Shown piece after piece: positions 1 through 64,000 of a DNA stretch of 64,000 bases. The DNA lies in assembly GCA_021772975.1 (NCBI GenBank), contig JAJFKY010000020.1, positions 69,559 to 133,558 on the forward strand, given 5' to 3'. The position numbers were made by a program, and so were the translations under genes. The stretch's first letter is position 1. Every line of letters begins with the position of its first letter. Below the pieces are notes generated by a model. That model was not told the DNA's origin. It searched no databases and was given only the letters and a program-made list of their open reading frames with translations. Source of the stretch: Gammaproteobacteria bacterium. GTDB lineage: Bacteria > Pseudomonadota > Gammaproteobacteria > Xanthomonadales > Wenzhouxiangellaceae.

Positions 1-377
1 ATGCTGATGTAATGATTAGGACCTACCGTACCGACGGTGTCGGGCGGGTTGGAGTTGCCGGGGGGATGCGCTACAAAACTCAGTATCACTTCACCGGGCA
101 CGGTTTCCCCGCTGAGTTGCAAGGCGGGATCAACCCAGCCCGCGATCCGTTGTGTCGGGCCGTCTGAGGCCAATCCCTCTGGCACGACCTGGACGGGATC
201 ACCAGGCCGCCAGACCGGCGCGGGTGTCACTGTGCGCAGGTCAACATTGAGTTCCCACGGAATAACCGGGTCACTGAGATAGGCTCCATTGGGTAACAGC
301 TGACCGCCGTTCTGCGCCAGCGCAGGTAAGGCTAAAGCCGCCCCCAGAACGAGGCTGAATTTAAATTTACGCTTCAT
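1..377 (-). CDS. Secreted protein of unknown function, 3' part cut off by the window edge
   Basis: An open frame runs on the minus strand from an ATG at 375-377 to the window edge (125 codons, no stop). GGGAGA lies about 6 nt upstream of the ATG. The product starts MKRKFKFSLVLGAALALPALAQ, a clear Sec signal peptide with an AxA-type site (ALA|Q). The mature part contains a stretch reading PPDTVGTVGPNHYI at the truncated end. From memory, a similar DTxGxVGPNHY motif opens the catalytic or beta-propeller part of some large secreted proteins; this is a weak resemblance. The function cannot be told from this fragment. Being a real gene is likely because of SD, signal peptide and uninterrupted frame. 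Confidence 0.7.
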   Translation of the reverse strand, partial: MKRKFKFSLVLGAALALPALAQNGGQLLPNGAYLSDPVIPWELNVDLRTVTPAPVWRPGDPVQVVPEGLASDGPTQRIAGWVDPALQLSGETVPGEVILSFVAHPPGNSNPPDTVGTVGPNHYIS

Positions 378-740
378 CAGTGATCTCCCGAACTTGATTA
401 TTAAATAAAGGCATCAAAAGCCGCCATCATACACCAGCTTTCGTTGATTCCCCATATTCAAACTAATTCGTGGCCTGTCGGGATGTCGGATTCATATCGG
501 GAATCTCTGCTTTAATCGGCCATGGTCGCGAGCGAGTATTGTTTGGTTCAGTGCAATGTCTTTGTCCGCGGCAGCCTAGTTGGCTATGTCGAGTAGACAA
601 AGTGCTGCAATGCGCCAAACAAGGCCACTCCCATCAGCGGTTACGCCCGAAATGGTCCAACCCTGCGTTGCCTGGCCTGGTAATAGACCGGCTATTGCAC
701 TGCGCATCGACGCCCTGACGGGGTGGATAGCCAGACAAAA
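378..740. other. Intergenic stretch with no recognisable gene
   Basis: About 360 bases lie between the start of the truncated secreted protein and the tRNA-Asn terminator. The only open frame (plus, about 470-718) has no SD, unusual composition (CQRPW-rich) and no recognisable motif, so I do not call it. The promoter of the minus-strand secreted protein should lie near 380-450, but I cannot pick out convincing -35/-10 boxes. Confidence 0.5.
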
Positions 741-774
741 ATAAAGGGCCTGGCAGTGCTGCCAGGCCCTTTAT
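741..774 (-). terminator. Intrinsic terminator downstream of tRNA-Asn
   Basis: A perfect 16-bp inverted repeat (741-756 and 759-774, core AGGGCCTGGCAG / CTGCCAGGCCCT) with a minimal loop. On the minus strand it is followed by TTTATTTTTG, so it ends transcription of the tRNA-Asn gene that lies just upstream. A weaker T-rich run also follows on the plus strand, so it may work in both directions. Confidence 0.85.
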
Positions 775-787
775 TTGTTTGCTTGTT

Positions 788-864
788 TGGCTCCCCGGCA
801 CGGACTCGAACCGCGGACCTAGTGATTAACAGTCACCCGCTCTAACCAACTGAGCTACCGGGGA
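788..864 (-). tRNA. tRNA-Asn (anticodon GTT)
   Basis: Read on the minus strand, TCCCCGG at the 5' end pairs with CCGGGGA at the 3' end, followed by discriminator G and an encoded CCA (788-790). The D arm (TAGCTCAGTTGGTTAGAGC), the anticodon loop CTGTTAA with anticodon GTT, and the T arm (GGTTCGAGTCC) are all present. Length is 77 nt including CCA. It is a single tRNA gene with its own likely promoter and terminator. Confidence 0.97.
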
Positions 865-875
865 ATAGGCCGGGT

Positions 876-904
876 ATTTTCCAGTTATAAACCGCGTACG
901 TCAA
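876..904 (-). promoter_or_regulatory. Likely sigma70 promoter of tRNA-Asn
   Basis: On the minus strand TTGACG (899-904) is followed after exactly 17 nt by GAAAAT (876-881), which matches the -10 consensus at four of six positions. A G+C-rich discriminator (ACCCGGCC) follows, as is usual for stringently controlled stable-RNA promoters. The predicted start is a few bases before the mature tRNA 5' end at 864. Confidence 0.5.
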
Positions 905-1039
905 GTCGCGCGCGTGTTTTTTATACTCAGGGTGCTGATAGCGCGTCTTCATACCGTCGCTGTTGGCCTTCCAGCATGCCCCAGCGTGTTGTTTCCGCGC
1001 TGTTGCTGGGGGCACTAAGCCTGTTATGCCTGATTGGGC

Positions 1040-1606
1040 TTAGCTGCAGGTATAGGCTTCGCTGCGCACCCGACCGACGTTGGAAATCACCAGCCGCTGT
1101 CCCATCTCCGGCTCGCCCTCGATGCACATGAACAGACTGCCGGTGCTGCCGGGAGCGGTGCCATCCGGGTAAAAACGAAAATGCTTGCGCTGGCCACTGG
1201 TGACAGTGATGCTGTCGTTCAATTCACCGACCTGCAGGATATTTTCCGCCTGGTCGCGTTGATGATCGGCGTCGAAATCCTGGAAGATGATCCAGCCATC
1301 CCGCCAGTTGGTATCGCCGTTGCAGGTCTGCTGATTGCTGCTGGGGCAGATTACCACCCGCCGATAGCTGTTGATCGCGGTGTTGCGGGCAAAATTGAGG
1401 TCAGTCAGCAGTTGATGGCGGGTGCCCATGATTTTATTGCGGTCCATCATCCTGCCCACGCCTGGCAGCGCGGTGACCGAGAGTATCGCCACCAGTGCCA
1501 CCGCGATCATCAGTTCAACATGACTGATACCGCGCTGCCGCTGTGAGCGGTATGGATTTGATAGGTTCAGCTTGCCCCGGGTTTTTATTGTTGTCAGGTT
1601 ATCCAT
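1040..1606 (-). CDS. FimT/GspH-family type IV pseudopilin
   Basis: 188-aa protein with a prepilin-type N terminus: a basic leader ending QRG, then ISHVELMIAVALVAILSVTALP, with cleavage after Gly and Glu at +5. This is the class III signal cut by PilD. The C-terminal part has the globular layout of FimT/GspH minor pilins, with the stretch LLTDLNFARNTAI and Cys pairs near residues 107/114 and 161/187. The start ATG has AGAGG 6 nt upstream, which fixes it. Residue +3 is His where most prepilins have Leu/Thr (FTLIEL), a small oddity. No other pilus genes are adjacent, so it is a solitary minor pilin gene, perhaps serving pili or DNA uptake machinery encoded elsewhere. Confidence 0.85.
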   Translation of the reverse strand: MDNLTTIKTRGKLNLSNPYRSQRQRGISHVELMIAVALVAILSVTALPGVGRMMDRNKIMGTRHQLLTDLNFARNTAINSYRRVVICPSSNQQTCNGDTNWRDGWIIFQDFDADHQRDQAENILQVGELNDSITVTSGQRKHFRFYPDGTAPGSTGSLFMCIEGEPEMGQRLVISNVGRVRSEAYTCS

Positions 1607-1717
1607 GTCACACCTCTGCTCTGGTAACTGCTATTCTGGATACAAGCCGCCTGATTGACGATGGCAAAACATTGTGAACTTTTGTGAGAAATTGACTCGA
1701 CCGTTGTAGGAAGTGGC

Positions 1718-2836
1718 ATGCCCAAGATTCCCAAATCAGCCCGCCAGACCCTGTTCAAAGACCTGCCGGAACTGATCGGCCGGCAGTTGCGCCTGCAGCC
1801 CGGTTCAGCACCGGGAATCGAGGCGCATATCCCCGCCTATAGCGGCATTTCCCCTGACGACGTTCAGATTGAAGTTTATGATTACCATCAGGAACGTTAC
1901 GAGCACTATCAGGTAGAGGATATTGAACAGTTCCTGACGGCGCCTCGCCCGGAATGGGCCCGCAACCGCTGGATCAACGTGATCGGCCTGCATCCGCTGG
2001 TGCTCAGCCGGATCGGGCGGCAATTCGGATTGCCGTCGCTGGCGCTGGAGGATGTGCACAATGTTACCCAGCGTCCCAAGCTGGAACGCTTCGAGGAGCA
2101 GAATTTCCTGGTGCTGCGCAGTGTCAGCCTGAGCGATGGACAGCTAACCACTGAGCAGATCAGTCTGTTCCAGCAACCCGGCCTGGTGATTACCTTCCAG
2201 GAGCGATCGGGTGACCCGTGGGGCGGAGTGCGTGAACGCCTGAAAAAACCAGACTCCCGGTTACGCCAGCGCCGTTCCGGCTACCTGATTTATGCCCTGG
2301 TTGATGCGATTGTTGATCTGGGCTTTCCGGCGCTGGAATATTATGCGGACAGGCTTGAGGACCTGGAACTGAAGATCAGTGAGGACCCGCAACGTCAGCA
2401 TATGGAAGCACTGCATCAGATCAAGCGTGATCTGGTGACCATGCGACGTGTGCTCTGGCCGACCCGCGAGGTCGCTGATCATCTGTATCGGGATGGTTTG
2501 CTGGAGTTGCGGGAAGATGCCCTGATGTTCCTGCGCGATGTGTATGATCATTGCCTGCAATTAATGGACCTGACCGAGTCCCTGCGCGAGACCACCGGTA
2601 GCCTGATGGAACTGTATCTGTCCATGCTCAGCCATAAGATGAACGAGGTGATGCGGGTGTTGACCGTGATTGCCACGATTTTTATCCCCATCACCTTTCT
2701 GGCCGGCGTGTACGGCATGAATTTTGATGTTATTCCCGAGCTGCACTGGCGCTGGGCCTATCCGGCCTTCTGGGCGGCGGTAGTCAGTATCGTGGCATTG
2801 CTGGTCTGGTGGTTTCGGCGCAATAACTGGTTTTAA
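1718..2836 (+). CDS. CorA-family divalent cation transporter
   Basis: 372-aa inner-membrane transporter. The long N-terminal cytoplasmic region has the CorA/ZntB pattern (PSLALEDVHNVTQRPKLE near residues 106-123). The C terminus has two membrane helices separated by the signature YGMN (near residue 332), followed by a short loop and a last helix ending in WWFRRNNWF. CorA proteins are pentamers that move Mg2+ or Co2+ (ZntB: Zn2+/H+). The sequence alone does not settle the ion, and the long acidic/aromatic N terminus suggests the bacterial CorA subgroup rather than ZntB. AGGAAG sits 5 nt before the ATG. It diverges from the pseudopilin gene and stands alone. Confidence 0.9.
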   Translation: MPKIPKSARQTLFKDLPELIGRQLRLQPGSAPGIEAHIPAYSGISPDDVQIEVYDYHQERYEHYQVEDIEQFLTAPRPEWARNRWINVIGLHPLVLSRIGRQFGLPSLALEDVHNVTQRPKLERFEEQNFLVLRSVSLSDGQLTTEQISLFQQPGLVITFQERSGDPWGGVRERLKKPDSRLRQRRSGYLIYALVDAIVDLGFPALEYYADRLEDLELKISEDPQRQHMEALHQIKRDLVTMRRVLWPTREVADHLYRDGLLELREDALMFLRDVYDHCLQLMDLTESLRETTGSLMELYLSMLSHKMNEVMRVLTVIATIFIPITFLAGVYGMNFDVIPELHWRWAYPAFWAAVVSIVALLVWWFRRNNWF

Positions 2837-2891
2837 ATGCTGCAATTGAAACAGCGTGCTGCGGGTTAAAAGAAACTGACTCCGGGCCCCG

Positions 2892-4070
2892 CTAGCTGAG
2901 CGCGCTCCGGATGCGTTTAACCGCTTCCTGCAGCACTTCCATGCTGGTGGCAAACGACAGGCGCAGATGGCCTGGTGCGCCAAAAGCGCTGCCCGGGACC
3001 ACCGCGACCTGGGCATGCTCCAGTAACCACTCGGCCAACTCGGCATCATCGCTGACGCCGGAAATTGAGACAATCGCCTCACTAAAGGATGGGAAGGCGT
3101 AGAAGGCCCCGTCACACGGCTGGCAAGTGACGCCCGGAATATCGTTGAGCGCCTGAATCAGCCAGTTATGCCGGCGTTGAAATTCATCCCGCATCAGAGT
3201 GACGCCGTGCTGATCGCCATGCAACGCTCCCACGGCCGCGGCCTGAGCGATCGAACAGGCATTCGAGGTTGACTGGCTCTGAATTTTACGCATCGCCGTG
3301 ATCAGTGCTTCCGGACCGGCCAGATAGCCGATGCGCCAGCCGGTCATGGCATAGGCTTTAGATACCCCGTTGATGATCATGATACGGTCACGCAATTCCG
3401 GACAGGCGCTGCCAAAGCTGATGAAAGGCTCCTCTCCCCAGTAAATGTGTTCATAGATTTCGTCGCTGCTGACGGCAATTTCCGGATGCCGCCGCAACCA
3501 TTCCGCCAGGGCACGGTATTCGTCCTTGCTGTAGGCCATGCCGGTCGGATTGCTCGGTGAGTTCAGCATCAACAGGCGGGTTTTAGGCGTGACGGCCTGC
3601 TCCAGTTGCTCAGGCGTGACTTTGAACTGCTGCCGGCTGCTGGCGAATACTTCAACCGGCACGCCGCCGACCAAGCGCACCATATCCGGATAGGACACCC
3701 AGCAGGGGGTCGGGACCAGCACTTCATCACCCGGGTTCAGCATCGCCAGCAACATATTAAACAGACACTGTTTGGCGCCGGTGGAAACAATGATCTCAGC
3801 AGGGCTGTATAACAAACCGTTATCGCGCCGCAGTTTGGCGATAATCGCCTGCTTCAGCTCAGCGGTACCATCCACCGCGGTATATTTGGTCTGACCGGCC
3901 TGCATCGCAGCCACCGCGGCCTCGCAGGCGCTAGCGGGTGTAGCAAAGTCCGGTTCGCCGGTACCCAGACCGATGACATCCTGCCCGGCGGCTTTCAGTT
4001 CGGCGGCTTTGGCGGCGACCGCCAGCGTGGCGGAAGGTTTGATTTGTTGCAGACGTTCAGCTAGACGCAT
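2892..4070 (-). CDS. Class I PLP-dependent aminotransferase (aspartate aminotransferase type)
   Basis: 392-aa fold-type I aminotransferase. Visible features are GLGTGEPDF near the N terminus, the PLP region LNSPSNPTG, SSDEIYEHI, the Schiff-base lysine in GVSKAYAMTGWRIGY, and the C-terminal Arg in HLRLSFA. It most resembles the AspC/AAT Ib group that transfers amino groups from aspartate to 2-oxoglutarate; a related specificity (prephenate, aromatic) cannot be excluded. The longest frame starts at 4103, but the ATG at 4068-4070 has AAGGAA 7 nt upstream and gives the family's usual start (MRLAERLQQIKPSATLAV), so I use it. It is divergent from uvrB; the 82-bp gap holds both promoters. Confidence 0.9.
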   Translation of the reverse strand: MRLAERLQQIKPSATLAVAAKAAELKAAGQDVIGLGTGEPDFATPASACEAAVAAMQAGQTKYTAVDGTAELKQAIIAKLRRDNGLLYSPAEIIVSTGAKQCLFNMLLAMLNPGDEVLVPTPCWVSYPDMVRLVGGVPVEVFASSRQQFKVTPEQLEQAVTPKTRLLMLNSPSNPTGMAYSKDEYRALAEWLRRHPEIAVSSDEIYEHIYWGEEPFISFGSACPELRDRIMIINGVSKAYAMTGWRIGYLAGPEALITAMRKIQSQSTSNACSIAQAAAVGALHGDQHGVTLMRDEFQRRHNWLIQALNDIPGVTCQPCDGAFYAFPSFSEAIVSISGVSDDAELAEWLLEHAQVAVVPGSAFGAPGHLRLSFATSMEVLQEAVKRIRSALS

Positions 4071-4117
4071 GGTATTCCTTGGTGTTGGTAGCAGTGCGAT
4101 CAAAAAAACAGCCGGGC

Positions 4118-4123
4118 TATAAT
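4118..4123 (+). promoter_or_regulatory. -10 box of the uvrB promoter
   Basis: A perfect TATAAT lies 29 nt before the uvrB ATG, in the divergent gap with the aminotransferase gene. No good -35 box is seen 16-18 nt upstream. The adjacent minus-strand sequence CTGTTTTTTTGATC (about 4100-4113) resembles the left half of a LexA box, but the right half is missing. Confidence 0.5.
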
Positions 4124-4152
4124 ACCAAGTTGCCCGGACAAAACCTTATTCG

Positions 4153-6192
4153 ATGACATCCGCAAAAGCATTTAAACTGGCTTCCAACTATCAACCTTCC
4201 GGCGATCAGCCCACTGCCATCCGGCAACTGATCGCGGGCCTGCATGCCGGACAGCAGCACCAGACACTGCTGGGGGTTACCGGCTCCGGTAAAACCTTCA
4301 CCATGGCCAACGTGATTGCCGAACTGCAGCGCCCGACACTGGTGATGGCGCCCAACAAAACGCTGGCGGCGCAGCTATACGGAGAGTTTAAAGAGTATTT
4401 TCCTGATAACGCGGTGGAGTATTTCGTCAGTTACTACGATTACTACCAGCCCGAAGCCTACGTCGCCAGCAGCGATACTTACATCGAAAAGGATTCCAGC
4501 ATCAACGAGCATATCGAGCAGATGCGCTTGTCGGCCACCAAAACCCTGCTGCAGCGCCGGGACGCGATCATCGTGGGTACGGTTTCGGCCATCTACGGCC
4601 TGGGTGATCCGACCTCGTTTATGTCCATGACCCTGAAGCTGGAGCGCGGCGCTGACCTCGATCAGCGTCAGGTGGTGCGGCGACTGGCGGAAATGCAGTA
4701 TGCGCGCAATGATATGGAACTGCGGCGCGGCACCTATCGGGTGCGCGGCGACATTATCGATGTATTTCCCGGTGACTCCGACACCGAAGCGGTGCGTATT
4801 GAATTATTTGATGATGTGATCGATGGGCTGGCTTTGTTTGATCCGTTGACCGGCGAAGTACTGCAGCAATATCAGGACCTCACCATTTTCCCCAAGTCTC
4901 ATTACGTGACGCCCCGTCAGGTCGTGCTGGATGCCATCGAAGCCATTAAGCTCGAGCTCGTTGAACGCCTGGAGCAGCTGCGCGGCAACAACCGCCTGCT
5001 GGAGGCCCAGCGTCTCGAACAGCGCACCAAATTTGATCTGGAGATGATGCTGGAGCTGGGTTACTGCAACGGGGTGGAAAATTACTCCCGGCATTTGACC
5101 GGCAGCCAGCCCGGCGAGCCACCGCCGACGCTGTACAACTACCTGCCGGATGACGCGCTGCTGATTCTGGATGAAAGCCATGTGATGGTGCCGCAAATCG
5201 GCGCCATGTACAAAGGTGACCGGTCACGCAAGGAAACGCTGGTTGAATATGGTTTCCGGTTGCCCTCGGCACTGGATAACCGGCCGCTGCAGTTTGAAGA
5301 ATGGGCCAACCGCGCGCCGCAGACCATTTATGTCTCCGCCACCCCGCGGCCTTATGAATTGGATTTGTCAGAAACCGTGGCGGAGCAGTTGGTCCGTCCC
5401 ACCGGTTTGATTGATCCGGAAGTGGAAATCCGGCCGGTGGGCACCCAGGTGGATGATCTGATGTCGGAAATACACCTGCGCACCGCCCAGGGTGACCGGG
5501 TGCTGGTTACTACTCTGACCAAGCGGATGGCGGAAAATCTGACTGAATACCTGTCGGAACACGGCATCAAGGTGCGCTATCTGCATTCGGATATCGATAC
5601 CGTGGAGCGGGTGGAGATTATCCGTGATTTACGTCTGGGCGTGTTTGATGTGCTGGTGGGGATCAATTTATTGCGCGAAGGTCTGGATATGCCGGAAGTT
5701 TCACTGGTAGCCATCCTGGATGCTGACAAGGAAGGTTTTCTGCGCTCGGAAGGTTCGTTGATTCAGACCATAGGGCGGGCGGCCCGTAATTTAGAGGGTA
5801 AAGCCATTTTATACGCCGACAAAATAACCGGCAGCATGCAACGGGCCATCGGTGAAACCGATCGTCGTCGCGAGAAACAAGTGGCCTACAACATCAAACA
5901 CGGCATCACACCGCAAACCATCAAAAAATCCATCGGCGACATCATGCAGGGCGCGCACGCCACCCCGGCACACAAAAAAGCCAGCGATAAAGCCAAGCAA
6001 AGAAGCAAAGTGGCCGAGTCCCGTAAAAGCTATCTGGCCGAACCCCAGCAGGAGCTCAAAAACGCCGCGCGCACCATCGCGCAGCTGGAAAAACAGATGT
6101 ACGATCACGCCGAGAATCTGGAGTTTGAACAGGCTGCCCGAATCCGGGATGAAATTAAACAGGTAAGAAAAGCCGGTTTTGGTCTGAGCTGA
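4153..6192 (+). CDS. uvrB: UvrABC excinuclease subunit B
   Basis: 679-aa DNA-repair helicase-like subunit that takes over the lesion from UvrA and recruits UvrC in nucleotide excision repair. The N terminus has the Walker A motif GVTGSGKT (about residues 40-47). The beta-hairpin region [10 protein letters not shown] follows, then DESHV and the helicase motifs [23 protein letters not shown] and QTIGRAARN. The C-terminal UVR domain ([22 protein letters not shown]) binds UvrC. The length is typical. No strong SD precedes the ATG, but the start aligns with the family ([13 protein letters not shown]). In E. coli uvrB is LexA-controlled; only a poor half-site is seen here. Confidence 0.98.
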
Positions 6193-6210
6193 CAAGCGGC
6201 TGGCCGAGCT

Positions 6211-6238
6211 TAAAAAAAAGCGGGGCCAGTGGCCCCGC
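6211..6238 (-). terminator. Intrinsic terminator of the subtilisin-like protease gene
   Basis: GCGGGGCC (6220-6227) and GGCCCCGC (6231-6238) form a perfect 8-bp G+C stem with an AGT loop. On the minus strand a run of eight T follows (6212-6219). It lies 28 bp after the protease stop codon and 19 bp after the uvrB stop, so it separates the two convergent genes, although its U-run serves only the minus strand. Confidence 0.9.
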
Positions 6239-6265
6239 CAGTTAATCGATCAGATTGGGTTAGGT

Positions 6266-8131
6266 TTATTGAGAGCAGATCGCGACGTTATCAATACCGC
6301 CTTCAATAATATCCCCGGCTGACGCGCCGTCGCTGGTGCTGATGCGGATGACCACATTGGAACCGGCTGGAATACTGGCGCTGGAGGAGGTCCAGGCCGC
6401 ATTTCTCTGGCTGTCACCCAGACTGACGGCGCTGTTAAAGCTGGAACCGCCATTGAGTGAATATTCAACCCGGAAGAAATCGCCGCTGGCATCATCGCCG
6501 CTGTCACGCTGGCCGTGGAACCAGTCAAAGGACAGGGTTGAGCTTTGATTGACCGCAATGGTGGGCGAGCGTGCGATACATACACCGCCATCCACGTCGG
6601 CATTGCCAACACTGGTGTTGCTGGCGGTGTAGACCGCGAAGTTATTGCCGTCCGAATCACCGCCCACCTGCGTGGTCACGCCGCTGGTGGACTGGAAGTT
6701 GGGATTGCCGCGTACATAGGTGCCGGTGCTGCAGGTGCTGGCGCCGTCAATGGTCCAGCCGGTGGATGTGCCGAAGTCATCTTCAAATGCACACGAGCCC
6801 GGTGGTGGGGGAGGCGGAGGCGGCGTGCCGCCATTCAGATGCGCCATATACAGCAAAAGGTTGGGCGAACCACTGGTGTTGCTGACTGCGCCGCTGGTGG
6901 CGTTGTTGAGCAGATTACTGGTTACGCCACTGACCGATAGGCCGGCGTTGGAATCCAGTACCAGCGCGGCCGCGCCGGCCACATGCGGGCTGGCCATCGA
7001 GGTGCCGCTGATGGTGTTGGTGCCGGCATTCAGCCAGGTTGAGGTAATGCTGGAACCCGGCGCAAAAATATCCACGCAGGAACCGAAATTGGAAAAGCTT
7101 GAACGCGCATCTGAAATGGTAGTGGAAGCCACCGTGATAGCCGAAGGCGCGCTGGCTGGTGATCTGTTACAGGCGTTCTGATTTTCATTGCCGGCCGCAA
7201 CCACCACCACGATGCCATTGTTGGTCATGCTTTGCACCAGATTGTTCTCAGTGGTGCTGACCGGACCACCTAAGCTCATATTAACCACAGCCGGTAATTG
7301 GGCGTTGTTGTTCACCCATTGCATGCCGGCGATAATATTGGAGCTGGAAGTGGTGCTGCCACAGCCGAATACCCGCACCGCGTAGACGGTGGCATCCTTG
7401 GCCACCCCATAGGTCTCGCTGGTGGAAGTGCCGGCTACGTGAGTGCCGTGTCCATTGCAGTCATTGCCATTGCGGCCATCGCCGATGGCATCAAAACCGA
7501 ATACCACGCGGCCGCTGAAATTGGGATGGTCAAGATCAATGCCGGTATCGATAATATAAACATTTACACCGGCGCCGGTCTGATCAGAATCATAGGCATT
7601 ATCCAGCGGTAGGGAACGCTCGTCGATACGATCCAGTCCCCAGGTCGGGTTGTTCTGTACCGCCGACAGTTCAGCGATGGTGTCTTCCTCAATATATTTG
7701 ACCGCGGGGTTGGCCAGCAGTCGTCCCAGTTGCTCGGCTTCCAGCCGCAGCGCGACACCGTTCAGATCACCGCTGTATTGATGCAGGATTTCCGCGTTCA
7801 TGGTGTACTCGGCGGTGGAGGCAAAATCCGCAACCGCGCTGGCCATATCAACCGGACCACGTTTGTTGCCGGCTAGCTGCGTTGCATCCAGTACCACGAT
7901 ATATTGATTGGGTATGACTTTGCTCTTGTCGCTGGATGCCAGATATTTAGCGGCACTTGTATGCTGTTGTTGAAGCTGCTCAGCGGCAGCCATTTCGATG
8001 ACCGATTCAGCGGCAAACGCACTGGTTGCTAAACAACCGGCAGCAACCAGCAGCGCTGAAAAAGTTTTGTTTAATAAGCAGAATTTCCGGGTCTGACCGT
8101 CCGTGTCCCGCGGGGTATCTGATGCTGTCAT
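6266..8131 (-). CDS. Secreted subtilisin-like serine protease (peptidase S8, proteinase K type)
   Basis: 621-aa precursor. A signal peptide is followed by an I9-type propeptide (YIVVLDATQ ... YIEEDT) that folds and inhibits the enzyme until cleavage. The S8 catalytic domain shows Asp195 (YIIDTGIDL), His228 (GHGTHVAG), oxyanion Asn315 (AAGNE) and Ser378 (GTSMASPHVAG). A run of eight prolines (437-444) links it to a C-terminal beta-rich domain of about 170 aa (SCAFEDDFGTSTGW ...) with paired cysteines, likely for substrate binding or secretion. The frame opens at 8143, but the ATG at 8129-8131 has GGAG exactly 6 nt upstream, which I prefer. It is monocistronic with its own terminator. Role: extracellular protein degradation for nutrition. 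Confidence 0.93.
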   Translation of the reverse strand: MTASDTPRDTDGQTRKFCLLNKTFSALLVAAGCLATSAFAAESVIEMAAAEQLQQQHTSAAKYLASSDKSKVIPNQYIVVLDATQLAGNKRGPVDMASAVADFASTAEYTMNAEILHQYSGDLNGVALRLEAEQLGRLLANPAVKYIEEDTIAELSAVQNNPTWGLDRIDERSLPLDNAYDSDQTGAGVNVYIIDTGIDLDHPNFSGRVVFGFDAIGDGRNGNDCNGHGTHVAGTSTSETYGVAKDATVYAVRVFGCGSTTSSSNIIAGMQWVNNNAQLPAVVNMSLGGPVSTTENNLVQSMTNNGIVVVVAAGNENQNACNRSPASAPSAITVASTTISDARSSFSNFGSCVDIFAPGSSITSTWLNAGTNTISGTSMASPHVAGAAALVLDSNAGLSVSGVTSNLLNNATSGAVSNTSGSPNLLLYMAHLNGGTPPPPPPPPGSCAFEDDFGTSTGWTIDGASTCSTGTYVRGNPNFQSTSGVTTQVGGDSDGNNFAVYTASNTSVGNADVDGGVCIARSPTIAVNQSSTLSFDWFHGQRDSGDDASGDFFRVEYSLNGGSSFNSAVSLGDSQRNAAWTSSSASIPAGSNVVIRISTSDGASAGDIIEGGIDNVAICSQ

Positions 8132-8143
8132 TATTTTCTCCAT

Positions 8144-8425
8144 GTAAATAATATAAGGATTACTCCAGTGGTGAAGGCCATTGTCATAAACGGCCGCTAG
8201 AGGTTGTATGGAGGTGCTGATGATATAACGGATAGTTATATGAACTATATGTTGTAGGCATCAAATTCCTTTCCATTGCCTAACCTCATCAGATACCGTG
8301 CAACGAGTTGCGGAATTCTCTCGCGGTGGAGAGCAAAAGATAAAAAATAGACGAATTGATTAGGCAACCTCAGATTAAATTGGAGCCCGCCTGGTTGTAT
8401 TCACATAATTTTCATTAGGGCAAGC
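8144..8425. other. A+T-rich upstream region of the protease gene, no gene seen
   Basis: The region between the protease start and the possible small ORF is A+T-rich compared with flanking genes, with several TATA-like strings (for example TATAAC, ATATAA near 8215-8250). It should hold the protease promoter. I see no coding frame with SD and no clear inverted repeats. Confidence 0.45.
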
Positions 8426-8566
8426 ATGTTGTATAAATTATTATCAATTGTAATTATCAGCTCGAATATTCAATTTCGGGGGAAGACCTGTTTGTTATTG
8501 GCAGTGACGATGGTGGTTTCGGCCGGTCCGGTTATCACGTGGTTGAGTTTTTTGTTCGACGGATAA
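8426..8566 (+). CDS. Possible small membrane protein (46 aa)
   Basis: An ATG at 8426-8428 with AGGG 5 nt upstream opens a 46-codon frame ending at TAA 8564-8566. The translated C-terminal half (LLLAVTMVVSAGPVITWLSFLF) would be one hydrophobic membrane segment, ending in DG. It lies in the 0.8-kb gap between the protease and msrA. Nothing else supports it: no homologue is recognised and chance hydrophobic frames of this size are common. A real single-span peptide is possible but unproven. Confidence 0.22.
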   Translation: MLYKLLSIVIISSNIQFRGKTCLLLAVTMVVSAGPVITWLSFLFDG

Positions 8567-8927
8567 AATCCAATTGATAATTAAGTCAGTGACAGATAGG
8601 TCGCTGTCGATAATTTTAAGGAACGCTGAACTCTCTGATTTAATCTGCCATGGATCGTCGCTGGTTCAATAAAATTTATGCAGGTAAATGGATGCTGTCC
8701 TGAAGTGCCAGGCGGCATTGTGATCCGGCGGTAAGCTGGTGGGCAGCTGTCTGCCTGCGGTCGGGTTGCGGTCAGCTGTTCAGAAAACCGGCTGTCAGCA
8801 CAGCTGGCTGCATGGCCAGCGGCGTTCACTGGAAGAATGATCGAATTTGAAAGATGCACGGCGCATGCCGGTCCTGTTGTTTGGGTATCATGCGGGTCTG
8901 GATAAAATCGAGTCGAAGAGTTTAAAC
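8567..8927. other. Non-coding region before msrA
   Basis: No supported gene. The plus frame that runs into msrA from 8847 encodes an N-terminal extension without family character. A long minus-strand frame (8581-9231) overlaps the first half of msrA and is Pro/His/Arg-rich, as expected of a shadow. The msrA promoter should be here, but I cannot identify its boxes. Confidence 0.45.
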
Positions 8928-9536
8928 ATGGATCAACCGTTTGACTTTCAACATACCTTGCCGGGCGATCCATTGTCCGTGCATCCGGTGCTGGGCAACA
9001 GCCTGTTGCCGCCATTTTCCGAGCAGCTCGAAGTGGCGGTTTTTGGCATGGGCTGTTTCTGGGGCGCGGAAAGAAAATTCTGGGTTCTGCCAGGTGTTTA
9101 TACCACTGCAGCGGGTTATGCGGGCGGTCATGTCGAGCATCCGACTTACCACCAGGTGTGCCGTGGCAACACCGGTCATGCTGAGGCCGTGCTGGTGGTT
9201 TATGCACCGGAAAAAATAACCTATCAGGCATTGTTGCAGGTTTTCTGGGAGTCGCACGACCCTACCCAGGGTATGCGTCAGGGTAATGATATCGGTACCC
9301 AGTATCGCTCATTGATCATGACGTATACCTCAACTCAGCTTGCCGCTGCCCGGCATTCGCAATCCGTGTATCAGCGGCAACTGCGGTTACATGGCCATCA
9401 GCAGCCGATTACCAGCGAAATCAGCATGGCCGGATGTTTCCATTACGCTGATTCATCCCATCAGCAGTATCTGGCCAAAAACCCGAATGGTTACTGCGGC
9501 CTGGGCGGTGCCGGGGTTTGCTATCCGGCTGATTGA
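8928..9536 (+). CDS. msrA: Peptide methionine-S-sulfoxide reductase
   Basis: 202-aa enzyme that reduces the S form of methionine sulfoxide in proteins, using thioredoxin. The catalytic motif GCFWGAE is present, followed by [34 protein letters not shown] and [10 protein letters not shown]. The C terminus [15 protein letters not shown] carries the two recycling cysteines of the E. coli MsrA type. The frame could begin at 8847, but the ATG at 8928 (GAAGAG upstream) gives the normal E. coli-like length and start. It is probably transcribed alone, 138 bp before the next gene. Confidence 0.95.
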
Positions 9537-9674
9537 AAAGCCTGACGAAAATAGCCTGTTGCCAGATTCAGCGGCTAGGTTATTATGTTGAGTTGATTGA
9601 AACCATGATCTTAATTTTCCAGTAACCGACTATCCGGATAATTTATTGCCTGCCCCTGCTAATGGAGAAACTGC

Positions 9675-11330
9675 ATGAAAGCCTCTGACCTGTTTGTGAA
9701 ATGCCTGGAAACCGAAGGTATCGAATATATTTTCGGGGTTCCCGGCGAGGAAAACGCAGACTTCATGATGTCGCTGGAAAAATCTGACAAAATCCGATTT
9801 ATTTTGACCCGGCACGAACAGGGTGCTGCTTTCATGGCGGAGGTCTATGGCCGTCTGACCGGCAATCCGGCCGGTTGTCTGGGCACGCTGGGCCCGGGCG
9901 CGACCAACCTCATTACCGGCGTTGCTGATGCCAATATGGACCGCGCGCCACTGCTGGCGCTGACCGGACAGGGGGCGACCAGCCGGCTGCACAAGGAATC
10001 GCATCAGATTATGGATGTGGTGGATATGTTCGAGCCGGTCACCAAGTGGGCGGCAACGGTTTACAACGCCAGCACCATCCCGGAGATCGTCCGCAAAGCG
10101 GTGCGGGTTGCGCGGGGTGAAAAGCCGGGAGCGGTGCACATCGAGTTACCCGAAGATATCGCCAAGCACGACACCGAGGCCGAACCGATGACGGTGCATC
10201 GTTACCGCCGGCCGGTCCCGGATGACAAAATCACGGACCGGGCGTTCGAATTGCTCAGGCAGGCCAAAAAGCCGGTCATCATTGCCGGTAACGGCACCAT
10301 TCGCAAGCGCGCCAGCAAGCAGTTGCGTGCTTTCTGTGAAGCCACCGGCATTGGCGTACTGAGCACGTTTATGGCCAAGGGCGCGGTGGATATGGATGCT
10401 GACCATTGTCTGTTTACCATTGGGCTGGGCAGCAAGGACTTGCCGACCCTGGTGATTGACGAAGCTGATCTGGTGATCACACTGGGTTTCGATATGGTCG
10501 AATATCACCCGCATCTGTGGAACCCGAAGTCCGACAAACGCATTATTCATGCGGATTTTCTGCCCGCTGAAATTGATGAACATTATGATCCTGAAGTCGA
10601 GTTGATCGGTGACCTGGCGCATACCTTATGGATGCTTAACGAACGGCTGCGCGAGCGCGGCGTGCCGGACTATGATCTGGCCCATCAGGGGCGCATGCGC
10701 GAGCGCATGCTGGCAGAGTTTGCCATGCATGCCGATGATGATGTCAAAGGCCCGATCCGCCCGCAGAAAATGCTGTGGGATGTCCGGCGGGTGATGGGAC
10801 CTGATGATGTACTGCTTTCGGATGTGGGCGCACACAAGATGTGGATCGCAAGGCACTATCAGTGTCATGCGCCAAACACCTGCCTGATTCCAAACGGTTT
10901 CTGCTCAATGGGCTTTGCTCTGCCGGGCGTAATTGCCGCCGATCTGGTGTTTCCCGAGCGGCGCACCCTCGCAATCTGTGGTGACGGCGGTTTTATGATG
11001 AATGTACAGGAGATGGAAACCGCCCGCCGGCTGAATTCCAATATCGTGGTGCTGGTTTGGGAGGATGGCGGTTATGGCCTGATCGCCTGGAAGCAGGAGA
11101 GTGAATTCGATCATCATACTGACCTGAGTTTTGGTAATCCTGACTGGCTGCAACTGGCGGCGGCATTCGGCTGGCACGGTCATCATGTCAGGCAAAGCCG
11201 GGATTTGCAGGGCATCCTGGAAACAGCATTTAATGAACAAGGGCCCAGTCTGGTGGTGGCGCCGGTGGATTACCGCGAAAATCCGATCCTGACCCAGCGG
11301 CTGGGCGAAATGACCCAACCCGTCGCTTGA
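9675..11330 (+). CDS. ThDP-dependent acetolactate-synthase-like enzyme
   Basis: 551-aa thiamine-diphosphate enzyme with the three-domain layout of acetolactate synthase. The N-terminal pyrimidine-binding domain has FGVPGEEN and the catalytic Glu48 in RHEQGAAFMAE, then TLGPGATNL. A central domain follows (KKPVIIAGNG), and the C-terminal ThDP domain has CGDGGFMMN ... WEDGGYGLI. The last motif replaces the usual NN with ED. It is closest to catabolic AlsS-type synthases (two pyruvate to acetolactate and CO2), but related enzymes use other 2-oxoacids, so the substrate is open. No small regulatory subunit follows, unlike biosynthetic IlvBN. GGAGA lies 6 nt before the ATG. It is the first gene of a tight operon and sits 28 bp before an aldehyde dehydrogenase, which suggests a decarboxylase-type or carboligase reaction tied to an aldehyde. 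Confidence 0.85.
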   Translation: MKASDLFVKCLETEGIEYIFGVPGEENADFMMSLEKSDKIRFILTRHEQGAAFMAEVYGRLTGNPAGCLGTLGPGATNLITGVADANMDRAPLLALTGQGATSRLHKESHQIMDVVDMFEPVTKWAATVYNASTIPEIVRKAVRVARGEKPGAVHIELPEDIAKHDTEAEPMTVHRYRRPVPDDKITDRAFELLRQAKKPVIIAGNGTIRKRASKQLRAFCEATGIGVLSTFMAKGAVDMDADHCLFTIGLGSKDLPTLVIDEADLVITLGFDMVEYHPHLWNPKSDKRIIHADFLPAEIDEHYDPEVELIGDLAHTLWMLNERLRERGVPDYDLAHQGRMRERMLAEFAMHADDDVKGPIRPQKMLWDVRRVMGPDDVLLSDVGAHKMWIARHYQCHAPNTCLIPNGFCSMGFALPGVIAADLVFPERRTLAICGDGGFMMNVQEMETARRLNSNIVVLVWEDGGYGLIAWKQESEFDHHTDLSFGNPDWLQLAAAFGWHGHHVRQSRDLQGILETAFNEQGPSLVVAPVDYRENPILTQRLGEMTQPVA

Positions 11331-11358
11331 CGGCCCTCACCAGATAAGGATTTGAACG

Positions 11359-12762
11359 ATGAGCAATATGCATACTGTTAAGTCTCCCTACGACGGCAGC
11401 GAACTGGGACAGGTGCCGATCGCGGATGCCCAGACCATTGAGCGGGCATTAACGACCGCGACCCGGCTGCATGCCGATAAAAGCGGCTGGTTGCCGCTGC
11501 ACCGGCGGGTTGAGATTCTGGAGCGGATCGCGACACTGCTCAGTGAAAGGCAGGAACAACTGGCCATACAGGCGGCGCGCGAAGGTGGTAAACCGCTGAT
11601 CGATTCGCGGGCGGAAGCGGCCCGGGCCGTTGATGGCGTCAAAATCTGTATCGAAGTCATCCGCGGCGATCAGGGCCACGTTATCGCGATGGGCGGCACG
11701 GCGGCTTCGCAAGGGCGGCGGGCCTTCACGCAGCGCGAACCGCGGGGTGTGGTGGTGGCGGTCAGCGCCTTCAATCATCCGCTCAACCTGATCGTACACC
11801 AGGTGGCCACTGCCATCGCCGCTGGTTGCCCGGTGCTGGTCAAACCGGCCAAGGATACCGCGCTGTCGTGCCAGGCATTCGTAGGCATAGCCCACGAGGC
11901 CGGGCTGCCCAGCGAGTGGTGCCAGTTTGTATTGCCGGCCGACAATGAGTTAACCGAAACCATGGTGACCGATGAGCGGGTGGCGTTTTTCACCTTTATC
12001 GGCAGTGCCAAGGTGGGCTGGATGCTGCGTTCCAAGCTGGCGCCGGGCACCCGCTGTGCGCTGGAACATGGCGGTGTCGCGCCGTTGTTTATCGCCGCTG
12101 ATGCAAACCTGGAGGCCGCCTTGCCGGCGGTGGCCAAGGGCGGTTTCTATCATGCCGGACAGGTCTGCGTTTCGGTCCAGCGGGTGTTTGCTGAAAGCTC
12201 GATTGCAGAGCAGTTTGCCCACGATCTGGCGGCTCGCGCGCAACAGTTGAAAGTGGGTGATCCGGCCGCTGAAGATACTGAAGTCGGACCGTTGATACGA
12301 GCCGCTGAGGTCGAGCGGGTGCATGAATGGGTCAGCGAAGCGGTGGACGGTGGCGCACAGTTGTTGTGTGGGGGAGAAGCCCTGGACCATCAATGTTATG
12401 CCCCCACCGTGTTGCTGAATCCGCCGACTGACGTCAGGGTCAGCACTCAGGAAGTGTTCGGTCCGGTGGTGTGTGTGTATGCCTACGACGATCTGGAGGC
12501 CGCGATTGCCTCGGCCAATGCTTTGCCATACGCCTTCCAGGCGGCGGTGTTTACCAGCAGTCTGCATACCGCCGAGCAGGTATTCAGCGGAGTGGACGCG
12601 GCAGCGATCATGGTCAACGACCATACCGCCTTCCGGGTTGATGGCATGCCTTTTGCCGGTCTGAAGCAGTCCGGACACGGTATCGGTGGTATGCCTTACA
12701 GCATAGAAGACATGCAGGTTGAGAAACTGATGGTCTGGAATACTACCGTGAAGCCTGCCTGA
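11359..12762 (+). CDS. NAD(P)-dependent aldehyde dehydrogenase family protein
   Basis: 467-aa ALDH-superfamily enzyme that oxidises an aldehyde to the acid. Visible residues are Asn139 (FNHPLN), cofactor Lys162 (VKPAKDT), FTFIGSAKVG, general-base Glu236 (LEHGG), catalytic Cys270 (FYHAGQVCVS) and EVFGPVVCVY near the C terminus. The short length and FYHAGQVC motif resemble the lactaldehyde / phosphonoacetaldehyde / SSADH-like subgroup (family knowledge), not the acylating type. The substrate is unknown, but the pairing with the upstream ThDP enzyme suggests that one makes or uses the other's product. SD AAGGA lies upstream, and the next gene follows after 2 bp. Confidence 0.87.
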   Translation: MSNMHTVKSPYDGSELGQVPIADAQTIERALTTATRLHADKSGWLPLHRRVEILERIATLLSERQEQLAIQAAREGGKPLIDSRAEAARAVDGVKICIEVIRGDQGHVIAMGGTAASQGRRAFTQREPRGVVVAVSAFNHPLNLIVHQVATAIAAGCPVLVKPAKDTALSCQAFVGIAHEAGLPSEWCQFVLPADNELTETMVTDERVAFFTFIGSAKVGWMLRSKLAPGTRCALEHGGVAPLFIAADANLEAALPAVAKGGFYHAGQVCVSVQRVFAESSIAEQFAHDLAARAQQLKVGDPAAEDTEVGPLIRAAEVERVHEWVSEAVDGGAQLLCGGEALDHQCYAPTVLLNPPTDVRVSTQEVFGPVVCVYAYDDLEAAIASANALPYAFQAAVFTSSLHTAEQVFSGVDAAAIMVNDHTAFRVDGMPFAGLKQSGHGIGGMPYSIEDMQVEKLMVWNTTVKPA

Positions 12763-12764
12763 AA

Positions 12765-14396
12765 ATGGCCGCTTGCGGGCAGCCGAAGCACCGAATCATT
12801 ATTATCGGCGCCGGTTTCGGCGGTGCCTATACAGCTAAACAACTGCGCCGGCGACTGGGCGATCGGGTCGTTATAGAACTGATCAACGACAGCAATTATT
12901 TCGTTTTTCAGCCATTGCTCCCGGAAGTGGCTTCCGGCACTATCAACGCGCAGGATGCGGTTACTCCGCTGCGTTTAATGCTGCCGGGAATCGAGTTTCG
13001 CATGGCCGAGGTGCGGGATATCGATTTCGACCGGCAGATCGTTCAGCTGGTGCAGGGCAGCAAGCGGCGTCTGCTGGAGAGCCATTATGACCATCTGGTG
13101 ATTGCCAATGGCCAGGCCACCAATCTGTCGTTCCTGCCCGGTTTCAGTGAGCACAGTCTGACCTTAAAGAATCTCTCGGATGCCCACCACCTGCGCAATA
13201 TGGTCATTGAGCGTCTCGAGCACGCCGATATCACCAAGGACAAAGTTCTAAAGCAGCGCCTGCTGACATTCGTGGTGGCCGGCGGCGGCTTTTCCGGGGT
13301 GGAAACCATCGGTGAAATGTCTGAAATGATTGCCCGTACGCTGAAATATTATCCCAATATCCGGCCGGATGAGTTGCGCGGTATCCTGGTGCAGCGCGGT
13401 GACCGGATATTACCGGAGTTACCCGCCAGTCTGGCGGCCTATGCACACCGCCAATTGCAGCGGCGCGGGATCAGTATCCGGTTGAATTGCGGCTTGAAGT
13501 CCGCCAGCGCAACAGCGGTGGAATTGGATAACGGTGACAGGATTCAGACCGCCACGCTGGTCAGCACCATCGGTAATGGACCCAGCCAGCTGGTGCTGGA
13601 GCTGCAGGAAAAGCAAGGGCTTAAGCTGGAGCGGGGTAAAATTGTCACCCAGCGAAGCCTGCAGGTCAGTGGCCGCGAGAATGTCTGGAGTCTGGGTGAC
13701 ACCGCTTTGATTCCGTTGACCGAAAATCCGCGGACAGCCAGTGACTATGCACCGCCGACCGCGCAGTTCGCGGTGCGCGAGGCGCGCTGCCTGGCGGCTA
13801 ATATGGCCGCGACCCTGGCCGGTCGGCCAACCCGGTCATTTCACTATAAGCCGCGTGGTTCACTGGCTTCAATCGGTAATTACAAGGCGGTGGCGAAAGT
13901 GTTTGGTGTCCGTTTTTCCGGTGTGCTGGCCTGGTCCATGTGGCGTGGTTTTTATATGCTGATGCTGCCCGGCTTCATCACCAAGCTGCGGGTAGCGCTG
14001 AACTGGTTTCTGGACTATTTTGTGCCGCGCACTATTGTTCAGGTCAGCACCCGCGCCACGCGTGCCTGCCGTTACGTGCGATACACTGCTGGCGATCTGA
14101 TCGTGGTGCCGGGACAGATTGTGGATGGTCTGTATATCGTCGTCGATGGCCAGCTGGAATGGCTGCGGACTGGCCCGGACGGTCAACGGCAGGTGCAACA
14201 ACTGGATGCGGGAGAGCATTGGGGCAATCAGTTTCTGCCCGATAACCTGGCCACCGACGACACACTTCGTGCGGCCACTGACTGCCGGGTGTTGATCCTG
14301 CGGCGGGATGATTTTACCGCGCTGCATGACGCCTTGCCGCCGATCAGGGAGTATCTGAACACCATCACCGCCAAAGCGTCGCTGGAAAATCAATAA
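12765..14396 (+). CDS. NDH-2-like FAD/NAD(P) oxidoreductase fused to a CRP-like cyclic-nucleotide-binding domain
   Basis: 543-aa fusion. Residues 1-420 form a type II NADH dehydrogenase-like flavoprotein: FAD-binding IIIIGAGFGGAYTA, YFVFQPLLPEVASG, the NAD(P)-binding VVAGGGFSGVETIGE, WSLGDTALIPL and a C-terminal amphipathic membrane-binding segment (GVLAWSMWRGFYMLMLPGF). About residues 425-540 form a beta-roll like the effector domain of CRP/FNR (YTAGDLIVVPGQIVDGLYIVVDGQLEWL ... LDAGEHWGNQ), without any DNA-binding helix-turn-helix. NDH-2 enzymes pass electrons from NADH to quinone without pumping protons. The added domain could sense a nucleotide or bind a partner. It starts 2 bp after the ALDH stop, which places it in the same operon. 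Confidence 0.88.
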   Translation: MAACGQPKHRIIIIGAGFGGAYTAKQLRRRLGDRVVIELINDSNYFVFQPLLPEVASGTINAQDAVTPLRLMLPGIEFRMAEVRDIDFDRQIVQLVQGSKRRLLESHYDHLVIANGQATNLSFLPGFSEHSLTLKNLSDAHHLRNMVIERLEHADITKDKVLKQRLLTFVVAGGGFSGVETIGEMSEMIARTLKYYPNIRPDELRGILVQRGDRILPELPASLAAYAHRQLQRRGISIRLNCGLKSASATAVELDNGDRIQTATLVSTIGNGPSQLVLELQEKQGLKLERGKIVTQRSLQVSGRENVWSLGDTALIPLTENPRTASDYAPPTAQFAVREARCLAANMAATLAGRPTRSFHYKPRGSLASIGNYKAVAKVFGVRFSGVLAWSMWRGFYMLMLPGFITKLRVALNWFLDYFVPRTIVQVSTRATRACRYVRYTAGDLIVVPGQIVDGLYIVVDGQLEWLRTGPDGQRQVQQLDAGEHWGNQFLPDNLATDDTLRAATDCRVLILRRDDFTALHDALPPIREYLNTITAKASLENQ

Positions 14397-14398
14397 AT

Positions 14399-15688
14399 AT
14401 GTCGCAAACGTTACCCATTCAGGCTGTTACCCGCATACTTGAACAGCTTTGCGCGGCGGAACGGCCAGTGCGGATTTTACGCAGCCTGGCCTGGCCTGCC
14501 AGTGTTCGGCAGGATTTTTTCGCGGCCGGTGAACAGCGGCTGCCGGTGGTCGATTATCCTGATTTCGATCCCGCCGAAACCCTACAGGCGGTGAGCGATG
14601 CCCGGCGTGGCATCCGGCGAAAACTGGGCAGCGCCGCTACCCCCATCAACCAATGGCTGCTGCGCCTATGTAGCGCGATAGAACAGGGCGCGCTGATGTT
14701 GTCGCAGATCGGCCAGCCGGGATTTCTGGAGCATTCCAGCGAGCTATATGGACAACCGTCAGGCCGCCTGCCGGATGGTAAAACCACGGTGCTGGCGCTG
14801 GCACGGAGTTTTGACCACACCCTCAGCAAGCTGGCTAATCTGGAACTGGAAAACCTCGGTACCAGCTATGATGCCCAGGCTCTGGCTGCTGAAATGCGCA
14901 TTGCAGTGGACAAAATGTTCGGTGCGCAGGCGCCCCAGGTCCAGGTGGTGGAAGAGTTGTCCGCCAATGCGCTGGCCGGGGCGCGCAGTATCCGCATCCG
15001 CAGCGCGGCTTTATTCAGCGATAAGGATGTCGCCCAGCTGATTCATCACGAGGCTTATATTCATGTTGCCACCTCGCTCAACGGTCGCGCCCAGCAGGCG
15101 TTGCCGATACTGGCGCGCAGCCATCCCGGCACCACCCGCACCCAGGAGGGCCTGGCGGTGTTTGCCGAGTTTATCACCGGCAGTATGGAACTGGATCGCC
15201 TGCGGCGTCTGACCGATCGGGTCATCGCCATTCAGATGGCTATCGATGGTGCGGATTTTCTACAGGTTTACCAATACTTTCTGGAACGCACCGGCGGTGA
15301 GAAAAAGCAATCCTTTGAAAATACCCGGCGGGTGTTCCGGGGTGGTGTGTTGAGTGGTGGTGCGCCTTTTACCAAAGATATCGTATACCTGGAAGGCCTG
15401 CTGCGGGTGCATAATTTTTTACGCAGTTGCGTGAGTCTGGGGCGCGCTGATTTACTGCACCTGCTGTTCTGCGGCAAGCTGGATATTGAGGATATCGCCG
15501 CGCTGGCGGAACTGGCCGTCGCCGGTTATTGCCAGGCGCCGAAGTTTTTGCCGCCGTGGGCGGCTGATCGGCGTTTCCTGTTAAGTTACCTGGCCTATTC
15601 CTCGTTTTTAAATACTGTGGACCTGAGCAGGTTGCGGCTACACTATGCCGAGCTGACCGAATCGGCGCCGGTATGTCTGATGGGATAA
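14399..15688 (+). CDS. QEGLA-motif (DUF1704/MATCAP-like) metallopeptidase family protein
   Basis: 429-aa protein of the family annotated as flavohemoglobin expression-modulating QEGLA protein (DUF1704). The metal site is visible: His217-Glu218-x3-His222 in HHEAYIHVATS, and Glu250 in RTQEGLAVFAEF, the motif that names the family. The eukaryotic relatives (MATCAP/KIAA0895L) are metallo-carboxypeptidases with the same HExxxH site, so a zinc peptidase activity is a fair inference. The bacterial substrate is not known. It has no signal peptide and is likely cytoplasmic. It starts 2 bp after the flavoprotein gene (TAAATATG), which points to coupled translation. Here it lacks its common neighbours (N-formylglutamate amidohydrolase, glutathione-synthase-like genes). 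Confidence 0.87.
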   Translation: MSQTLPIQAVTRILEQLCAAERPVRILRSLAWPASVRQDFFAAGEQRLPVVDYPDFDPAETLQAVSDARRGIRRKLGSAATPINQWLLRLCSAIEQGALMLSQIGQPGFLEHSSELYGQPSGRLPDGKTTVLALARSFDHTLSKLANLELENLGTSYDAQALAAEMRIAVDKMFGAQAPQVQVVEELSANALAGARSIRIRSAALFSDKDVAQLIHHEAYIHVATSLNGRAQQALPILARSHPGTTRTQEGLAVFAEFITGSMELDRLRRLTDRVIAIQMAIDGADFLQVYQYFLERTGGEKKQSFENTRRVFRGGVLSGGAPFTKDIVYLEGLLRVHNFLRSCVSLGRADLLHLLFCGKLDIEDIAALAELAVAGYCQAPKFLPPWAADRRFLLSYLAYSSFLNTVDLSRLRLHYAELTESAPVCLMG

Positions 15689-15740
15689 ATCACTCGCCTC
15701 GTCAGGCAGGTGCTGAGCAATTGATAACCAAGGAAAAAAC

Positions 15741-17246
15741 ATGACAGACGCAGCGTCATTTCTGCTGAACCTACTCGAAATCCTGGCCTTTCTGTTTATT
15801 TTTGCAGTGGGAATCGCAGTGCTGTGGATCGGCTGGCTATACCTGGCCGACCGAACTCAGACCGAGCACACCATCCGGCGCAACTATCCGGTGATAGGCA
15901 GGTTCAGGTATCTGTTTGAACACATGGGCGAATTTTTCCGGCAGTACTTTTTCGCTATGGATCGCGAGGAGATGCCGTTTAACCGGGCGGAACGTTCCTG
16001 GGCTTACCGGGCCGCTAAAAATATGGACAATACCGTGGCGTTCGGTTCGACCCGGCGCCTGAACCTGGAAGGCACCATCATTTTTGCCAATTGTCCGTAC
16101 CCCACGCTGGATGAGGACGTGGTCAGCGCGGAGCCGCTGGAGATCGGCCCGTTCAGCCGTGAGCCGTATCTGGCGCCGTCATTTTTAAACATCTCGGCGA
16201 TGAGTTACGGGTCGCTGTCCACACCGGCGGTGCGGGCGCTGTCGATGGGCGCCAAACAGGCCAATATCTGGCTGAATACCGGCGAGGGCGGGTTATCGTC
16301 TTATCATCTGGAGGGCGGTTGCGACGTGGTGTTCCAGATCGGCACCGCCAAGTACGGTGTGCGGGACGAAGAAGGCCGCCTGAGCGAAGAAAAATTACGC
16401 GAAATGGCTGCTCATCAACAAGTGCGGATGTTTGAACTCAAGCTGAGTCAGGGCGCCAAGCCGGGCAAGGGCGGTATTCTGCCGGGTGGCAAGGTGACGG
16501 CGAAAATTTCCGCCATACGCGGGATTCCGGAAGGCCAGGATTCAATCAGTCCGAATCGCCATCCGGAAATCAATTCCGAGGCTGACCTGCTCGACATGAT
16601 TGCAAAGATTCGGACAGTCACCGGTAAACCAGTGGGCTTCAAAGCGGTGATCGGCGGGTCCGACTGGCTGGATGCGCTGTGTGTCGAAATCAACCGTCGG
16701 GGTCCCGAGTCGGCGCCCGACTTTATTACCCTGGACAGCGCCGATGGCGGTACCGGTGCGGCCCCGATGCCGTTGATGGATGATGTCGGGCTGCCACTGC
16801 GTGAAAGCCTGCCGATGCTGGTGGATAAACTCATTCAGCATGGTTTGCGCGGGCGCATCCGGGTGATCGCTTCAGGCAAGCTGATAACACCTACCATGGT
16901 TGCCTGGGCGTTATGCATGGGGGCGGATTTTATTAATTCGGCGCGCGGATTTATGTTTTCACTGGGTTGTATTCAGGCTTTGCAATGTAATAAAAACACC
17001 TGTCCGACCGGCATTACCACCCACAATAAAAAACTCCAGGGCGGGCTGGTCCCGGCGCAAAAATCCCAACGGGTGGCGCATTATGCCGATAACCTGAAAA
17101 AAGAGGTCGGGATTATTGCCCACTCCTGCGGGGTAGCCGAGCCACGGCGCCTGCGGCGCAAACATGCCCGCATGGTGGTCGATCATGGCCGCTCGGTGCC
17201 GATGAGTGAGTTGTATCCGGAGCCCGGCAGCAATCCGGTGGGTTAG
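15741..17246 (+). CDS. Membrane-anchored FMN-binding glutamate-synthase-family protein
   Basis: 501-aa protein with one N-terminal membrane helix (about residues 8-33, LEILAFLFIFAVGIAVLWIGWLYL reduced) and a GltB-like (beta/alpha)8 FMN domain. Marks are SAMSYGSLS, NTGEGGLSSYH, KLSQGAKPGKGG, DSADGGTGAAP, ASGKLITP, and the iron-sulfur cysteine pattern C-x5-C-x4-C in GCIQALQCNKNTCPTG. It lacks the glutaminase domain of true GltB, so it is not a complete glutamate synthase. Related stand-alone proteins are found in many bacteria and archaea with uncertain substrates. An FMN and a 3Fe-4S cluster on a membrane anchor suggest electron transfer to or from a membrane partner, perhaps the NDH-2-like protein upstream. 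SD is AAGGAAAA. Confidence 0.88.
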   Translation: MTDAASFLLNLLEILAFLFIFAVGIAVLWIGWLYLADRTQTEHTIRRNYPVIGRFRYLFEHMGEFFRQYFFAMDREEMPFNRAERSWAYRAAKNMDNTVAFGSTRRLNLEGTIIFANCPYPTLDEDVVSAEPLEIGPFSREPYLAPSFLNISAMSYGSLSTPAVRALSMGAKQANIWLNTGEGGLSSYHLEGGCDVVFQIGTAKYGVRDEEGRLSEEKLREMAAHQQVRMFELKLSQGAKPGKGGILPGGKVTAKISAIRGIPEGQDSISPNRHPEINSEADLLDMIAKIRTVTGKPVGFKAVIGGSDWLDALCVEINRRGPESAPDFITLDSADGGTGAAPMPLMDDVGLPLRESLPMLVDKLIQHGLRGRIRVIASGKLITPTMVAWALCMGADFINSARGFMFSLGCIQALQCNKNTCPTGITTHNKKLQGGLVPAQKSQRVAHYADNLKKEVGIIAHSCGVAEPRRLRRKHARMVVDHGRSVPMSELYPEPGSNPVG

Positions 17247-17247
17247 C

Positions 17248-17883
17248 GTGGCCGCTACACCGATCAGGCCGGATCAGGAAATCATCCTGGTGCATGGACT
17301 GTGGTATCACGGTCTGGGTATGGCGCTGCTGGCTGGCCGGTTGCGCAGGCAGGGCTGGCAGGTCAGGGTGTTTTCCTACCCCACCATCAGTCAGCCGTTT
17401 GCCCGCAATGTTAAGGCCTTACAGAAGTTCGCGCGCGCCAGTCAGGCCCGCGAACAGCATTTTGTCGGGCATAGTCTGGGCGGGTTGTTGATTTTGCGGA
17501 TGCTGGTCGAGTTTGAGCTCGCCTCGCAGGGGCGGGCGGTATTGCTGGGTACACCACTGCATGGCAGCCATGTGGCACGGCGGATTGGCGAACAGGCGTT
17601 GCTGAGGCCAGCGCTGGGGCGCAGTGCCGGGGTGCTGTGTCAGGGATTCGGGGAATTGCCTGCGGATCGCGAAGTGGGCATGATTGCCGGCAACCGTGCG
17701 CTGGGCATCGGCCAGATAACCGGCCGCCTGCTGGATGCCAATGACGGGACGGTATTGCTTAAGGAAACCCGCAGCCCGGGATTGCGTGATCATACCGTGC
17801 TGCCGGTAACGCATACGCAGTTGGTCATGGTGGCCAAAGTAGCGGAGAAAATCACTCATTTTCTGCAGCACGGTCATTTTTAG
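17248..17883 (+). CDS. Alpha/beta hydrolase (lipase/esterase-like)
   Basis: 211-aa alpha/beta hydrolase: ILVHGLWYHG (oxyanion strand), the nucleophile elbow GHSLGGLL with Ser, and a C-terminal VTHTQLVM that supplies the catalytic His. It resembles small PGAP1/lipase-like hydrolases acting on esters or amides; the substrate is unknown. I place the start at GTG 17248, two bases after the stop of the upstream gene, because GGTGGG lies just before it. The ATG at 17206 would overlap the neighbour by 41 bp and has no SD. It is the last gene of the operon that starts at 9675. Confidence 0.8.
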   Translation: MAATPIRPDQEIILVHGLWYHGLGMALLAGRLRRQGWQVRVFSYPTISQPFARNVKALQKFARASQAREQHFVGHSLGGLLILRMLVEFELASQGRAVLLGTPLHGSHVARRIGEQALLRPALGRSAGVLCQGFGELPADREVGMIAGNRALGIGQITGRLLDANDGTVLLKETRSPGLRDHTVLPVTHTQLVMVAKVAEKITHFLQHGHF

Positions 17884-18070
17884 CTGATTGGTTAAATAGC
17901 AGACTAAGACTTTAGCCTGTAAAGCTTTGGTTGTATTTTACTTTTAGTTCGTGCAGGGTGTAATCAGCTTATAAGAATAACAATACAGCTCGGTCACCAG
18001 ATAATCCCGGCTTCCTCACGCCGTTGTTTACTGCAGCAAGGATGACGGCAGCCCGCAAACAAGGTGAGAT

Positions 18071-20038
18071 TTGACTAAAAAATATTCAATACCACAGCAG
18101 GTTCGAGCACGTGCCTGGTTAGACGAGGACAGCTATCAGAGTCTGTACCGGCGTTCTATTGATGATAATGAGGCCTTCTGGGCACAGCAGGCCAGTCAGC
18201 AACTGAGCTGGATGAAACCGTTCACGCAGGTCAAGAATGTTGATTTTGACCGGAATAATCTGCGCATCCGCTGGTTTGAAGATGGTGAACTGAATGTCTG
18301 CTACAACTGTATTGACCGTCACCTGCCGGATAAAGCCGCGCACACGGCGATCATCTGGGAAGCCGATGAGCCGGGCACGCATCGCCGCATCAGTTATCAG
18401 GAGCTGTATAACGAGGTCTGTGCGTTTGCCAACGTGCTGCTTGCGCTGGGGGTCGAACAGGGCGACCGGGTCAGCATTTATTTACCGATGATTCCCGAAG
18501 CGGCCTATGCCATGCTGGCCTGTGCCCGAATTGGCGCGATTCATTCGGTGGTGTTTGGTGGTTTTTCTCCGGATGCGCTGGCGGGCAGGATTCTGGACTG
18601 TGACAGTCAATATATTATTACCGCTGACGCGGGCGTGCGCGGTGGTAAAACCATACCCTTGAAAGCCAATGTTGATGCCGCGCTGGACAGACCGGGCGTG
18701 AGTGAAATAGTGCGACAGGTACTGGTGGTCAGACATTGCGGCAATCAGATCAGCTGGCAAGCGGAGCGTGACGTGTGGTGGCATGAGGCCCGGCAAACGG
18801 TCAGCAATGATTGCCCGCCCGCCCGTATGCGGGCGGAAGACCCGCTGTTTATCCTGTATACCTCCGGTTCAACCGGCAAGCCAAAGGGCGTGCTGCACAC
18901 TTCCGCCGGCTACCTGCTGTATGCGCAGCTGACCCATCGTTATGTGTTCGATTACCATCCGGGCGATGTCTACTGGTGTACCGCCGATGTCGGATGGGTG
19001 ACCGGGCACAGTTATATTGTTTATGGCCCGCTGGCCAATGCGGCAACCACGGTGATGTTCGAAGGTGTCCCGCATTATCCTGATGCGAGCCGTTTCTGGC
19101 AGATCTGTGACCGGCATGAGGTCAATATCTGTTACACCGCGCCGACCGCCATACGGGCCTTGATGCGGGAAGGAGACGCCGCCGTAAAAGCCACTTCCAG
19201 ACATTCGCTGAGATTGCTGGGCAGCGTTGGTGAGCCGATCAATCCGGAAGCCTGGGAATGGTATTATCACGTGGTCGGGGAAGGCCGCTGTCCGATCATG
19301 GATACCTGGTGGCAGACCGAAACCGGTGGCATTCTGATTACGCCGCTGCCGGGTTCCAATGAGTTAAAGCCGGGCTCGGCGATGCGGCCCTTCCTGGGCA
19401 TTCAACCGGCTTTGCTGGATGATGACGGTAACCGTCTGGAGGGAGAAGCAAGCGGCAATCTGGTGATCAGCGACAGCTGGCCGGGACAGATGCGCGGCGT
19501 GTATGGTGATCATCAGCGTTTTGCCGATACCTATTTCACCAGTTTTCCCGGTTATTATTTCAGCGGTGATGGTGCCCGCCGGGATGCGGATGGCGATTAC
19601 TGGATTACCGGCCGGGTGGACGATGTGCTGAATGTTTCCGGTCACCGGCTGGGCACGGCTGAAATTGAAAGCGCGCTGGTCGCGCATCCGAGTGTTGCTG
19701 AAGCGGCGGTGGTGGGTTATCCGCATGCCATCAAAGGTCAGGGCATTTATGCTTATGTTACCTTGCTGCGAACCGTACAGCCGAGCCGCGAACTGGCCGC
19801 GGAGCTACAGAGCTGGGTGCGTGCGCAGATAGGGCCGATCGCGACACCCGATTTACTGCAGTGGGCGGCGGGCCTGCCGAAAACACGCTCGGGTAAAATC
19901 ATGCGGCGTATACTGCGCAGGATCGCTGCTGATGATACCGCGGAACTGGGCGATATATCCACGCTGGCGGACCCGGCCGTGGTCGCGGAACTGATAACAA
20001 CAAGGGCCAACCTTCGCAACCATAAAGATATTCATTAA
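18071..20038 (+). CDS. acsA: Acetyl-CoA synthetase (AMP-forming)
   Basis: 655-aa enzyme of the ANL superfamily that makes acetyl-CoA from acetate, ATP and CoA via acetyl-AMP. Visible motifs are the P-loop [48 protein letters not shown], and the C-terminal [10 protein letters not shown] with the catalytic Lys that Pat-type acetyltransferases modify. The length is that of bacterial Acs. The start is TTG at 18071 with AAGG six bases upstream; no in-frame ATG is near. It is followed after 22 bp by the CrbR-like regulator, whose family controls acs in Vibrio and Pseudomonas. Propionyl-CoA synthetase is less likely given this context. Confidence 0.95.
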
Positions 20039-20060
20039 TAGGGGCTTAGGAGACAGTCAT

Positions 20061-20732
20061 ATGCAGCCAATACCTGAACGCGTTATCGTAGCCGACGATC
20101 ACCCCTTATTCCGAAGTGCAATCAAGCAGGCGCTGAAACAGCTGGATGAGGGGATCGAATTCATTGATGCCAATGACTTTGACAGTCTGGAACAACTGAT
20201 TGAAAGCACGCCTGATGTTGATCTGGTGCTGCTGGATTTGCACATGCCCGGCATGCAGGGTTTTTCAGGCCTGGTGTATCTGTGCAAACGGGTACCGGAC
20301 CTGCCTGTCATCATGGTGTCCGCCAATGAGGACCCGCGGATTATTCAACGCTCCATCGAGCATGGCGCGGCCGGTTTTATTCCCAAATCGTCTTCCCTGG
20401 AGAGTATCCTGGCCGCGGTTAACACCGTGCTGCGCGGGGATGTATGGGTACCGCCGGAAGTGGCCAGTGGTGATATCAGCGGGCGCACGACCTCGGAAAT
20501 TGAACTGGCCGAGCGCATGAAGCAGCTGACGCCGCAACAGTTCCGCGTGCTGGGCATGATTTCGCTGGGCATGCTGAACAAGCAGATTGCGCATGAATTG
20601 GATGTATCCGAGGCTACCATCAAAGTGCATGTGACCGCCATCATGCGCAAACTGGGGGTGACCAACCGCACTCAGGCGGTGCTGGCGGCCGGTCAGCTGT
20701 CAGTCAAGCCGCCGCAGAACATCATCAACTAA
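20061..20732 (+). CDS. crbR: LuxR-type response regulator, CrbR/ErdR family
   Basis: 223-aa two-component regulator. The receiver domain (residues 1-125) has the acidic pair ADDH, phosphoacceptor Asp59 (LVLLDLHMPG) and a Lys in FIPKSSS. The C-terminal NarL/LuxR helix-turn-helix reads LTPQQFRVLGMIS ... NKQIAHELDVSEATIKVHV. The family (CrbR in Vibrio cholerae, ErdR/AgmR in Pseudomonas) switches on acetyl-CoA synthetase when acetate or related compounds are used. The adjacent acs gene and the facing CrbS-type kinase support the name. SD AGGAGA lies at ideal distance. It is probably co-transcribed with acsA. Confidence 0.92.
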   Translation: MQPIPERVIVADDHPLFRSAIKQALKQLDEGIEFIDANDFDSLEQLIESTPDVDLVLLDLHMPGMQGFSGLVYLCKRVPDLPVIMVSANEDPRIIQRSIEHGAAGFIPKSSSLESILAAVNTVLRGDVWVPPEVASGDISGRTTSEIELAERMKQLTPQQFRVLGMISLGMLNKQIAHELDVSEATIKVHVTAIMRKLGVTNRTQAVLAAGQLSVKPPQNIIN

Positions 20733-20826
20733 CAGGTTCCCTGAGTGTCGGCTTGGTCAGCCCGAGTTGTTCAAATTCAGATTCTCAGGCAGCAATAACA
20801 CGCCGCATCCAGGGCTAATAACAGAC

Positions 20827-23800
20827 CTAGCCGGGATGTGACTTGCGCAGCATATTGCGCATCAAACTCCGTAATGCCGCTGGTTTGACGGGTTTGCGCA
20901 ATAGTCTGAAGCCTGAGTCTCTGACTTTACGTTCCAATTCCGGTGAGCGATCAGCGGTAATGATAATCACCTGCATGTGCTGACCATATTCACGCCGCAG
21001 TTCGACCACCAGATCAACCCCGTTGGCATCGGGTGACAGGTAATAGTCAGCCAGAATAAAGTCAATCCTGCTGTCCTGTGCCAATTGTTCGCGTGCGTCC
21101 AGATAGTCAACCGCGGTGTGCACCCGGCACTGCCAACCGCTCAGCAGTGCTTCCATGCCGTGCAGAATTTCTACTTCGTTATCAAGGCACAACACCTCCA
21201 GGCCGGGTAGCGGATCCTGCGCGATATTTGGCTGCTTGCTTGGCTGGTTTTCCAGTTTGAGCATCGGCGCTGCCCGGCGCGCCTGTAGCCAGAAATAACT
21301 GCCGCGGCCGAGACGTGAACTGACTCCCAGCGGATGTTCCAGTACCTTGGCCATGCGTTCAGAGATTGCCAGTCCCAGGCCCAGACCTTTTTCGGCCATG
21401 CGCTTGCCGGCATCCAAACGGTAGAATTCGGCAAATATGGATTGCTGGTCTTCGCTGGCAATGCCGACGCCGGTGTCCCACACGCCGATTTCAATCATTT
21501 CGCCACGCTGCCGGCAGCTCAGCAGAATACCGCCGCTCTGGGTATAGCGGATGGCATTCGCCAGCAGATTCTGAACAATGCGCTGCAGCATCTGTTGATC
21601 GCTGTGGACCCAGACATCCCGGCTGCGCATTCTGAATTCAATGTTCTGCTCTTCGCACAGCGGTGCAAACTGTTTAACCAGTCGAATAAACAGACATTCA
21701 ACTGAAATCACATCCAGTTTAGGCAGCATGTAGCCGGAATCGAGTTTGGAAATATCCAGCAGACCGGTTAACAATTCTTCGGCGGCATCCAGGCTGTTAT
21801 CAATTCGGTCCAGCAATTCCTGCTGGGTTTCCTGCAAGCTATTACGCTGCTGTTGCATGACGGAAACAAACAGCCGGGCCGCGTTCATCGGCTGCAGCAG
21901 ATCGTGGCTGGCGGCTGCCAGAAAACGGGTTTTACTGCGGTTCGCGTTTTCCGCTTCCTGACGGGCGGTGTCGAGCTGCGCATTCATGCGCTCCAGTTCC
22001 GCGGTGCGCTGGAACACCCGTTGCTCCAGCATGACGTTAGCTTCCTCTACCGCCAGTTCGGCTTTGCGGCGCTGGGAAATGTCCTGCAGTACCGCGAAGA
22101 AGCCGCGCACTTCCTGCTGCTCACCGATATCCGGGATATAGGTGATCAGCAGATAGACTTTTTCCTTGGTATAGCGCTGGAATTCATCTTCGTAATGTTG
22201 CCGGATACCTTTCAGCGCGTTATGAATATAGGGCTTACGCTGCGCATATTCTGCTTCGCCCATCACCGCTCTGACTTTCCGGTTGATCACCTGGTCGCTG
22301 GGCAGGCCGTGAAATTCCGCATAGGTTCGGTTGGCAAAGCGGATGATGATATCGGTATCGACATAAATCAGCATGGCGGGCGCATTGTCAGTGTACATAC
22401 GCACGCTCTGTTCGCTTTCGCGCAGGGCCTGCTCGGTACGCTTATACTCGGTGATATCACTGAAAGTGGTTAAATAACCGCCGCCCGGCATCGGAATGCC
22501 GTGCAGTTCAATCACGCGGCCATCCGGCCAGTCCCGAATATCCCGGTAATAGTCGCCATTGCGCATCTGTCGCAAACGCAGATTGATTCGTTGCTGTACG
22601 TTGCTGGTGCCCATAAAGCCGTGCTCGCCGCTATAGCGCATCAGTTCTTCCGCTGACTGACCTTCATAGGGTATGCCATCGGGATAGCGGAACAATTGTT
22701 CAAAGCGCACGTTCCAGCCGATCAACTGGATGTTTTCATCCACCACGCACACTGCTTCACTGATATTGTTCAGCGTGGTCTCCAGAATCCGGCGGTTAAA
22801 GCGCACCGCCCGCGAGGTTTGATCCAGCAGTTTCAATACATCAGCTGCCCCCAGTCCCTGCCGCTGCAGCGCCACTGTTAATACCGTGCGGGCCGAAGCG
22901 GTGCCGATAGAACCGGCCAGCAGACGCTCGGTAAACTGGATCAGCGCCGGTGTGACCAGCTGTTCCTTGTAGTGATCGGTTTTATCGCCCAGATAAGATC
23001 TATAGGCGCTTTCAGAACGTTCCTTACCGATAAACTGGGCTACGATCAGCTTTAACTCGTGCAGCTTGATCAGCCCCTGTTCAGGCCGATAGCCAAGGTC
23101 CGGCTGGCCGCTCTCGGAAGGAAACCGGGCCAGGTAACGTTTGTCGATATTCAGGAAGCTAAACAGCACCACGGTCAGGGTATTGAGCATCAGTGAGACG
23201 CACACTCGGCTGCTGAACTCACTGTACGCCATGGTGTGCAACAACTCCTGCCACAGCGGCAATTCGGCAATGCTGGCCATCGGTTGCTGGGTATCAATCA
23301 AAGAGGGCAGAAACAGCACCACGAACCAGGCGCTGAAACCCACCACCAGCCCGGCCCGGGCAGCCAGACGGTTAGCGCGTTTCCAGTACAGTCCGATGAT
23401 CAGCGGAGGGGCAAAATGCGCTACCGCGGAAAATGACAGCAGGCCGATCGCAGCCAGAGACTCATTGCGTTCAATCTGCAGATAATAAATGTAGGCTACC
23501 AGCGCAATCAGCGGTATCGATATCCGCCTGGCCAGCATCAGCAGCCGGCTGATGTCCTGCTGGTTGCGGTTCAATAATATCCGGCTGCGCAGCAGCAGCG
23601 GCATCACCAGATCGTTGCTGATCATGGTTGACAGCGCGACCGTGGCGACAATCACCATTCCGGTGGCGGCGGAAAAGCCACCGATAAAAGTCAGCAGAGT
23701 CATCCACTCGCTACCCTGGGCGAGTGGAATCGCCAGCACGTAGCTATCGGGATTGACATTCTGACCGGCAAACAGCATCTGTCCGCCCAGTGAAATGGGT

Positions 23801-24690
23801 AGTACAAAAAAGCTGAAGATCAACAGATACAGGGGGAATGCCCAGCGCGCATTACGTAAATCAAGCAAGGATTTATTTTCCACCACCAGCACATGAAATT
23901 GCCGTGGCAGACAGATCACCGCGGTGGTGGCGATCAGGATATTGACCAGAAAGCCGCTATCCAGCTGCCAGCCGGTAAAGCGGGCATTGGTTTGTAGATC
24001 CTGCTGCAGCAGCTGGACGAAATGGCCGGGGCCGTCCATCACCTCAAAAATCACAAACAGACCAATCGCGACGAATGCCATCAACTTGATCATGGATTCA
24101 AAGGCAATGGCGCACATCATGCCGCGATGGTGCTCACTGGCATCCAGATTGCGGGTGCCGAATAAAATCGAAAACAGCGCCAGTGCCGCGGTCAGGACAA
24201 ACGCACTCAATTTTGGTGAGATGACCTGTTCCACGCCGTTGTAGGCAGTGACTGTGGTAAAGGCCGTGGTGATGGCTTTCAGCTGCAGGGCAATATAGGG
24301 AATCGATCCGATCACCGAGGCGATCGTGACCAGCAGTGCCAGCATCCGGTCACGGCCGTAGCGGAAGGCGATAAAGTCGGCAATCGATGTAATCCGGTGG
24401 GTTTTGCTGATATTGATCATCCGCTTCAGCAAATCGTAGCCGAACAGCATCACCAGCATCGGTCCCAGGTAGATTGGCAGGTAATCCCAACCGCTCTCAA
24501 CGGCGGTTCCCACCGCCCCGAAGAAGGTCCAGGAAGTACAGTACACCGCCAGTGACAGGGGATAGATCATCGGCGTAATCGCCGCCAGCCGATCGGCTTT
24601 GCTGCTGTTGTCGGTGAAGTAAGCCAGCCCGAATAACATCAGCACATAGGCCAGTGTCATCAGGATAATAAACCATGGGCTCATTAACAT
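20827..24690 (-). CDS. crbS: CrbS-type sensor: SSS-family transporter fused to a hybrid histidine kinase
   Basis: 1287-aa inner-membrane sensor. Residues about 1-530 form a sodium/solute symporter (SSS) domain with 12-13 membrane helices (PLSLAVYCTSWTFFGAVG ... ). A STAC-like linker follows (about 540-640), then two PAS domains (about 650-900, NNISEAVCVVDENIQLIGWN and NAPAMLIYVDTD). The HisKA domain has phospho-His in AASHDLLQPMNAARLF; the HATPase domain has NLLANAIRYT and GLGLGLAI. A C-terminal receiver has Asp in FILADYYLSP. In Vibrio and Pseudomonas CrbS signals to CrbR to turn on acetate activation. It is convergent with crbR and has no visible SD before either ATG at its start. Confidence 0.93.
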   Translation of the reverse strand: MLMSPWFIILMTLAYVLMLFGLAYFTDNSSKADRLAAITPMIYPLSLAVYCTSWTFFGAVGTAVESGWDYLPIYLGPMLVMLFGYDLLKRMINISKTHRITSIADFIAFRYGRDRMLALLVTIASVIGSIPYIALQLKAITTAFTTVTAYNGVEQVISPKLSAFVLTAALALFSILFGTRNLDASEHHRGMMCAIAFESMIKLMAFVAIGLFVIFEVMDGPGHFVQLLQQDLQTNARFTGWQLDSGFLVNILIATTAVICLPRQFHVLVVENKSLLDLRNARWAFPLYLLIFSFFVLPISLGGQMLFAGQNVNPDSYVLAIPLAQGSEWMTLLTFIGGFSAATGMVIVATVALSTMISNDLVMPLLLRSRILLNRNQQDISRLLMLARRISIPLIALVAYIYYLQIERNESLAAIGLLSFSAVAHFAPPLIIGLYWKRANRLAARAGLVVGFSAWFVVLFLPSLIDTQQPMASIAELPLWQELLHTMAYSEFSSRVCVSLMLNTLTVVLFSFLNIDKRYLARFPSESGQPDLGYRPEQGLIKLHELKLIVAQFIGKERSESAYRSYLGDKTDHYKEQLVTPALIQFTERLLAGSIGTASARTVLTVALQRQGLGAADVLKLLDQTSRAVRFNRRILETTLNNISEAVCVVDENIQLIGWNVRFEQLFRYPDGIPYEGQSAEELMRYSGEHGFMGTSNVQQRINLRLRQMRNGDYYRDIRDWPDGRVIELHGIPMPGGGYLTTFSDITEYKRTEQALRESEQSVRMYTDNAPAMLIYVDTDIIIRFANRTYAEFHGLPSDQVINRKVRAVMGEAEYAQRKPYIHNALKGIRQHYEDEFQRYTKEKVYLLITYIPDIGEQQEVRGFFAVLQDISQRRKAELAVEEANVMLEQRVFQRTAELERMNAQLDTARQEAENANRSKTRFLAAASHDLLQPMNAARLFVSVMQQQRNSLQETQQELLDRIDNSLDAAEELLTGLLDISKLDSGYMLPKLDVISVECLFIRLVKQFAPLCEEQNIEFRMRSRDVWVHSDQQMLQRIVQNLLANAIRYTQSGGILLSCRQRGEMIEIGVWDTGVGIASEDQQSIFAEFYRLDAGKRMAEKGLGLGLAISERMAKVLEHPLGVSSRLGRGSYFWLQARRAAPMLKLENQPSKQPNIAQDPLPGLEVLCLDNEVEILHGMEALLSGWQCRVHTAVDYLDAREQLAQDSRIDFILADYYLSPDANGVDLVVELRREYGQHMQVIIITADRSPELERKVRDSGFRLLRKPVKPAALRSLMRNMLRKSHPG

Positions 24691-25147
24691 TTTTACGCGC
24701 GATCCCTACACATTGTCGGCATCAGTCTGCCATGGGATGGCAATTGGTGCATGGTTTTCGCCAACAAGTGGGCGTGCGCTCACATTGGCCGACTTACTGC
24801 TTGAACGGCTGGCGAGGTGTGCCGTGATGGTTGGCTGGTTTGCTAAGTCGGTACGTAAATGGGATGCCAGGCAATCCATCTTGATACTGATTTAAGGGCA
24901 GGCCGTCCCGGGTGCAGTGGTAGGCTTACAAAAGGTGGTAAAGGTGTCGGCCTATCAACCTGTGGCTCTAAGCCGACCTAATCACCCCCGGTCGGGGTTG
25001 GGTTGAACGATATTATCGGGAAATTCTTATCGTCTGTAACCAGGCGATCGGCTAAACCCGGAGTATCAGGATACCCTCTGTAAAAAACGACCTCCCCGAC
25101 TGCAGCGGAACTGTTAAAATAGCTTTTTTGTCAGCACAGAAGCATTT
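24691..25147. other. Divergent promoter region between crbS and yebC
   Basis: About 455 bp without a supported gene. It must hold the promoters of crbS (leftward) and yebC (rightward). A TTGAAC near 25002 and TTAAAATA near 25114 are promoter-like strings, but neither has a good partner box at correct spacing. An imperfect hairpin (CCCCCGGTCGGGGTT, about 24985-25000) is visible. Confidence 0.4.
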
Positions 25148-25888
25148 ATGGCGGGACACAGTAAATGGGCCAATATTCAGCACCGCAAAAAGGCGGTGGA
25201 TGCCAAACGGGGTAAGATATTTACCCGTTTGATTCGCGAGATCAGCGTTGCGGCCAGACAAGGTGGTGGCGATGCTGATGCCAATCCGGCTTTGCGTCTG
25301 GCGATCGATAAGGCCAACGGCGCGAATATGCCCAAGGACACCATTGAACGGGCGATCAAAAAAGCCACCGGTGAGCTCGAAGGCGTGGAATATGAAGAGC
25401 TCCGCTACGAAGGCTACGGTCCGGGCGGAGTGGCGATTCTGGTTGAGTGTTTAACCGATAACCGCAATCGCACGGTCTCGGATGTCCGGCATGCCTTCAA
25501 CAAGCATAACGGCAACCTGGGCACGGATGGCTCGGTGGCTTATCTGTTCAACAAGGTCGGGGTATTGAACTATCCGCCCGGCACCAGCGAGGAGCAGATC
25601 ATGGAAGCGGCTCTGGAAGCGGGCGCGGATGATATTGTCGCTGCCGATGATGGGTCGCTGGAAGTGCATACCACCCCGGAGGACTATATCCAGGTCAAGC
25701 AAAGTCTGATCGAAAAAGGCCTGGAGCCGGAGAACGCGGAAGTTACCATGCGTGCCAGCACCGAGATTGAAGTGGACGAAGACACCGGCCGCAAGGTGGT
25801 CAAGCTGCTGGATGTGCTGGAAGATCTGGATGACACTCAGAATGTTTATTCCAATGGCGATATTCCGGACGCGGCCTGGGATGACTGA
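25148..25888 (+). CDS. yebC: YebC/TACO1-family protein
   Basis: 246-aa three-domain protein starting [25 protein letters not shown], the hallmark of the family, with YEGYGPGG and the [17 protein letters not shown] segment in the middle and an acidic C-terminal domain. Long annotated as a DNA-binding regulator, the family (human TACO1, bacterial YebC) has more recently been tied to relief of ribosome stalling at polyproline. It is followed by ruvCAB as in many gammaproteobacteria, which supports the assignment. The gap to ruvC is only 32 bp, so co-transcription is likely. Confidence 0.96.
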
Positions 25889-25920
25889 GTATCGGCAGCC
25901 CCGTCGGTCAGTTGAGCAAG

Positions 25921-26415
25921 ATGCGCATTCTGGGTATTGATCCGGGTTCGCGTTGCACCGGCATCGGTGTGATCGACTGTGAAGCTGGTCAGGCATATTG
26001 TGTGCATTACCGGACTGTGCGGACCGTTTCCGACCGGTTTCCACAACGCCTGGGTGAAATCTTTACCGAAGTCAGTCACAGCCTGCAACAGTTCAAGCCG
26101 CAACGGGTCGCGGTGGAAAAGGTATTCGTCAATAACAATGCGGAATCTTCCCTGAAGCTGGGTCAGGCGCGTGGCGCGGCGATTTGCGCGGTCGTGCAGA
26201 CCGGCCTGGATATCGCTGAATATTCACCCAATGCGGTTAAAAAAGCACTGGTCGGACGTGGCCATGCCGACAAGTCGCAGGTAGAGCATATGGTTAAAGT
26301 ATTATTGCAGCTGGAAGGCAAAATTCCTGCTGATGCAGCCGATGCCCTGGCGGTTGCGTTGTGTGATCAGCACCACAGCGAAACTGCTCAGCGGCTGGCT
26401 GAAATAGCCTCATGA
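25921..26415 (+). CDS. ruvC: Crossover junction endodeoxyribonuclease RuvC
   Basis: 164-aa Holliday-junction resolvase of the RNase H-like fold. Conserved acidic metal ligands are visible in ILGIDPGSRCTGIGVI (Asp near residue 7), AVEKVFVNNNAESSLKLGQ (Glu), and the C-terminal DAADALAVALCDQHH. I use ATG 25921 because it gives the usual family start (MRILGIDPGS); a TTG three codons earlier is also in frame. The last four bases overlap ruvA (ATGA). Confidence 0.97.
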   Translation: MRILGIDPGSRCTGIGVIDCEAGQAYCVHYRTVRTVSDRFPQRLGEIFTEVSHSLQQFKPQRVAVEKVFVNNNAESSLKLGQARGAAICAVVQTGLDIAEYSPNAVKKALVGRGHADKSQVEHMVKVLLQLEGKIPADAADALAVALCDQHHSETAQRLAEIAS

Positions 26416-27017
26416 TCGGACGCTTACAGGGCACGCTGTTGTCCAAGCAGCCGCCTGAGATACTGGTGGATGTTAACGGCGTTGGTTATGAGGTGGAAGT
26501 GCCGCTGTCATTGTTCGGTGAACTTCCTGACACCGGTCAACCGGTGACCCTGGTGACGCATCTGCAGATCAGTGAAAGCCAGCACAGCCTGTACGGTTTT
26601 ACCCAAAGCGGGCAACGGCAATTATTCCGCAACCTTCTGAAAATCAGTGGCGTAGGCGCCAAGATGGCATTGGCGATCCTGTCAGGAATGAATCCACTGG
26701 AGTTCACCGCCGCGGTGCAGGCCGGCGATATTACCAGCTTGACCCGTATTTCCGGGGTTGGGAAGAAAACCGCTGAACGGCTGGTGATGGAGCTACGCGA
26801 CAAGCTGGGTGATGGTACGGATTTCGGTTCCGGGTTCATGCCGACTGGCCAGCAGGCGCCGACCGGGCCGCTGGCCGAGGCCCGCAATGCCTTGCAGGGC
26901 CTGGGCTATAAACCGGTCGAGGCGGACAGGTTGATCAACAGCGTAGCCACCGAAACGATGTCGACCGAGGCGATTATCCGGGCTGCGCTGCAACAGGCCG
27001 GACAACGTACTGGCTGA
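26412..27017 (+). CDS. ruvA: Holliday junction branch migration protein RuvA
   Basis: 201-aa protein. The N-terminal OB fold begins [10 protein letters not shown]; two helix-hairpin-helix motifs are visible ([16 protein letters not shown] and [16 protein letters not shown]), and the C-terminal RuvB-binding domain starts [12 protein letters not shown]. RuvA tetramers hold the four-way junction and load RuvB. It overlaps ruvC by 4 bp and ruvB by 1 bp, so the three are translationally coupled. Confidence 0.98.
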
Positions 27018-28063
27018 TGGCTGAATCCTACACCGCGCCGGAGCGTATCCTGACGCCCGCTGGCAATGCCGAAGAGCTTGCCGCGGAGGCTTCACTGCGG
27101 CCTAAAACACTGGCTGAATATATTGGCCAGCCGGTTATGCGCGAAAAACTGGAAATTTATATCCAGGCCGCCCGTCAGCGCCAGGAAGCCCTGGATCATG
27201 TATTGATTTTCGGTCCGCCCGGATTGGGTAAAACCACCCTGGCGCATGTCATTGCCAATGAGTTAGGGGTGGCTATCCGACAGACTTCGGGGCCGGTGCT
27301 GGAGCGCGCTGGTGACCTGGCCGCCATTCTGACCAATCTGCAGCCGGGTGATGTCCTGTTCGTGGATGAAATTCATCGGTTATCCCCGCTGGTGGAAGAG
27401 GTTTTATACCCTGCGCTGGAAGACTTTCAGATTGACATCATGATCGGCGAAGGGCCGGCGGCGCGGGCGATCAAGCTCGACCTGCCGCGCTTTACCCTGG
27501 TTGGCGCGACCACCCGGGCCGGCCTGCTGACCTCACCCCTGCGCGACCGTTTCGGCATTGTCGAACGACTGGAGTTTTATTCGCCGCGTGAACTGGCACG
27601 GATTGTGACTCGCTCGGCAGGTATTCTGAATATCCCCACCGATCCGGATGGCGCGGCTGAAATCGCCCGCCGTTCGCGTGGCACTCCAAGGATCGCCAAT
27701 CGCCTGTTAAGAAGGGTGCGCGACTACGCGCAGGTCAAAGGCGATGGCGTGATAACGCATCAGATTGCCGAGTCAGGCATGGCCCTGCTGCAGGTTGATG
27801 AACGTGGTTTCGACAGTATGGACCGGCGTCTGCTGCAAACCCTGATTGATGTGTTTGGCGGAGGGCCGGTGGGCATCGACAGTCTGGCCGCTTCGCTCAG
27901 CGAAGAACGTGGCACGCTGGAAGATGTGATTGAGCCTTATCTGATCCAGCAGGGCTATCTAAGCCGCACCGCCCGTGGCCGCATCGCCACACCGAAAGCC
28001 TGGCAGTTACTTGGCCTGAAGCCGCCCGGAAATGCCGATGACTTATTTGTCAGTAAAGATTAA
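27017..28063 (+). CDS. ruvB: Holliday junction branch migration ATPase RuvB
   Basis: 348-aa AAA+ motor. It has the family start [13 protein letters not shown], Walker [10 protein letters not shown], Walker [10 protein letters not shown], sensor 1 [19 protein letters not shown], the arginine finger region, sensor 2 [17 protein letters not shown] and the C-terminal winged helix ending [17 protein letters not shown]. It drives branch migration with RuvA. ATG overlaps the ruvA stop (TGATG). Last gene of the ruv operon. Confidence 0.98.
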
Positions 28064-28080
28064 GGATTTAAACAAAAAAC

Positions 28081-28275
28081 GTCCACAGATTACACGGATT
28101 AAAGCTGACTGAAGTGAGTATGGTTGGTGTATCTGGCAATACTGCCTTGAATTGAGGCCGCCAAGTATTGACTGATAAAACAGTGGTCTTGGCTGTAACG
28201 CGCCATAGGTGCTGGTAAAACAAGGATAAGCGCTTCAAAACGTGCAACAAATGAGAGATGTAATCTGTGGATAAA
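28081..28275. repeat. Non-coding spacer flanked by a 13-bp inverted repeat
   Basis: The string TCCACAGATTACA (28082-28094) recurs as its reverse complement TGTAATCTGTGGA (28259-28271), about 165 bp apart, filling most of the gap between ruvB and ybgC. The right copy runs into the ybgC start region. No coding frame with SD lies between them. The arrangement resembles a small mobile miniature element or a remnant of one, but a chance match or regulatory palindrome is not excluded. Confidence 0.5.
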
Positions 28276-28722
28276 ATGATTTCTAAACTCAATATACCCA
28301 TCCGCGTGTACTGGGAAGATACCGATGGCGGTGGTGTGGTGTATCACGCCCGCTATGTGAATTTTTTCGAGCGAGCCCGTACTGAATGGCTGCGCCAGTT
28401 GGGTTTTGAGCAAAGCCGTTTACAGCGTGAACTGGATATTGTGTTCGCCATTCACCGCATGGAAATCGACTTTCTGGGTCCGGCGCGGCTGGATGACCAG
28501 CTTCGGGTCAGTGCTGCGCCAGTCAAACTGGGCGCTGCCAGCATGCGCTTTCAACAGCGGATTCATCGCTGTGACGACACTGCCGGTGGAGCGGATACAG
28601 ACGAACTGATTGCGCGTGCCGATGTCTATGCCGCGTGTCTGACAGCCAGCGGTTTCAAACCGGTGCGTATTCCGGAAGCGATAAAAGTCAAACTTAAAAG
28701 TACAATAACTTCTGAAGGTTAA
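28276..28722 (+). CDS. ybgC: Tol-Pal-associated acyl-CoA thioesterase YbgC
   Basis: 148-aa hot-dog-fold thioesterase of the 4-hydroxybenzoyl-CoA thioesterase type. The motif VYWEDTDGGGVVYHARYVNFFERARTEWL holds the catalytic Asp and the Tyr/His pair. It is the usual first gene of the tol-pal operon and acts on acyl-CoA or acyl-ACP at the inner membrane face. ATG 28276 gives the family-like start (MISKLNIPIRVYW); a GTG at 28267 is also in frame, and it lies inside the right arm of the inverted repeat. It is followed by tolQ after 23 bp. Confidence 0.93.
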   Translation: MISKLNIPIRVYWEDTDGGGVVYHARYVNFFERARTEWLRQLGFEQSRLQRELDIVFAIHRMEIDFLGPARLDDQLRVSAAPVKLGAASMRFQQRIHRCDDTAGGADTDELIARADVYAACLTASGFKPVRIPEAIKVKLKSTITSEG

Positions 28723-28745
28723 AAGTAATACCAAAAGGAAATTCT

Positions 28746-29426
28746 ATGCAAGGTCATTTGGATATTCTGGAACTGGTGCTGGGCGCCAGTCTGCTGGTGC
28801 AGCTGGTTATGCTGATTTTGCTGGCGGCATCGTTGGTGTCCTGGATGGTGATTTTTAAAAAGCGCGCGATGCTCAGCAGAGCCACCGAGCATGCCGAGGA
28901 TTTTGAAGAGCGTTTCTGGTCCGGTTCGGAATTGTCCAAATTGTATGACGGGCTGGCGCGGGGAGACCGTGCGCATTCCGGTCTGGAACGGGTGTTCGAG
29001 TCGGGCTACCAGGAATTCAACCGGATGCGCGAGCGCAAAGTGGGTGCGGAAGCAGCGGTGGCCGCGGCGCAACGCAGCATGCGGGTTGCCGCCACCCGCG
29101 AAATGGATCGCCTCGAGCATCATCTCAGTTTTCTGGCTACGGTCGGTTCGACCAGCCCGTATGTCGGCTTGTTCGGTACGGTGTGGGGCATCATGAACTC
29201 GTTTCGGGCGCTGGGCGCCGCCCAGCAGGCCACCATTGCGATGGTCGCTCCGGGCATTTCCGAAGCCTTGATCGCGACCGCCATGGGTTTGTTTGCCGCG
29301 ATTCCGGCGGTGATCGCCTATAACCGTTTTTCCGACCAGGTCGAGCGGCTGGCGACCCGCTATGACAATTTCACTGAAGAGTTTGCCGCGGTATTGGAAC
29401 GCCAAAGCCACGCTCAGCCAGTCTGA
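28746..29426 (+). CDS. tolQ: Tol-Pal system proton channel subunit TolQ
   Basis: 226-aa inner-membrane protein of the TolQ/ExbB/MotA family with three helices: residues about 14-36 (LLVQLVMLILLAASLVSWMVIF), and two in the C-terminal half around the signature PYVGLFGTVWGIMNSFR and APGISEALIATAMGLFAAIPAVIAYN. With TolR it converts the proton gradient into force on TolA during cell constriction. SD AAAGGAAA is well placed. tolR follows with a 13-bp gap. Confidence 0.97.
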   Translation: MQGHLDILELVLGASLLVQLVMLILLAASLVSWMVIFKKRAMLSRATEHAEDFEERFWSGSELSKLYDGLARGDRAHSGLERVFESGYQEFNRMRERKVGAEAAVAAAQRSMRVAATREMDRLEHHLSFLATVGSTSPYVGLFGTVWGIMNSFRALGAAQQATIAMVAPGISEALIATAMGLFAAIPAVIAYNRFSDQVERLATRYDNFTEEFAAVLERQSHAQPV

Positions 29427-29439
29427 CCGGAGGGCCGCC

Positions 29440-29874
29440 ATGAGTCATCTGCGCCAACGCCGCAAACCGATGTCGGAAATCAACGTCGTGCCCTATATCG
29501 ACGTCATGCTGGTGCTGCTGGTGATATTCATGATTACCGCGCCGCTGTTGAATCTGGGCGTTGAGATCGAATTGCCCAAAGCGGCCGCCGAACCATTGGA
29601 AACTGAGACCCAGGACAGCGTAGTGATGGTCACGGTTACCAGTAACGGGGATCTGTATCTGAACACCGACGGCCGGGGTGAATTGATTGATGCAGAATCA
29701 CTGGTCCAGCAGATGGCCGCCTTTGTCCGCCGCAATCCGCAACTGGAAGTGCTGGTCGGGGGTGATTCCCAGGCCAATTATGGCCAGGTCTACCAGGCGA
29801 TGGTGTTACTGCAGCAAGCCGGGGTGGGTAAGGTGGGCCTGATGAGCGATCCAGTGGAAACGGATCAAAACTGA
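29440..29874 (+). CDS. tolR: Tol-Pal system protein TolR
   Basis: 144-aa ExbD/TolR family protein: one N-terminal helix with the essential Asp in INVVPYIDVMLVLLVIFMI and a periplasmic domain that binds peptidoglycan. The open frame extends upstream to 29362 inside tolQ, but ATG 29440 is preceded by GGAGGG at perfect distance and gives the normal start MSHLRQRRKPMSEINVVP. It dimerises within the TolQ ring. Confidence 0.96.
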   Translation: MSHLRQRRKPMSEINVVPYIDVMLVLLVIFMITAPLLNLGVEIELPKAAAEPLETETQDSVVMVTVTSNGDLYLNTDGRGELIDAESLVQQMAAFVRRNPQLEVLVGGDSQANYGQVYQAMVLLQQAGVGKVGLMSDPVETDQN

Positions 29875-29908
29875 TCAGATGTCATTGGCTTAGAGCTGGA
29901 TAACGGCT

Positions 29909-30907
29909 ATGCATCTGGACACTGAATGGCGCAATGCAGTGCTGGCCTCGCTGGCAGTGCATCTATTGCTGGTGGCCGCGATGCTGGCTGCTGTCTGGGA
30001 CTGGCCGGTTGATCGGCGTCCTAATCGCACCGGTCTGAATATCGAAGCGCGCATTGTGGATGTCAATCAATTTCTACAGCAGGCCAGCCAGGCTCAGGAG
30101 CAGCGTCAGGCGACCGAGCGTGAAGCTGAGCAACGCCGTGAGCGCGAGCGCCTGGCGCAGCAGCGTGATGCAGCCCTGCAGCAGCAACGTGAACGTGAGC
30201 AGCAGGCCCGCGAGCAGCGTGAGCAGGAACAACGCGAACAGGCTGAACGCGAAGCACAGCAGCGAACCCAGCAGCAACTGCGTGAGCAGGAACAGGAACG
30301 TCAGCGACAACTGACCGAGCAGGCTGAGCGCGAGCGTCAGGCGGAGCTGGAAAAACAGCGTGAAGCCGAACGCCGGCGACTTGAACTGGAGGCTCGCCGC
30401 CAGGCCGAGGCGGAACGGCAACGTGAGCAAGAGGCCCGCCGGCAACGCGAACTGGAAGCAATCCGGCAACAGCGTGAAGCCGCCGAGCGCCGCCGTCAGC
30501 AGGAGCAGCAGAAACTGCAGCAACTGGATGATCAACGCCAGCGGGAAGCCGAAGCGCAGCTTCAGGCGGAGCAGCTGGCGCAGCAGCAGGCAGCAGCACG
30601 GGAGGCCACCAATGCCGGCCGGCTGGGCAGTTTAAAAGAGCAATATATCGCCACGATTGAAGCTGCTGTAAGGGCAGCCTGGATCAGGCCACCCAGCGCG
30701 ATTGATAATATTATGTGTGCGGTACGGGTGGTGCAGATTCCGGGCGGGGAGGTGGTGGATGCGGTTATCACCAGACCCTGCAATGCCGATTCGGCTACTC
30801 AACGATCTATTCTTGCCGCGGTCAAACGGGATGACCTGCCGTACCGCGGGTTTGAGGAAGTGTTTGAGCGTGAAATTACCTTTAATTTCAGCAATACCAG
30901 CAACTGA
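29909..30907 (+). CDS. tolA: Cell envelope integrity protein TolA
   Basis: 332-aa protein with one N-terminal membrane helix (LASLAVHLLLVAAMLAAVWDWP, containing the SxxxH-like TolQR contact), a very long charged helical region (residues about 50-235) rich in Gln, Arg and Glu (repeats such as REQQAREQRE), and a C-terminal domain (LGSLKEQYIATIEAAVRAAWIRPP ... ) with two Cys (CAVRVVQIPGG, RPCNAD) as in TolA-III. It reaches through the periplasm to Pal and TolB. The repetitive region creates long antisense frames that are not genes. Confidence 0.95.
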   Translation: MHLDTEWRNAVLASLAVHLLLVAAMLAAVWDWPVDRRPNRTGLNIEARIVDVNQFLQQASQAQEQRQATEREAEQRRERERLAQQRDAALQQQREREQQAREQREQEQREQAEREAQQRTQQQLREQEQERQRQLTEQAERERQAELEKQREAERRRLELEARRQAEAERQREQEARRQRELEAIRQQREAAERRRQQEQQKLQQLDDQRQREAEAQLQAEQLAQQQAAAREATNAGRLGSLKEQYIATIEAAVRAAWIRPPSAIDNIMCAVRVVQIPGGEVVDAVITRPCNADSATQRSILAAVKRDDLPYRGFEEVFEREITFNFSNTSN

Positions 30908-31007
30908 TGTTTGCGGTTAGCACTGAACACCGATACCGGCGGTGCAGCCCGGATGGCCGGTAGTGCGCCGGTTACCGGATTATGATGAAAACTTTGGAGT
31001 CTCTGTT

Positions 31008-32309
31008 GTGAATAAATATCTCGCCTGTCTGCTGGCCGCCTGCGTTACGCTGACTATCCATACCAGCGCCCGCGCTGAGCTGGTTATCGATATCGTTAAA
31101 ACCGGGGTGGACTCACTGCCGGTCGCGATAGTGCCGTTCAGCTGGAATGTCGACGACCCGGAACCGATTACCGGCATATCTGACGTTATTTCCGCGGATC
31201 TTTATCGTTCCGGGTTGTTTGAGCCGCTCGATAAGAAAGATATGATCGAACGCCCAGCTGATCCGGCTGATATCCGTTTCGGCACCTGGCGGCTGTTAAA
31301 AGTGGATGCGGTGGCGATGGGCCAGATCAGCGCTGCCCCCGGTGGTGGGTATATGGCCAGATACTGGCTGTTCGATGTGAATACCGGAGCACAACTGCTT
31401 GGTCAGGAATTGCTGATCGGGGCCGGTGAGCTGCGGCTGGGTGCGCACCGGATCGCGGATCAGATTTATGCGGCGCTGATCGGGACGCCGGGGGCATTTG
31501 CAACCCGCATCGCGTTTGTAGTGTCGACCGGGGTCGGGCAGGACAGCCGCTATGAACTGGTGGTGGCCGATTCCGACGGCTTTGGTCAGCAATCGATTGT
31601 CACTGACGGCCAGCCGCTGTTATCACCCGCCTGGTCGCCGGATGGCAGTGAGTTGGCGTTTGTGTCATTTGCGCGCGGTAACTCGACGGTGATCATCCAG
31701 AACGTGTTTACCGGCGCTAACCGGGTGGTAGCCGAGTTCAAGGGCATCAACGGGGCGCCATCATTCTCTCCCGATGGTTCCAGACTGGCCTTGACCCTGT
31801 CGCGTTCCGGCAGTCCGGAGATCAATATTCTGGATCTGCAAACCAACCGTTTTACCGCCTTGACCCAGCATTGGGCAATTGATACCGAAGCTGTCTGGAA
31901 CCAGGATGGCAGTGAAATTCTGTTTACCAGCGACCGGGGCGGCAAGCCACAGGTTTACAGCATCTCGCCACGCGGGGGAGAACCGCGCCGGGTAACCTGG
32001 GAAGGCGATTACAATGCTCGTCCGACCTTATCACCGGATGGCAAGCTGCTGGCGACCACGCATGGTAATGAGAATATTTATCGAATTGCAGTTTTTGATC
32101 GCGAAAATCAGCGATTACGTGTATTATCTGACGGTCGCCTGGACGAGTCGCCCAGCTTTGCCCCGAATGGCAGTATGGTCTTATATGCCAGCAAGGAAAA
32201 CGGTAAAGGCGTATTATATGCAGTTTCGGTAGATGGAAAAGTCCGTCAGCGATTAGTGACCAGCGAGGGTGATGTCAGGGAGCCTGCATGGTCACCCTTA
32301 GTACAATAA
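31008..32309 (+). CDS. tolB: Tol-Pal system periplasmic beta-propeller protein TolB
   Basis: 433-aa periplasmic protein. The signal peptide (MNKYLACLLAACVTLTIHTSARA) is followed by the N-terminal domain (LVIDIVKTGVDSLPVAIVPF) and a six-bladed propeller of WSPDG-type repeats (SPAWSPDGSELAFVS, PSFSPDGSRLALTLS, PTLSPDGKLLATT, PSFAPNGSMVLYAS). The start is GTG 31008 with GGAG 8 nt upstream; the frame's ATG at 30942 would add a non-signal extension. TolB binds Pal and is released by TolA. Confidence 0.97.
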   Translation: MNKYLACLLAACVTLTIHTSARAELVIDIVKTGVDSLPVAIVPFSWNVDDPEPITGISDVISADLYRSGLFEPLDKKDMIERPADPADIRFGTWRLLKVDAVAMGQISAAPGGGYMARYWLFDVNTGAQLLGQELLIGAGELRLGAHRIADQIYAALIGTPGAFATRIAFVVSTGVGQDSRYELVVADSDGFGQQSIVTDGQPLLSPAWSPDGSELAFVSFARGNSTVIIQNVFTGANRVVAEFKGINGAPSFSPDGSRLALTLSRSGSPEINILDLQTNRFTALTQHWAIDTEAVWNQDGSEILFTSDRGGKPQVYSISPRGGEPRRVTWEGDYNARPTLSPDGKLLATTHGNENIYRIAVFDRENQRLRVLSDGRLDESPSFAPNGSMVLYASKENGKGVLYAVSVDGKVRQRLVTSEGDVREPAWSPLVQ

Positions 32310-32352
32310 CCCTGAATGTTTTTTTAACCGTATTTTCACAGGAGGAGTTCTG

Positions 32353-32880
32353 ATGAAGTTCCCCGTACGTCTGCTTTTAGCAGCAAGTTTGATTCTGCTG
32401 TTAGCAGCATGTAAAAAAGATACCAAGCCTGATGTGGTTGAGCCACCTGTTGAGCGGCAGCCGCCGCCGGCACAAGTGGAAAGCAATGCATTGGACCCGC
32501 GTGATTTCACCGATCCCCGCAACCTCGATAATCCAGACAGCCTGCTTAGCAAGCGGGTTATTTATTTCGAGTTCGACCGTTCCGTGATTTTGCCGGAATT
32601 TCGCGACACCATCGCCGCCCACAGTGCCTATGCCCGTGCCAATAGCACCGCGCGCATGGTACTGGAAGGTCATGCCGATGAACGTGGCAGCCGCGAATAC
32701 AATCTGGGTTTGGGCGAACGCCGTGGCAATTCGGTGGAATCCGCCATGCAGGCGGGCGGCGCCGGCCGCAACCAGCTTGAAGTGATCAGCTATGGCGAAG
32801 AACGCCCGGTCTGCACGCAGAGCACGGAAGGTTGCTGGCAGCGCAATCGCCGGGTTGAGATTGTCTATACCGCCAGGTAA
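32353..32880 (+). CDS. pal: Peptidoglycan-associated lipoprotein Pal
   Basis: 175-aa outer-membrane lipoprotein. Lipobox LLAAC (Cys at about residue 20), a short Pro-rich linker, and an OmpA-type peptidoglycan-binding domain: IYFEFDRSVILPEF, LEGHADERGSREYNLGLGERR, and the C-terminal SYGEERPVC. AGGAGG precedes the ATG. Standard partner of TolB and anchor of the outer membrane to the cell wall. Confidence 0.98.
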   Translation: MKFPVRLLLAASLILLLAACKKDTKPDVVEPPVERQPPPAQVESNALDPRDFTDPRNLDNPDSLLSKRVIYFEFDRSVILPEFRDTIAAHSAYARANSTARMVLEGHADERGSREYNLGLGERRGNSVESAMQAGGAGRNQLEVISYGEERPVCTQSTEGCWQRNRRVEIVYTAR

Positions 32881-32922
32881 TGACCCAAGGTAATGACCAA
32901 TGGGCCGCAACCTGTGTTGGGT

Positions 32923-33759
32923 ATGAAAAATAAATCAGCTTGTTTCAGCCGGGCCGGTATCTTACTGGCCCTGGTTTTTGGACTGTACGGGTTGAGCGTC
33001 AACGCTCAGCCTGCCGCGGATGCGCAAATGGTTTATCAACTGCAGCAATTGCAGGATGAGATTCGTGAACTGCGTGGTCTGGTCGAGCAGCAGTCGTTTG
33101 AGCTGGAAAACCTCAAGCGGCGTCAACGGGATCAGTATCTGGACCTGGATCAGCGCCTTAACGATATCCGTCAGGGCGGTGCCGGCATAGCTGCTGCAGG
33201 CAGCACTACAGCGGATGCCGATCAACCCGTTATCAGCCAGCCGGTCATTGAGCAACCGGTTGTCAGTCAAGCGGCGCCTGAAGTCCGTGCCCCCCAGGTT
33301 GAACAACGAGAAGTTGCCAGTATTGCGTTACCCGCTACCGGTGCCGCCGCCGTAACGCAGGCCTCGCCAGAAGATGAGAAACGCGCTTATGACAGTGCTT
33401 TTTCGGCACTCAAAGATTTGCGTTATGCTGATTCCGCGCAGGCTTTTCTGGATTTTATTGAACAATATCCCGATAGCGAGTACGCCGACAACGCCCAGTA
33501 CTGGCTGGGGGAGTCATTTTATGCAGCCGGTAACTACGATCTTGCCCTGAATGCTTTCAACGGCCTGCTGGCGGATTATCCGCGCAGTTCCAAGACGGCC
33601 GACGCGCTGCTCAAAATCGGTTACAGCCATTATGAGAAAAAAGAGTGGCCGCAGGCGCGTGCCGCGCTGGAGCAGGTCAAGGCTCAGTATCCGGAAACCA
33701 CGTTGTCCCGCCTGGCGGAAAGCAGGCTTAGAAATATGCGGCTGGAAGGACACTTCTAG
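32923..33759 (+). CDS. cpoB: Cell division coordinator CpoB (YbgF)
   Basis: 278-aa periplasmic protein with a signal peptide (MKNKSACFSRAGILLALVFGLYGLSVNAQ), a coiled-coil trimerisation region (YQLQQLQDEIRELRGLVEQQSFELENLKRRQ), a Gln/Pro/Val-rich linker with repeats of the type SQPVIEQPVVSQ, and three TPR repeats at the C terminus (DKLR-YADSAQAFLDFIEQYPDSEYADNAQYWLGE ...). CpoB links peptidoglycan synthesis to Tol action at the septum. An ATG at 32893 is also in frame; I choose 32923 because it gives a conventional signal peptide. The SD is poor for both, so coupling to pal is likely. Confidence 0.92.
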   Translation: MKNKSACFSRAGILLALVFGLYGLSVNAQPAADAQMVYQLQQLQDEIRELRGLVEQQSFELENLKRRQRDQYLDLDQRLNDIRQGGAGIAAAGSTTADADQPVISQPVIEQPVVSQAAPEVRAPQVEQREVASIALPATGAAAVTQASPEDEKRAYDSAFSALKDLRYADSAQAFLDFIEQYPDSEYADNAQYWLGESFYAAGNYDLALNAFNGLLADYPRSSKTADALLKIGYSHYEKKEWPQARAALEQVKAQYPETTLSRLAESRLRNMRLEGHF

Positions 33760-33795
33760 CAGCGTACAGTTCTCTGGACCTGGTTCCTGACACGT

Positions 33796-34473
33796 ATGCA
33801 AAACGCCTCCCGGGCTGTGATCAGTGATCGTGCTGAACAGCTGAAAATCACGGAAATATTCTATTCCCTGCAGGGCGAATCCAGTCTGGCGGGCTGGCCG
33901 ACCGTGTTTATCCGTTTGACCGGCTGTCCATTACGCTGTGTTTACTGTGACACAGCATATGCTTTCAGCGGGGGTCAGTGGGCGCATTTTGACGATATTC
34001 TGCACCAGGTCAGCAGCCATCAGGTCCGGCATGTGTGTGTGACCGGCGGTGAACCGCTGGCGCAAACGCGCTGCCTGGATCTGCTGCAACGTCTGTGTGA
34101 TGCCGGCTATATTGTCAGCCTGGAAACCAGTGGTGCGTTGTCCGTCGCCGAGGTCGATCCGCGGGTGATCAAGGTGCTGGATTTAAAAACCCCGGATTCC
34201 GGCGAACAGCACCGCAATCTATGGGATAACCTGCCGCACTTGAATGCTCAGGACCAGATCAAGTTTGTGATTTGCAGTCGCCTGGATTTTGACTGGGCGG
34301 TGGAGCAGCTGCAGCAGCGGCAACTGACAGCGCGGTGCCCGGTATTTTTCTCACCCAGTTATGCCCAGCTGCCGGCAGCTCAGTTGGCTGCCTGGATACT
34401 GGAAGCGCATCTGCCGGTGCGTATGCAACTGCAACTGCATAAACAAATATGGGCTGATCAGCCGGGTCGATGA
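33796..34473 (+). CDS. queE: 7-carboxy-7-deazaguanine synthase
   Basis: 225-aa radical-SAM enzyme of queuosine/preQ0 synthesis. The cluster-binding C-x3-C-x2-C is in [16 protein letters not shown], preceded by [23 protein letters not shown] and followed by VTGGEPLAQ. It converts 6-carboxytetrahydropterin to CDG, the substrate for QueC. The gene overlaps queC by 4 bp (ATGA). The order tol-pal-cpoB-queE-queC is common in gammaproteobacteria. queD is not in the window. Confidence 0.97.
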
Positions 34474-35168
34474 ACAGTACAAAAAATAACAAACCGCTCG
34501 AAAAAGCGGTGGTGTTGTTATCCGGTGGACTGGATTCCGCCACGCTGCTGGCCATTGCGATTGCTGAAGGTTATGAGTGCCACACACTGGCTGTTGATTA
34601 TGGTCAGCGACATAACGCTGAACTGGATGCGGCAGGAAAGATCAGTAAGGCTCTCGGGGCCAAGCAGCACAGACAAGTAAAAATAGACCTGCGAGCAATA
34701 GGCGGTTCTGCCCTGACCGATGATATCCCCGTTCCCGACGCGGATATTAACAGTCAAGACATTCCAGTTACTTACGTACCGGCACGCAACAGCGTTTTGT
34801 TATCCATGGCATTGGGTTATGCGGAGGTCGCGCAGGCCAACGGGATATTCATTGGCGTTAACGCGGTGGATTATTCTGGTTATCCTGATTGCAGACCAGC
34901 ATTCATCGCGGCTTTTGAGGCACTGGCGCAGGTAGCCACCAAAGCCGGCGTTGCAGGGCAAAGGTTCATTGTTCATACCCCGCTGATCAATTTAAGCAAG
35001 GCGGATATTATCCGGCGCGGTACCGAGCTGGGTATTAATTACGGTGCCACCGTGTCGTGTTACCAGGCCGATGTGCAGGGGCGTGCTTGTGGACGCTGTG
35101 ATTCGTGTGAGCTGAGAAAACAGGGTTTTATCGCAGCAGGTATTTCTGATCCCACCCGCTATAGCTAA
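34470..35168 (+). CDS. queC: 7-cyano-7-deazaguanine (preQ0) synthase
   Basis: 232-aa ATP-dependent enzyme that makes preQ0 from CDG and ammonia. It shows the PP-loop [28 protein letters not shown] and [17 protein letters not shown], and the C-terminal zinc site with four cysteines ([17 protein letters not shown]). Translation is coupled with queE. Base use in the central part is a little more A+T-rich than its neighbours but not remarkable. Confidence 0.97.
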
Positions 35169-35181
35169 ACTTCCAGACTAG

Positions 35182-35212
35182 CATTGTAGCAGCGGACCAG
35201 GCCGCGACAATG
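35182..35212. repeat. Degenerate REP-like element
   Basis: GTAGCAGCGGACC-A-GGCCGCGAC (35186-35208), flanked by CATTGT and ACAATG, closely matches the unit at 59041-59063 read on the other strand and the unit at 59078-59100. It lies just after the queC stop, where it could act as a 3'-end hairpin. Confidence 0.6.
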
Positions 35213-35340
35213 TATGTAGTCAAGTAACCTCTGATTTCGATAGTGCCGGGTTTTCTGAGGGATCACGTCAATCGCTGGCTGAGATGGCTGAAACATTGAG
35301 CAAAAACACTGAGCAGACAGAGCATGGTTGAGGGATTTGG

Positions 35341-35586
35341 TTACCGTCCGTCTTCAGCAGGTTGGTCGCGATCTGTTTGCCGGGGTGCACGCTGATTACA
35401 TTCGGCCTGGCGCTGCGCTGAGTCGGGGCGATTGGCATTTTCCTGATGACATTGATAGTTGGTGCCCGCCTGCTGGCCCGCCTGGCGCCACTGTTCACCA
35501 CTGCAACCAGCCAGAATAAGCAGCGCTAAACCAGCCAGCGCGGGCAAAGTAGTTGCGCGTGTGATGATTGTCTTGGTATCTGGCAT
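35341..35586 (-). CDS. Small predicted lipoprotein
   Basis: 81-aa product starting MPDTKTIITRATTLPALAGLALLILAGC: basic start, hydrophobic core and a lipobox LAGC, so an exported lipoprotein is likely. The mature part is short, polar and Gln/Arg/Asp-rich (GEQWRQAGQQAGTNYQCHQENANRPDSAQRQAECNQ) with two Cys that could pair. The frame can start at 35640, but ATG 35586 gives a proper signal. I do not recognise the family. It is flanked by REP-like sequence on one side and a 350-bp gap on the other. Confidence 0.65.
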   Translation of the reverse strand: MPDTKTIITRATTLPALAGLALLILAGCSGEQWRQAGQQAGTNYQCHQENANRPDSAQRQAECNQRAPRQTDRDQPAEDGR

Positions 35587-35932
35587 GGTTCTGGACTCTT
35601 TGTATGGGGCTGGCAGGTCAGGTTTAGTATAACCAGACAATCGCTCCGGTTGTTGCCTGTGACGTTGCTGTTACTGGTCAAAACGACCAGCCAGTCTGGC
35701 TCAGTTTCTATCGTTACGGTCTATCTGCATCCAATCAGACCGGATGAAAAGCAGATTATCATCCGGATCATTAAAAACTGTTAAATATAACCGCTATGAG
35801 CGGCGTTTTATTGTCAGCCACACATTGGGCTGAGCAGTGGAATACTACTGCCTGGCAGGCTTTCAATGCCGTTCGGATGGCCGCAAACGGGTGGCAGGCG
35901 AGCTGTTTAACTTAGCAGCTGGCACGCGGTTT
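35587..35932. other. Intergenic region, no gene seen
   Basis: About 345 bp between the small lipoprotein start and the DUF481 protein stop, both on the minus strand. A short A+T-rich stretch (35755-35795) may hold the lipoprotein's promoter. No SD-led frame and no perfect hairpin followed by a T-run are visible. Confidence 0.4.
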
Positions 35933-36958
35933 TTATTCCCACAAATAACCCAGGCTGAGAATATAGATTAAATCTTCTTTTTCGGTCCCCGGCGAAGGGC
36001 TGTTATCGTAATTAAAGTTAATCTGTGCGGTGCCGCTAAAGCGCTTGCTGATCGGGTAGCGAAAACCGGTGCGGGAACGGATCACAAAATCATTGGTGTC
36101 CTCTACGCTGACCAGACCTTCCTGATCATGGAAAAAACGCAGCCAATCAAACCATTGATGCTCGTACTTGATGCCCCAGCGGCCGGCGATGGTCTGTTCG
36201 CTGGGTGCTATTTCAAAATTCTCGGAAAGATAACCTATGCCGATGGTCGCCGAGAGTCTTAAATCATCAGTATCGTGGAACTGATAACCGATACCGCTGC
36301 TGACACTTGTTCGCAGATTCAGCTCCTGCAGGTCATTTTGCTGCAGCGTAATGGTATTGTTCCAGAATACTTTCTCGCTGAGGAAATAATCGTAGTTGGT
36401 GTACACCGTCCAGTTATCAACAATGGTTTCACCGTCCTCTTCGCCGCGATTAAAATCCACGCCTATGGCGTAGCGGTCTTGCTCGCCGCGGGCGTTAAAT
36501 TCTCCATCGAAATGGTATTGCTGGGTATCAGCATTGCCGGTGGCGGCGGTGATCCCCACATTGAAGTTGGAGCTGTATTTGGTCTTGGGCGCCAGTTCTT
36601 CAGCAGTTGGTGGGTTGATGGCCGTCACGTTCTCCACGTCAAAGGCCACCGATTTGAGCACGTCGTCACCACTGATCTGAATTTCACCGTTTTCGCTGAA
36701 CACCGCCTGACCGGTAATCTGACTGTCGTTGACCAGTTGTGCTGTGATCGGGGTGTCGGTGGTCAGGCTGACCACGGCGTCCCATGGGATTTCAATTTCT
36801 CCGGCATAGGTCGCCTTAAACACCAGCACGCCGTCAGCCATTTTTATCACCTCACCTGACAACCGGTCACCATTATCCAGGTTGACGGTATCGGCCAGCG
36901 CGCTATTACCCAACATCAGCCAGATACTGACGATAATAAGTCGATTGAGGTGATACAT
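35933..36958 (-). CDS. DUF481-family outer-membrane protein (YdiY-like)
   Basis: 341-aa exported protein. Signal peptide MYHLNRLIIVSIWLMLGNSALA, then a small beta domain (DTVNLDNGDRLSGEVIKMADGVLVFKATYAGEIEIPWDAV) and a C-terminal region of alternating strands typical of a beta barrel (SSNFNVGITAATGNADTQQYHFDGEFNAR ... FRYPISKRFSGTAQINFNY), ending with aromatic residue signature LGYLWE. DUF481 proteins such as YdiY are acid-induced or salt-related in some bacteria, but the role is unknown. I use ATG 36958; the longer frame from 37024 lacks a signal. Probably monocistronic. Confidence 0.88.
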   Translation of the reverse strand: MYHLNRLIIVSIWLMLGNSALADTVNLDNGDRLSGEVIKMADGVLVFKATYAGEIEIPWDAVVSLTTDTPITAQLVNDSQITGQAVFSENGEIQISGDDVLKSVAFDVENVTAINPPTAEELAPKTKYSSNFNVGITAATGNADTQQYHFDGEFNARGEQDRYAIGVDFNRGEEDGETIVDNWTVYTNYDYFLSEKVFWNNTITLQQNDLQELNLRTSVSSGIGYQFHDTDDLRLSATIGIGYLSENFEIAPSEQTIAGRWGIKYEHQWFDWLRFFHDQEGLVSVEDTNDFVIRSRTGFRYPISKRFSGTAQINFNYDNSPSPGTEKEDLIYILSLGYLWE

Positions 36959-37061
36959 AAATCGATTCCATTGATGACAAAAAATTCCAGCCGCGCAGCT
37001 TAGCATGTCAGCGGCGCAGGGCAAGTCCTGCTGACCAGCTGTGACAGATCGGCGGGTTTGA

Positions 37062-37901
37062 TTAAGCGTCTATTCGCAGCGCATTGGCATGGTGTTGCAA
37101 ATGATCATCAATAAAACTGGCAATGCAGTAATAAGAGTGATCAAAACCGGGCTGCATGCGCAACTGCACTGACTGCCCGGCTGACTGGCACGCCTGGATA
37201 AAGCGTTGCGGCTGGAGCTGCTGTTCCAGAAACTCATCCGCATCGCCCTGGTCGATCAGAATATGCGCGGAAGTGGCCTGCCGGCCAACCAGTTCACAGG
37301 CATCATATTCAAGCCAGGCGGCCGGGTTGTCACCGAGGTAAGTGCTCAGCACCTTTTGCCCCCAGGGCACCCGGCTGGGAGCGACAATGGGGGCATAGGC
37401 CGAAACAGTTTTGAACAGCCGCGGGTAGCGCAAATGCATGATCAGTGCGCCATGTCCGCCCATGGAATGCCCGAAGACTCCGAAACGCCTGGAATCGACC
37501 GGAAAATGCTGCGTGATCAAGGCTGGCAACTCAGCGGCAATATAGCTGTGCATCTGATAATGGGTCTGCCAGGGCTGCTCGCTGGCATCGACATAAAAAC
37601 CCGCGCCCTTGCCCAGATCATAAGCATCCGGATCATCCGGGATATCACCGCGCGGGCTGGTATCGGGTGCGATGATGATCAGGCCCAGTTGACTGGCCAT
37701 GCGTTGCGCGCCGGCCTTAACGGTAAAGTTTTCTTCGGTGCAGGTCAGGCCGGAGAGCCAGAACAGCGCCGGGCAGTGCGCTTCCCGGGCCTGATCGGGC
37801 AGGTAGATGCTGAAGCGCATCGCTGTCCGGGTGGATACCGAAGCATGCTGGTAGACCTGCTGCTGACCGGCAAAACAACGCTGATTACTGATCTGCTGCA
37901 T
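37062..37901 (-). CDS. fghA: S-formylglutathione hydrolase
   Basis: 279-aa esterase-D family enzyme that hydrolyses S-formylglutathione to formate and glutathione. Motifs: LFWLSGLTCTEENF, APDTSPRG, the nucleophile FGHSMGGHGAL (Ser), DQGDADEFL (Asp) and GFDHSYYCI (His). The ATG at 37901 follows the adhC stop as TAGCATG, so the two are one operon and coupled; the frame extends to 37940 inside adhC but without the usual start. Second step of glutathione-dependent formaldehyde detoxification. Confidence 0.97.
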   Translation of the reverse strand: MQQISNQRCFAGQQQVYQHASVSTRTAMRFSIYLPDQAREAHCPALFWLSGLTCTEENFTVKAGAQRMASQLGLIIIAPDTSPRGDIPDDPDAYDLGKGAGFYVDASEQPWQTHYQMHSYIAAELPALITQHFPVDSRRFGVFGHSMGGHGALIMHLRYPRLFKTVSAYAPIVAPSRVPWGQKVLSTYLGDNPAAWLEYDACELVGRQATSAHILIDQGDADEFLEQQLQPQRFIQACQSAGQSVQLRMQPGFDHSYYCIASFIDDHLQHHANALRIDA

Positions 37902-37902
37902 G

Positions 37903-39012
37903 CTAAAACTCGATAACCGTGCGAATGCTGGTGCCGGCATGCATCAGCTCAAAGGCCTCGTTGATCCGTTCCAAAGGCAGCTTATGGGTAATCAGGTCAT
38001 CAATATTGATGCGGCCCTGCATATACATATCGACAATTTTCGGGACATCGCTGCGGCCACGCGCGCCGCCAAAAGCAGAACCGCGCCAGACCCGTCCGGT
38101 CACCAGTTGAAACGGCCGGGTGGCAATTTCCTGTCCGGCCCCGGCTACCCCGATAACCACACTTTCGCCCCAGCCTTTGTGGCAGCATTCCAGCGCCTGG
38201 CGCATGGTCTGTACATTACCGATACACTCGAAACTGTAATCAGCGCCGCCGCCGGTTAATTCCACCAGGTACTCAACCAGATCAGCATCGATTTCACCGG
38301 GGTTGACGAAATCGGTCATGCCAAACCGCGTGGCCAACTCCCGTCTGCCGGCGTTGATATCCACGCCGACAATCTGTCGCGCGCCCACCAGTTTCAGGCC
38401 CTGAATCACATTCAGGCCGATCCCGCCCAGACCAAACACCACACAGCGGGTATCGGGTTCGACCTGAGCATCAAACATCACCGCGCCAATGCCGGTAGTG
38501 ACGCCGCAGCCGATATAACAGACCTTATCGAACGGCGCATCCGGGCGGATTTTAGCCACCGCGATTTCCGGCAGCACGGTGTAATTGGAAAAGGTTGATG
38601 TGCCCATGTAATGCAGCACCGGCTGACCCTGATAGCTGAACCGGGAGCTGCCATCGGGCATCAACCCCTGGCCCTGGGTGCCGCGGATGGCCTGACACAG
38701 ATTGGTCTTGGGATGCAGGCAATAATCGCATTCCCGGCATTCCGGGGTATACAACGGGATGACATGATCGCCGGTTTGAACCGATTTCACACCGGGTCCG
38801 GTGTCTACCACAATCCCGGCGCCCTCATGGCCCAGAATGGCCGGAAACGCGCTTTCCGGGTCATCACCTGACAGGGTAAACGCATCGGTATGACATACGC
38901 CGGTGGCCTTGATTTCCACCAGCACCTCGCCCTCCCGCGGACCGTCCAGATCCACTTCGTCCACCACCAGCGGTTCACCCGCCCGCAGGGCGATTGCGGC
39001 TCGGCTTTTCAT
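37903..39012 (-). CDS. adhC: S-(hydroxymethyl)glutathione dehydrogenase / class III alcohol dehydrogenase
   Basis: 369-aa zinc-dependent dehydrogenase that oxidises S-hydroxymethylglutathione with NAD, the first step of formaldehyde detoxification. The start MKSRAAIALRAGEPLVV is followed by catalytic zinc ligands in TGVCHTDAFT and GHEGAGIVV, the four structural-zinc Cys in PECRECDYCLHPKTNLC, and the nucleotide fold FGLGGIGLNVIQG. The ATG at 39012 has AGGTGG at ideal spacing; the GTG nine bases earlier is less likely. No frmR-type regulator is adjacent, so control is unclear. Confidence 0.97.
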   Translation of the reverse strand: MKSRAAIALRAGEPLVVDEVDLDGPREGEVLVEIKATGVCHTDAFTLSGDDPESAFPAILGHEGAGIVVDTGPGVKSVQTGDHVIPLYTPECRECDYCLHPKTNLCQAIRGTQGQGLMPDGSSRFSYQGQPVLHYMGTSTFSNYTVLPEIAVAKIRPDAPFDKVCYIGCGVTTGIGAVMFDAQVEPDTRCVVFGLGGIGLNVIQGLKLVGARQIVGVDINAGRRELATRFGMTDFVNPGEIDADLVEYLVELTGGGADYSFECIGNVQTMRQALECCHKGWGESVVIGVAGAGQEIATRPFQLVTGRVWRGSAFGGARGRSDVPKIVDMYMQGRINIDDLITHKLPLERINEAFELMHAGTSIRTVIEF

Positions 39013-39130
39013 GTTTACCACCTCTCAATCCAAAAGCAGGTGTCATGCTAACATCCATTGGTGCCCGGTTCAGCGAATAGCGAAGCTGTTGACGGCAAGG
39101 CTGCCAGGCGATGTTTGTACGGCGGAATGC

Positions 39131-39159
39131 TTGTCCCTGGACAGCCTTTCGATTATCAT
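39131..39159 (+). promoter_or_regulatory. Sigma70 promoter of tRNA-Lys
   Basis: TTGTCC (39131-39136), a 17-nt spacer, and TATCAT (39154-39159), both near consensus. The predicted start is about 39166, 23 nt before the mature tRNA 5' end. The match in boxes and spacing is among the best promoter-like signals in the window. Confidence 0.7.
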
Positions 39160-39188
39160 GCGCGGTTCTCCGATCAGATAGAAAAAAC

Positions 39189-39264
39189 GGGTCGTTAGCT
39201 CAGTTGGTAGAGCACTGGACTTTTAATCCATTGGTCGTAGGTTCGAGCCCTACACGACCCACCA
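39189..39264 (+). tRNA. tRNA-Lys (anticodon TTT)
   Basis: GGGTCGT pairs with ACGACCC; the D arm is TAGCTCAGTTGGTAGAGC, the anticodon loop ACTTTTAAT carries TTT, and the T arm GGTTCGAGCCC is standard. The encoded CCA is at 39262-39264, giving 76 nt. A run of T (TTTTTT) follows directly and may help end transcription. Confidence 0.97.
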
Positions 39265-39348
39265 TTTTTTCTGCTTGCATAGCTTTCTGCATTCCATTCC
39301 GAACCATTTTCTGCTGCTGCCACACTGTAAACCCTCTCTGATCTCACG

Positions 39349-39415
39349 GTAAGAGCCCGCTTGCGGGCGAACCTACATCTGCAGGGTTGGAGTCGCCCAC
39401 AAGCGGGCTCTTACC
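39349..39415. repeat. REP-like inverted pair
   Basis: GGTAAGAGCCCGCTTGCGGG (39349-39368) and its reverse complement near 39396-39415 (CCACAAGCGGGCTCTTACC) are separated by about 27 bp. Each arm also contains its own small palindrome (CCCGCTTGCGGG). This matches the REP/BIME format seen in many gammaproteobacteria, and the same core recurs at 59138. It lies between tRNA-Lys and a DUF2189 gene. Confidence 0.85.
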
Positions 39416-39563
39416 AGGGTGGATATTCATTAAGGCAAGCCGTGGTCAGCCGACTGGTTGAGGTTGGTGCCCTCATGTTGTCTGCTGCGCTGCACAGCAC
39501 TGATTTTCCGTTGAGTCAGCAGCGCAGTATAATCATCTGAACGTCGCATAAAACGTCATCAAG

Positions 39564-40343
39564 ATGGTCAATCTGGAAACGCCGACTGAGCCAAGACCAT
39601 TCGCCGCGCCCTGCCGGCGATTGAGTACTCTTGCGCCACTGCAGTGGCTGGTTCTGGGGTGGCGGGATTTCCGCAACAGTCCGCGACTTAGTCTGAGCTA
39701 CGGTTTGCTGGTAGTGCTGATCAGTGCCGGGGTAGCCATGCTGGCCTGGTCATTGGGCGGCTATATCCTGGTTCTGGCCATGCTGACCGGTTTTGTCTTT
39801 ATCGCCCCATTACTGGCGACTGGCCTGTATTCGGTGACCCGCCAGTTGGGTCGGGCCGAAACGCCGGCCTTGCGGCGAACCCTGCAGCGCATGCGCATGG
39901 CGATGCGTGACTCATTATTGTTTGCCCTGGTCCTGCTGGTGATTTTTCTGGTCTGGGTAAGGGCGGCTTCGATGCTGCATATCTTTTTTCCGGTCAAAAC
40001 AGAAGGAGCCTGGCTGGACATGCTGCCGTTTCTGCTGGTTGGTTCGGCGGTGGGGGCAATATTCGCCTTGCTGTGCTTCGCCGCCGCGGCCTTTTCGCTG
40101 CCTATGATCGTTGACCGGAATACCGATATGATCACCGCGATCGTCAGCAGCGTAAACGCAGTGTTGCGCAATAAGTCACCGATGCTGGTATGGATCAGCC
40201 TGATTGCCGGATTAACCCTGCTGGGTTTTGCCACTGGCGGGCTGGGTTTGATGGTAGTGGTGCCGGTGCTGGGGTACGCGACTTATCACGGTTATCTGGA
40301 AACCATTGATGCATCGGCATGGGATTTATCGGAGGAACAGTGA
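39564..40343 (+). CDS. DUF2189-family integral membrane protein
   Basis: 259-aa protein with about six hydrophobic helices (LSLSYGLLVVLISAGVAMLAW, GYILVLAMLTGFVFIAPLLATGLY, SLLFALVLLVIFLVWVRA, FLLVGSAVGAIFALLCFAAAAFS, LVWISLIAGLTLLGFATGG, and the last one). The N terminus FAAPCRRLSTLAPLQWLVLGWRDF and the conserved FSLPMIVDRNTDMITAIVSSV are characteristic of DUF2189. The family's function is unknown; it has been noted near cytochrome and respiratory genes in some genomes, not here. It appears to be transcribed alone. Confidence 0.82.
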   Translation: MVNLETPTEPRPFAAPCRRLSTLAPLQWLVLGWRDFRNSPRLSLSYGLLVVLISAGVAMLAWSLGGYILVLAMLTGFVFIAPLLATGLYSVTRQLGRAETPALRRTLQRMRMAMRDSLLFALVLLVIFLVWVRAASMLHIFFPVKTEGAWLDMLPFLLVGSAVGAIFALLCFAAAAFSLPMIVDRNTDMITAIVSSVNAVLRNKSPMLVWISLIAGLTLLGFATGGLGLMVVVPVLGYATYHGYLETIDASAWDLSEEQ

Positions 40344-40541
40344 AATTAGGGCTTTAAGCGACATCTTTAAGCGACTCTGGGATAGCTGCAACAGCCGGTA
40401 ATTCATCAGTTGCTCAGTCTTAAAAAGAAGTATCTGGCTTTGCGCGGCGGCCTCATATCGATTGATAGCTGCTGATTCGATTGGCTGCAAACGTCGATGT
40501 TCAGCTTGCTATCAGCGGTTTGGGAACAGTGTCTGAGTTGC
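40344..40541. other. Intergenic region with a short direct repeat
   Basis: No gene is seen. CTTTAAGCGAC occurs twice within 30 bp right after the DUF2189 stop (about 40353-40375). The region leads into the REP-like pair at 40542. Confidence 0.4.
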
Positions 40542-40609
40542 GGTAAGAGCCTGCTTAAGACCGACTGCAACCGAATTAACAGAAGGCTGTCCTTCAGTAG
40601 GCCCTTACC
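40542..40609. repeat. Divergent REP-like inverted pair
   Basis: GGTAAGAGCCTGCTTAAG (40542-40559) and a reverse-complement copy ending GGCCCTTACC (about 40588-40609, reading GGTAAGGGCCTACTGAAG on the minus strand) are 15-18 bases alike with a few mismatches. The outer GGTAAGAGCC half is shared with the elements at 39349 and 59138, but the inner half differs, so it looks like a diverged family member. Confidence 0.65.
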
Positions 40610-40700
40610 TGTCTCAGCATAAGTTTATAAGCAGCAGCGAGCGGAGAATCCAAAGCCATGCTTTGAGTGTTCCAGCTTGCTTATTCATTTTATTGTCCTG

Positions 40701-41273
40701 TCATTCCTCCGGAACTGGACGAGTCGGTACTGTCGTTGTTGATATGACCACCGGAAAGACACGCTCGGACCGTAGTCCAACATAGTTGGTTGCGCTTACC
40801 CGCACAGAACCGCGCAGTTCATAAAAGATATCCGTCCGGTAAGGTGGAACGCAGGGTGTGCGTGGCCCGCTGATGGCGTCTCGCAGAGTAAACACTATCT
40901 GTCCACCGGCCACCGGCCGCACTTCCCGGTTTGCGCCAGCCGGTGCCGGACCGTTGTTAACATCGCCTGGCGGCTGATAAAACCGTCCTCCTTCAACAAC
41001 CCCACCGCAGCTGCGGTCAAACTCAGCGGAAATGGAGAAGTTGCGAATACCCGACTCGTAATCGTTGTTGATTGAGTTCAGCGTAATTTGTCTGTCGAAT
41101 TCAACACCACCATAAAAAGTGGTGGTCTCGGATAAAGATTCGACAGGCCCCGGTATACTATGAATGGTCAAATTGACATTGGGTGGTGAAATATCCGTAT
41201 CTTGCAACGGAATATTTGAACAAGCTGATAAGAATAAAACGATAGTGCTGCCCAACATTAAATAAATTTTCAT
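40701..41273 (-). CDS. Predicted outer-membrane lipoprotein of unknown family
   Basis: 190-aa protein. The signal MKIYLMLGSTIVLFLSAC has a lipobox LSAC, and +2 is Ser, which favours outer-membrane sorting. The mature part looks beta-rich and polar (DISPPNVNLTIHSIPGPVESLSETTTFYGGVEFDRQITLNS shortened here) with a Cys pair (DRSCGG, RTPCVPP). It ends in a Pro-rich tail. AAGGA is 8 nt before the ATG. I do not recognise the family. Its upstream region is distinctly A+T-rich and REP-like sequence lies downstream, as often for recently acquired or lineage-specific genes. Confidence 0.75.
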   Translation of the reverse strand: MKIYLMLGSTIVLFLSACSNIPLQDTDISPPNVNLTIHSIPGPVESLSETTTFYGGVEFDRQITLNSINNDYESGIRNFSISAEFDRSCGGVVEGGRFYQPPGDVNNGPAPAGANREVRPVAGGQIVFTLRDAISGPRTPCVPPYRTDIFYELRGSVRVSATNYVGLRSERVFPVVISTTTVPTRPVPEE

Positions 41274-41569
41274 AATCGTATCCTTTATTATATTGATATT
41301 TGCTTTTTTTTATATATTTTCTATACAGGCAATAACGGTTATAAGCATTATTGCTGTAATTAATTAAACGAGATACTTGATCAAATCAGGACAAAAAATT
41401 AGACCGGCTGAATGGCTTGGGCACAGTCAGCTGGCCGGCTGAACAGTGTTGTTTGCCGGCGTTTCATGACCACCCAGTCAGGCGACAGATGGAGTAAAAA
41501 TTCAACAAATCTGGCAGATACATTAAGCGGCCAATGGCGAATTGATCTAACTGCCGTTAAAATCCCTGC
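41274..41569. other. A+T-rich divergent promoter region
   Basis: The first 120 bp (41274-41395) are strongly A+T-rich (for example TTTTTTTTATATATTTTC) and should hold the promoter of the minus-strand lipoprotein. A minus frame over 41399-41653 overlaps the aldolase gene start and has no SD or motif, so it is not called. Confidence 0.5.
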
Positions 41570-42601
41570 ATGAATTTCAGAAGCGATAACGAAGGACCCG
41601 CCGCCGCGCCTATTTTGCAGGCCCTTGTCGATGCCAATCAGGGCACTGCGCATGCCTATGCCGAAGACCAGTGGTCAAAGCGTCTGGATGAGGCCTTCAG
41701 TGAAGTGTTTGAGGCCGAGGTGCGGGTCCTGCCGCTGGCTACCGGGACGGCGGGAAACAGCATTGCTCTGGCGCAGCTGTGCCCGCCGTGGGGCAGTGTG
41801 GTGTGCCATCAGCAGGCGCATATCAACCAGGATGAGTGCGGCGCGCCGGAGTTTTACAATCCGGGCTGCAAGCTGGCGGGCTTAACGGGTGATTTATGCA
41901 AATTGCAAGCCGATGATATCTCGGCATGGTTATCCCATCAGGGCGCCCATGGCGTACATAACAATAAACCGTCGGCGATCAGCCTGACCCAGGCCACCGA
42001 AGCCGGCACCGTTTATCAGCTGGATGAGATTCAGGCCATCTCAGCGGTTGCCAGGGCCAATGATTTGTATCTGCATATGGATGGGGCACGGTTTGCCAAT
42101 GCGTTGATATCGTTGGGGGCTTCAGCTGCGGATATGACCTGGCGGTCCGGTGTGGATATCCTGAGTTTCGGTGCCAGCAAAAATGGTTGTATCAGTGCGG
42201 AAGCACTGGTGTTGTTCGGGCATCCGGACTGGTATGCCGATCTGGAGCGCCGCCGCAAACGGGCCGGGCACCTACTATGCAAAATGCGTTATGTTTCAGC
42301 GCAGCTATTAGCCTATCTGGAAAATGATCTGTGGCTGACTTTGGCCGCAAAGGCCAATGAGCATGCCGCCCGCTTTGCCGCCGCCATAGATCAGCACCCC
42401 ACAGCGGAACTGGCCTGGCCGGTAGAGGGTAATGAGGTGTTTTTACGCTGGCCAAGGGAAAAGCTCCAGGCGTTACAGGACCGGGGCTTTGATTTTTATT
42501 TCTGGCCGGGCAGCGATGATCTGGCACGCCTGGTGTTTGCCTGCACCCATTCAGACACGCTGATTGATCAGCTGATTTCGAACCTGGATGAAATTCAATG
42601 A
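41570..42601 (+). CDS. Low-specificity threonine aldolase / beta-eliminating lyase family
   Basis: 343-aa fold-type I PLP enzyme. It begins MNFRSDNEGPAAAPIL, a form of the aldolase start (FRSDN), and contains CHQQAHINQDECGAPEF, HMDGARFANALISLG and the Schiff-base Lys in LSFGASKNGCISAEA. Threonine aldolases split L-threonine or L-allo-threonine to glycine and acetaldehyde. The family name LtaE is likely but exact specificity is inferred. The last four bases overlap the next gene (ATGA). Confidence 0.88.
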   Translation: MNFRSDNEGPAAAPILQALVDANQGTAHAYAEDQWSKRLDEAFSEVFEAEVRVLPLATGTAGNSIALAQLCPPWGSVVCHQQAHINQDECGAPEFYNPGCKLAGLTGDLCKLQADDISAWLSHQGAHGVHNNKPSAISLTQATEAGTVYQLDEIQAISAVARANDLYLHMDGARFANALISLGASAADMTWRSGVDILSFGASKNGCISAEALVLFGHPDWYADLERRRKRAGHLLCKMRYVSAQLLAYLENDLWLTLAAKANEHAARFAAAIDQHPTAELAWPVEGNEVFLRWPREKLQALQDRGFDFYFWPGSDDLARLVFACTHSDTLIDQLISNLDEIQ

Positions 42602-43353
42602 CCAAGTACTATCAATACCTCGAAAAGTGTATCCGCTTTGGCTTGTATTTGGCCTTGCTGGGTTTAATCAGCACCAGTGCCCAGGCGGAAAGTATCGATG
42701 AGGCTGCTGAGCACCTTGTTGAATTGAAATACATGTTTTTAACCCCGAAGCTTGTGAATGGTTATCCGCAAGGAATACTGGAGGGGCTGGTTTATCAGCC
42801 AGAGGAAGATTCTATATTTATGCCGGTATCTTTCTACGCCGAATGGGGCTGGGTCATAGGAATTCACCCGGTAGAGCTGCGCATATTTGACGGTTCAGGA
42901 AGAAAGGTTGATACCGCCTACTTTCATGTGACTGATCCAGGCCAAGGTAATATCATGGTTATCGATTTTGATCTGACAACCGATAGCCCGGGCGTGTGGA
43001 AATTTGAATTATGGGAGCTCGATCAATTACTGGGTAGCGCAGAGATTGAAATCGTGACCGATCATCAGGACTTTTCTTTCTATGGGCAGGGTTTGCCCCT
43101 GGTCGCGCCATTTCCCGAGGTCGACCCCGCCAGAGTAGGGCGGGATATTGAGGTTGACATGCGATATGAGATATCGGTTAACCCGGCCGGTGAGGTGATC
43201 GCGGTTAATGACTTTCACAAAACCGGCTCAGAGTATCTGGATAATGCAATTTTAAAAGCTGCCTGGCAAATAAAATTTATTCCCCACGAGTTTAATGAAG
43301 TCAGACAGTACGATTATGCCCAGCCCATGAGCATTGAAGTTGATAAATATTAA
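42598..43353 (+). CDS. Unknown secreted protein with TonB-like C-terminal domain
   Basis: 251-aa protein with a signal peptide (CIRFGLYLALLGLISTSAQAE). Residues about 50-150 have an Ig-like beta pattern (FMPVSFYAEWGWVIGIHPVELRIFDGSG ... WKFELWELDQLLGSAEIEI). Residues about 175-251 (DMRYEISVNPAGEVIAV ... YLDNAILKAAWQIKFIP) resemble the TonB/TolA C-terminal fold found in energy-transducing and other periplasmic proteins. Its ATG overlaps the aldolase stop, so the two are translationally coupled, which is odd for a cytosolic enzyme and a secreted protein. Family not recognised. Confidence 0.72.
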   Translation: MTKYYQYLEKCIRFGLYLALLGLISTSAQAESIDEAAEHLVELKYMFLTPKLVNGYPQGILEGLVYQPEEDSIFMPVSFYAEWGWVIGIHPVELRIFDGSGRKVDTAYFHVTDPGQGNIMVIDFDLTTDSPGVWKFELWELDQLLGSAEIEIVTDHQDFSFYGQGLPLVAPFPEVDPARVGRDIEVDMRYEISVNPAGEVIAVNDFHKTGSEYLDNAILKAAWQIKFIPHEFNEVRQYDYAQPMSIEVDKY

Positions 43354-43386
43354 CTGACGGGTAATTCAGCTGGTCGAGATTTTTCA

Positions 43387-43803
43387 TCATTGCGGCGCAA
43401 AAATCATCCGGTCATCACGGAATGATTTAAATTCCAGCGCATTGCCTGCCGGGTCCAGTAAAAAAAATGTAGCCTGCTCGCCTTTTTGGCCGGCAAATCT
43501 AATGCCGGGCTCAATGACCCATTGCACTTTACCGCTCAGGTGATCAGCGAGTTCCTGCCAGCGCCGCCATTCCAGAATGATACCGAAGTGCCTGACCGGA
43601 ACCTGCTTGCCGTCTACCGCATTGGTGGCGGTAGCTTCATGCTGTGTATCCAGGTGTACCGTCAGCTGATGACCGAAAAAATCAAAATCAACCCAATGCT
43701 CACTGCTGCGGCCAGCGCGGCAGCCCAGCAGGTTGGTGTAGAAATGCCGGGCCTGGGTCAGGTCATCGACAGGAATGGCGAGATGAAAAGGACGTACGTT
43801 CAT
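43387..43803 (-). CDS. VOC-superfamily (glyoxalase/dioxygenase-like) protein
   Basis: 138-aa protein of paired beta-alpha-beta-beta-beta modules. PFHLAIPVDDLTQARHFYTNLLGC opens module 1 and VPVRHFGIILEWRRW opens module 2; FFLLDPAGNALEFKSF closes it with the typical metal-ligand Glu. His7, His71-type and the final Glu could bind a metal. The family covers glyoxalases, ring-cleaving dioxygenases and antibiotic-resistance proteins, so the substrate is not known. It is the next minus-strand gene after prmC, 39 bp away. Confidence 0.85.
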   Translation of the reverse strand: MNVRPFHLAIPVDDLTQARHFYTNLLGCRAGRSSEHWVDFDFFGHQLTVHLDTQHEATATNAVDGKQVPVRHFGIILEWRRWQELADHLSGKVQWVIEPGIRFAGQKGEQATFFLLDPAGNALEFKSFRDDRMIFAPQ

Positions 43804-43842
43804 GGCGCTAGTTTAACCTGGATGTCATTAATATTGGCTGGT

Positions 43843-44709
43843 TTACCCGCCTGGCGCATGGCAGGCCAGCGATACCCGCGGTTGTCCGGCCAGGTCGCGG
43901 ATTGTCTGGATATTGTCCCAGGGCCCTTGAGCAAACAGCGCCTGCACGGCATCGGGTTGATCATAACCGTGTTCCAGCAACAGCCAGCCAGCGGGACGTA
44001 AATAAGCCGGTGCATGTGCGATGATATGTTGCAGGGCGCAGATGCCATCGCCGCCGGGCGTCAATGCCATCGCCGGTTCAAAGCGGCAGTCGCCCTGGCT
44101 CAGGTGCCGGTCTCCGGCCGCTACATAAGGTGGATTACTGACAATCATATCCAGCGGCTCAAGTGAACGGGGCAGGGCATCCAGCCAGTAACCCTGGTGA
44201 AATTCGATGTTAACCAGACGATGGCGGGCAGCATTTTTACGCGCCAGATTTAATGCCCTGGCACAGGCATCGGTGGCCACGATATGACTGCCGCGGCGCA
44301 ACTTGGCCAGTGCCACGGCTATGGCGCCGGAACCCGTTCCCAGATCGGCCACACGGCTGTTTTCCGGGAGTAAACTCAATGCCTGTTCGACCAGCAATTC
44401 GGTTTCCGGGCGTGGAATCAACACGGCTTCATCGACTTCCAGCGCCAGGCCGTAAAACTCGCGCTGACCAACCAGATAAGCGACCGGTTCGCCATGACAA
44501 CGCTTGTCTACCAAAACCCTGAAATCACGCTGTTTGCCGTCGGTGGGCTCCAGTTCCGGATAGGCCAGCAGATAACTGCGGCGGCAGTCCAGTGCATGCG
44601 CCAGCAATATCTGAGCTTCCCGGTCCGCGTTATGCTGATCGTCAGGTGTTAATCCGGGCGCTTTCAACAGGCGTTGCCGGGCCTGTTGCAGTAATTCATG
44701 AATGGTCAC
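43843..44709 (-). CDS. prmC: Release factor glutamine methyltransferase PrmC
   Basis: 288-aa SAM-dependent enzyme that methylates the GGQ glutamine of RF1 and RF2. The N-terminal helical domain is followed by VLIPRPETELLVEQAL, the SAM site VADLGTGSGAIAVALA and the substrate motif IVSNPPYVA. The start is GTG at 44709, with no clear SD. In many genomes it follows prfA; here it is separated from it and precedes a VOC gene. Confidence 0.95.
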   Translation of the reverse strand: MTIHELLQQARQRLLKAPGLTPDDQHNADREAQILLAHALDCRRSYLLAYPELEPTDGKQRDFRVLVDKRCHGEPVAYLVGQREFYGLALEVDEAVLIPRPETELLVEQALSLLPENSRVADLGTGSGAIAVALAKLRRGSHIVATDACARALNLARKNAARHRLVNIEFHQGYWLDALPRSLEPLDMIVSNPPYVAAGDRHLSQGDCRFEPAMALTPGGDGICALQHIIAHAPAYLRPAGWLLLEHGYDQPDAVQALFAQGPWDNIQTIRDLAGQPRVSLACHAPGG

Positions 44710-44762
44710 GCTACTGACTCATTGCCACGCGCCTCTGATGAGATCAGAGGCTGCCGCTGACA

Positions 44763-47700
44763 TTATTGATGGCTGGTCTGCCAATCATCATGTTCCCGAA
44801 TCGGACGGCCCAGCATGCGGTCTTTCTGACGCTGCAGAAAACGTTTGAAATCGACCCCTATCATGTATAAAGCAGGAATCATAAACAGTGTATTGACGGT
44901 CGCAAATACGATACCGAACGCGAGTGAGGCGGCCATCGGCACCACGATCTGAGCCTGCAGGCTGGTTTCAAAGAATACGATTGGCACCAGTCCCAGAAAG
45001 GTGGTCAGCGAGGTCAGCAGAATGGCCCGGAAACGGCTGCGGCCGGCATTCACCACCGCGTCATATATCGGTACGCCTTCACGCCGGGCACGATTGATGA
45101 AATCAATCAGAATCAGGCTGTCGTTAACCACCACGCCGCTCAGGGCAATAATGCCGAACATTGATAGCATACTGACATCCAGGCCCAGCACCAGGTGGCC
45201 GAACAGCGCTCCGATCACACCAAACGGCACCACTGACATGATCAGCAGGGGCTGAACGTAGGAACGCAATGGAATGGCCATCAAGGCATAAATCAGAAAC
45301 ACCGCGAACGAGAACCCTGCGAGTAAATCGGCAAACAGCTGTTGCTGGTCTTCGGTGGCGCCGTCCAGGCGGGTTTTGATGCCAGGATAACGGGCCAGCA
45401 ATTCCGGTAGGAATTCAGTGCGAATTTCGCTGGCTATTTTGCCGGGTTCGGCGACGTCTTTGTCGACTTCCGCGGAAACCGCAATAGCGCGCTCCCGGTT
45501 ATAGCGGCGAATAACGGTGGGACTGGACGAAAACTCGACTTCAGCAACCGCGGCAAATGGTACTTCATCACCGTTTGGCGTCCGGATACGCATATTTTCC
45601 AGATAGCCCACTGAGTCTCGCTCACCACGTGGATAACGGACCATGACTTTGACTTCGTCTTTGCCGCGCTGAATACGCTGCACTTCTTCGCCGAAAAATG
45701 CCTGCCGCACCTGCCGTGCAAGGTCATTCAGGCTCAGTCCGAGTGTTTCGGCTTCCGGCTTGATATTCAGTTTGATTTCACGGTTGCCGCCTTCGTAACT
45801 GTTACGGATATCAAATACGCCATCATAGGTGCGGATTTTGTTGGCCAGCTCGCCGGCGGCAGCCTGCAGTTGCTGCAGATCGCTGCCAACCAGATTGAAA
45901 GCTATCGATGGGCCACTGCTGGGGCCGCCCGCGGAGGCAAAACTGAGTGTTTTAGCGCCGGCGATTTCGCCGATTCTGTCACGCCAGCGGCGCTCCACTT
46001 CCTTGGCGGATACCAGTGCTTTTTCGTCTTTAGCCAGTTCTACCAGTAAGGTGCCGGCGGTATCCCGGCCCGACCAGATAAAAGTGGTGTTGACCACCGA
46101 GCCGGCCGGTGCGCCCAACTCACTGCTCAACTCTTCATCAACTTCAACCAGCGTATCGCGTAAACGGTCCAGCGCGCGATGGGTACTGCTGGCGGGGCTG
46201 CCTTCATTCATTTCGATGTTGACCTGAATAAAATCACCCGCCAGATCGGGGAAAACCACCACCCGCAGTACGCCGCCGACCAACAGACTGAGTGAAAGGA
46301 TCAGGGCGGATACAAAGATCGAGACGGTCAGATATCTGCTCTTGATCGCCGCGCGAATCCAGGGCACGTAACGTCTGTCGGCAAAATTCTGCAGGCCTTC
46401 GGCAAACCGGCGCTGAAAACGGTACAGCGGGTTATGGCTGGCATCTTTGATCGGTTTAAGTTTCATGTGCGCCAGATGGGCGGGCAGAATCAATTTGGAC
46501 TCCACCAGCGAGAATATCAGCGCCAGAATGACCACCCAGCCGATCGCGGAGAAGAACTGGCCACTGATCCCCGACACCATCAGAATGGGCATAAACGCCG
46601 CCACTGTGGTCAATACCCCAAAGGTTGCCGGAACGGCCACCTGCATGGTGCCGTCAACGACATTTTTGACGGAATGACCATCTTTGCGGATTTTTGTGTA
46701 GACGCTTTCACCGATGATAATCGCGTCATCCACGACAATGCCAAGCACCAGGATAAAGCCGAACAGACTCAGCATATTGATACTGACTTCTGGAATGCGC
46801 ATCAGCCACAGCGTGCCCAAAAAAGCCACCGGCAGGCCGACCATGACCCAGAATGCCAGTTTTAACCGCAGGAACAGCGCCAGCACCAGAAATACCAGCA
46901 ATGCGCCACTCAACAGGTTCTTGTTCATCATGTCCAGGCGGCCTTTCAGATAATAGGAAATATCCGCCCAGTAATCGACGCCAATTTCGGCCGGCAGGCT
47001 GGCATTTTTATTATCCACATAACTGCGCACGGTTTGCGCAATCGCCAACTCGCTTTGATCACCCACCGACAGTACCCGGATCGCGATGGCGGGCTTGCCA
47101 TTGTGCAGGGTGTAACGCTCGCGTTCCTCAAAGGCATCCTGGACGTTGGCGATGTCCGACAACATCAGCCGCGTGCCGTCCGGATTAGTGCGCACCACGA
47201 TGCTTTCAAAATCAGTGCCGGTATATGCCTGACCTTTGGTGCGCAGCAGAATATCGCCGGTCGAGGAGTCAATCGAACCGGCCGGCAGATCCAGTGAGCC
47301 GACCCGCACGGCCTGGGCCACCTCGGCCATGGTCAGCCCGTATTTGCGCAGCGTCTGTTCGCTGACCTCGATGCCGATCTCGTAATCCCGGTCGCCAACC
47401 ACCTCGGCGCGGGTAACGCCGGGCAGCTGCACCAGTTCATTGCGCACGATCTTGGCGTATTCTTTCAGGGTGCGCTCACCGACATCGCCGAACACCGAGA
47501 TCCACATCACTTCCTGAGTCCACTGGGTCTTGGTGATCACCGGTTTTTCGGTTTCGCTGGGGAAGGTGGAAATGCCGTCTACCCGCAGCTTGATTTCGTC
47601 CAGAATGTCATCCGCGGCATAGCTTTGTTTGACGGCTACATTGACCGTGCCACTGCCTTCACGTCCAAACGATGTGATTTTATCGATCCCTTCAATATCC

Positions 47701-47936
47701 TGAATGGCTTCTTCCACCTTGACCAGCACGCCTTCCTCCACCTCGGTGGGGCTGGCGCCCAGATAGGGTACGCGCACGGTTACCTGATTGGGGTCAATCC
47801 GGGGCTGGATTTCTTTTTTGATGGTGAATGCAGACCACAGGCCGCCGACCAGCAGCGAGACCATCAGTAGATTGGCGGCGACATGGTTCTCGGCAAACCA
47901 GGCAATGATGGACTCGTACCAGTTACGTTGTTGCAT
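44763..47936 (-). CDS. RND-family efflux pump inner-membrane transporter
   Basis: 1057-aa AcrB/MexB-like (HAE/HME-type) proton-driven exporter with twelve helices in two halves and large periplasmic loops. N-terminal: WFAENHVAANLLMVSLLVGGLW, PGVTRAEVVGDRDYEIGIEV; the helix-4 proton-relay region FGFILVLGIVVDDAIIIGE and the second half VSMLSMFGIIALSGVVVNDSLILIDFINRARR are visible. It resembles the broad HAE1/AcrB group of unknown substrate rather than CusA/CzcA, but this is not certain. It is preceded by its membrane-fusion protein gene with a 23-bp gap. No TolC-type outer-membrane gene or regulator is adjacent. Confidence 0.95.
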   Translation of the reverse strand: MQQRNWYESIIAWFAENHVAANLLMVSLLVGGLWSAFTIKKEIQPRIDPNQVTVRVPYLGASPTEVEEGVLVKVEEAIQDIEGIDKITSFGREGSGTVNVAVKQSYAADDILDEIKLRVDGISTFPSETEKPVITKTQWTQEVMWISVFGDVGERTLKEYAKIVRNELVQLPGVTRAEVVGDRDYEIGIEVSEQTLRKYGLTMAEVAQAVRVGSLDLPAGSIDSSTGDILLRTKGQAYTGTDFESIVVRTNPDGTRLMLSDIANVQDAFEERERYTLHNGKPAIAIRVLSVGDQSELAIAQTVRSYVDNKNASLPAEIGVDYWADISYYLKGRLDMMNKNLLSGALLVFLVLALFLRLKLAFWVMVGLPVAFLGTLWLMRIPEVSINMLSLFGFILVLGIVVDDAIIIGESVYTKIRKDGHSVKNVVDGTMQVAVPATFGVLTTVAAFMPILMVSGISGQFFSAIGWVVILALIFSLVESKLILPAHLAHMKLKPIKDASHNPLYRFQRRFAEGLQNFADRRYVPWIRAAIKSRYLTVSIFVSALILSLSLLVGGVLRVVVFPDLAGDFIQVNIEMNEGSPASSTHRALDRLRDTLVEVDEELSSELGAPAGSVVNTTFIWSGRDTAGTLLVELAKDEKALVSAKEVERRWRDRIGEIAGAKTLSFASAGGPSSGPSIAFNLVGSDLQQLQAAAGELANKIRTYDGVFDIRNSYEGGNREIKLNIKPEAETLGLSLNDLARQVRQAFFGEEVQRIQRGKDEVKVMVRYPRGERDSVGYLENMRIRTPNGDEVPFAAVAEVEFSSSPTVIRRYNRERAIAVSAEVDKDVAEPGKIASEIRTEFLPELLARYPGIKTRLDGATEDQQQLFADLLAGFSFAVFLIYALMAIPLRSYVQPLLIMSVVPFGVIGALFGHLVLGLDVSMLSMFGIIALSGVVVNDSLILIDFINRARREGVPIYDAVVNAGRSRFRAILLTSLTTFLGLVPIVFFETSLQAQIVVPMAASLAFGIVFATVNTLFMIPALYMIGVDFKRFLQRQKDRMLGRPIREHDDWQTSHQ

Positions 47937-47959
47937 GTTGATTCTCTGTTCTCAGCAGG

Positions 47960-49369
47960 TTAATTAACCCGTTCACTGATGCTTGGTTCAGCCTTGGCCT
48001 GCGCCTGCACGGCGCGGGTTGATTCAGCTTGGGCACTCGTATCGAAGTCGGACTCAGCCTCGGCCGCGGGTTCGATATAAGGCTCATCAACAGGCTCTGG
48101 TTGACCGGCCAGTTGGCCGGGCTGATCTGATTGTGAACTCTCATCAGCAGCAAAAATCCTTATCGGCGTGCCGGGTATCGGGGCGGCAATAGCGGTGGTG
48201 ATAACCCGCTCGCCAGGCTCCAGCCCGGCGCTGATATACACCTGTTGGGGGGTGGCGCGGTCAATCACCACAGTGCGCACATCCAGCCGGTCATCAGCAT
48301 CGGCAACCAGGATCGTACCGTCCTCGCGCAGGCTGGCGCGTGGTAGAGCAATCACATCATTGGCGCGCACACCTTCGATCTCAGCCTTGACGAAAGTGCC
48401 CATACGTAGCGGCATGGGCCGTTCAGTACCCAGTAAACCATACGGATCACGCAGTACGGCCACCGCATAAGTGACCCGGGTAGCAGCATCCAGGAAACCT
48501 TCGGTGCGTACGATCTGTGCCTCCCAGCTCTGCTGACTGCGCTGGTTGGTGGCGATCAGCCTGACCGGAGTATATTGCTGTGAATCATTGGCGTGCATGG
48601 TATCGGGCAGGCGAATGTAATCCAGATCGTTTTCGGTTAGCGGCAGACGCACCTCGGCGATATCGACGGCAAAAGTTACCCCCAGCGTGTTGCCTGGAGC
48701 GACATACTGGCCCAGATCAACCGCCCGGCTTTTGACCAGGCCTGAATAGGGCAGGCTGATTCTGGTGCGCTGTAAATCCCGGCTGGCCATTTGTAATGCC
48801 GCCCGCATGGCTTTGACGTTGGCTTCAGCTTGCGCCAGTTGCGGCACGCGCAGGACCAGTTGATTGGGTTGTTTGCCGCTGCCGCCAATAGGACCGTTCA
48901 GGTTCTGCCAGTCCTTGCGGGCCTGATCGGCGCGGGCCTGCTCTTCGGCCAGCAGCGCTTCGGCGTTGGCCAGATTGGCTTCCGCGCTGCTGAGCGCGGC
49001 CCGATAATCACTGGGGTCAATTTCCAGCAGCACATCGCCGGCGGCAAAAAAGCCACCTGCGACAAATGAAGGTGACAGTTTGACCACCTTGCCCGCCACT
49101 TCCGGCACCAGGGTGGTTTCCGTCTGCGGCTCGACCGTACCCTGTGAGATCACCGTATAGGTCAAACTTTGCGGGCTGACCGTCACGGTATCGACCAATT
49201 GCGCAACAGGCGGTTTTTCCTCAGCTGGAGGCGGTTGTCGCATACTGATAAAAGCCACCAGCAGGACAATGCTTCCGAGCAGTACCCACAATGGCAGCAA
49301 GCGCTTCAGCAGCCCTGGCTTGCGCCGGGATACGGCGGGTACGGAATGATTATGGGTGTTGTTACTCAC
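47960..49369 (-). CDS. RND efflux pump periplasmic adaptor (membrane fusion protein)
   Basis: 469-aa HlyD/AcrA-family protein. A cytosolic basic N terminus precedes a membrane helix (LLPLWVLLGSIVLLVAFISM), then a lipoyl-like/barrel-sandwich part (ETTLVPEVAGKVVKLSPSFVAGGFFAAGDVLLEID), a helical hairpin (SSAEANLANAEALLAEEQARADQA) and a beta barrel (RMGTFVKAEIEG). It joins the RND pump to an outer-membrane channel. The start is GTG. The last 60 residues or so (after AAPIPGTPIRIF) form an acidic, Gln/Ala/Ser-rich tail not seen in standard adaptors. Confidence 0.93.
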   Translation of the reverse strand: MSNNTHNHSVPAVSRRKPGLLKRLLPLWVLLGSIVLLVAFISMRQPPPAEEKPPVAQLVDTVTVSPQSLTYTVISQGTVEPQTETTLVPEVAGKVVKLSPSFVAGGFFAAGDVLLEIDPSDYRAALSSAEANLANAEALLAEEQARADQARKDWQNLNGPIGGSGKQPNQLVLRVPQLAQAEANVKAMRAALQMASRDLQRTRISLPYSGLVKSRAVDLGQYVAPGNTLGVTFAVDIAEVRLPLTENDLDYIRLPDTMHANDSQQYTPVRLIATNQRSQQSWEAQIVRTEGFLDAATRVTYAVAVLRDPYGLLGTERPMPLRMGTFVKAEIEGVRANDVIALPRASLREDGTILVADADDRLDVRTVVIDRATPQQVYISAGLEPGERVITTAIAAPIPGTPIRIFAADESSQSDQPGQLAGQPEPVDEPYIEPAAEAESDFDTSAQAESTRAVQAQAKAEPSISERVN

Positions 49370-49558
49370 GATAAACCTCTGCTACGCCGCACCAGCGGCT
49401 TTTCCAGCTATTGTCTTGGTTATGGAGGTTGAAATCCTGTGCCAAAAGGCATGTCGGTAAAATAAGTGACTTTTGTCATCCGCCTTGGTGGCGTGACTGT
49501 TAAAACATACCGATCCTGAATCATTTAGAATATAGACTGTTTGATCAGGAAAAGTGCA

Positions 49559-50344
49559 ATGTTGGAGCGTATTCAACGCGGGGTCACTCTCAAAACTGAA
49601 GCTGAAATTGAAGCCATGGCGGTGGCCGGGCGATTAGCCGGTGAGGTATTGCGAATGATCGCACCGCATGTCCAGGCGGGCGTCACCACCGATGAATTAA
49701 ACACGCTGTGTCATGACTATATTGTCAATCAGCAGCAGGCCATTCCGGCGCCACTCAATTATCGTGGTTTCCCCAAATCGATCTGCACCTCGGTCAATGA
49801 CGTGGTCTGTCACGGTATCCCGGGCGAAAAAACCCTGAAAAAGGGTGATATCGTCAACATTGACGTCACCGTGATCAAGGATGGCTGGCATGGTGATACC
49901 AGCAAAATGTTTTTGCTCGGCGAGGCGCCGCTGCGGGCCAGACGGGTATGTGAGGTCGCTCATGCCGCCATGCTGCGCGGGATTGAGCTGGTGCGTCCCG
50001 GCATCCGTCTGGGGGATATCGGTCACGCGATTCAGACTTTCGTGGAAGCCGAGCATTGTGCGGTGGTGCGCGATTATTGCGGTCACGGTATCGGCCGGGT
50101 GTTTCACGAGGACCCGCAGGTACTGCATTACGGGCGTCCCGATACCGGTCTGGAACTGCAGGCCGGCATGGTGTTCACGATTGAGCCGATGGTCAATCTG
50201 GGCCGCAAGGAAACCCGTCTGATGGCAGATGGCTGGACGGTAAAAACCAAGGATCGCAGTCTGTCGGCACAGTGGGAGCACACCATTGCGGTGACGCCGG
50301 ATGGCTATCGCGTATTGACCTGCCTGCCGGGTGATCCGCTCTGA
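49559..50344 (+). CDS. map: Type I methionine aminopeptidase
   Basis: 261-aa metallopeptidase that removes initiator Met. It contains the five metal ligands in the usual places: DVTVIKDGWHGDTSKMF (two Asp), GHGIGRVFHEDPQ (His), FTIEPMVN (Glu) and SAQWEHTIAVT (Glu), together with NDVVCHGIPG. A frame begins at TTG 49541, but ATG 49559 with AGGAAAA upstream gives the family start (MLERIQRGVTLKTEAEI). It is followed by glnD after 100 bp, as in many gammaproteobacteria (rpsB/tsf-map-glnD neighbourhood). Confidence 0.97.
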   Translation: MLERIQRGVTLKTEAEIEAMAVAGRLAGEVLRMIAPHVQAGVTTDELNTLCHDYIVNQQQAIPAPLNYRGFPKSICTSVNDVVCHGIPGEKTLKKGDIVNIDVTVIKDGWHGDTSKMFLLGEAPLRARRVCEVAHAAMLRGIELVRPGIRLGDIGHAIQTFVEAEHCAVVRDYCGHGIGRVFHEDPQVLHYGRPDTGLELQAGMVFTIEPMVNLGRKETRLMADGWTVKTKDRSLSAQWEHTIAVTPDGYRVLTCLPGDPL

Positions 50345-50444
50345 TCAATGGCAGCCTGTTAATTGCTGCCACGGCTGACCAGCGGCGGCAACACTTCAGA
50401 CGGATATTCAACCTGAATCCAGCACCCACGATCGGGCCATAAGC

Positions 50445-53084
50445 ATGCCTTCCCCGCCAGCCGGTTTAACACCGGCAGCCCAGCTCGATAAAGTCACACG
50501 CGCGCTGCAACAACAGCTGGGGCGGATTGATCGGACGCTGCAGCAGGCCTATGCGGACGGAGAGTCCATTGTTGAACTGGTAACCCGCCGGGCCGTGCTG
50601 GTGGCCGAGGCACTGTGCGACAGCTGGCGGCAGATTCTGGGGCGGGCATCGGATCTGACCCTGGTGGCGGTGGGCGGCTTTGGCCGTGGCGAGCTGCATC
50701 CCTATTCTGATATTGATTTGCTGATCCTCAGCGATAACGAGACCGCGGCAAGCCATGCCGCACTGGAAATCTGGATCGGTGTGTTGTGGAATGCCGGCGT
50801 GCCGGTTTCACACAGTGTGCGCACACTCCAGCAATGTCGGCAGCAGGCCAGCGATGATGTCACGGTGGTGACCAATCTGATGGAAGCTCGTTTGCTGGCG
50901 GGCAATGAAGCATTGTTTCAACACATGCAGCAGCAGACATCGGTCAGCAATATCTGGCCGGCCGGCGAGTTTTTTGCCGCCAAACTGGCCGAGCAGGAAC
51001 GGCGTCACGCCAGTTTTGAGGACACAGCCTACCGTCTGGAGCCCAATCTGAAAGAAAGCCCGGGTGGTTTGCGCGACATCCAGACCATCGGCTGGATAGC
51101 CCGCCGACACTTTGGCGATGCCGACCTGGCTACCCTGGTCGGACATGGTTTTTTGCTGCGTGATGAATACAGCGAATTGATTTCAGCCCGGAATTTTTTA
51201 TGGCGGGTACGCTGGATCAACCATACCATCACCCAGCGCGCGGAAGAGCGGTTGTTGTTCGCTCAGCAGAAACAACTGGCGGCTGAACTGGGCTATATCG
51301 ATCAGCAGCAGGTGACCCGTGCGGTGGAGCAGTTCATGCAGCAGTATTACCGCACGGTGACCAATGTCGAGCGCTTGAATGAACGCCTGCTGCAGCAATA
51401 CCGTGAGGAGTTGCTGATCACCGGGATGCAGGTGCGTGAGCTGGATAGCGAGTTTCAGGTCAGGGATGATTACCTGGAAGCCCGCCACCCTGGTGTGTTT
51501 CAAGCCCGGCCGCTGGCGATTATGGACCTGTTTTTACATCTGCAGACCGATACCAGCATTCGTGGCGTGCGCGCGGGTACCATCCGCTGGCTGCGCGAGG
51601 CGCTCAAGTCACAAGACAGCGACACTGCCGGGACGCTGGTCAATGACCCGCTGGCGCTGGGGCGTTTTATGGACATTCTGCGTCAACCGGTGGGGGTGTA
51701 TGCACAATTGGCGCGCATGAACCGGTATGGTCTGCTGGCCCGTCTGATTCCCGGCTTTGCCCAGGTGACCGGTTTAATGCAGTTTGATCTGTTTCATGTG
51801 TATACCGTGGATCAGCATACGCTGTTCGTGATCCGCAACCTGCGCCGCTTTGCCTACCGCAAATATGGCGAGCAGTTCAGTCATGCCGCGAATGTTTTCC
51901 AGCGGATAGACAAGCCGGAAATGCTGTATCTCGCCGCTTTATTTCATGACATCGCCAAAGGCCGTGGCGGCGATCATTCAGAACTGGGGGCGATAGATGC
52001 CAATGCATTCGCCGCGCAGCTGCGTTTGTCGGACAAGGAAACGCAGCTTATCACCTGGCTGGTCAGGCAACATCTGCTGCTGTCACGCAGCGCGCAACGT
52101 GAGGACCTGAGCGACCCGGATGTGATACATCGATTTGCCTCGCAAGTCGCCCAGCGCGAACGCCTGGATTATCTGTATCTGCTGACGGTGGCCGATATCG
52201 CCGCCACCAATCCGGATTTATGGAACTCCTGGAAGGACATGCTGTTGTGGGATCTGTATCAGAAAACCGCCAGCGCCTTTCAGCAAGGACTCAGCCGTCC
52301 GTTAAGCCGCGTCGAAAAAGCCCGTGAGACCCGTTCCCGTGTGTTCAGCCAGCTGGTTGCGCAACAGACCAATGTGGCCGCGCTGAGTGAATTATGGAGA
52401 TCGTTTCCCAATGAGGTATTTGAGCGCTTTGACGATGACCAGCTGCAATGGCTGACCCAGGCGATGCTCGACCACGGGCAGGCCGCCTGGCCATTGCTTG
52501 CGGTGCGCAGCCTGAGAGACGAGCAGATCACCGAGTTGCTGGTGATCGGTCAATCCTTTGACGGCTTTTTCGCGACCGTGATCGGTGAACTGGAGCGCAT
52601 GCGCTGCAATATTTTCAACGCCCGGATCCAAAGTACCCGCCGAAAACTGGCGGTGGATATGTTTCAGCTGGTTGACGCCAGCGGCGCACCCCTGAACCGC
52701 AGTGACTGCCAGCGGCTGCAGCTCAAACTGCAGCCGCGTCTGCGGGCTCGCAGTACCCCTGAGGCTATTCACTTTGCCATTCCCAGGCGCTTACGTGAAT
52801 TTTTAAGCAATGCCGTGATCCGCTTCAGCAACTGCCATGAGCTGACCAGAATGGAAGTCAAATGCACCGACCGGCCCGGTTTGCTATCCAGCATCGCGAA
52901 TGTGCTGCTGGCGCATAAAGTGCGCCTGCATGATGCCCGGATTTCCACTTTTGGTGAGCAGGTGGAAGATTCATTTTTGCTTTCAGACTATGCGGATAAG
53001 GCTTTGGATAACGCCACCTGCCGCCTGCTCCAGGAAGCCTTGCAGCAGGCTCTGGATACGCCGTTGAGTGAGCTGAGTCATTAA
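50445..53084 (+). CDS. glnD: Bifunctional [PII] uridylyltransferase/uridylyl-removing enzyme
   Basis: 879-aa nitrogen sensor that uridylylates PII when glutamine is low and removes UMP when it is high. Domains in order: nucleotidyltransferase with GGFGRGELHPYSDIDLLI (about residues 69-86), a helical GlnD domain, an HD phosphohydrolase domain with AALFHDIAKGRGGDHS (about residues 500-515), and two ACT domains at the C terminus (FFATVIGELERMRCNIFNARI and TDRPGLLSSIANVLLAHKVRLHDARISTFGEQVEDSF). Length and order fit the E. coli enzyme. The ATG has only a weak SD. Confidence 0.97.
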   Translation: MPSPPAGLTPAAQLDKVTRALQQQLGRIDRTLQQAYADGESIVELVTRRAVLVAEALCDSWRQILGRASDLTLVAVGGFGRGELHPYSDIDLLILSDNETAASHAALEIWIGVLWNAGVPVSHSVRTLQQCRQQASDDVTVVTNLMEARLLAGNEALFQHMQQQTSVSNIWPAGEFFAAKLAEQERRHASFEDTAYRLEPNLKESPGGLRDIQTIGWIARRHFGDADLATLVGHGFLLRDEYSELISARNFLWRVRWINHTITQRAEERLLFAQQKQLAAELGYIDQQQVTRAVEQFMQQYYRTVTNVERLNERLLQQYREELLITGMQVRELDSEFQVRDDYLEARHPGVFQARPLAIMDLFLHLQTDTSIRGVRAGTIRWLREALKSQDSDTAGTLVNDPLALGRFMDILRQPVGVYAQLARMNRYGLLARLIPGFAQVTGLMQFDLFHVYTVDQHTLFVIRNLRRFAYRKYGEQFSHAANVFQRIDKPEMLYLAALFHDIAKGRGGDHSELGAIDANAFAAQLRLSDKETQLITWLVRQHLLLSRSAQREDLSDPDVIHRFASQVAQRERLDYLYLLTVADIAATNPDLWNSWKDMLLWDLYQKTASAFQQGLSRPLSRVEKARETRSRVFSQLVAQQTNVAALSELWRSFPNEVFERFDDDQLQWLTQAMLDHGQAAWPLLAVRSLRDEQITELLVIGQSFDGFFATVIGELERMRCNIFNARIQSTRRKLAVDMFQLVDASGAPLNRSDCQRLQLKLQPRLRARSTPEAIHFAIPRRLREFLSNAVIRFSNCHELTRMEVKCTDRPGLLSSIANVLLAHKVRLHDARISTFGEQVEDSFLLSDYADKALDNATCRLLQEALQQALDTPLSELSH

Positions 53085-53153
53085 TCTTCGCAGCACCTCA
53101 GGGCACGTTAAAATTCTCAACCATCGGGGCAGGGATCAAGCTAAAATACCAGC

Positions 53154-53981
53154 ATGAATGATGTTGCGCCTTATCAAAATATCGTCGAGGCTGCCTGGCA
53201 GCAGCGGCAGGAACTCACCCCTGGTAATGCCTCCGGCGAGTTATTGGACACCTTATCGGTGTGTCTCAATAGCCTCGAAGCCGGAGAAGTACGTGTCGCG
53301 GAGCAAACCGGGAGCGGTGACTGGGTGGTGCATGAATGGCTGAAGCAGGCCATTCTGCTGTATTTCCGTACTCACTCAAACACCATCGTGGAAGGTGGTA
53401 TCACGCGTTATTTCGATAAGGTCCCGCTGCGTTTTACCGGTGACGATGACGTCAGCCGCAGCGGTGCGCGCGTAGTGCCGCCCGCCATCGTTCGGCGGGG
53501 TGCGCATATCGCACCGGACGCGGTGCTGATGCCCAGTTATGTCAATATCGGTGCGTATGTGGGCAGCGGCAGCATGGTGGATACCTGGGCCACGGTGGGT
53601 TCGTGCGCACAGATTGGCAAAAATGTGCATATTTCCGGTGGCGCGGGCATTGGTGGTGTGCTGGAACCGCTGCAGGCCAGCCCGACCATTATTGAAGACG
53701 GTTGTTTTATCGGCGCGCGTTCAGAGGTGGTGGAGGGCGTGCGGGTCGGTAAGGGGGCGGTGATCGGGATGGGAGTGTTTATCGGCCAGAGTACCAAAAT
53801 CTATGTGCGTGAATCGGGCGAAATCATACACGGATACGTTCCTGCCGGTGCGGTAGTGGTGCCGGGCAGTCTGCCGGCGGATGATGGCAGCCACAGTCTG
53901 GCGTGCGCCGTGATCGTTAAACAGGTGGATGCGCAGACGCGCGCCAAGACCGGCGTTAACGAATTGCTGCGAATGGCGTAA
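53154..53981 (+). CDS. dapD: 2,3,4,5-tetrahydropyridine-2,6-dicarboxylate N-succinyltransferase
   Basis: 275-aa left-handed beta-helix acyltransferase of lysine/meso-diaminopimelate synthesis. Family marks are AILLYFRTH, a C-terminal hexapeptide-repeat region ([49 protein letters not shown]), [32 protein letters not shown] and the C-terminal KTGVNELLR. It is a trimer using succinyl-CoA. It lies 70 bp after glnD. The succinyl-CoA used could be tied to the sucCD genes just downstream, though that is only a location remark. Confidence 0.97.
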
Positions 53982-54024
53982 AATAGACGCCTGACTCAAC
54001 GAGTTCTCAATTCAGGCTTTACCA

Positions 54025-54049
54025 GCGCCCATCGCGGGTGCATTTTTTT
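54025..54049 (+). terminator. Likely intrinsic terminator after dapD
   Basis: GCGCCC (54025-54030) and GGGTGC (54036-54041) pair with one G-T, with a five-base loop and a run of seven T from 54043. It lies 44 bp after dapD and 33 bp before sucC, so it could insulate the two or attenuate read-through. A second, weaker inverted repeat precedes it. Confidence 0.6.
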
Positions 54050-54081
54050 ACAACAATCAAACCAACAAGCAAGGCTAAACT

Positions 54082-55251
54082 ATGAATTTTCACGAGTATC
54101 AAGCCAAAGAGCTGTTCTCTCAATACGGCATCCCGGTACCGGCCGGAAAGGTGGCCGACACGCCCGATGCGGCGGTTGCCGCGGCCGAAGCCATCGGTGG
54201 TTCCATGTGGGTGGTCAAGGCCCAGGTGCATGCCGGTGGTCGCGGCAAGGCCGGCGGCGTCAAGTTGGTTCGCAGTCTGGAAGAGCTGCGCACCGAAGCG
54301 GAAAATATGCTGGGCATGAGTATCAGCACCTATCAGTCAGGTGGCCAGTCGTTTCCGGTTAACCAGGTATTGATAGCCGAAGCGATTGATATTGATCAGG
54401 AATTATATCTAAGCGCGCTGATCGACCGCACCCATCGTTGTGTGGCGTTTATGGGTTCAGCTGCCGGCGGTGTGGATATCGAGCAGGTGGCGCATGATAC
54501 CCCGGAGAAAATTATCCGCGTGCGGGTTAATCCGACCGCCGGCCTGCAGTCTTTTCAGTGTCGTCAGATGGGTTTTGGCATGGGCCTGAATGCCCGTCAG
54601 GTCAATCAGCTGACCCGCATCATGCATGCGCTGTATAAGCTGTTTACCGAGAAAGATCTGAGCCTGCTGGAAGTCAATCCGCTGATTGTTGACGGCAACG
54701 GCGATCTGCTTGCGCTGGACGCCAAGATCAATGCCGATGGCAACGCCCTGTTTCGTCATCAGGCGCTGGCGGCGATGCGCGATGAGTCGCAGGAAGACGC
54801 CACCGAGCTGGAAGCCAGCAAACATGATCTGAACTACGTCACACTGGACGGCGACATCGCCTGTATGGTCAACGGCGCCGGTCTGGCGATGGCAACCATG
54901 GATGTGATCAAACTGAACGGTGGCGATCCGGCCAACTTTCTGGATGTCGGCGGTGGCACCAATGCCGAACGCGTCAAGGAAGCATTTAAGCTGATTTTAT
55001 CCGGCGACAAGGTGAAGGCCATTCTGGTCAATATTTTCGGTGGCATCGTGCGTTGTGATCTGATTGCTGAAGGCATTATCAGCGCCGCGCGTGATATTGA
55101 GATTAATGTGCCATTGGTGGTCCGGCTGGAAGGCACCAATGTCGACAAAGGTAAACAGATGCTGGAAGACAGCGATATCGCAGTGATTGTCGCCAGTGAC
55201 TTGAACGACGGCGCGAAAAAAGCCGTGGCAGCAGCACGGGAGGCGGCATGA
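54082..55251 (+). CDS. sucC: Succinate-CoA ligase (ADP-forming) subunit beta
   Basis: 389-aa ATP-grasp subunit of succinyl-CoA synthetase of the TCA cycle. The start [20 protein letters not shown] is the family mark; [27 protein letters not shown] and the C-terminal CoA-ligase fold ([32 protein letters not shown]) follow. SD AAGGCTAA is present. It overlaps sucD by 4 bp (ATGA). Here it is not downstream of sdh or odh genes, as in E. coli, but next to dapD and nadE. Confidence 0.98.
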
Positions 55252-56117
55252 GCGTTTTAATTAACAAAGACACCAAGGTTATCTGCCAGGGCTTTACCGG
55301 CTCGCAGGGTTCTTTCCACTCGCAGCAGGCGATTGATTACGGCACTCAGCTGGTGGGTGGGGTGACGCCCGGCAAAGGCGGCAATATTCACCTGGATCGG
55401 CCGGTCTTCAATACCGTGGCTGAGGCCGTGGCGGAAACGGGCGCGGACGCGTCGGTTATTTTTGTACCGCCGCCCTATGCCGCCGACGCGATTCTGGAAG
55501 CGGCTGATGCCGGTATCAAGACCATCGTGGCGATTACCGAAGGTATTCCGGTGCTGGATATGCTGCGGGTAAAAGCGGCATTGAAAGATTATCCCGCGAC
55601 CCGTCTGATCGGTCCCAACTGCCCGGGTGTGATCACCCCGGGGGAATGCAAAATCGGCATTATGCCGGCCCAGATTCACATGCCCGGCAAGATTGGCGTG
55701 GTATCACGTTCCGGTACGCTGACCTATGAAGCGGTTTATCAGACCACCCAGGCCGGTCTGGGTCAGACCACCTGCATCGGCATCGGTGGTGACCCGATCA
55801 ACGGCATGAGCTTTGTCGATTGTCTGGAACTGTTCCAGCACGACCCGGCCACCGAAGGCATGATCATGGTGGGTGAAATCGGCGGTGAAGCCGAGGAGCA
55901 GGCCGCTGAATACATTGATAAGCATGTGACCAAACCGGTGGTGGCCTATATCGCCGGTGTGACCGCCCCTCCCGGTAAGCGCATGGGCCATGCGGGCGCC
56001 ATTATTGCCGGAGGCAAAGGTACCGCGGAAGCCAAATATGAAGCCCTGGAAGCCGCCCGGGTGACCACGGTACGCTCGCCGGCCGAACTGGGCGAGGCGA
56101 TTGCGGGCTGCTTCTAA
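55248..56117 (+). CDS. sucD: Succinate-CoA ligase subunit alpha
   Basis: 289-aa catalytic subunit. CoA-binding region [28 protein letters not shown], the loop with [19 protein letters not shown], and the phosphohistidine in [22 protein letters not shown] are conserved. Translation is coupled to sucC. Confidence 0.98.
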
Positions 56118-56177
56118 AGCAGACAGTCCGATCTTTTGTGCGCCACCACCGGTGGCGCTCACACAGGCTCTAGCATT

Positions 56178-57857
56178 ATGCATTTAAAGATTGCCATGGC
56201 GCAGTTGAATGTCACCGTCGGTGACATCAGCGGTAACCGCGACAAAATTCTGGCCGCGCTGCGACACGCCCGTGATGATCTGCAGGCTGATGTGATGATG
56301 ACGCCGGAACTGGCGCTGACCGGCTATCCGCCGGAAGATCTGGTGCTGCGGCCCGGTTTTATGCAGCGCACGCATGAACGCGTCACGGATATCATTGGCC
56401 AGGTGCAGGGTATTGATCTGGTGCTGGGTCATCCTTGGCTGGATGATGATGGTCAACTGTATAACTCCGCCAGCTGGATTCGCAACGGCAAGCTGGAAGG
56501 GCGCTACGACAAGCAATGCCTGCCGAACTACGCGATCTTTGATGAGAAGCGCTATTTCACACCGGGCAATCATCCACTGATCATTGATGTCAAAGGCTGC
56601 CGCATTGCGGTGGTGATCTGTGAAGACTGCTGGGAAAAAGAACCCATCAGTCAGGCTCTGCGTTCCGGCGCGGAACTGCTGTTGACGCCGAATGCTTCGC
56701 CGTATCGGCGCGGTAAGCATCAGCGCCGCCTGGATACACTGACCGAGCGGATGTCCGAGACAGGTCTGCCGATGGCTTACTGCAATCTGGTCGGTGGGCA
56801 GGACGAGCTGCTGTTTGATGGCCGCTCGCTGTTTTTATCGCCGCATTCCGAACCGCTCAATGCCGCCCACTGCCAGGAAAGTATCGTCTGCGCAGAGTTT
56901 GATCAGCAGACCAAAGCCTGGCACGACGGTATCGGTCTGCGTCACGACCAACTGTCGTTTGATGCCACCACCGCGGTAGGTGTTTGCGCTGACCGGGAAG
57001 GTGATCTGGCGGAGGTGTATCAGGCGATCTGTCTGGGAGTGGGCGATTATCTGAAGAAAAATGGTTTCAGCACCGCGTTGCTGGGTTTGTCCGGGGGGAT
57101 CGATTCTGCCTTATGCCTGGCCATTCTGGTCGATGTGCTGGGCGCCGGGCAGGTTAGCGCGGTGACGATGCCGTCCCGCTATACCAGTGATCTGAGTAAT
57201 AACCTGGCCAGACAACAGACCGATCTGCTGGGGGTGAAGTTAAGTATTCTGCCGATTGAGTCGCTGCATGAGTCCGGCGTTACACTGCTGGCGGATCAGT
57301 TCAGTCAGCCGGTAAAGGAATTAACCGATCAGAATATCCAGGCGCGGTTGCGTGGTCTGCTGCTGATGGCGATCTCCAACCAGACCGGGGCCATATTAAT
57401 CGCCACCGGCAATAAGAGTGAGCTGGCCACCGGTTACTGCACTATTTATGGCGATATGTGCGGCGGCTACGCACCTCTAAAGGATGTCAGCAAGACCCTG
57501 GCTTATGAATTAGCGCGCTGGCGTAACAACTGTGCTCCGGCTATACCGGAAGCGGTTATTGACCGCCCGCCCTCGGCCGAGCTGGCCGACAATCAGCTGG
57601 ATGAGCACAGCCTGCCACCCTATGATCGCCTGGATGCGATTATGGAGTTCTACGTTGAGCAGGATCTGTCCATCCATGAAATTGTGGCGCGTGGTTTTGA
57701 TGAAAAGGAAGTCCGCAGAATCGCGGGTCTGGTATTGAAAAACGAATACAAACGACGCCAGGGTTCACCCGGCGTACGCATCACCAGCCGGGCCTTCGGG
57801 CGTGATCGACGCTATCCGATTACTTCGGGTTGGCTGGAGAGCGGCGAGGATTCCTGA
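56178..57857 (+). CDS. nadE: Glutamine-dependent NAD+ synthetase
   Basis: 559-aa two-domain enzyme. The N-terminal nitrilase-type glutaminase (about residues 1-245) has the Glu-Lys-Cys triad: Glu in MTPELALTGYPPEDL, Lys in GRYDKQCLPNY and Cys in VICEDCWEKEP. The C-terminal synthetase has the PP-loop LSGGIDSALCLAIL and NKSELATGYCTIYGDMCGGYAPLKDV. It amidates deamido-NAD using glutamine. I use ATG 56178, the family start (MHLKIAMAQLNVTVGDI), not the frame's ATG 42 bp upstream. Confidence 0.96.
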   Translation: MHLKIAMAQLNVTVGDISGNRDKILAALRHARDDLQADVMMTPELALTGYPPEDLVLRPGFMQRTHERVTDIIGQVQGIDLVLGHPWLDDDGQLYNSASWIRNGKLEGRYDKQCLPNYAIFDEKRYFTPGNHPLIIDVKGCRIAVVICEDCWEKEPISQALRSGAELLLTPNASPYRRGKHQRRLDTLTERMSETGLPMAYCNLVGGQDELLFDGRSLFLSPHSEPLNAAHCQESIVCAEFDQQTKAWHDGIGLRHDQLSFDATTAVGVCADREGDLAEVYQAICLGVGDYLKKNGFSTALLGLSGGIDSALCLAILVDVLGAGQVSAVTMPSRYTSDLSNNLARQQTDLLGVKLSILPIESLHESGVTLLADQFSQPVKELTDQNIQARLRGLLLMAISNQTGAILIATGNKSELATGYCTIYGDMCGGYAPLKDVSKTLAYELARWRNNCAPAIPEAVIDRPPSAELADNQLDEHSLPPYDRLDAIMEFYVEQDLSIHEIVARGFDEKEVRRIAGLVLKNEYKRRQGSPGVRITSRAFGRDRRYPITSGWLESGEDS

Positions 57858-57984
57858 ACAAAGCCTTGCTTCAGAGATTATTTGCCGCGGGCTGGGATGA
57901 GTTACGAATCCCGGCGGCAGGTGTTTGATGAGGCGACAGTTGCCGGGATTACGCGGTGCTCTTATCGGCCTGCTTTACAGCTTA

Positions 57985-59019
57985 TCAGTGCTTGATTGCA
58001 AGCACCTTATAGCCACGGTTGTCCGCCCGCTGCACAATCTGCAAACCGCTGGCCAGCGCGGTCTGTTCATAGTTCAAAAAACGATTGGCAACTATCCATG
58101 CCTGACCTCTGCGGGTCAGCAGGTCAGGCAGTCTTTGGATAAATGCCGTGGTGACAGCCGTGGTTTGTGAGATGCCCTGGTGAAAGGGCGGGTTACTGAC
58201 AATGAGATCAAACTGATCTTCCAGATCGATCGGCGCGGCCGTTGGTTTAACCATGCCCTGAATATTATTCCGCGCGAATGTCCGGCCAGCCGCGGCCAGC
58301 GCAAAAGCATCGTTGTCGACAGCGGTTATTGAGCTGTCAGGCCGCAGCATTGCCAGCGCGGCGCTGATTGCACCTGACCCGCAGCCGAAGTCCAGCGTTT
58401 TCATTGACCCAGGCAAATCTGACTGATAGGCGCGCAGGGTATCGATCAGCAGGCCGCTGCCGCTGTCCAGGTGTCCATCTGCAAAAACGCCCGCCAGGCT
58501 GGTGATCGGCAGAGTCTGTTCATTGAACTCAAACGGCCAGTGCGTGAATAGTTCAATCAGTTCAACCCGTGGCAATGGCTTAAGCAGCCCTGACCACGCG
58601 TGGCAATGCCGTGCGGTATCAATCTTGTGTATCTGAGTACAGTAATCAACCAGTTTTTTGCCGGTGCTTTTAATCCCGGCGGCCACTGCGCCGATCACGA
58701 TCAGGCGGCTATTGAGCGGAACCCTGCTGCCCAGCAACTGCAGCTGGGCCAGCAGGCGTTGTCTGCCTTTGGGTAAAAATAAAACCACGCAGGTATCCGC
58801 GGGCATTGCAGCCAGATCATCGGGTAGCTGACAGCCAAACCAGGCCGGAATACCGGTTTGCCGCCAGGGCATATAGTGCGAGTAGTTAGCGTGCAGTGCG
58901 CCGGCAATATTCAGGCCGGCATAGATACCCGGGCTGTCCGGAGGGTTGATCAGCAGCAGCGGTGAGGTGATGGCCTGCTGTTGCTGCAGGCGTAGCAGCA
59001 GGGCGGATTCGTTATGCAT
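57985..59019 (-). CDS. rsmC: 16S rRNA (guanine1207-N2)-methyltransferase RsmC-like
   Basis: 344-aa two-domain methyltransferase. The N-terminal half is a catalytically dead Rossmann-like domain; the C-terminal half has the SAM site LDFGCGSGAISAALAM and the catalytic NPPFHQG (IVSNPPFHQGIS), matching RsmC/RlmG proteins. RsmC methylates G1207 of 16S rRNA. RlmG is a close relative (23S G1835), so the exact position modified is inferred from size and sequence shape only. It follows a REP-like cluster downstream of rimO. Confidence 0.85.
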   Translation of the reverse strand: MHNESALLLRLQQQQAITSPLLLINPPDSPGIYAGLNIAGALHANYSHYMPWRQTGIPAWFGCQLPDDLAAMPADTCVVLFLPKGRQRLLAQLQLLGSRVPLNSRLIVIGAVAAGIKSTGKKLVDYCTQIHKIDTARHCHAWSGLLKPLPRVELIELFTHWPFEFNEQTLPITSLAGVFADGHLDSGSGLLIDTLRAYQSDLPGSMKTLDFGCGSGAISAALAMLRPDSSITAVDNDAFALAAAGRTFARNNIQGMVKPTAAPIDLEDQFDLIVSNPPFHQGISQTTAVTTAFIQRLPDLLTRRGQAWIVANRFLNYEQTALASGLQIVQRADNRGYKVLAIKH

Positions 59020-59040
59020 TGGGTCAGGTGTTTGGTTGGG

Positions 59041-59161
59041 TCGCGGCCAGGTCCGCTGCTACCAAACCAAGCCGCTTGTAGGAGCGGACCTGGCCGCGAT
59101 CAGTCGCCCGCAAGCGGACTCCTACAAGCTCTGTTTTGGTAAGAGCCCGCTTGCGGGCGAC
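59041..59161. repeat. Cluster of four REP-like units (BIME-like)
   Basis: Four units alternate in orientation between rsmC and rimO: TCGCGGCCAGGTCCGCTGCT (59041-59060, minus), GTAGGAGCGGACCTGGCCGC (59078-59097, plus), TCGCCCGCAAGCGGACTCCT (59104-59123, minus) and GGTAAGAGCCCGCTTGCGGG (59138-59157, plus). Two sub-types are mixed: the GGACCTGGCC core and the CCGCTTGCGGG core. They can fold into hairpins in the transcript of rimO-rsmC. Units match those at 35186 and 39349. Confidence 0.88.
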
Positions 59162-59169
59162 CAGCCGCA

Positions 59170-60528
59170 TCAAACATCCCCACCAATCAATGCAGCAAAC
59201 AAATCATATTCATCCGCCCCATCAATCTCCACCGTCACCTCATCCCCCGGTTGTAAATGACCGGCATTGGCAATCAGGATCTGCCCGTCAATTTCCGGTG
59301 CATCGGCGTAACCGCGGGCAATCGCCTGACCATCATCGATTTCATCCACCAGCGCTTGTTGCCGCGTACCGATTTTGTTCTGCAGGCGTTGCTCGCTGAT
59401 CTCGGCCTGGGTTTGCATAAAGATATCCCAGCGCTCTTGTTTGACGTCTTCGGGAACCGCGTTTTCCAGTTCGTTGGCTGCCGCGCCATCGACTGGCGAA
59501 TACTGGAAACAGCCAACCCGATCCAGTTGCGCGGCTTTAAGAAATTCCAGTAACTGATTGAATTCCTGATCAGTTTCCCCTGGAAAGCCAACAATAAAGG
59601 TACTGCGGATGGTCAACTCCGGGCAGATTTCCCGCCATTTGCTGACCCGTTCCAGATTGTTCTCGCTGGCGGCCGGCCGGCGCATCCGTTTGAGCACCGC
59701 CGGGCTACCGTGCTGAAACGGGATATCCAGATAGGGCAGGATCAAACCATCGCGCATCAGTGGAATCACATCATCCACATGCGGATAGGGATATACATAG
59801 TGCAGGCGTACCCACACACCGGTGCTACGGCTTAATTCCCCCATCGCAGTGCACAGACCGGTCATGCGGGTCTGGTATTCGGTATCACGCCACCAGTCCG
59901 GTTGATAACGGGTATCCACGCCGTAGGCGCTGGTGTCCTGGGAAATCACCAGCAGTTCGCGCACCCCCGATGCAACCAGTTGCTCGGCTTCGCGCATCAC
60001 CATGCCCAGTGGCCGGCTGACCAGCTTGCCGCGCATCGAAGGGATAATGCAGAAGCTGCATTTATGATTGCAGCCTTCGGATATTTTCAGATAGGCGTAG
60101 TGTTTGGGCGTTAATTTAATACCGGGCTCGGACGCTTTGGCTTGCGGAATTAAATCGACGAATGGATTGTGCGTGACCGGCAGATGCTGATGAACCGAAT
60201 CGAGTACCAGATCGTATTGCTGCGGGCCGCTGACATCCAGCACGCTGGGATGGATGGCGGTGATTTCTTCGGGTTTGGCGCCTAGACAGCCGGTTACGAT
60301 GACTCTGCCGTTTTCACGCAGGGCCTCGCCGATGGTGGCAATGGATTCAGCCTTGGCGTCATCGATAAAACCGCAGGTGTTGACCACCACCAGATCGGCT
60401 TCGTCATAACTGGGTGCGATCCCGTATCCATCGCTGCGCAGGCGAGTCAGGATACGCTCCGAGTCAACCAGTGCCTTGGGGCAGCCGAGCGATACGAAAC
60501 CAACTTTTGGGTTCGGGCTGGAGGTCAT
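59170..60528 (-). CDS. rimO: Ribosomal protein uS12 methylthiotransferase RimO
   Basis: 452-aa radical-SAM methylthiotransferase modifying an Asp of ribosomal protein S12. Order: MTTase domain with Cys in [24 protein letters not shown] and VTGCLGAKP; radical-SAM cluster in [19 protein letters not shown] (C-x3-C-x2-C); TRAM domain at the C terminus ([27 protein letters not shown]). The ATG overlaps the stop of the upstream transporter gene (TAATG), so the pair is coupled. Confidence 0.97.
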
Positions 60529-61433
60529 TACTGTTTGTTATCCGGTTCAAAGAACAACCACACCACGGCTGGAAAAGCAGCCCGGAAACGGCGTTCAATG
60601 GCATTGATGTTGTTGATCAGGCCGTCCTGATCGGCGGCCGGCTGCATTCTGGCCTTGAGCGCTACCATGATGTCATTGCCCAGCTGGAGTGTCAGCAGGT
60701 TAAGGACTTCGTTGATCTCCGGCTGTTCAGACCAGAAGCTCTGCATGTGCTTAACGACTTCCGGGTCGGCGCTTTGTCCGACCAGCAGGGCCTTGACTTC
60801 AACCCCGATCAGGATGGCGATAACGATCAGTAATACCCCGATCGCCAGCGTGCCCAGCGCATCATACAGCGGATTACCGGTCAGCAGAGTCAGGCAGATC
60901 GCCAGCAGAGCCAGCACCAGGCCGAACAGGGCGGCCAGATCCTCGCCAAAAATAACGATCAACTCACTCTGACGGCTGTCCCGGAACCAGCGCCAGTAGC
61001 TGCGGCCGGCGCGGACTTTATTAACTTCGATCACACAGGCACGCAGCGATACTGCTTCGGCAATAATCGCGAATACCAGTACGGCAATGGCAATCCAGGG
61101 CTGAGTCAGAGCTTCCTCTGAGTGCAGTTTATGCATGCCTTCATATAACGAGAACATCCCGCCCACCGAAAACAGCATGATGGCCACCACGAATGACCAG
61201 AAATAAATATTCTTGCCATAGCCCAGCGGATGCGCCGGGGTAGGCCGCTTGTTCGACTCTTTCATGCCCAGCAGCAGCAGTAGCTGGTTGCCGGCGTCAG
61301 CCACCGAATGGATGCCTTCCGCCAGCATCGCACCGGAACCGGTAATGCTGGCGGCCACCAGTTTGGCCACCGCGATAGTGCTGTTTGCGCCAAGCGCGTA
61401 GAGGATTGTCTTAAGAGAGTTTGCGCCTGCCAT
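60528..61433 (-). CDS. Cation diffusion facilitator (ZnT9-like) transporter
   Basis: 301-aa CDF-family membrane protein with about six helices. [25 protein letters not shown] contains the His and Asp of helix 2, [27 protein letters not shown] is helix 3, and [20 protein letters not shown] is helix 5. The last site has Glu-Asp instead of the usual His-Asp (YiiP H153/D157), a pattern I associate with the ZnT9/SLC30A9-like branch. A short cytosolic C-terminal domain follows. CDF proteins export Zn2+, Co2+ or Mn2+; the ion is unknown. It is transcribed with rimO. Confidence 0.88.
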
Positions 61434-61571
61434 AGGAATAAGCTTCGGTTACCAAGGCACATTATGCCTGTCTAGTCGAAAGCTGTCCCGTCGATAGTGC
61501 TCAATTTGGTTTTGTGTCGGGCAATGTTATGCTCCGGCTGGAATTTTCAATGACCTGCTTGGGAGATGGCC

Positions 61572-62936
61572 ATGGCTGCCCGTTGTTATGTATTTTGTCT
61601 GATCCTGATCACCACCGCCGCAAGTGCGCAGCAACAGGCCCTGGTGGGTGGCACCTTAATTGACGGACTGGGTTCGGCCCCGGTCTACGACAGCGTGGTT
61701 CTGATTGATGGCGAACGCATTACCGCCACCGGCACCCAGGCTGAACTGGCTGTTCCGGACGGCTATCAGGTGATTTCCACCGAAGGCATGACAGTGCTGC
61801 CGGGGTTATGGGAGATGCACGCCCATCTGATGTTGAACGGTCATGCTGATTACGCGCATTGGCATCCTGCTTATGCGGACCGTCTGGAGGACGAAATCAT
61901 GCCGGCCTCGGCGGTGCAGCTGTTGCTGGCGGGTGTGACCACGGCCCGTGATCTGGGTGCGCCACTGGCGGAATCAGTGTCCATTAAACAGCGCGTGGAG
62001 GCTGGTGAAATCCCCGGCCCGCGCCTGTTTGTGTCCGGCCCATTTATCCAGCATGCGCCGTACCCCGGCACCGAGAACTACCGCTGGGGGGTCAATGGTG
62101 AACGTGATGCGCGCGCGAAAGTACGGCGCCTGCATGCCGCCGGCATGGATATCATCAAAATGGTCGATCAGGATGAGATGACCAGGGCCGAAGCCGCCGC
62201 GGTGGTGGATGAAGCGCACAAACTGGGTTTAAAAGTGGTCGGGCATTCACACCGTCCGGAGGAAATCCGCCTGGGGCTGGAAATCGGGGTGGATAATTTT
62301 GAGCACACCGGCCTGGCGGCAGCACCGGAGTATCCTGACAGCGTGATGTCGGCGCTACGCGAGCGGACCGCCACCGGCCGGGTGCGTGGTGGTCCACTGT
62401 ACTGGACCCCCACAGTGGAAGGCTTATGGAATTACGATTACACCCGCGATAATCCCGAAGCGCTGGATAACACCTGCTGGCACCGTGGGCTGAAGGCTGA
62501 CACGATTGCTGATATCGAGCAGTCTATTGCCCACCCGGAACGGTTACTGTATTTTCAGTTGACGCCCAAACGCAAGCCGACTCTGAAACGCAAGATTCAT
62601 CAATTACGTGATGCCGGCGTAGTGATGATGATCGGCACCGACAGTGGCATTCCCATGAAGTTTCACTGCCAGTCGACCTGGAATGAACTGGACGTATGGG
62701 TCAATGTGATGGAGATACCGGTGATGGAAACCCTTCAGGCCGCCACCTACTGGCCGTCCAAGTTTATGGGGGTGGAGGAGCAATGGGGGACGCTGGTGCC
62801 CGGGCGCTACGCTGATATCATTGCCGTCAAAGGCGATGTGCTGCGCCATATTGCACTACTTCAGAATGTTGATTTCGTTATGAAAGGCGGCACTGTCTAC
62901 AAACGCGATGGCCGCCCGGTAGAAGAAAACTTATAA
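61572..62936 (+). CDS. Secreted amidohydrolase-family protein
   Basis: 454-aa enzyme of the metal-dependent amidohydrolase superfamily with a signal peptide (AARCYVFCLILITTAASAQ). VLPGLWEMHAHLM has the H-x-H metal site. Further ligands lie in DIIKMVDQDEM, LKVVGHSHR, NFEHTGL and VMMIGTDSGIPMKF (Asp), and the C-terminal beta sandwich closes with LVPGRYADIIAVKGDVLRHI. It probably hydrolyses a peptide-like or ring amide in the periplasm, similar in layout to Xaa-Pro dipeptidase/imidazolonepropionase-like hydrolases. The start is ATG 61572, with GGGAG 6 nt upstream, rather than 61566. Confidence 0.86.
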   Translation: MAARCYVFCLILITTAASAQQQALVGGTLIDGLGSAPVYDSVVLIDGERITATGTQAELAVPDGYQVISTEGMTVLPGLWEMHAHLMLNGHADYAHWHPAYADRLEDEIMPASAVQLLLAGVTTARDLGAPLAESVSIKQRVEAGEIPGPRLFVSGPFIQHAPYPGTENYRWGVNGERDARAKVRRLHAAGMDIIKMVDQDEMTRAEAAAVVDEAHKLGLKVVGHSHRPEEIRLGLEIGVDNFEHTGLAAAPEYPDSVMSALRERTATGRVRGGPLYWTPTVEGLWNYDYTRDNPEALDNTCWHRGLKADTIADIEQSIAHPERLLYFQLTPKRKPTLKRKIHQLRDAGVVMMIGTDSGIPMKFHCQSTWNELDVWVNVMEIPVMETLQAATYWPSKFMGVEEQWGTLVPGRYADIIAVKGDVLRHIALLQNVDFVMKGGTVYKRDGRPVEENL

Positions 62937-62967
62937 ATAGAAATGCTCAATATCAACGGGTTATAAA

Positions 62968-63291
62968 ATGAACATAAAATTTATATGCAGTTTAACGGCC
63001 GCTGTCATTATCACTGCCTGCGGCGGTGATGGCGGTTCGGTCAGTAAAGCTGATCTGGTCAAGGCCTGCAACGACGTGGTCGATTGGGGCGAGAGCCGTT
63101 GTGAATGTATGGCGGACAAAGCCAAGGCGGACTTATCCGCTGACGGTCAGCGCCTGTTGTATGCGTCCATGACCGGTGATCAGGAGTCAGCCGAGCGGCT
63201 GGCGCGCGCGATGAATATTGAAGAAGCCAGTCAGGCAGGTATGTTTATGCTGAACGCCAGCATGGCCTGCGCGTTATCTGAGCCGGAATAA
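62968..63291 (+). CDS. Small predicted lipoprotein
   Basis: 107-aa protein: MNIKFICSLTAAVIITAC gives a lipobox ITAC with Gly at +2. The mature part is helical and charged (KADLVKACNDVVDWGESRCECMADKAKADLSADGQRL), with three Cys close together (KACND, SRCECM) and one near the C terminus (MACALS). It starts 31 bp after the amidohydrolase and may be in the same operon. No family is recognised; the CxC motif could be a disulphide or a metal site. Confidence 0.75.
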   Translation: MNIKFICSLTAAVIITACGGDGGSVSKADLVKACNDVVDWGESRCECMADKAKADLSADGQRLLYASMTGDQESAERLARAMNIEEASQAGMFMLNASMACALSEPE

Positions 63292-63365
63292 ACCCTGCTC
63301 AGATATTTTGCCCGCAGGTATTGGTTCACCAGGCACGTCTGTTTACCAGCAGTTTTTAACCCGCC

Positions 63366-64000
63366 CTAATCGTTGTCTGGCAGCCAGCCGCCGGTGGCCT
63401 GCAGCGGCGCCGGACTGGGCTGAGCACTGACCCAGGCGATAATGGCACGCCGCCGGGTCTTGACCGGAACCGTGCTGGGCAGGCTAAGCTTCCATCGATT
63501 ATCAGTGGCCTGGCTGGGAGCGCTGGTGTGGCCCAGCACCACAAAATCCTCATCCAGGATTCGGCCGCGGTTTTCACCCCCGGCGATTTCCGATTCGATA
63601 CCGAAACCCAGAATGGCGATATGCGCGGTCAAGCTGGTACCTGAATCTTCGCTAATGGGGATAAATGATATCTGCGCGGACTCCAGATCAGTCTGCAGTT
63701 GCAGTACGCCGACGTTTTCCGCCGGTTGAAGATCAGGTTCCGAGCGCCGGAAAAATCCCCGCCATTCGCGGCCCTGCACGACCAGCCCAGGAGTATAGAC
63801 GCTGTCGATCCGGCCGCTGCTGGCATAGTTCTGCTGGCGCTGAGTATGCCGCCGGCTGGCAAATGCATCATGCCAGCCGAGGTAATCCCAGTAATCGACA
63901 TGAAAAGCCATCGGGATGACCTGCGTCCACAACCCGGGATGATCAACATATTGGCTTAGCCAGTTATCGGCGGGCGGACAGCTGCTGCAACCATGAGAGG
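63366..64000 (-). CDS. DUF1223-family secreted thioredoxin-like protein, 5' end cut off
   Basis: The frame runs from the right window edge to the stop at 63366-63368 (211 codons). At its start the visible part reads HGCSSCPPADNWLSQYV, the C-x2-C motif of DUF1223, followed by VIPMAFHVDYWDYLGWHDAF, also typical. The rest has beta-rich hydrophilic sequence ending GGWLPDND. The family has a thioredoxin-like fold and is usually exported, but its function is unknown. The signal peptide and start lie beyond 64000. Its downstream neighbour is convergent with the small lipoprotein. Confidence 0.85.
   Translation of the reverse strand, partial: SHGCSSCPPADNWLSQYVDHPGLWTQVIPMAFHVDYWDYLGWHDAFASRRHTQRQQNYASSGRIDSVYTPGLVVQGREWRGFFRRSEPDLQPAENVGVLQLQTDLESAQISFIPISEDSGTSLTAHIAILGFGIESEIAGGENRGRILDEDFVVLGHTSAPSQATDNRWKLSLPSTVPVKTRRRAIIAWVSAQPSPAPLQATGGWLPDND

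Follow-up and report, generated by a model that had tools for sequence, protein, structure and literature searches.

A probable composite of two REPINs between rimO and an rsmC-like gene in a gammaproteobacterial genome

In the 64,000-nucleotide stretch of gammaproteobacterial DNA analysed here (the window), rimO (59170-60528, minus strand), the gene for ribosomal protein S12 methylthiotransferase (TIGR01125, 552 bits), is followed by an rsmC-like 16S rRNA methyltransferase gene (57985-59019, minus strand; best model NF007023, with a score of 164 bits, under the model cut-off of 295). The two genes are 150 nt apart, and four 22-nt palindromic units in the orientation -+-+ lie at 59041-59160. 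The locus raises the question of what these units are, how they came to stand in such a place, and whether they matter for the genes on either side. We read the interval, with a probability of about 90%, as a composite in which two REPINs, closest in kind to GTAG-1, were spread by a RAYT (TnpA-REP, HUH/Y1) and arrived separately, one of a type that we call B and one of a type A. In our view the element is selfish in the main, and any by-effect on rimO and rsmC would be mild.

Four units in two inverted pairs

A preliminary description of this DNA had recognised four REP-like units in the rimO-rsmC interval, and we find them there: at no more than three mismatches, the cores of type B (CGGACCTGGCCG, in U1 and U2) and type A (CCCGCTTGCGGG, in U4 and, with one change, in U3) match the window at 3 and 4 places, whereas 100 dinucleotide shuffles for each core average 0.00 matches. 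U1 (59041-59062, minus strand; GTAGCAGCGGACCTGGCCGCGA; weight/model match of 33.2 bits) and U2 (59078-59099, plus strand; GTAGGAGCGGACCTGGCCGCGA; 38.7 bits) form a B-B inverted pair with the GTAG ends inward, the first REPIN (59041-59099), whose 22-nt arms are 95% complementary. U3 (59104-59125, minus strand; GTAGGAGTCCGCTTGCGGGCGA; 33.1 bits), a type-A unit with one stem change, and U4 (59139-59160, plus strand; GTAAGAGCCCGCTTGCGGGCGA; 31.1 bits), a type-A unit with the tag GTAA in place of GTAG, form the second, an A-A inverted pair with the tag ends inward (59103-59161) and 23-nt arms that are 91% complementary. The model matches of U2 and U3 are spaced by 4 nt, and U4 lies 9 nt from the rimO stop codon. 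GTAG is kept in three of the four units, and the deviations from the consensus among U1-U4 are GTAGC, GTAA and a T in the stem. Two sub-types had been described as alternating; this is true of their orientation, the order of the sub-types being B,B,A,A. In the rest of the window there are three more units at two places, a single type-B unit (35185-35207, plus strand; a 23-nt model match of 32.9 bits) and a type-A inverted pair spanning 39348-39415, both members of which are GTAA-tagged (39348-39370, plus strand; 39393-39415, minus strand).

The strong hairpin potential attributed to the units is real, and its source is their pairing. On the rimO/rsmC strand the RNA of the interval forms a pair of long hairpins, with a folding energy of -96 kcal/mol (z -10.1; none of 200 shuffles was as stable), and the DNA fold of 59041-59161 gives z -10.3; isolated single units fold weakly (z -0.09 to -1.94), so that the strong hairpins are due to the inverted pairs. 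Such strong hairpins could be taken for a terminator, intrinsic or Rho-dependent, by which read-through into rsmC is prevented, and one terminator-like match does occur on the rimO/rsmC strand (59087-59072, 5 pairs; shuffle mean 0.3). However, this stem is short and in competition with the REPIN hairpin, which is much longer and in whose place it would have to form; an intrinsic terminator is for that reason not favoured. In the sequence as read, neither strand has a T-run after the long hairpins. Termination here would also cut off rsmC, the only promoter-like match in 58900-59300 being a 9/12 site inside rimO (shuffle mean 0.2), and we consider a terminator very improbable.

A repeat family and its transposase genes

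The REP identity of the units is borne out by the genome-wide copy count that the preliminary description had proposed. The genome (24 contigs, 3,735,965 bases) holds about 170 related units of the common form GTAGGAG...CGA. A strict pattern has 79 matches (reversed control, 0) and the pattern GTARGAGCN10GCGA has 136 (reversed control, 1). With a covariance model built from 14 copies, all 150 scored candidates pass at E<=1, out of 4009 candidates at the first look, which makes at least 150 copies; in the 53 stretches around these matches the model finds 171 matches at E<=0.05, and a weight matrix 172 units, against 1 in one shuffled copy. Classified by stem, the 172 units are 90 of type A, 48 of type B, 25 of type C (CGCACCCGGGCG) and 9 others. 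The head GTAGGAG and the tail are near-constant, and two stem pairs co-vary between C-G and G-C (among 12 distinct rows, columns 10-19 are GC in 9 and CG in 3, columns 11-18 GC in 6, CG in 5 and other in 1), 97.9% of the stem cells being paired; the most frequent bases 3' of CGA are CC (94 of 172 units). Diversity does not separate the types by relative age, the mean differences per 23 nt being 1.84 (A), 2.06 (B) and 1.68 (C).

Few copies and no RAYT had been named beforehand as the sign of a merely local hairpin cluster, and the genome contains about 170 copies and a RAYT. A cluster unrelated to REPs is ruled out by the copy count. As to a known family of structured non-coding RNA, Rfam has six matches in 57900-60600, of which five lie over the interval, at 17.5-26.8 bits, but all six are under gathering scores of 33-100 bits; against both alternatives stand the copies throughout the genome and the RAYT gene beside some of them, and together they are left with practically no probability.

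The 172 units make up 67 clusters, and 136 units lie outside mechanically called open reading frames of at least 100 aa, the 36 within such frames counting against the REPIN/RAYT reading. By context the clusters are 34 tandem, 22 convergent, 3 divergent and 8 at an edge or inside frames, counts that are rough because the frames were called mechanically; the same tandem/convergent preference is reported for REPs in general (PMC3733652; here and below, papers are cited for parts of their text). The BIME layout suggested for the interval, an alternating REP cluster, is present, and longer arrays occur elsewhere. At C8:15178 (L170:4579-4937) an array of nine alternating units, for the most part a C followed by a B, has a period of 84 nt, and at the start of contig C16 (L194:89-331) six B units follow each other head to tail, every 44 nt.

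How the units neighbour each other bears on the origin of the composite. Within 100 nt, 69 of 91 neighbours are inverted (shuffle mean 45.7, maximum 59), 65 of 91 are homotypic (mean 33.8, maximum 47), and A meets B or C in just 1 of 91 (mean 40.7, minimum 24 in 2000 label shuffles; the 9 other units were not scored as B or C), all these shuffles moving labels among all units and so overstating independence, since the growth of arrays by duplication is ignored. The pairing habit is that A goes with A, and that B and C go also with each other, forming arrays; among inverted neighbours within 300 nt, 55 of 77 are spaced by no more than 31 nt. The sole A-B/C neighbour pair within 100 nt is the rimO-rsmC site itself (within 300 nt there are six additional A-B meetings, spaced 107-223 nt), and from this uniqueness two separate REPIN insertions can be suggested; that the B pair and the A pair reached the junction separately is the simplest reading. 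Dimers that combine different families occur in S. maltophilia, at about 10% of all dimers (PMC3733652); a site with A beside B is therefore uncommon for this genome but not new in kind.

A RAYT was expected by the preliminary description as the agent of spread, and a search with PF01797 finds three genes in the genome, all of which pass the NCBIfam model of REP-associated tyrosine transposases (83, 129 and 169 bits; cut-off 80). The gene that concerns us most, L002 (contig C23, 156 aa), encodes a RAYT-type Y1 transposase (PF01797, 44.1 bits, above cut-off; NF047646, 129 bits, cut-off 80) and adjoins type-A units: a script finds three of them within 0.3 kb on its downstream side, one of the units beside it being GTAA-tagged, and a decayed fourth is seen by eye. 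In an alignment of nine sequences H72, H74 and Y131 (HxH plus Tyr) are invariant, and Y131 is the putative catalytic tyrosine. Its relative in the PDB is the distant TnpArep 4er8 (E 9.8e-7), which we take to come from E. coli. Contig C23 ends in an inverted copy of the region upstream of this RAYT with its first codons (C23:70466-70687; L002:1896-2117), which may mean that the RAYT is present twice, head to head, or that the assembly folds back here.

The second gene, L003 (contig C20, 164 aa), is closely related to the solved TnpA-REP 4er8 (E 2.3e-45). Its flanks (L003:1160-1970) carry another GTAG repeat, GTAGGTCGGYTTA...TAARCCGACAA, of which the genome has 12 strict copies (control 0); because L002 and L003 are flanked by different repeats, the genome has at least two REP/RAYT systems. 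The third Y1 transposase, L001 (contig C1, L001:1459-2085), passes the RAYT model narrowly, at 83 against 80 bits. By script there is no REP of the first kind near it, the sole weak match being inside the gene, and by eye GGGGTCAGAGTGC or its reverse complement occurs at four places around it. A RAYT flanked by the same REP is thus found for type A only, and none is seen beside B or C units in this assembly. Several contigs start (C1, C6, C16) or end (C3, C13) at or near REPs, so that a RAYT for B and C could be missing from the assembly. Judged by sequence, and wherever they could be tested, the features of REP, REPIN, BIME and RAYT appear in full for type A, and without the RAYT for type B. 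We infer that these units transpose, and that type B uses or used a RAYT as well.

The association can be followed into other genomes. Among 41 genomes, our own included, the covariance model has matches in 12 (E<=0.01) and the L002 protein in 27 (E<=0.001). With RAYT presence cut at E < 1e-15, a limit set after the table had been inspected, the model matches 8 of 9 RAYT genomes against 4 of 32 others (Fisher P 4e-5, related genomes not being independent; G038 is counted with one weak model match and broken RAYT copies). The four with model matches and no strong RAYT match (G004, G008, G011, G017) are counted against a spread by RAYTs. The ninth RAYT genome, G027, was missed by the model, yet the pattern matches it 58 times (reversed control, 3).

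In 7 of the 8 other RAYT genomes the RAYTs are flanked by a repeat variant of their own, seen by script in G025, G036 (one of two copies), G015 and G027, and by eye in G001 (GTAGGAGCGGATTGTATCCGCGA), G009 (GTGGGAGTGAGCTTGCGAGCGA) and G005 (GTTGGAGGCCGCTTGCGGGCGA), whose flanks with GTGG, GTTG or longer stems the script missed; for the broken copies of G038 the script found no flanking variant. Tag, stem and loop thus vary by lineage, and the layout is constant. A tandem REP array beside the RAYT of G005 (C31; L124:1050-1350) carries the GTTG tag of GTTGGAGGCCGCTTGCGGGCGA, from which the tag, too, differs between lineages of the family. Type A is frequent in our genome; it makes up 1 of 31 units in G015 and occurs once in G005, with a GTTG tag. 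In G001 a B unit adjoins a C-like unit, and B and C are therefore common to our species and that of G001.

The junction in relatives and the possible effect on rimO and rsmC

By tblastn over 110 loci, rimO and rsmC are adjacent in seven other genomes; in an eighth co-occurrence (L218) the match is a partial one elsewhere on the locus. From the rimO stop to the rsmC start there are 8 nt in G001 and -11 in G004, against 150 in our genome; with inferred or CTG/GTG starts the distance is -4 in G002 and in G039, 4 in G031 and 25 in G028. In G033 no rsmC start was picked, and the rimO and rsmC protein matches overlap. Neither G001, the only same-genus genome compared, nor G004 has repeats at the junction; with a gap of 8 nt against 150 nt, they are absent from it in the nearest compared genome, and the stretches of about 8 and 21 nt that lie outside the units in our interval have, by eye, no clear counterpart in G001. 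The empty junction of G001 agrees with the insertion of a REPIN as a unit, and by this sequence comparison the REPs at this junction look young. In G008 (contig C19, L067) rsmC stands directly after a relative of the window gene at 60528-61433, with no rimO between. That window gene is presumably a cation transporter.

Members of two RAYT groups are known to bind REPs as single strands and to cut them close to the GTAG-tagged hairpin (PMC8266576), and the inverted doublet is regarded as the moving unit (PMC3116915). We infer by analogy that the same mechanism of mobility applies here. The RAYT would nick the folded single-stranded element near its GTAG tag and the copy would be joined elsewhere; a B-type and an A-type REPIN would have arrived separately and come to end 4 nt apart between rimO and rsmC, and these insertions would have widened a junction that measures 8 nt in G001, of the same genus. 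The pair of genes thus makes a clean before-and-after case (8 nt in the congener, 150 nt here) for the effect of REPINs on a tight gene pair.

As to this effect, PMC12306157 reports, with reference to Liang et al. 2015, that ribosomes are stalled and translation is reduced by E. coli REPs no more than 15 nt from a stop codon, and also that REPs can protect mRNA. On the transcript the hairpin begins 8 nt past the rimO stop, within the 15-nt stalling zone of E. coli, and for this reason it may, by analogy, get in the way of ribosomes that terminate there and protect the rimO mRNA against decay from its 3' end. The 150-nt spacing should, we think, weaken any translational coupling of rimO and rsmC. 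If the REPs behave here as in E. coli, the outcome would be a modest drop of RimO or a stabilised rimO message, together with weaker coupling to rsmC. Upstream of the rsmC ATG there is no anti-SD match (0.7 kcal/mol here, 0.4 in G001); as rsmC is without one in G001 too, coupling in that genome is assumed.

One could go further and suggest that the hairpins are a selected cis-regulatory element of rimO-rsmC, kept for its effect as a 3' stabiliser, an attenuator or a stop-proximal brake. The very stable RNA fold and its start 8 nt past the rimO stop would suit this, as would the literature on REPs near stops (PMC12306157), and 24 of 33 tandem clusters in the genome are nearer to the upstream stop than to the downstream start. 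However, the closeness of clusters to stops is a weak tendency, hardly above chance: 15 of 52 lie no more than 15 nt from a stop, against 11.4 expected under uniform placement (P 0.10), and with a stricter, longer minimum frame 14 of 44, against 9.0 (P 0.024). Also against selection at this place, neither G001 nor G004 has the element at the junction, the genome contains 67 clusters of such units, and the units here are off consensus in tag or stem (GTAGC, GTAA, stem T). We regard a selected element as unlikely, and the mainly selfish two-REPIN composite remains our reading.

The GTAA tag and comparison with known systems

The tag of U4 belongs to a variant of some size. GTAA replaces GTAG in 27 of the 90 type-A units of our genome, and in none of 48 B and 25 C units; among the rows listed for other genomes it has 0 of 31 units in G015, 0 of 19 in G004, 0 of 7 in G017, 2 of 58 in G027 and 1 of 26, a non-palindrome, in G008, and one GTAA unit stands beside a RAYT of G036. 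The string GTAA is absent from the main text of PMC3733652 and of PMC12306157. The base changed in GTAA is needed for cutting by the RAYTs of E. coli and S. maltophilia, and a Marinomonas RAYT tolerated some changes of the tag (PMC8266576). Provided that the GTAA copies carried this tag when they moved, the RAYT of this genome accepts a changed tag, and if a REP class with this tag were spreading in the lineage, the A-beside-B site would be one REPIN class landing in another. We hold such a spreading class to be quite unlikely; GTAA is explained as well by decay, or by a mutation in a single copy that was later amplified, as by a new working tag.

Two further ideas on the variant were rejected. 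A covariation of guide and cleavage sequence, with TT before GTAA and CT before GTAG, is not seen (GTAG, 18 CT and 22 TT; GTAA, 9 CT and 7 TT; Fisher P 0.56). Nor are mixed GTAG/GTAA partners enriched in type-A inverted pairs within 60 nt, as a logic of REP plus inverted REP would have it: mixed tags occur in 3 of 11 pairs with the GTAG ends inward (shuffle mean 3.8) and in 6 of 23 with the tails inward (mean 8.3).

Much of what we describe is otherwise expected biology, and its addition to the list of REP/RAYT hosts is a lineage with three common-ended REP types and a RAYT beside only one of them. The assignment to the GTAG-1 sub-family is likely and draws on ends and layout: the GTAGGA and CGA ends agree with features in a table of PMC3733652, where they are given for both GTAG-1 and GTAG-2. 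With the GTAG-1 REPs of Pseudomonas, Xanthomonas and others, as characterised there, our units share the GTAG tag, the GW bases, a short GC-rich stem, a 3-base tail, frequent inverted dimers, tandem or convergent placement and a RAYT nearby; they differ in that 27 of the 90 type-A units are GTAA-tagged, the stem standing outside this comparison with the family consensus.

Over-represented, hairpin-forming inverted doublets with a RAYT near one class are likewise the mark of REPINs (PMC3116915), from which our case differs in the closeness of its pairs (the majority spaced by 31 nt or less, as given above) and in two REPIN classes that abut. The orthoswitch of fluorescent pseudomonads (PMC3686654) offers the same picture of several common-ended REP classes of which only one is beside a RAYT, the difference being that our assembly has gaps at REP arrays. 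Finally, the E. coli BIME resembles the rimO-rsmC interval in its alternating, hairpin-forming REPs between adjacent genes of the same strand; the REP family is a different one, and of the transposases L002, that of type A, is only distantly like 4er8, whereas L003 is close to it.
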